Assembly (NCBI GenBank): GCA_905197435.1
Contig: CAJJYX010000058.1
Location: 1 to 16,991, forward strand
DNA from: an uncultured Bacteroides sp.
Lineage (GTDB): Bacteria > Bacteroidota > Bacteroidia > Bacteroidales > Bacteroidaceae
Direction: 5' to 3'
Length of the DNA stretch: 16,991 nt
The translations under genes were made by a program, and so were the position numbers. The notes beneath the pieces are model-generated. The model was not told the DNA's origin. It worked only from the letters and a program-made list of their open reading frames with translations, and searched no databases. Within the stretch, counting starts at the first letter, position 1. The number at the start of each line of letters is the position of its first letter. Shown here in pieces: positions 1 to 16,991 of this stretch.

Positions 1-517
1 CGGCCACCCAGATGTTGAGCCCGTCGTTGAAACGGTCGAAGAAGAGATAAGGCGTGCCGTCATCATCAATAAACAGAGAGTTGTCAATGCATTTCTCATC
101 GGCAATCATCGGTTCCTTCTTACTTTGGGTAAATGGTCCTGCAGGTGAGTCTGCTGTTGCCACACAGATATGCTCGTCTGCCGAGTAATACATATAGAAC
201 TTCCCGTTCACTTCATAGACCTCCGGTGCCCAGAACCAACGGTCGGCCCAGACATCCTTCTTTTGGAGCGCCATGCCCTTATACTTCCAAGTCTGCAAAT
301 CATCGGAGGTATAGACCTCGATACCATCATCAGCATGGGTGCCGTATGCATAGTAAGTACCCTCGTGCAACATGATGAACGGGTCGGCCAAAAGCAGCGG
401 TGTTGCAACTTCCTCCACAACAATATCGTCTACATTCTTATAGTCTGAAGAACAGGACTGACAGGAAGTCAGCATAGCCGACAGAAACAGATACATACAT
501 ATAAAATTCTTTTTCAT
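1..517 (-). CDS. GH43 family glycosidase, lipoprotein, C-terminus off the left edge
   Basis: This is an N-terminal fragment of about 172 codons, read from ATG at 517-515 and still open at the window edge. Residues 1-18 form a lipoprotein signal ending in a lipobox (LTSC), with the lipidated Cys at 19, so the enzyme is probably anchored in the outer membrane. The mature part starts a GH43 five-bladed propeller. LADPF carries the likely catalytic base Asp45, a WAPEVY motif is at 96-101, and CIDNSLF carries the likely pKa-modulating Asp145. The catalytic acid Glu would lie in the missing part. GH43 enzymes are mostly alpha-L-arabinofuranosidases, beta-xylosidases, arabinanases or exo-galactosidases, and the activity here cannot be chosen. 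It lies 246 bp downstream of the larger GH43 gene on the same strand, and the gap holds a 22-bp tandem repeat array and a near-consensus promoter. It may therefore have its own promoter. Confidence 0.9.
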   Translation of the reverse strand, partial: MKKNFICMYLFLSAMLTSCQSCSSDYKNVDDIVVEEVATPLLLADPFIMLHEGTYYAYGTHADDGIEVYTSDDLQTWKYKGMALQKKDVWADRWFWAPEVYEVNGKFYMYYSADEHICVATADSPAGPFTQSKKEPMIADEKCIDNSLFIDDDGTPYLFFDRFNDGLNIWVA

Positions 518-560
518 GACTCTTTCTTAAACAATTATTATGATGATAAATATTTACTCT

Positions 561-568
561 CAAAGAGA
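561..568 (-). promoter_or_regulatory. Possible -7 promoter element for the lipoprotein GH43 gene
   Basis: On the minus strand this reads TCTCTTTG, one base from the Bacteroides -7 consensus TAnnTTTG, and lies 44 bp upstream of the ATG at 517. No good -33 TTTG is seen. The expected -33 position falls at the edge of the 22-bp repeat array. A weak core promoter next to a repeated site would fit an activator-dependent promoter, which is inference. Confidence 0.4.
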
Positions 569-582
569 TGTTCCGCTACACC

Positions 583-660
583 CGTATATTGAATCCTATT
601 CAGTCGTATACTGAATGCCATTCAATCGTATACTGAAATGCATTCAGTCGTATACTGAAT
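583..660. repeat. 22-bp tandem repeat array, 3.5 copies
   Basis: Three complete 22-bp units occupy 583-604, 605-626 and 627-648, followed by a 12-base partial fourth copy at 649-660. Units start with CGTATACTGAAT (CGTATATTGAAT in the first) and end with ATTCAGT or ATTCAAT. Across unit junctions this creates interrupted palindromes of the form ATTCAGT-CGTAT-ACTGAAT. The array lies 66-143 bp upstream of the lipoprotein GH43 start, in the only sizeable gap inside the enzyme part of the PUL. The 22-bp period is close to two DNA helical turns, so all copies face the same side of the helix. It may be a multi-site operator or a set of small hairpins in a leader; the sequence does not decide which. 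Confidence 0.85.
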
Positions 661-763
661 CACCCCTAACATATCGTACTGATTCACAACGGAATACAAA
701 CACCGGTTTCTACATACATTTTTCATTACACATATACGAGGCGGCACATCCCCGCGATTGCGT

Positions 764-3406
764 CTAATCGTGCCTTTGCCCTACATGATAATACAACGTA
801 CCACCATAAACCGGAGAGCCACCCTCCGAACAGAATCCGATGCGGGATGCAGGGTAGCGGATGTCCAAAGCACCCAGTTCCCTACCGTCCACAAACAGAT
901 ACAGCTTGTCTGCCCGGCGCACGGCACGGAAATTATAGGAGTCTTTCCACAACTCATGCACACCAATCTTGTAGATATGGCGTTCCAAATCTTCCGCCTC
1001 CTTGTTGATGAAGCGGATGCCCTCTGCCTTCACCGGAGTAAAGGTACAATAATTATAAGCAGGATGCGCGGCTATTCCCTTTTCTTTGCTTTCTATCGGA
1101 TGCCATTCGCCACCATTCAGGTATTCCATGTCGAACTTGCCGAACATATCATTTGCAAATCCGGATTTATTGCCCGCTTCGTGACGGTTCAGATAAAGGG
1201 TATCCAGCCATGTAGGTGCAGCAAAACGATAACCTTTCTCTATGAAATCGGTATACTTCACATCCGGATAGACCGTTTGCAGGCAACCCAATGGGAATTC
1301 CTTCCTCCAAGCGGTCTTCCCTTTCTTCACGGCTGTCACCTCAAGCATACGGGTGATGCCATCGAACTGAGCCTTCACATAGTTATCCTTATCCACATAA
1401 ACCGGATAGCTGCCCGCCATATCCTGCTCCGGCAAGCCGGACAACTGGAAGCTGAATTCATAATCGTTCAGGAAATCGCCCTTCAGCAACTCCTCATTCC
1501 CCGAAAGCTGAAAATGCACATCATCGAAGCCGATGGTATAGGTAGTTCCTTCGAACAAGGCTGCCTTTGTCTCGTCGAATACTCCGGGAACACCCGCCTC
1601 TTCCGCCGGAACGGCCGCTGCAAAGACATGCCTCCCCGGTGCGGGAATCTCATCCAGCCAAACCTTCAGGCAACCGCCGTTGCGCTCGATGCGCAGGTGA
1701 TGGTACACACCCCAACGGAAATCCTCCGGCAGGGCATAGGATTCCTTGCTTTCTTTACCGCCCACAAGCGTACGCAGGTACCAGCTCCGGCTCTTAGCGT
1801 CCAAACCTACGTATGCACAGTTACCGGCATCCTTCCACCAGGCAATGACACCGGCTTCGCCCCCGGTCTTGACTCCCGTCTCGAACAGGTAGGCCACAGA
1901 GGGCTGTACCTGTTGCAACACACCGAACGAAGCGATCTCGCCTTTGCCCGCAAACGTGGGCATCGAAGGTTCGGGATGATAGCCCGCCGTACGGGGACCG
2001 GTGATGCCGTCCACAAACATGGTCTTGTCGAAGAACTGGACACGGTTGATATACTGTCCCCGATGCTCATCGTTCTTGTTTGCCATATAAATCAGCCACC
2101 ATTCAAATCCGTTGGGGCCTCTCAGAATATTGGGCTGGCCGGGAGTCATCAGGATATCGTCGGCAATACCGTCTTTCATGTCGAACAGAGAAACGTCGAA
2201 GAATTGCGAACGTCCCTTATTCGTTTCTACGGCAAGCAGGTTCGTGCCTACCCTCAAGGCAGCACGCAGCTTCTTGTCCAGGTTTACGATGCAATAATCA
2301 CGCCCCTGCTTCTCGTAGACAAGCGTTCCGTTCAGATAAATCCGGGTATCTCCGTCGTGAGCGACACGCAGTGCCAGATTGCCGGTCTCGCTGCCGGCAG
2401 TGAAAGCCTTTCGCAACCATAAGGAAGGGGTAGTCCACAAAGTGCCCAGATGCCGGGTTGTGGAACCTTCCACTTCACGCGACGAAAAGCCGGTCTCCCC
2501 CCTCGCCCAGCCGGAATCATCGTAGGATGTTCCGGTCCAATCGCCTTCCGGCTTGTTCTCCGTATAAGCAAACAACGGCTCATACGTGCGGCCATACCGC
2601 AATAAATCCACATGCTTTTCCTCCAGTTGCGTCTGATTACAACCTACAACCGGATAGCTATATTTATTACCATTTTGAAAACCTAAAGGAGAGTCTGCCT
2701 CGGCAACTCCCAACTGATAATTGCCCCACTCCGTCGAGGTGTGGTTGGCATTGTACATCATATAGTAGCGGTCCCTGTACTTCATGACCCACGGGCCCTC
2801 CGCCACTCTGTTATCCATCGTTTCCCATGTGTCCGGCAATGAGGCGAACAGGCACACCGGTTCGCCGGCAAACTCTGCCGGGTTCTTCATTTTGCGCCCC
2901 CAGATGGTATTTCCATCGGTAAAGCGCACCATATACATGTATAGTTGTCCATTATCATCTCTGAAAACTTTGGGGTCGATACGGTTATCCATCCATGTCT
3001 TCTTGTCCGGCTCTGTATAAGCGCCCAAGACATCTTTGCTCTGCGCATGTACAATGTGAACCGCATGCTTGTCCTTTCCCCAATAATTGACCGACCAGTA
3101 CAAGTGAAAATCCCCGTTCAGATAGAACATGTCATTGGCATGAATCTGGTTGTCTCCGGCTCCGGTACCCTTTGTCCAGTCATTGTCCATGGATACGACA
3201 TGGATAGGTTTGCCCCAATGAACCAAGTCGTCGGATACATAAAAATCCCCGTCCGTGTGGACTCCGCCGATATAGTATTTGCCGTTGTATTTCATTACGC
3301 CGGCATCTGCCACTCCCGGAAGTACCGGATTCTGGATGTTCTGTGCAAACAAGCTGCCGCAGCAGGCAAAAGCGAATGATAACAGTAGTTTTTTGCAGAC
3401 AAGCAT
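764..3406 (-). CDS. Large multidomain exported GH43 glycosidase
   Basis: This 880-residue exported enzyme has a signal sequence at about 1-21 (cleavage near LFA-Q). A lipoprotein reading at the two Cys at 15-16 is possible but weaker. The GH43 propeller starts at about 25. Likely catalytic residues are the base Asp34 (VADAG), the modulator Asp144 (RIDPKVF) and the acid Glu203 (VAEGPW). The propeller appears interrupted by a jelly-roll, carbohydrate-binding-like domain at about 270-412 (motifs SYDDSGW, DGDTRIYLNGTLVYE). It resumes at about 418-475, where the usual GHN/GHG-type motif reads GQPN. A concanavalin-A/LamG-like sandwich follows at about 490-660, then a further beta-rich region to the end containing a discoidin-like stretch. 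The gene follows susD by 84 bp with a hairpin between, so it is probably expressed by readthrough from the susCD operon. Exact substrate unknown; likely an arabinose-, xylose- or galactose-releasing exo-enzyme. Confidence 0.88.
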   Translation of the reverse strand: MLVCKKLLLSFAFACCGSLFAQNIQNPVLPGVADAGVMKYNGKYYIGGVHTDGDFYVSDDLVHWGKPIHVVSMDNDWTKGTGAGDNQIHANDMFYLNGDFHLYWSVNYWGKDKHAVHIVHAQSKDVLGAYTEPDKKTWMDNRIDPKVFRDDNGQLYMYMVRFTDGNTIWGRKMKNPAEFAGEPVCLFASLPDTWETMDNRVAEGPWVMKYRDRYYMMYNANHTSTEWGNYQLGVAEADSPLGFQNGNKYSYPVVGCNQTQLEEKHVDLLRYGRTYEPLFAYTENKPEGDWTGTSYDDSGWARGETGFSSREVEGSTTRHLGTLWTTPSLWLRKAFTAGSETGNLALRVAHDGDTRIYLNGTLVYEKQGRDYCIVNLDKKLRAALRVGTNLLAVETNKGRSQFFDVSLFDMKDGIADDILMTPGQPNILRGPNGFEWWLIYMANKNDEHRGQYINRVQFFDKTMFVDGITGPRTAGYHPEPSMPTFAGKGEIASFGVLQQVQPSVAYLFETGVKTGGEAGVIAWWKDAGNCAYVGLDAKSRSWYLRTLVGGKESKESYALPEDFRWGVYHHLRIERNGGCLKVWLDEIPAPGRHVFAAAVPAEEAGVPGVFDETKAALFEGTTYTIGFDDVHFQLSGNEELLKGDFLNDYEFSFQLSGLPEQDMAGSYPVYVDKDNYVKAQFDGITRMLEVTAVKKGKTAWRKEFPLGCLQTVYPDVKYTDFIEKGYRFAAPTWLDTLYLNRHEAGNKSGFANDMFGKFDMEYLNGGEWHPIESKEKGIAAHPAYNYCTFTPVKAEGIRFINKEAEDLERHIYKIGVHELWKDSYNFRAVRRADKLYLFVDGRELGALDIRYPASRIGFCSEGGSPVYGGTLYYHVGQRHD

Positions 3407-3420
3407 ATGGTATAAGATTT

Positions 3421-3480
3421 AAGAAAGAAAAGGCTATGCCGGAAGTATCCTGAATGAGAACAGGCTTCCGGGCATAGCCT
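3421..3480 (-). terminator. Intercistronic hairpin with T-rich tail after susD
   Basis: Arms 3431-3445 and 3465-3480 form a stem of 15 pairs with one bulged base at 3470 (AGGCTATGCC pairs with GGCATAGCCT, GGAAG with CTTCC) and a loop of 19 bases. On the minus strand it begins 11 bases after the susD stop codon and is followed by TTTTCTTTCTT. It looks like a Rho-independent terminator or attenuator that would lower expression of the GH43 gene relative to susCD. The interrupted T tract suggests partial readthrough. It could also protect the susCD mRNA 3' end. Confidence 0.75.
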
Positions 3481-3490
3481 TCTTTGGTTA

Positions 3491-5068
3491 TTAATAGTTA
3501 GGATTCTGAGTAAGGTGCGCAACACCGCCCACCGTGCTGTTTTCCACCTCATCCCTCGGAATAGGCAGACGTCTGTGCTTGCCGACGATGAAGTTATTGA
3601 AGTCCTTGTCACGGGCTTTCAGCTCATCAATACCAGCTTGGGAATCAAGCAATCCCCAACGCTTCAAGTCGGCCCAGCGCCAACCTTCGAAACAGAGTTC
3701 CAAAGTACGTTCCATCTGCAGACGCTTGATAAAGGCATCCTTAGAGCTCAGGCAGTCTTTCCACCGGCTGTCTTTCAACTTGGCCAGACCGGCACGTTCT
3801 CTTACCTTGTCCACATAAACAGCAGCATCGGCAGGATTGGCTCCTGTTTCAACAAGGCACTCTGCATAGTTCATCAGGATATCCGCATAACGCATGATAC
3901 GGTAGTTGTTACGGGCAAAGTAGTCTTCCGCACTGCGATAGTAAGAGGTATTGTACTTGCGGATATAGCAGTCTTCCGGATCGGTTCCCCAATTGTCATT
4001 CCAATCCGCATTCTCAACGCCATAATATTTCTTCGGTTGGTCGGGGAAGTCCTGTGAGAATCCGCGGTAAAGGATACTGCTGTACAAGCGCAAGTCATTC
4101 TTTCCGTCCACACGTTTCTCTTTCAAGAATTCGTCTACCAGCCAGCGGCGTGCCTTACCGTCTCCCCAACCTATACCGCTCGGAGCATAGAACTGAGTAC
4201 GCTGGAAACCGAATGCCATACTGGCATCATTACCCGTACCACCCTTGTTCTGGTCATCGAACTGAATTTCAAAGATGCCTTCTTTGTTGTTCTCATCCAA
4301 GTCGGTGAAGTTATCTTCGCGGTTGTCGATAAGACCGTACAAAGAGCCCTCTTTGTCAATCAGCCATTGCAGTTGTTCCTTTGCCTTGTCATACTTATGC
4401 TGTTGCATATAGGCCTTGCCCAGCAATGCCTTGGCAGCGCCTTTGGTGGCACGTCCCAGGTTGGCAGCATCCCAAGATTCCGGCAGATACTGCATGGCAA
4501 AAGTCAAATCTTTCTCTATCTGGTCCCATATTTCCTGCTCGGAAGCATCTTCCGGTATATAGGAAGCATCTTTGGGTTCCAACGGCATAGTTCCTTTGTC
4601 CCACAACAGATTCACCTGGAAATACCACAATGCACGCAAGAAAGAAGCCTGTGCCAGTACCTGGTTTTTCGTTGTCTCGTCCATCTCGATGGAAGGAACG
4701 TGGGCCAACACCTGGTTGCAACGGAAAATGCCTACATAGAAATGTTCCCAATGTATGTTGTTGCCTTCGTAAAAATTATAGTTATTATAGAGGAAACGTG
4801 TCCAGTCGCCCAGTTCAATCCAAGGAGAAGAACTCCATCCTTCGTCCGAAGTCAAATCATAGCGGAAAGAGAGCCAACGCATCCAAGTACCTTCCTTATA
4901 GAGGAAGCTATAGCAAGCATTTACACCGGCTGTAGCATCTTCCGGCTTATTCCAGTAAGTATCGTTGGTCACTTCATTGGGGTTATCAATATCCAATAAA
5001 CTCGAACTGCATCCGGTGCACAACGTCAAGGCACCTGCAAGCATTAATCCATAATATATCTTTTTCAT
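3491..5068 (-). CDS. susD-like: SusD/RagB-family outer-membrane glycan-binding lipoprotein
   Basis: The product (525 aa, a normal SusD length) is the surface lipoprotein that caps the SusC channel and binds the oligosaccharide to be imported. The signal ends in a lipobox with Cys20 (LCTGC). The N-terminal region has the typical SusD opening LLDIDNPNEVT and the alpha-helical segment QASFLRALWYFQVNLLW. The C-terminal part has the conserved LERTLELCFEGWRWADLKRW-like region and the HRRLPIPRDEVE ending usual in RagB/SusD proteins. It starts 22 bp after the susC stop, so the two are cotranscribed and translated as a pair. A strong hairpin follows the stop codon. SusD sequence does not reveal the ligand. 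The gene symbol is a family label, not an orthology claim to starch utilisation. Confidence 0.96.
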   Translation of the reverse strand: MKKIYYGLMLAGALTLCTGCSSSLLDIDNPNEVTNDTYWNKPEDATAGVNACYSFLYKEGTWMRWLSFRYDLTSDEGWSSSPWIELGDWTRFLYNNYNFYEGNNIHWEHFYVGIFRCNQVLAHVPSIEMDETTKNQVLAQASFLRALWYFQVNLLWDKGTMPLEPKDASYIPEDASEQEIWDQIEKDLTFAMQYLPESWDAANLGRATKGAAKALLGKAYMQQHKYDKAKEQLQWLIDKEGSLYGLIDNREDNFTDLDENNKEGIFEIQFDDQNKGGTGNDASMAFGFQRTQFYAPSGIGWGDGKARRWLVDEFLKEKRVDGKNDLRLYSSILYRGFSQDFPDQPKKYYGVENADWNDNWGTDPEDCYIRKYNTSYYRSAEDYFARNNYRIMRYADILMNYAECLVETGANPADAAVYVDKVRERAGLAKLKDSRWKDCLSSKDAFIKRLQMERTLELCFEGWRWADLKRWGLLDSQAGIDELKARDKDFNNFIVGKHRRLPIPRDEVENSTVGGVAHLTQNPNY

Positions 5069-5090
5069 AATTTATAAACTGATTTATAAG

Positions 5091-8000
5091 TTAAAAGGTC
5101 AAATCCAATCCAAACATTACCGAACGTGTATTGGGATATGCAAAGTTGTCCGTACCGCTGTTCCAAACGGAATTTGCACCCTTGAAGTCGGGGTCCAGAC
5201 CGGAATATCCGGTGATGGTAATCAAATTGCTACCGGTAGCAAACAAGCGGAGTTTCTCAACTCCCAAATTCTTCAGCCAATCTTGTCTGAAATTATATCC
5301 AATGGAGATATTCTTCATACGGAAGTAAGAACCGTTCTCCAAGAAACGGTCGGCATCGCGGGAGTTGCGGAAGTCACCGTAAATGATACGCGGGGTATTG
5401 GAGTTAGGATTCACCTGGTAAGGTTCTTCACCCTTTTTAAAACGGATATAGTTGGAATTGTCTGCAAACAGACGTCCTTGCCAGCGGGATACGTTGTATA
5501 TCTTATTGCCGAACTGACCGTTCCACATCATACTGAAATCAAAGTTTTTCCACTCTGCATTGAATACCAATGACATTTGCATCTTGGCCCAGGGACTGCC
5601 GCAATAATCACGGTCGGCATCAGTAATCTCTCCGTCATCATTCAAATCGAGATACTTAACATCTCCCAATTGAGGACGTTTTCCCTCAATCATAATGGGC
5701 TTACCCGTAGATGTCACATAATTATCAATCTGCTCTTGTGTCTTGAAGATGCCATCTGTCTTTCTCAAATAGAACTCGGCCAAAGAGCGGCCCGGTTTTG
5801 TCCTTGCCTGACCGGAATCAATATAGTCTCTGTTAGTACCGTCACGGCCCAAGCTCAAGACTTCGTTATCCATGGTAGTCACATTCAGCAAAGCGCTATA
5901 CTTAAAGTCCGAAATCTGGTCTTTCCAACCAAGTGTAAACTCGAAGCCCTTGTTGCGCAAACTGGCGGCATTTTTCCAGGGAGAGCCTCCTTGGTTACCG
6001 GTAGAAATGGCAATCGGAGTTTCTGCCAATACATCACTGGTCTTTGAGTTGTAATACTCTGCGCTGACAGTCAAGCGCTGGTTAAGGAAGCTGGCATCAA
6101 AGCCTACATTCACCGTTTCTTTTGTTTCCCAAACAAGGCCTGCGTTCACAAGCTTCACCTGAGTAGAACCCGGAACAATAGCACCGCCGAATACGGTCAC
6201 AATACTCTGGTTGATAGTTCCGATATAATCCCAATCGCCGATGGAAGAGTTACCAAGACGACCCCAGTTACCTCTGATCTTCAAATCATTGATCCAAGGC
6301 ACATCAAAGAATTCCTCGTTTGAAATTCTCCAGGCACCGGAGAATGAGGGGAAATTACCCCAACGGTTTTCCTTAGCCAGACGGGAAGTACCGTCACGAC
6401 GGAAAGTAGCAGTCAGATAGTATCTATCATCATAAATGTAGTTTGCACGTCCCAAATAAGAAATCATAGCATTCTCGCTGATGCTGTTTGTATTCTGCTG
6501 GTTGCTTTGTCCGGCATTCAATACGGTCAGATAATCACCGTTACCCAACATCGGGAAGTTCAGGCGGGAAGCCCACAAACCTTCCCATTCATGGTGCTGG
6601 TAAGTAGTACCGACCACGGCATCCACATGGTGCTTGCCAAAATCCTTGTTGAAGTTCAACGTGTGCTCAATCAACATGTTGTAGGTATTGTCGCGTGCCT
6701 TCTGGCTTTCCGGATCACGGTGCTCCTGGTTCTGGGTCCAGTTACCTTCTCCACGGAACCATGAGTTCTCATAAAAGTAAAGGTCGACACCACCGTTGAA
6801 TTTATAGGAGAGGAATTCGAAAGGCTTGAACTCCAACCATAAAGAACCATTCAAACGATTCTGGCGAAAATGACGGTATTCCAAATCTTCACGGGCAATC
6901 GGGTTTACACCGAACGTATTGTACTTGCCGGCATCACCATAGCCATATCCTCCCGGATTGTTCTCGTCGTAGATGGGGATGGTAGGCATCATGCGCAAAA
7001 AGTCATTGTAGGTATTGGTCTGGTTCGGGTCTGTGTTTGTAAGTGAATAAGCCAAGTTTTCACCAAAAGAGAACCAGCCTTTTTTACCCTGCGTATTGAC
7101 ACGGAAGCTGTAACGGTCAAAAGTATTTCCATAAGAAACACCATCATTGTTATAGTAACCGGCTGATACAAAATAACTGCCGGAATCGCCACCACCGGAA
7201 AGTGATACGTTGTAGTCCTGCACCAATGCGGTCTTCAACACTTCATCCTGCCAGTTGGTATCATACTGTGAGTGTTTCTGAGTGCTGTTTACAGTGGCAA
7301 TACCATCTTTGATGGCTTCATTATAGGCAATATCATTATACTTGATATATTCCGCCGCATTCATCAAATCAAATTTCGGACTCCATTCCAACGTTTCCTT
7401 TACGCTTACATTCACTTTCATCGGGCCTTTCGTACCCTTCTTGGTAGTAACGATAATCACACCATTGGCTGCACGCGAACCGTAGATGGCAGCAGCAGAA
7501 GCATCCTTCAGAATCTGAATGGACTCTGCATCCGCAGGGTTGAAATCGACACCCGGATCTGTAATCATGCCATCAATCACCCAAAGCGGAGAGTTATTGC
7601 TCAAGGAGCCGACACCACGAATCTCAATGGAGGCATCTTCGCCCGCCCTACCACTACTGCGTACATTGACACCGGTTGCCAAGCCCTGCATCTGGCTGAC
7701 CAGTGTTCCTGCAGCGCTTTTCTTCATTTCCTTGGTATCAACAACGGCGACTGCTCCGGTCAAGTCGGATTTCTTCACGGTCTGATAACCGATGACAACC
7801 ACTTCTTCCAGTGCTTTCGAATCGTCTTTCATCACCACGCGCAAAGCAGTTCCCCTATAGACAACTTCCTGCGTAAGCATACCGATATAAGAGAAAACGA
7901 GTGTACTTCCCTTCTTTCCACTCACTGAGAAATTACCGTCGATATTGGTAATGGCACCCGTGGTAGTACCTTTTACCAATACATTTACGCCTACCAAAGG

Positions 8001-8102
8001 CTCACTATTTGCATCCGTCACCGTTCCCGTCATGGTCACCTCTTGTGAATATGCGGTAGTTGCAAACACAACAAAGAATAAGAATAAGATTTTCTTGATC
8101 AT
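5091..8102 (-). CDS. susC-like: SusC/RagA-family TonB-dependent outer-membrane transporter
   Basis: The transporter is 1003 aa from the ATG at 8102. A GTG-initiated extension to 8159 is open, but the signal peptide MIKKILFLFFVVFATTAYSQ starts at the ATG, so I chose that start. A carboxypeptidase-D-regulatory-like domain (about 22-95, TGTVTDANSEPLVGVNV) is followed by the TonB-box region (LEEVVVIGYQTVKKSDLTGA). The plug has the standard motifs IQILKDASAAAIYGSRAANG and VIIVTTKKG, and a long 22-stranded-barrel region follows. It ends in GLDLTF with the terminal aromatic residue expected of outer-membrane barrels. It imports oligosaccharides with TonB/ExbBD energy, using SusD as the lid. It is the first gene of the susCD transcript, and the HTCS upstream is the probable regulator. 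Confidence 0.97.
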   Translation of the reverse strand: MIKKILFLFFVVFATTAYSQEVTMTGTVTDANSEPLVGVNVLVKGTTTGAITNIDGNFSVSGKKGSTLVFSYIGMLTQEVVYRGTALRVVMKDDSKALEEVVVIGYQTVKKSDLTGAVAVVDTKEMKKSAAGTLVSQMQGLATGVNVRSSGRAGEDASIEIRGVGSLSNNSPLWVIDGMITDPGVDFNPADAESIQILKDASAAAIYGSRAANGVIIVTTKKGTKGPMKVNVSVKETLEWSPKFDLMNAAEYIKYNDIAYNEAIKDGIATVNSTQKHSQYDTNWQDEVLKTALVQDYNVSLSGGGDSGSYFVSAGYYNNDGVSYGNTFDRYSFRVNTQGKKGWFSFGENLAYSLTNTDPNQTNTYNDFLRMMPTIPIYDENNPGGYGYGDAGKYNTFGVNPIAREDLEYRHFRQNRLNGSLWLEFKPFEFLSYKFNGGVDLYFYENSWFRGEGNWTQNQEHRDPESQKARDNTYNMLIEHTLNFNKDFGKHHVDAVVGTTYQHHEWEGLWASRLNFPMLGNGDYLTVLNAGQSNQQNTNSISENAMISYLGRANYIYDDRYYLTATFRRDGTSRLAKENRWGNFPSFSGAWRISNEEFFDVPWINDLKIRGNWGRLGNSSIGDWDYIGTINQSIVTVFGGAIVPGSTQVKLVNAGLVWETKETVNVGFDASFLNQRLTVSAEYYNSKTSDVLAETPIAISTGNQGGSPWKNAASLRNKGFEFTLGWKDQISDFKYSALLNVTTMDNEVLSLGRDGTNRDYIDSGQARTKPGRSLAEFYLRKTDGIFKTQEQIDNYVTSTGKPIMIEGKRPQLGDVKYLDLNDDGEITDADRDYCGSPWAKMQMSLVFNAEWKNFDFSMMWNGQFGNKIYNVSRWQGRLFADNSNYIRFKKGEEPYQVNPNSNTPRIIYGDFRNSRDADRFLENGSYFRMKNISIGYNFRQDWLKNLGVEKLRLFATGSNLITITGYSGLDPDFKGANSVWNSGTDNFAYPNTRSVMFGLDLTF

Positions 8103-8238
8103 TTTTATAGAATTAGATTTTAAAACTATGCGGAAACTAACGCCCGCTTTTAAATACACTGCAGAAAGAAATTAGCCACTTCTGCCAATCATAGAACATT
8201 GATTAGAATCTGTTACGTCATAGGCATAGGAATCATGG

Positions 8239-8260
8239 TATTATAAATAGTATTATAAAT
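8239..8260. repeat. Short A/T direct repeat in the susC leader
   Basis: TATTATAAAT occurs at 8239-8248 and again at 8251-8260, a 12-bp period. It lies just downstream of the predicted susC transcription start and would be in the 5' leader. Its function is unknown; it could be simple A/T-rich sequence. Confidence 0.5.
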
Positions 8261-8273
8261 TGTTGGTTTTCGG

Positions 8274-8335
8274 ATGCAAATATATCTGCATAATGCTAAA
8301 AACAATGCAAATATTGCTTCAATCTATGCAATTAT
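8274..8335. promoter_or_regulatory. Repeated ATGCAAATAT elements, candidate HTCS operator
   Basis: ATGCAAATAT occurs exactly at 8274-8283 and at 8305-8314, and a variant ATGCAATTAT occurs at 8326-8335. Spacings are 31 and 21 bp, about three and two helical turns. The first copy overlaps the -7 element, the second the -33 area, and the third is just upstream. AraC-type regulators often bind direct repeats about two turns apart, so this is a candidate binding site for the neighbouring HTCS. The region is A/T-rich, so chance similarity is possible. Confidence 0.45.
8277..8311 (-). promoter_or_regulatory. Probable susCD promoter
   Basis: On the minus strand TATATTTG at 8284-8277 is a perfect match to the Bacteroides -7 element TAnnTTTG. 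A TTTG lies at 8311-8308 with a 23-bp spacer, a little longer than the usual 19-21. An ATTG at 8306-8303 gives an 18-bp spacer. A start near 8270 would give a leader of about 165 nt before the susC ATG, which is long. The promoter sits between the HTCS terminator and susC, as expected for an HTCS-activated operon. Confidence 0.65.
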
Positions 8336-8341
8336 AAATCC

Positions 8342-8377
8342 AAAAAAATGCCCCTGAGGCGTTTCTCAGGGGCATTT
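8342..8377 (-). terminator. Rho-independent terminator of the HTCS gene
   Basis: Perfect 13-bp arms 8346-8358 and 8365-8377 (AAATGCCCCTGAG / CTCAGGGGCATTT) enclose a 6-base loop. On the minus strand the stem runs directly into seven T residues (8348-8342). It lies 37 bp after the HTCS stop and separates the HTCS transcript from the susCD promoter. Confidence 0.93.
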
Positions 8378-8413
8378 GATTGGATTGTTATATTTAACAG
8401 GCATTCCATGCCA

Positions 8414-11400
8414 TCATTTCACGAAGTCCTTGGGCAGAATGCCGAATTGTTTTTGGAAGCACTTGGTAAAATAGGAAGGAGTATTGAAACCGGTCATGTA
8501 GCAGACCTCATTGATTTTGCACTCCCCTTCTTTCAAAAGCTGTGCTGCTTTCTTCAACCGTTCCAGGCGGATGTAGTCGTTGGGAGTCATGTCCAGTATG
8601 CCCTTTATCTTCCTGTTCAGGCTCGAACGGCTCATGTTCAGCAGGCCTGCCATGTCGTCCAGGCAGAAATCCGGATTCTGCATATTGGCAACCACCACCT
8701 CCTTCAATGTTTTAAGGAAAGATTCATCTGCCTTTGTCATTGCCATACTGCCCGTCTGCACAAAAGGAGAATGGGCGAAAGAAGCCCGCAGCTTCTCACG
8801 GTTGCTCAGCAGATTGGCTACACACACCTTCAGATATTCCACGGAGAAGGGCTTCTCTATATATACGTCAGCGCCCAGCTTCATTCCCTCTATCTTGGCT
8901 TGAAGGGTCGTTTTGGCTGTAAGCAGGATAATCGGTATATGGCTATAGTCGAGCTCGGACTTCAAATGCTCGCACAGCTCCAGCCCATCCATCTCGGGCA
9001 TCATAATGTCTGAAATGACAAGATTTACAGTATGCTCCTTCAATACTTTCAAAGCTTCCACCCCATTCACGGCAGTCAGCACACGATATTCGGAAGAGAG
9101 CTGTTTCACGACAAATGCCTGCATTTCCAGGCTGTCTTCCACCACCAGAAGAGTATACCGGTGCTGTTCCAAGGCGGTACCGGCACCACTTTCCTCGGAG
9201 GGTTCCCCGACCGTTACCGGTTCTTTACGCTCCATGGCCACCGTCTGCTCGTGTTTCAGCGGAAGTGACAGCAGGAAACAGTTGTTCTCCATCGAATCTT
9301 CCATGCACAACGTACCCTCATGGAGTTCGGCCAACGAACGGGCAAGTGCAAGCCCGATACCGGTGCCGGGTACAGAACGCAGCGTACCGGTTTTATACTG
9401 GATGAACGGCTTGAAAATCTCCTCACGCATCTCTGCCGGAATGACAAGACCGTCATTGCATACGGAAAGCAGCAGCCTTTCATCTTCCGCATATAACCTG
9501 ATGCGTATATAGGTCTCCGAATACTTAATCGCATTGGTCAGCAGATTGCTGATAATCTTGGTAAGCCCTTCCCTATCGACCGAAGCATACAGGCTTTCGG
9601 GAGTCTCCATACTCAATGCCAGCCCTCGTTCACGCGCCAAAGGCTTGAAGCGCTTATATGTCTTTTGTAAAAGTTCGGATACATCACATTCCACAAAGTT
9701 CAATTGGAAACCTTGCGTCTCAGTCTTCCGGAAGTCCAGCAACTGGTTCACCAAGTCGAGCAGCCGGTTGGTATTCAGCTCCATGGTCTCCAAATCATCC
9801 CTGATGTCATCCGAAACAGACCGGGAAGCCAGCACATTCTCGAGCGGGCTCTTTATCAGTGTAAGCGGTGTACGTATCTCATGGGCCACATTCGTGAAGA
9901 AATCTATCTTTGCCGCATACAGTTCCCGTTCCTTTTCCCGCTCAAACTTGTCCATGGCCTGTTGGTGCTTCTGCCGGGTCCGTTTTCTGAAATAGATGAT
10001 TACGGCGGCCAGTGAGCATAACGCCAATGCCGTATAGACAGCATACGCCCAGGTGGAAAGATAGAAAGGAGGATGTATGTAGATGTCGAGCACACGTTCC
10101 GTCTCATTCCACTTACCGTCACTGTTGGAGCCTTTTATGCGCAGTGTATAGCTTCCATAAGGAAGGTTTGAATAGTTGATGATAGAATTCCGCCCTACCG
10201 TATACCAGTCACGATCAAAACCTTCCAACTTATATTCAAGGCCATTCATCTCGGGTGCTTGATAGCTTAAGGCTGCAACCTGGAAAGAGAAAGAGTTCTG
10301 GTCGGCATCCAGCTCTATCTCATCCGCATAGGTGATGCTCTTTTCTAAAGGAGAATCCGGACTGCCCGCAGAAAGCCGTTTGTTGAACAGGTAGAAATCC
10401 GTAATCACTACGGGAGGGAGGAAGGTGCTCTCCACAAAGGTTTCCGGGTCAAAGGCTATGAATCCGTTGATATTTCCCAAATAGATGCGCCCTTTCTTGT
10501 CGATGTAGCCGGACTGGAAATTAAACTGATTGCTCAGCAACCCGTTGGCCGTGGTATAGACATGCTTGCTCTCCGTATCGGGGTTGAAGCAGACCAGACC
10601 ATAATTGGAAGTAATCCATAGATTTCCCCGCTTGTCCTCGACCATCTTGTAGATGGTATTGCTCGGGAATCCTTTCGACATGTCATAACGGGTAAAATTA
10701 TCCGTTTCCGGATTGTAGCGGCAGAAGCCCTCACCCAACGTCATGAACCACAGACGCTTCTTGCTATCCTCGTAGATACTGATTACCTTATTGTAGGAAA
10801 GAGAGGTCGAATCGTTCTCATTAGACAGATAATTCCTCCACTGCCGGCTCCTTACATTGTAGCAGAACACTCCATTGGAGAAGGTGGCAAACCACAGATT
10901 CCCGTTGAAGTCCTCCAGGATGTTATAAGTAAACATATTCTTCAGCTGGGGAATCCGGGTAAAATCGTCTGTGGAGCGGTTATACTTCAGCAAACCGGAG
11001 GTAGTACCTATCCACAAATCTCCCGTGATTGTCCTGCAAATGGAAAAAGCATCATTGGCAGTCATGGAGTTCTCACTTTCACCTTTGGCATAGTGCTTCA
11101 CCTGCCTGGTACGGAGGTTCACCCGGTTCAGGCCACCAGAGAACGTACCTACCCACAATTCATCCCCGTCCAGACAGAGGCCATGGATATTCTGAAAAAT
11201 GGCCGGATGCTCAAAGGGCTCTATCTTTCCGTTCTCCGGATTGTAATTGAACAATCCTTTGTCTTCGGTGCCTATCCACAAGGTGCCGTCATTGCTTTCA
11301 CAGATTTCCCGCACACGGCGGCCGAAATATCTGAGATTGTCCCTTGGATAGAACTTCTCGAAATAAGTCCACTGATAAGGACAATAGTTCACTCCGCCGA

Positions 11401-12367
11401 AATAAGAACCTATCCACATACCGTTCTCCTTGTCACAACAGAGCGAATAAATGGCATTGTCCGACAATGCATACGAATCATCCTGGTCGGGAACAGTCAG
11501 ATGGGTAATCTTGTCATTCGCCAGATTATAGATATACAGACCGGACTCTGCGCCCACCCACAGTTCATCATCAGACCTGAACTGCAAAGCCCTCACATAA
11601 GTATCCAGCAGTTTCCGTGTCTTTCCCGTAGTCTGGTTTATCTCAGTCAGCCCGTTCAACGAAGCGATATACACACAGTTATGGGGACCGCTGACCTGCC
11701 AGTTGATAATATCATTCTTGAAAATCTCATTCCCTTCCGCATCCTTGAAAGGTTGCAAAGGAGTTTCAAAGTTATCTTTCGTATAGTAAAGATTATCCGC
11801 GTACAAGGCCAGCCAGCAAGTCTTTCCATTCAGCCAGAAGCGAGTGACGTTGGGCAGCCCCGAATCGTGCAGATGGTTCAGCAGTTCCCTTTCATCCGGT
11901 TTATAGCAGAACAATCCCTGGTTCTCCACAGATATCCAGATATTGCCGTCTTCATCACTTTCAATCATGGTTACAAAATCCCTGATGACACTGCCGGTAT
12001 CACTTGCCTCATTGAAAGCGGTAAAGGAATCCAGGACGGGATCGTAGATAAAGACTCCCCCATCGGTGCCGATCCAGATATTGCCCCGGCGGTCTTCGTA
12101 GAGCGCAGTTATGAAATTCTTGCCCAAACCGGAGTTCTCTTTCTTGTATACACGGAAAGACAATCCGTCATAGCGGTTCAGGCCATCCTTGGTCCCGAAC
12201 CACATAAAGCCTTTCCTATCCTGCAAAATCTGATATACGGTGTTCTGCGAAAGACCATTCCGAATATCCAGCGTCCTGAAATAGTAATGGACAGCATCCT
12301 GCGCACAGACCGGCAACGCCATCCACATGCACAAACCGAGGAAAAGCTTTATAATCGATCGTCTCAT
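8414..12367 (-). CDS. Hybrid two-component system sensor/regulator (HTCS)
   Basis: This one-protein regulator of 1317 aa combines sensor kinase and AraC-type regulator, the usual controller of Bacteroides PULs. I chose the ATG at 12367 because it begins a good signal sequence (cleavage near VCAQ); a GTG-start extension to 12427 would run through a hairpin. The periplasmic part has many regulator-propeller repeats (first GLSQNTVYQILQDRKG, with WFGT/WIGT signatures) making two beta-propellers. A Y_Y_Y domain lies at about 695-765 and one membrane helix at about 771-793. Cytoplasmic domains are HisKA with His829 (NVAHEIRTPL), an ATPase with a GTGIGLALA box, a receiver with phospho-acceptor Asp1120 (SDIMMPEMDG) and conserved EKPFS Lys, and a C-terminal AraC HTH (about 1215-1315). 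All key residues are intact. It likely binds a small glycan product in the periplasm and activates susCD and the enzyme genes. It ends at a strong terminator. Confidence 0.97.
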   Translation of the reverse strand: MRRSIIKLFLGLCMWMALPVCAQDAVHYYFRTLDIRNGLSQNTVYQILQDRKGFMWFGTKDGLNRYDGLSFRVYKKENSGLGKNFITALYEDRRGNIWIGTDGGVFIYDPVLDSFTAFNEASDTGSVIRDFVTMIESDEDGNIWISVENQGLFCYKPDERELLNHLHDSGLPNVTRFWLNGKTCWLALYADNLYYTKDNFETPLQPFKDAEGNEIFKNDIINWQVSGPHNCVYIASLNGLTEINQTTGKTRKLLDTYVRALQFRSDDELWVGAESGLYIYNLANDKITHLTVPDQDDSYALSDNAIYSLCCDKENGMWIGSYFGGVNYCPYQWTYFEKFYPRDNLRYFGRRVREICESNDGTLWIGTEDKGLFNYNPENGKIEPFEHPAIFQNIHGLCLDGDELWVGTFSGGLNRVNLRTRQVKHYAKGESENSMTANDAFSICRTITGDLWIGTTSGLLKYNRSTDDFTRIPQLKNMFTYNILEDFNGNLWFATFSNGVFCYNVRSRQWRNYLSNENDSTSLSYNKVISIYEDSKKRLWFMTLGEGFCRYNPETDNFTRYDMSKGFPSNTIYKMVEDKRGNLWITSNYGLVCFNPDTESKHVYTTANGLLSNQFNFQSGYIDKKGRIYLGNINGFIAFDPETFVESTFLPPVVITDFYLFNKRLSAGSPDSPLEKSITYADEIELDADQNSFSFQVAALSYQAPEMNGLEYKLEGFDRDWYTVGRNSIINYSNLPYGSYTLRIKGSNSDGKWNETERVLDIYIHPPFYLSTWAYAVYTALALCSLAAVIIYFRKRTRQKHQQAMDKFEREKERELYAAKIDFFTNVAHEIRTPLTLIKSPLENVLASRSVSDDIRDDLETMELNTNRLLDLVNQLLDFRKTETQGFQLNFVECDVSELLQKTYKRFKPLARERGLALSMETPESLYASVDREGLTKIISNLLTNAIKYSETYIRIRLYAEDERLLLSVCNDGLVIPAEMREEIFKPFIQYKTGTLRSVPGTGIGLALARSLAELHEGTLCMEDSMENNCFLLSLPLKHEQTVAMERKEPVTVGEPSEESGAGTALEQHRYTLLVVEDSLEMQAFVVKQLSSEYRVLTAVNGVEALKVLKEHTVNLVISDIMMPEMDGLELCEHLKSELDYSHIPIILLTAKTTLQAKIEGMKLGADVYIEKPFSVEYLKVCVANLLSNREKLRASFAHSPFVQTGSMAMTKADESFLKTLKEVVVANMQNPDFCLDDMAGLLNMSRSSLNRKIKGILDMTPNDYIRLERLKKAAQLLKEGECKINEVCYMTGFNTPSYFTKCFQKQFGILPKDFVK

Positions 12368-12397
12368 AACAATACTGTGCTTAAGTCCAATGACAAT

Positions 12398-12432
12398 GAT
12401 GAGTGACCGGCGATTCACGCCAATCACTCATC
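12398..12432. promoter_or_regulatory. Nested hairpin between the GH2 and HTCS genes
   Basis: Outer arms GATGAGTGA (12398-12406) and TCACTCATC (12424-12432) enclose inner arms GGCG (12409-12412) and CGCC (12418-12421) around the loop ATTCA, separated by 2-base internal loops. On the minus strand it starts 20 bases after the GH2 stop and ends about 30 bases before the HTCS ATG. It has no T tract on either side, so it is not a classical terminator. It may be an mRNA processing or stabilising element or an operator. The 85-bp gap has no convincing -7 box, supporting one GH2-HTCS transcript. Confidence 0.6.
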
Positions 12433-12452
12433 CTTATGAAATTATTGCCCTA

Positions 12453-14270
12453 TTATTTTTTCAACGCATTACAAATACGCGTATTTATCTCCTTCACGCG
12501 CTTCTCATCCAGCTTTATCACCTTGCGGTCGTAAGTCATCAAACCGTTTACTTCCACTTCCACATCCGTGGTCTGTGTATAGACGGCTGCCGAGAATCCC
12601 TTAGAGATAAGCTGATATAATATATCGGCATACTTCGCATACTCATCGGTTACTTCCTTGGAAGAGTTGAACTGGACATATCCCCAATTGCGGTTCGGCT
12701 CCCAGATATGGTCTTTCAGGACAAGACCGATGCCACCATACTCACCCAAGACCGTAGCGCGCTGTCCATCATACAAGAACAGTTCCGGTTTAGGATAATG
12801 ATGCAGGTCGAGCATGTCGCCACAAGCATAATGATTACCGCCACTTGCCGGATTCACCAGACGTGTCGGGTCATATTGTTTCGTCCATTCGGCTATCTCC
12901 ACCGTCTTGAACTGTCCCCAGGCCTCATTGAACGGCACCCATGTACCGATGCACGGATAAGAGTAGAGACAATCCATGATTTCCTTCCATTCCTTGCGAT
13001 AGGTTGCTTCAGATTCGGCAGAGCGCTTCCTTTCCGTACCATTGAAATACTGGCGCATTTGCCATTCCGGACCACGGTCACCGCTCGGCATGTCCTGCCA
13101 TACGATGATGCCAAGCCGGTCACAGTGTGTGTACCAACGTGCCGGTTCCACCTTGATGTGCTTACGAATCATATTGAAGCCGAAATCCTTTGTCTTCTGT
13201 ACATCATACAACAGAGCCTCGTCTGTGGGAGCCGTATACAGTCCGTCGGGCCACCATCCCTGGTCGAGCGGTCCGAACTGGAACAAAGCCTTGTTGTTCA
13301 GTTCCAGACGTACGATGCCATCCGCATCACGACGGGTGGAGTACTTACGCATGGCAGCATAGCTGTCTACCTTGTCCACTACCTTGCCTCCGCTTTTCAG
13401 CGTCACTTTCAGTGTATAGAGGAAGGGGGAATCAGGGCTCCAAAGCTTGGCATTCCGGGGCATGGACACTTCCACCGGCTCTGCATTGATACTCTTGCCG
13501 GTGGCTACCAGCTGGCTGCCGTCGTAGACATTCACTTCCACAAAGTCGGAAGGGCATTCCATATTCAGTTCTGCTTTGACAGTCAGCAAGTTACTGTCTA
13601 TATCGGGAGTAATACGGAGGTTTTCGATATGCTTTCCGGCAACCGGTTCCATCCATACCGTCTGCCAGATACCGCTTACGGGAGTATACCAGATACCTTC
13701 CGGATTGCTGACCTGCTTTCCACGGGGTTGAGGACCTTTATCCGTTGGATCCCAGACCTTTACGACCAACCGGTTACTGCCTTTGGCAGAAAGGGCGGCA
13801 GTAATGTCAAAGGAGAACGGAGTAAATCCACCCGTGTGGCTGCCTACTTTCACATCATTCACCCACACGTCCGTTTTCCAGTCGACAGCACCAAAGTGCA
13901 GCAGCACTTGTTTTCCCTTCCAAGCAGAAGGAACCTCGAAAGTGCGCTGATAGACCAACTCCTGGTTTTCATTGATTCTTTTTCCAACTCCGGACAAGGA
14001 AGATTCGATGGCAAAGGGAACAAGTATCTGTCCCTCAAACTCTGCCGGGAGGTGCTCCCCTTTACTTATAACGGCATAATTCCACAGTCCGTTCAAGTTC
14101 TTCCAGTCACTTCGTTCCATGATGGGACGAGGATATTCCGGCAACACATTTGCCGGGTCAATCCGGGATGCCCAGTCCGTTTTGATTTTATCACCTGTCG
14201 GCTTCCATTGCGCCGAACTTCCGATTGCAAACAACGTCAAGAATGACGATATGAGGAAAAGTCTTCTCAT
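12453..14270 (-). CDS. Exported GH2 family glycoside hydrolase (beta-galactosidase/beta-glucuronidase-like)
   Basis: The protein is 605 aa with a signal peptide at 1-20 (cleavage near SSA-Q). It has the GH2 order: sugar-binding jelly-roll (about 45-190, including HFGAVDWKTDVWVNDVKVGSHTGG-type motifs), immunoglobulin-like domain (about 195-310), and TIM barrel to the C-terminus. The likely acid/base is Glu449 in VPFNEAWG and the likely nucleophile Glu510 in VLGEYGG. At about 600 residues it is the short type, without the extra C-terminal domains of LacZ. GH2 includes beta-galactosidases, beta-glucuronidases, beta-mannosidases and other activities, and the specificity is not readable here. It is a retaining exo-enzyme, probably periplasmic. 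It has a consensus promoter 31 bp upstream and is followed by the HTCS gene, so an enzyme and the regulator probably share a transcript. Confidence 0.93.
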   Translation of the reverse strand: MRRLFLISSFLTLFAIGSSAQWKPTGDKIKTDWASRIDPANVLPEYPRPIMERSDWKNLNGLWNYAVISKGEHLPAEFEGQILVPFAIESSLSGVGKRINENQELVYQRTFEVPSAWKGKQVLLHFGAVDWKTDVWVNDVKVGSHTGGFTPFSFDITAALSAKGSNRLVVKVWDPTDKGPQPRGKQVSNPEGIWYTPVSGIWQTVWMEPVAGKHIENLRITPDIDSNLLTVKAELNMECPSDFVEVNVYDGSQLVATGKSINAEPVEVSMPRNAKLWSPDSPFLYTLKVTLKSGGKVVDKVDSYAAMRKYSTRRDADGIVRLELNNKALFQFGPLDQGWWPDGLYTAPTDEALLYDVQKTKDFGFNMIRKHIKVEPARWYTHCDRLGIIVWQDMPSGDRGPEWQMRQYFNGTERKRSAESEATYRKEWKEIMDCLYSYPCIGTWVPFNEAWGQFKTVEIAEWTKQYDPTRLVNPASGGNHYACGDMLDLHHYPKPELFLYDGQRATVLGEYGGIGLVLKDHIWEPNRNWGYVQFNSSKEVTDEYAKYADILYQLISKGFSAAVYTQTTDVEVEVNGLMTYDRKVIKLDEKRVKEINTRICNALKK

Positions 14271-14300
14271 AGTATTATACTTTTAATTGATTCTACATGC

Positions 14301-14308
14301 CAAAGATA
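14301..14308 (-). promoter_or_regulatory. -7 promoter element of the GH2-HTCS transcript
   Basis: On the minus strand this reads TATCTTTG, a perfect TAnnTTTG match, preceded by TT and followed by GG as in many Bacteroides promoters. A -33 element at the expected distance is weak. A start near 14294 would give a leader of about 25 nt before the ATG at 14270. Confidence 0.75.
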
Positions 14309-14404
14309 AGCCGATTCTGAGAAAAAGAATAGAAATCCTGAACCAATAAATAGTATTTTTATGGCATCTCAAGGCATTATCATCTCATTTATTCAAAAAA
14401 ATCA

Positions 14405-14810
14405 TTAAAGACGCCTTTCTATCGGTGTAAATATGTTGAAACGCTTGTTCAACTGGCCTATGGCATAGGCTGCCACCTTTTCGTCCGTTTCACCCTTACC
14501 GCGTCGTGAAACATAGCGTAGAGCATATTCACATTTTCCTGCACGCCGGCCGTTTCATAGTTGTCCGTTGCCCAGCAAGGCGTAAAGCCCACTTCGGCTT
14601 TCAACGTCACCACCGGCTTGCCAATCTGGCCTTTGGGGGTAGTATTCAGAACGGCGCCATTTGCCGCACACGAACCATAAAGCGAACCGGCCGCCGGAAT
14701 GTCTTCCAGTGCATCCGCCTTCACCAAGGAAACCGAACCTGCATAGCTGCTCTTTTTGACCGTGCCACCACAAACAATATGCTCCTAATTCGAGGCATCC
14801 GGATGATAAA
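14405..14810 (-). pseudogene. Decayed SusC-family transporter remnant
   Basis: On the minus strand, pieces of a SusC N-terminal region can be read. From about 14799 the frame gives DASN, then a TAG stop at 14787-14785 where LEE of the TonB-box region would be expected. It continues HIV..GGTVKKSSYAGSVS and VKADALEDIPAAG. It then jumps straight to SLYGSCAANGAVLNTTPKG, so the 70-80 residues that normally separate these plug motifs are deleted. KPVVTLKAEVGFTP and NYETAGVQENVNMLY follow. Near 14495-14508 the frame breaks; the next frame continues GKGETDEKVAAYAIGQLNKR and ends at TAA 14407-14405. The barrel, the signal peptide and any SusD partner are absent. The fragment cannot make a transporter. 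It differs in sequence from the intact SusC at 5091-8102, so it comes from another susC-type gene. Confidence 0.85.
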
Positions 14811-14900
14811 TACGATACCGGATTCGGACGTCTGTGCAGTATCAGAGAAGATATATCCCGATTTTAAGATATGACACATTACGGCATACAACTTTTTTCG

Positions 14901-14908
14901 TAACTTTG
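14901..14908 (+). promoter_or_regulatory. -7 promoter element of mnmG
   Basis: TAACTTTG is a perfect TAnnTTTG match followed by C, 25 bp before the mnmG ATG. A weak TTAC at 14879-14882 sits 18 bp upstream as a poor -33. The leader would be about 20 nt. Confidence 0.8.
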
Positions 14909-14933
14909 CAGGGTTTTAAAATACACTGAACGA

Positions 14934-16808
14934 ATGGAGTTTAAGTATGACGTTATTGTAATCGGTGCCGGACACGCCGGATGCGAGGCCGCCGCCGCCG
15001 CCGCAAACCTGGGTTCAAAGACCTGTCTCATCACAATGGATATGAACAAAATCGGGCAGATGAGTTGTAATCCTGCAGTGGGAGGCATTGCAAAAGGACA
15101 GATAGTACGCGAAATAGATGCCTTGGGAGGATATATGGGATTGGTGACAGACCAAACAGCCATACAGTTCCGTATACTGAACCGCTCCAAAGGTCCCGCC
15201 ATGTGGAGTCCACGCGCACAGTGCGACCGCAATAAATTCATCTGGGCCTGGAGAGAGATTCTGGAGAATATCCCCAACCTGCATATCTGGCAAGACACCG
15301 TGCAGGAAATCCTCGTTGAAAACGGAGAGATTACGGGAGTAGTGACCATGTGGGGGGTAACGTTCCATGCCAAATGCGTGGTGCTCACCGCGGGAACCTT
15401 CCTCAACGGACTGATGCACGTGGGACGCACCATGCTTCCCGGAGGACGTATGGCAGAACCCGCATCCTACCAATTGACCGAATCCATCGCAAAACATGGC
15501 ATCAGCTTCGGACGCATGAAGACGGGAACCCCCGTACGCATAGACGGACGCAGCGTACATTATGAGGATATGGAAATCCAGGACGGAGAATGCGACTTCC
15601 ATAAATTCTCGTTCATGGACACCCGGGTACGCCACCTGAAACAACTTCCCTGCTGGACTTGTTTCACCAATGAAGAGGTACACCGGATTCTGCGGGAGGG
15701 ACTGCCGGATTCTCCCCTTTTCAACGGACAAATCAAAAGCATCGGCCCCCGTTACTGTCCCAGTATAGAAACCAAGATAGTGACCTTCCCCGACAAACCG
15801 CAACACCAGCTTTTTCTGGAGCCTGAAGGAGAAACAACCCAAGAACTCTACTTGAATGGTTTTTCTTCTTCATTGCCCATGGACATCCAGATTGCAGCGC
15901 TGAAAAAGATACCGGCATTCAGAGACCTGGTCATCTATCGTCCCGGTTATGCCATCGAATACGATTTCTTCGACCCTACCCAACTGAAGCATACGCTGGA
16001 AACAAAGAATATAAGAAATCTGTTCTTTGCCGGACAAGTAAACGGAACGACCGGTTACGAAGAAGCTGCCGGGCAAGGAATTATGGCAGGCATCAACGCT
16101 CACATCAATTGCCACGGCGGAGAGCCGTTCACCCTTGCAAGAGACGAAGCATATATCGGCGTTTTAATCGATGATTTGGTAACAAAAGGCGTGGACGAGC
16201 CTTACCGTATGTTTACTTCGCGTGCCGAATACCGCATTCTGCTCCGCATGGATGACGCCGACATGCGCCTCACGGAAAAAGCATGGAAGTTGGGGCTCGC
16301 CAAGGAAGACCGTTACAAGCTGCTGACAGAAAAGCGTGACGCTGTGAACCGGATTATAGACTTCGCACGGAATTATTCGATGAAACCGGCATTAATCAAT
16401 CCGGTATTGGAGCAGCTCGGCACTACCCCGCTTCGACAAGGATGCAAACTGATAGATTTGATAAACCGGCCGCAGGTGACGATTGAGAACATTGCCGAGC
16501 ACGTCAGTTCCTTCAAACACGAACTGGATAAAATATCCGATAGAAAGGAAGAAATTGTAGAAGCTGCAGAGATACTCATCAAGTACGAGGGCTACATCGG
16601 ACGCGAACGGATTATTGCAGACAAGTTGGCAAGACTGGAAAGCATCAAGATAAAAGGAAAGTTTGACTATAATTCCATTCAATCCCTTTCCACCGAAGCA
16701 AGACAGAAGTTGGTAAAGATTGACCCGGAAACCATTGCTCAAGCAAGCCGAATTCCGGGAGTTTCTCCAAGCGATATTAACGTCCTGCTGGTACTTTCGG
16801 GCAGATAA
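14934..16808 (+). CDS. mnmG: tRNA uridine-5-carboxymethylaminomethyl modification enzyme MnmG (GidA)
   Basis: The 624-aa protein is full family length. MnmG works in the cytoplasm with MnmE (MnmE-MnmG complex) to install the (carboxymethyl)aminomethyl group at C5 of the wobble uridine U34 of certain tRNAs, using FAD, NADH and a folate carbon. The Rossmann FAD motif GAGHAG is at residues 11-16, the QMSCNPAVGG motif has Cys45, and the GPRYCPSIE signature has the catalytic-type Cys275. The second family signature region reads GQVNGTTGYEEAAGQG. The C-terminal helical domain ends in RIPGVSPSDINVLLV, typical of the MnmE/tRNA-binding end. The ATG at 14934 follows a good promoter and matches the usual start. 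The run of GCC codons near 14986-15003 is the conserved Ala-rich stretch. It is followed by a parS-like site and apt. Confidence 0.99.
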   Translation: MEFKYDVIVIGAGHAGCEAAAAAANLGSKTCLITMDMNKIGQMSCNPAVGGIAKGQIVREIDALGGYMGLVTDQTAIQFRILNRSKGPAMWSPRAQCDRNKFIWAWREILENIPNLHIWQDTVQEILVENGEITGVVTMWGVTFHAKCVVLTAGTFLNGLMHVGRTMLPGGRMAEPASYQLTESIAKHGISFGRMKTGTPVRIDGRSVHYEDMEIQDGECDFHKFSFMDTRVRHLKQLPCWTCFTNEEVHRILREGLPDSPLFNGQIKSIGPRYCPSIETKIVTFPDKPQHQLFLEPEGETTQELYLNGFSSSLPMDIQIAALKKIPAFRDLVIYRPGYAIEYDFFDPTQLKHTLETKNIRNLFFAGQVNGTTGYEEAAGQGIMAGINAHINCHGGEPFTLARDEAYIGVLIDDLVTKGVDEPYRMFTSRAEYRILLRMDDADMRLTEKAWKLGLAKEDRYKLLTEKRDAVNRIIDFARNYSMKPALINPVLEQLGTTPLRQGCKLIDLINRPQVTIENIAEHVSSFKHELDKISDRKEEIVEAAEILIKYEGYIGRERIIADKLARLESIKIKGKFDYNSIQSLSTEARQKLVKIDPETIAQASRIPGVSPSDINVLLVLSGR

Positions 16809-16814
16809 CGCGAA

Positions 16815-16830
16815 CGTTCCACGTGAAACA
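16815..16830. other. parS: Candidate parS site (ParB/Spo0J binding)
   Basis: CGTTCCACGTGAAACA matches the bacterial parS consensus TGTTNCACGTGAAACA at every position but the first. The right half, GTGAAACA, is perfect. It starts 6 bases after the mnmG stop codon and lies in the 56-bp gap before apt. parS sites nucleate ParB spreading and chromosome-origin segregation and are usually near oriC, and in many bacteria gidA/mnmG is near the origin. Whether this position is origin-proximal here cannot be seen from the window. Confidence 0.75.
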
Positions 16831-16864
16831 AAAGAATTCAATAAACGCATTAAATAAACTGATT

Positions 16865-16991
16865 ATGAGCAAAGAAACACTTGCCAAAAGCATCCGGGAA
16901 ATACCCGACTTCCCCATTCCGGGAATTCTATTCTACGATGTGACCACATTGTTTAAGAACCCTGCCGCCTTGCAGGAGCTATCGGATACCC
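16865..16991 (+). CDS. apt: Adenine phosphoribosyltransferase, N-terminal part
   Basis: The first 42 codons are visible before the right edge. The start MSKETLAKSIREIPDFPIPG followed by ILFYDVTTLFKNP is the characteristic N-terminus of Apt, which makes AMP from adenine and PRPP in purine salvage. The PRPP-binding motif would lie further downstream, outside the window. It starts 56 bp after mnmG on the same strand with no clear TAnnTTTG box between, so cotranscription with mnmG is likely. The parS-like site lies in the gap. Confidence 0.93.
   Translation, partial: MSKETLAKSIREIPDFPIPGILFYDVTTLFKNPAALQELSDT

Follow-up and report, generated by a model that had tools for sequence, protein, structure and literature searches.

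What does a near-perfect copy of parS do in the narrow space between mnmG and apt of an uncultured Bacteroides sp., and does its place beside mnmG have a meaning of its own? The earlier note on this DNA had called attention to a parS-like site with one mismatch in a 56-bp gap, 6 bp after the mnmG stop, and the site is indeed found there, at 16815-16830 of the window, by which we mean the whole stretch of 16,991 nucleotides that was analysed. The features needed for the argument are as follows.

16815..16830, plus strand: putative parS site CGTTCCACGTGAAACA, a predicted nucleation site of ParB, called from its presence, the odds of a chance match and its conservation at the same place
16816..16829, no strand: 14-bp core GTTCCACGTGAAAC, with 0 mismatches to GTTNCACGTGAAAC, the limits of the core following from the numbering of Jalal et al. 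(2020), as far as the available part of that article gives it
14934..16808, plus strand: mnmG (gidA), assigned by TIGR00136, a gene flanked by putative parS sites in most sampled Bacteroidota
16865..16991, plus strand: 5' end of apt (adenine phosphoribosyltransferase), truncated by the end of the window and called from its reading frame

The MnmG of the window scores 791.7 bits against TIGR00136, whose cut-off is 524.85. Its stop codon ends at 16808 and apt starts at 16865; the window stops 161 bp beyond the site, and the 42-aa piece of Apt contained in it gave no Pfam match, with TIGR01090 naming the Apt of B. ihuae at the equivalent position. As for other contents of the window, the minus strand from 767 to 14270 carries a carbohydrate-use cluster with GH43, SusD, TonB-receptor plug (SusC-type), hybrid two-component regulator and GH2 genes, and an 89-aa frame upstream of mnmG (14458-14727, minus strand), for which no Pfam family was found, resembles on visual inspection a degraded fragment of a TonB receptor plug. 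An Rfam scan of the window returned 0 families at the gathering threshold, and a promoter and terminator consensus scan of 14800-16991 returned five promoter-like and five terminator-like sites, 0 of them in the mnmG-apt gap.

Compared with the 16-base consensus TGTTNCACGTGAAACA (Jalal et al., 2020; PMC7383237), CGTTCCACGTGAAACA has a single mismatch, C for T at base 1, the outermost one, and two mismatches if it is read on the opposite strand. Besides these two readings of the same site, the window holds only one match at up to 3 mismatches, at 2172-2187 with 3 mismatches; shuffled sequences give 0.52 expected matches at this level, and 3 were found in the window. Matches at one mismatch or fewer are expected 0.0016 times per window from its own base composition, which agrees with the estimate in the earlier note of one chance match per several hundred such windows, and 3.8e-6 times in the mnmG-apt gap. 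The available part of Jalal et al. (2020; PMC7383237) also describes a 14-bp parS with a guanine as position 1. We take this 14-bp parS, from its numbering, to correspond to GTTTCACGTGAAAC, in which case base 1 of the 16-mer would fall outside, and the 14 bp of the window agree with GTTTCACGTGAAAC save at the free N base.

Is the site kept in related genomes? Contigs were scanned with the MnmG of the window, and the best 80 of 586 confirmed stretches, whose titles are mostly Bacteroides, Parabacteroides, Prevotella and kin, form the nearest set; a site was counted when the palindrome TGTTYCACGTGRAACA occurred with at most one mismatch within 300 bp of mnmG. It is present at 73 of these 80 loci, downstream of mnmG in all 73 and additionally upstream in one, and the count becomes 77/80 if two mismatches are allowed and 55/80 if none is. 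Thus the conservation in relatives that the earlier note had proposed to look for is found. The identical 16-mer CGTTCCACGTGAAACA occurs in Mediterranea massiliensis (L001) and Candidatus Bacteroides intestinavium (L008). Seven of the best 80 loci are without a one-mismatch site within 300 bp of mnmG (L020, L032, L045, L047, L056, L066 and L070), and three are without even a two-mismatch site at this distance. L020, L045, L066 and L070 have two-mismatch sites near mnmG, at L032 and L056 perfect palindromes occur downstream of the gene but at a distance of about 3.5 kb or more, and at L047 no site was found within the stretch of sequence examined.

A second site beyond apt is also common in the nearest set (L022-L079, many of them Prevotella-type), where 25 sites of the best 80 of 586 loci lie 500-750 bp downstream of mnmG. 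Farther away, B. fragilis (L337:4253-4268), B. ihuae (L338:9531-9546) and M. massiliensis (L339:11613-11628) have a second parS-like site, an imperfect one, at about 9-12 kb on the downstream side of mnmG. In the first two of these it is the same variant, TGTGTCACGTGAAACA, adjoining a similar-looking short secreted-protein gene, and that of B. fragilis had no NCBIfam match.

Conservation is concentrated in the 16 bp. When information was calculated for each column from 84 sites of the nearest set and 201 sites of the phylum set described below, the core columns mostly reached 1.76-2.0 bits and the two free Y/R columns about 0.9-1.1 bits, values that are partly circular because the sites were chosen by the motif. 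Not circular are the columns outside the motif, which mostly have 0.04-0.45 bit, with the A/T-rich ones adjacent to the motif in the nearest set at 0.59-0.87 bit. Base 1 carries 1.01 bits in the nearest set and 0.85 in the phylum set, and in the former it is T in 65, C in 11 and A in 8 of the 84 sites. The one mismatch counted in the earlier note thus falls on a base that, among the 16, has the weakest constraint or close to it.

How far does this arrangement extend? MnmG was found at E 1e-50 in 197 of 198 genomes of the same GTDB phylum, with identities of 48-62% among the matches listed, B. fragilis apart. The phylum set consists of 109 loci, 29 from the MnmG search (minus B. fragilis) and 80 fetched in addition, taken down the score list and not at random, and their relatedness is known as a shared GTDB phylum, no kinship being given by the search. 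At 91 of these 109 more distant loci TGTTYCACGTGRAACA occurs with at most one mismatch within 300 bp of mnmG (98/109 at up to two mismatches, 71/109 at none). The sites lie upstream of mnmG at 59 loci, downstream at 64 and on both sides at 32, so that the single mnmG-side site of the earlier note stands, but as one part of a wider pattern. Eighteen of the 109 are without a one-mismatch site within 300 bp, 11 of them without even a two-mismatch one. Forty distinct shuffled palindromes of the same make-up were each found at 0/109 loci of the phylum set and at most at 1/80 of the nearest set. Among the 189 loci overall, upstream sequence is shorter than 300 bp in 3 and downstream sequence in none.

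Whole genomes give the same picture. When 61 genomes were scanned for the pattern, 58 had a match at one mismatch or fewer, the remaining three being G047, G049 and G067, and the reversed pattern matched at most once per strand in every genome. For 27 genomes, B. fragilis included, all sites and the place of mnmG are listed (eight genomes without a listed mnmG place, one with incomplete sites and those not listed were left out), and of the 71 sites in these 27 genomes 55 are no more than 5 kb from mnmG, against about 0.26 expected if the sites were evenly spread over about 3.3 Mb. At least one site is within 5 kb of mnmG in 26 of the 27 genomes, and all sites are there in 16. Other sites thus cluster with that beside mnmG, as the earlier note had suggested checking.

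Could the palindrome instead be an operator, bound by a transcription factor of apt or mnmG and resembling parS by coincidence? The neighbourhood of the window invites this thought: apt follows mnmG directly at 66 of the best 80 of 586 loci, 61 of these 66 with the site, and the site lies just upstream of apt at 61 of the 73 site-bearing nearest loci. The remaining 12 of the 73, however, have no recognised apt beside mnmG, and in the phylum set apt was not found just downstream of mnmG at any of the 109 loci, as judged by one Bacteroides query at E 1e-8 which a distant Apt could escape, yet 91 retain the site upstream, downstream or on both sides. The distance between the site and the genes varies as well, and at two loci, L004 and L012, the mnmG frame ends within the site. 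Since the gene neighbours vary, the pattern fits a site that is read as DNA and not an operator of apt. An operator would also leave unexplained why the site of B. fragilis is near the skew origin, as described below, and we regard this explanation as very unlikely.

What happens in genomes in which mnmG has no such site? Fourteen genomes of the phylum in which mnmG has no strong site (G047, which is outside the 109, and 13 of the 18 misses) were searched together with L032 and L056, and all 16 encode ParB. In G149 two one-mismatch sites lie about 0.6 and 1.8 kb away from mnmG, G014 combines two two-mismatch sites adjoining mnmG with two one-mismatch sites far off, G067 has a two-mismatch site adjoining mnmG, and G103 has scattered two-mismatch matches only; the matches listed for the exceptions do not include G135, G025 and G191. 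From six other exception genomes having a site at one mismatch or fewer, the distant sites were fetched. In five of them (L331-L335, that is, G174, G190, G170, G076 and G049) the sites lie in or beside thrC, the gene for threonine synthase, and in four of these five GGTTCCACGTGGAACA is in frame within thrC as Gly-Ser-Thr-Trp-Asn; in the sixth, G178, the site is elsewhere. Thus, of the genomes in which mnmG is without its sites, several carry sites in other places, and ParB is retained.

As a separate matter, thrC was considered as a general second anchor of the phylum. This idea was rejected, since among the best 30 thrC loci of the 87 genomes with a match, out of 118 searched, 2/30 carry a site, and in the two genomes concerned mnmG has none.

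Where do these sites lie with respect to the replication origin? In the complete chromosome of B. fragilis (5,196,111 bp), GC skew was sampled as 40 blocks, each 20 kb long, and changes its sign from minus to plus near 4.49 Mb. The sites with one mismatch or fewer are at 4,597,162, in the mnmG-apt gap, at 4,587,252, and at the distant position 1,108,337, and the first of these is about 107 kb from the skew origin, with the second site 10 kb away from the first. The earlier note had proposed mapping against both the skew origin and dnaA, and the two landmarks gave different answers: the site is near the former, but dnaA, at 3,643,897, is about 0.85 Mb away from the skew switch, and parB, at 178,385, is about 0.88 Mb away. 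In the draft genome of P. gordonii, skew turns between about 2.33 and 2.42 Mb on a 4.48-Mb scaffold, and perfect sites at 2,250,157 (mnmG) and 2,579,852 bracket the switch, the former at a distance of roughly 80-170 kb from it. The sign of skew flips across mnmG in G019 (5 samples), and the samples around mnmG are noisy in G130 and G041; closeness to the origin was thus seen in relatives of the window's organism, namely B. fragilis, P. gordonii and G019. dnaA is more than 0.4 Mb from mnmG, in contig coordinates, in six of seven further genomes, G207 being the exception with one of its two dnaA genes about 66 kb from mnmG. A search of the flanks of mnmG (median 3 kb each side) at the 189 loci, made with two ParB queries at E 1e-10, gave no ParB gene. 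In relatives, dnaA and the ParB gene are usually away from the mnmG-parS locus.

The protein partner is present in the relatives. ParB was found above the cut-off of TIGR00180 in all 38 genomes searched (12/12 and 26/26), and the frame with the best match was taken, one per genome, with a GERR or AGHRR motif required, which 38/38 passed. If residues are numbered by alignment to Caulobacter ParB, position 173 is Arg in 38/38, position 201 is Gly in 34/38 and Ala in 4/38, and position 204 is Arg in 37 and Lys in one. In the available part of Jalal et al. (2020; PMC7383237), Gly201 is described as absolutely conserved in ParB. An unusual DNA-binding region was seen in the ParB of G190 (L313), with GAAK for GHAR and LTILST for LRLLKL, and this genome nonetheless carries two TGTTCCACGTGGAACA sites.

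These residues bear on another explanation, that the site is an NBS bound by Noc and not a parS. ParB and Noc are related, and NBS has the same length and architecture, the two kinds of sites differing at two positions per half-site (Jalal et al., 2020; PMC7383237, available part), but at these discriminating positions CGTTCCACGTGAAACA has the parS-type bases, G at base 2 and A at base 7, where NBS has A and C, and ParB of the relatives has Arg173 (38/38) and Gly201 (34/38), not Gln and Arg, so that a Noc-type site is hardly conceivable. A chance match, of which a large genome occasionally yields one, such as that at 1,108,337 in B. fragilis, is just as implausible, being already contradicted by the same-place site at 73 of the best 80 of 586 loci against at most 1/80 for each of the 40 control palindromes, besides the low expectation per window.

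That the site is a parS is thus well supported, about as surely as sequence can show, and the reading of the earlier note is borne out by the conservation, skew-origin closeness and clustering in relatives. Very probably, CGTTCCACGTGAAACA is a chromosomal parS belonging to a small Bacteroidota cluster anchored at mnmG. By analogy with the known ParABS system, ParB of the window's organism would recognise this palindrome and load on it, would spread from there to the neighbouring DNA, and together with ParA would carry the origin region into the daughter cells. The anchoring at mnmG may be very old within Bacteroidota, as judged from its spread among the sampled members of this phylum. Like the chromosomal parS of the ParABS type in Bacillus subtilis and Caulobacter, the site is the same 16-bp palindrome, intergenic in the window, with the sites of relatives clustered near the skew origin and parS-contact residues in ParB of nearly all relatives tested. 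Unlike that type, it is anchored at mnmG, has C and not T as its outermost base, and comes from a group in which no ParB gene was found in the examined flanks of mnmG and in which, in B. fragilis, dnaA and parB are far from the skew origin.

As an element, parS is of a kind already known, and what seems new is a centromere tied to mnmG in most sampled Bacteroidota. Titles and abstract openings of the papers listed in literature searches yielded nothing on parS anchored to mnmG in Bacteroidota, but Bacteroidetes sites may already be contained in the tables of the older parS survey of Livny et al. from 2007. The earlier note calls parS in Bacteroides little discussed; it has been examined before, in strains of a gut consortium that include Bacteroides caecimuris, where up to 2 mismatches to the same consensus were allowed (Lamy-Besnier et al., 2023; PMC10197239). 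According to the available part of that study, most parS sites cluster where the secondary diagonal of Hi-C maps crosses, the origin does not always coincide with dnaA, and no homologue of known bacterial condensins was seen in the Bacteroidetes studied. Origins were called there from parS clusters and GC skew, and because of this they are not independent of parS. Unlike the present analysis, the available text contains no phylum-wide comparison, and "mnmG" and "gidA" occur 0 times in it, as also in PMC13342612; a term search of PMC6315104 gave no match. Judging from B. fragilis, we infer that the B. caecimuris sites of Lamy-Besnier et al. (2023; PMC10197239) are probably mnmG sites.

What then marks the origin domain in this phylum? 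It might be that the fixed landmark in Bacteroidota is the parS cluster at mnmG, a tRNA-modification gene, and not dnaA or parAB, of which dnaA and parB would have moved, that this cluster organises the chromosome in the lack of a recognised Smc-ScpAB, and that it is rebuilt elsewhere when it moves, for example inside thrC; we hold this as a tentative proposal, with slightly less than an even chance of being right. What does ParB-parS recruit in Bacteroides, where Lamy-Besnier et al. (2023; PMC10197239) saw no homologue of the known bacterial condensins? Why does the centromere remain beside mnmG? Both questions are testable. In practice, dnaA can mislead origin calls in Bacteroidota, and for this phylum, which abounds in the human gut, mnmG together with parS offers a simple sequence landmark of the centromere and the origin domain.
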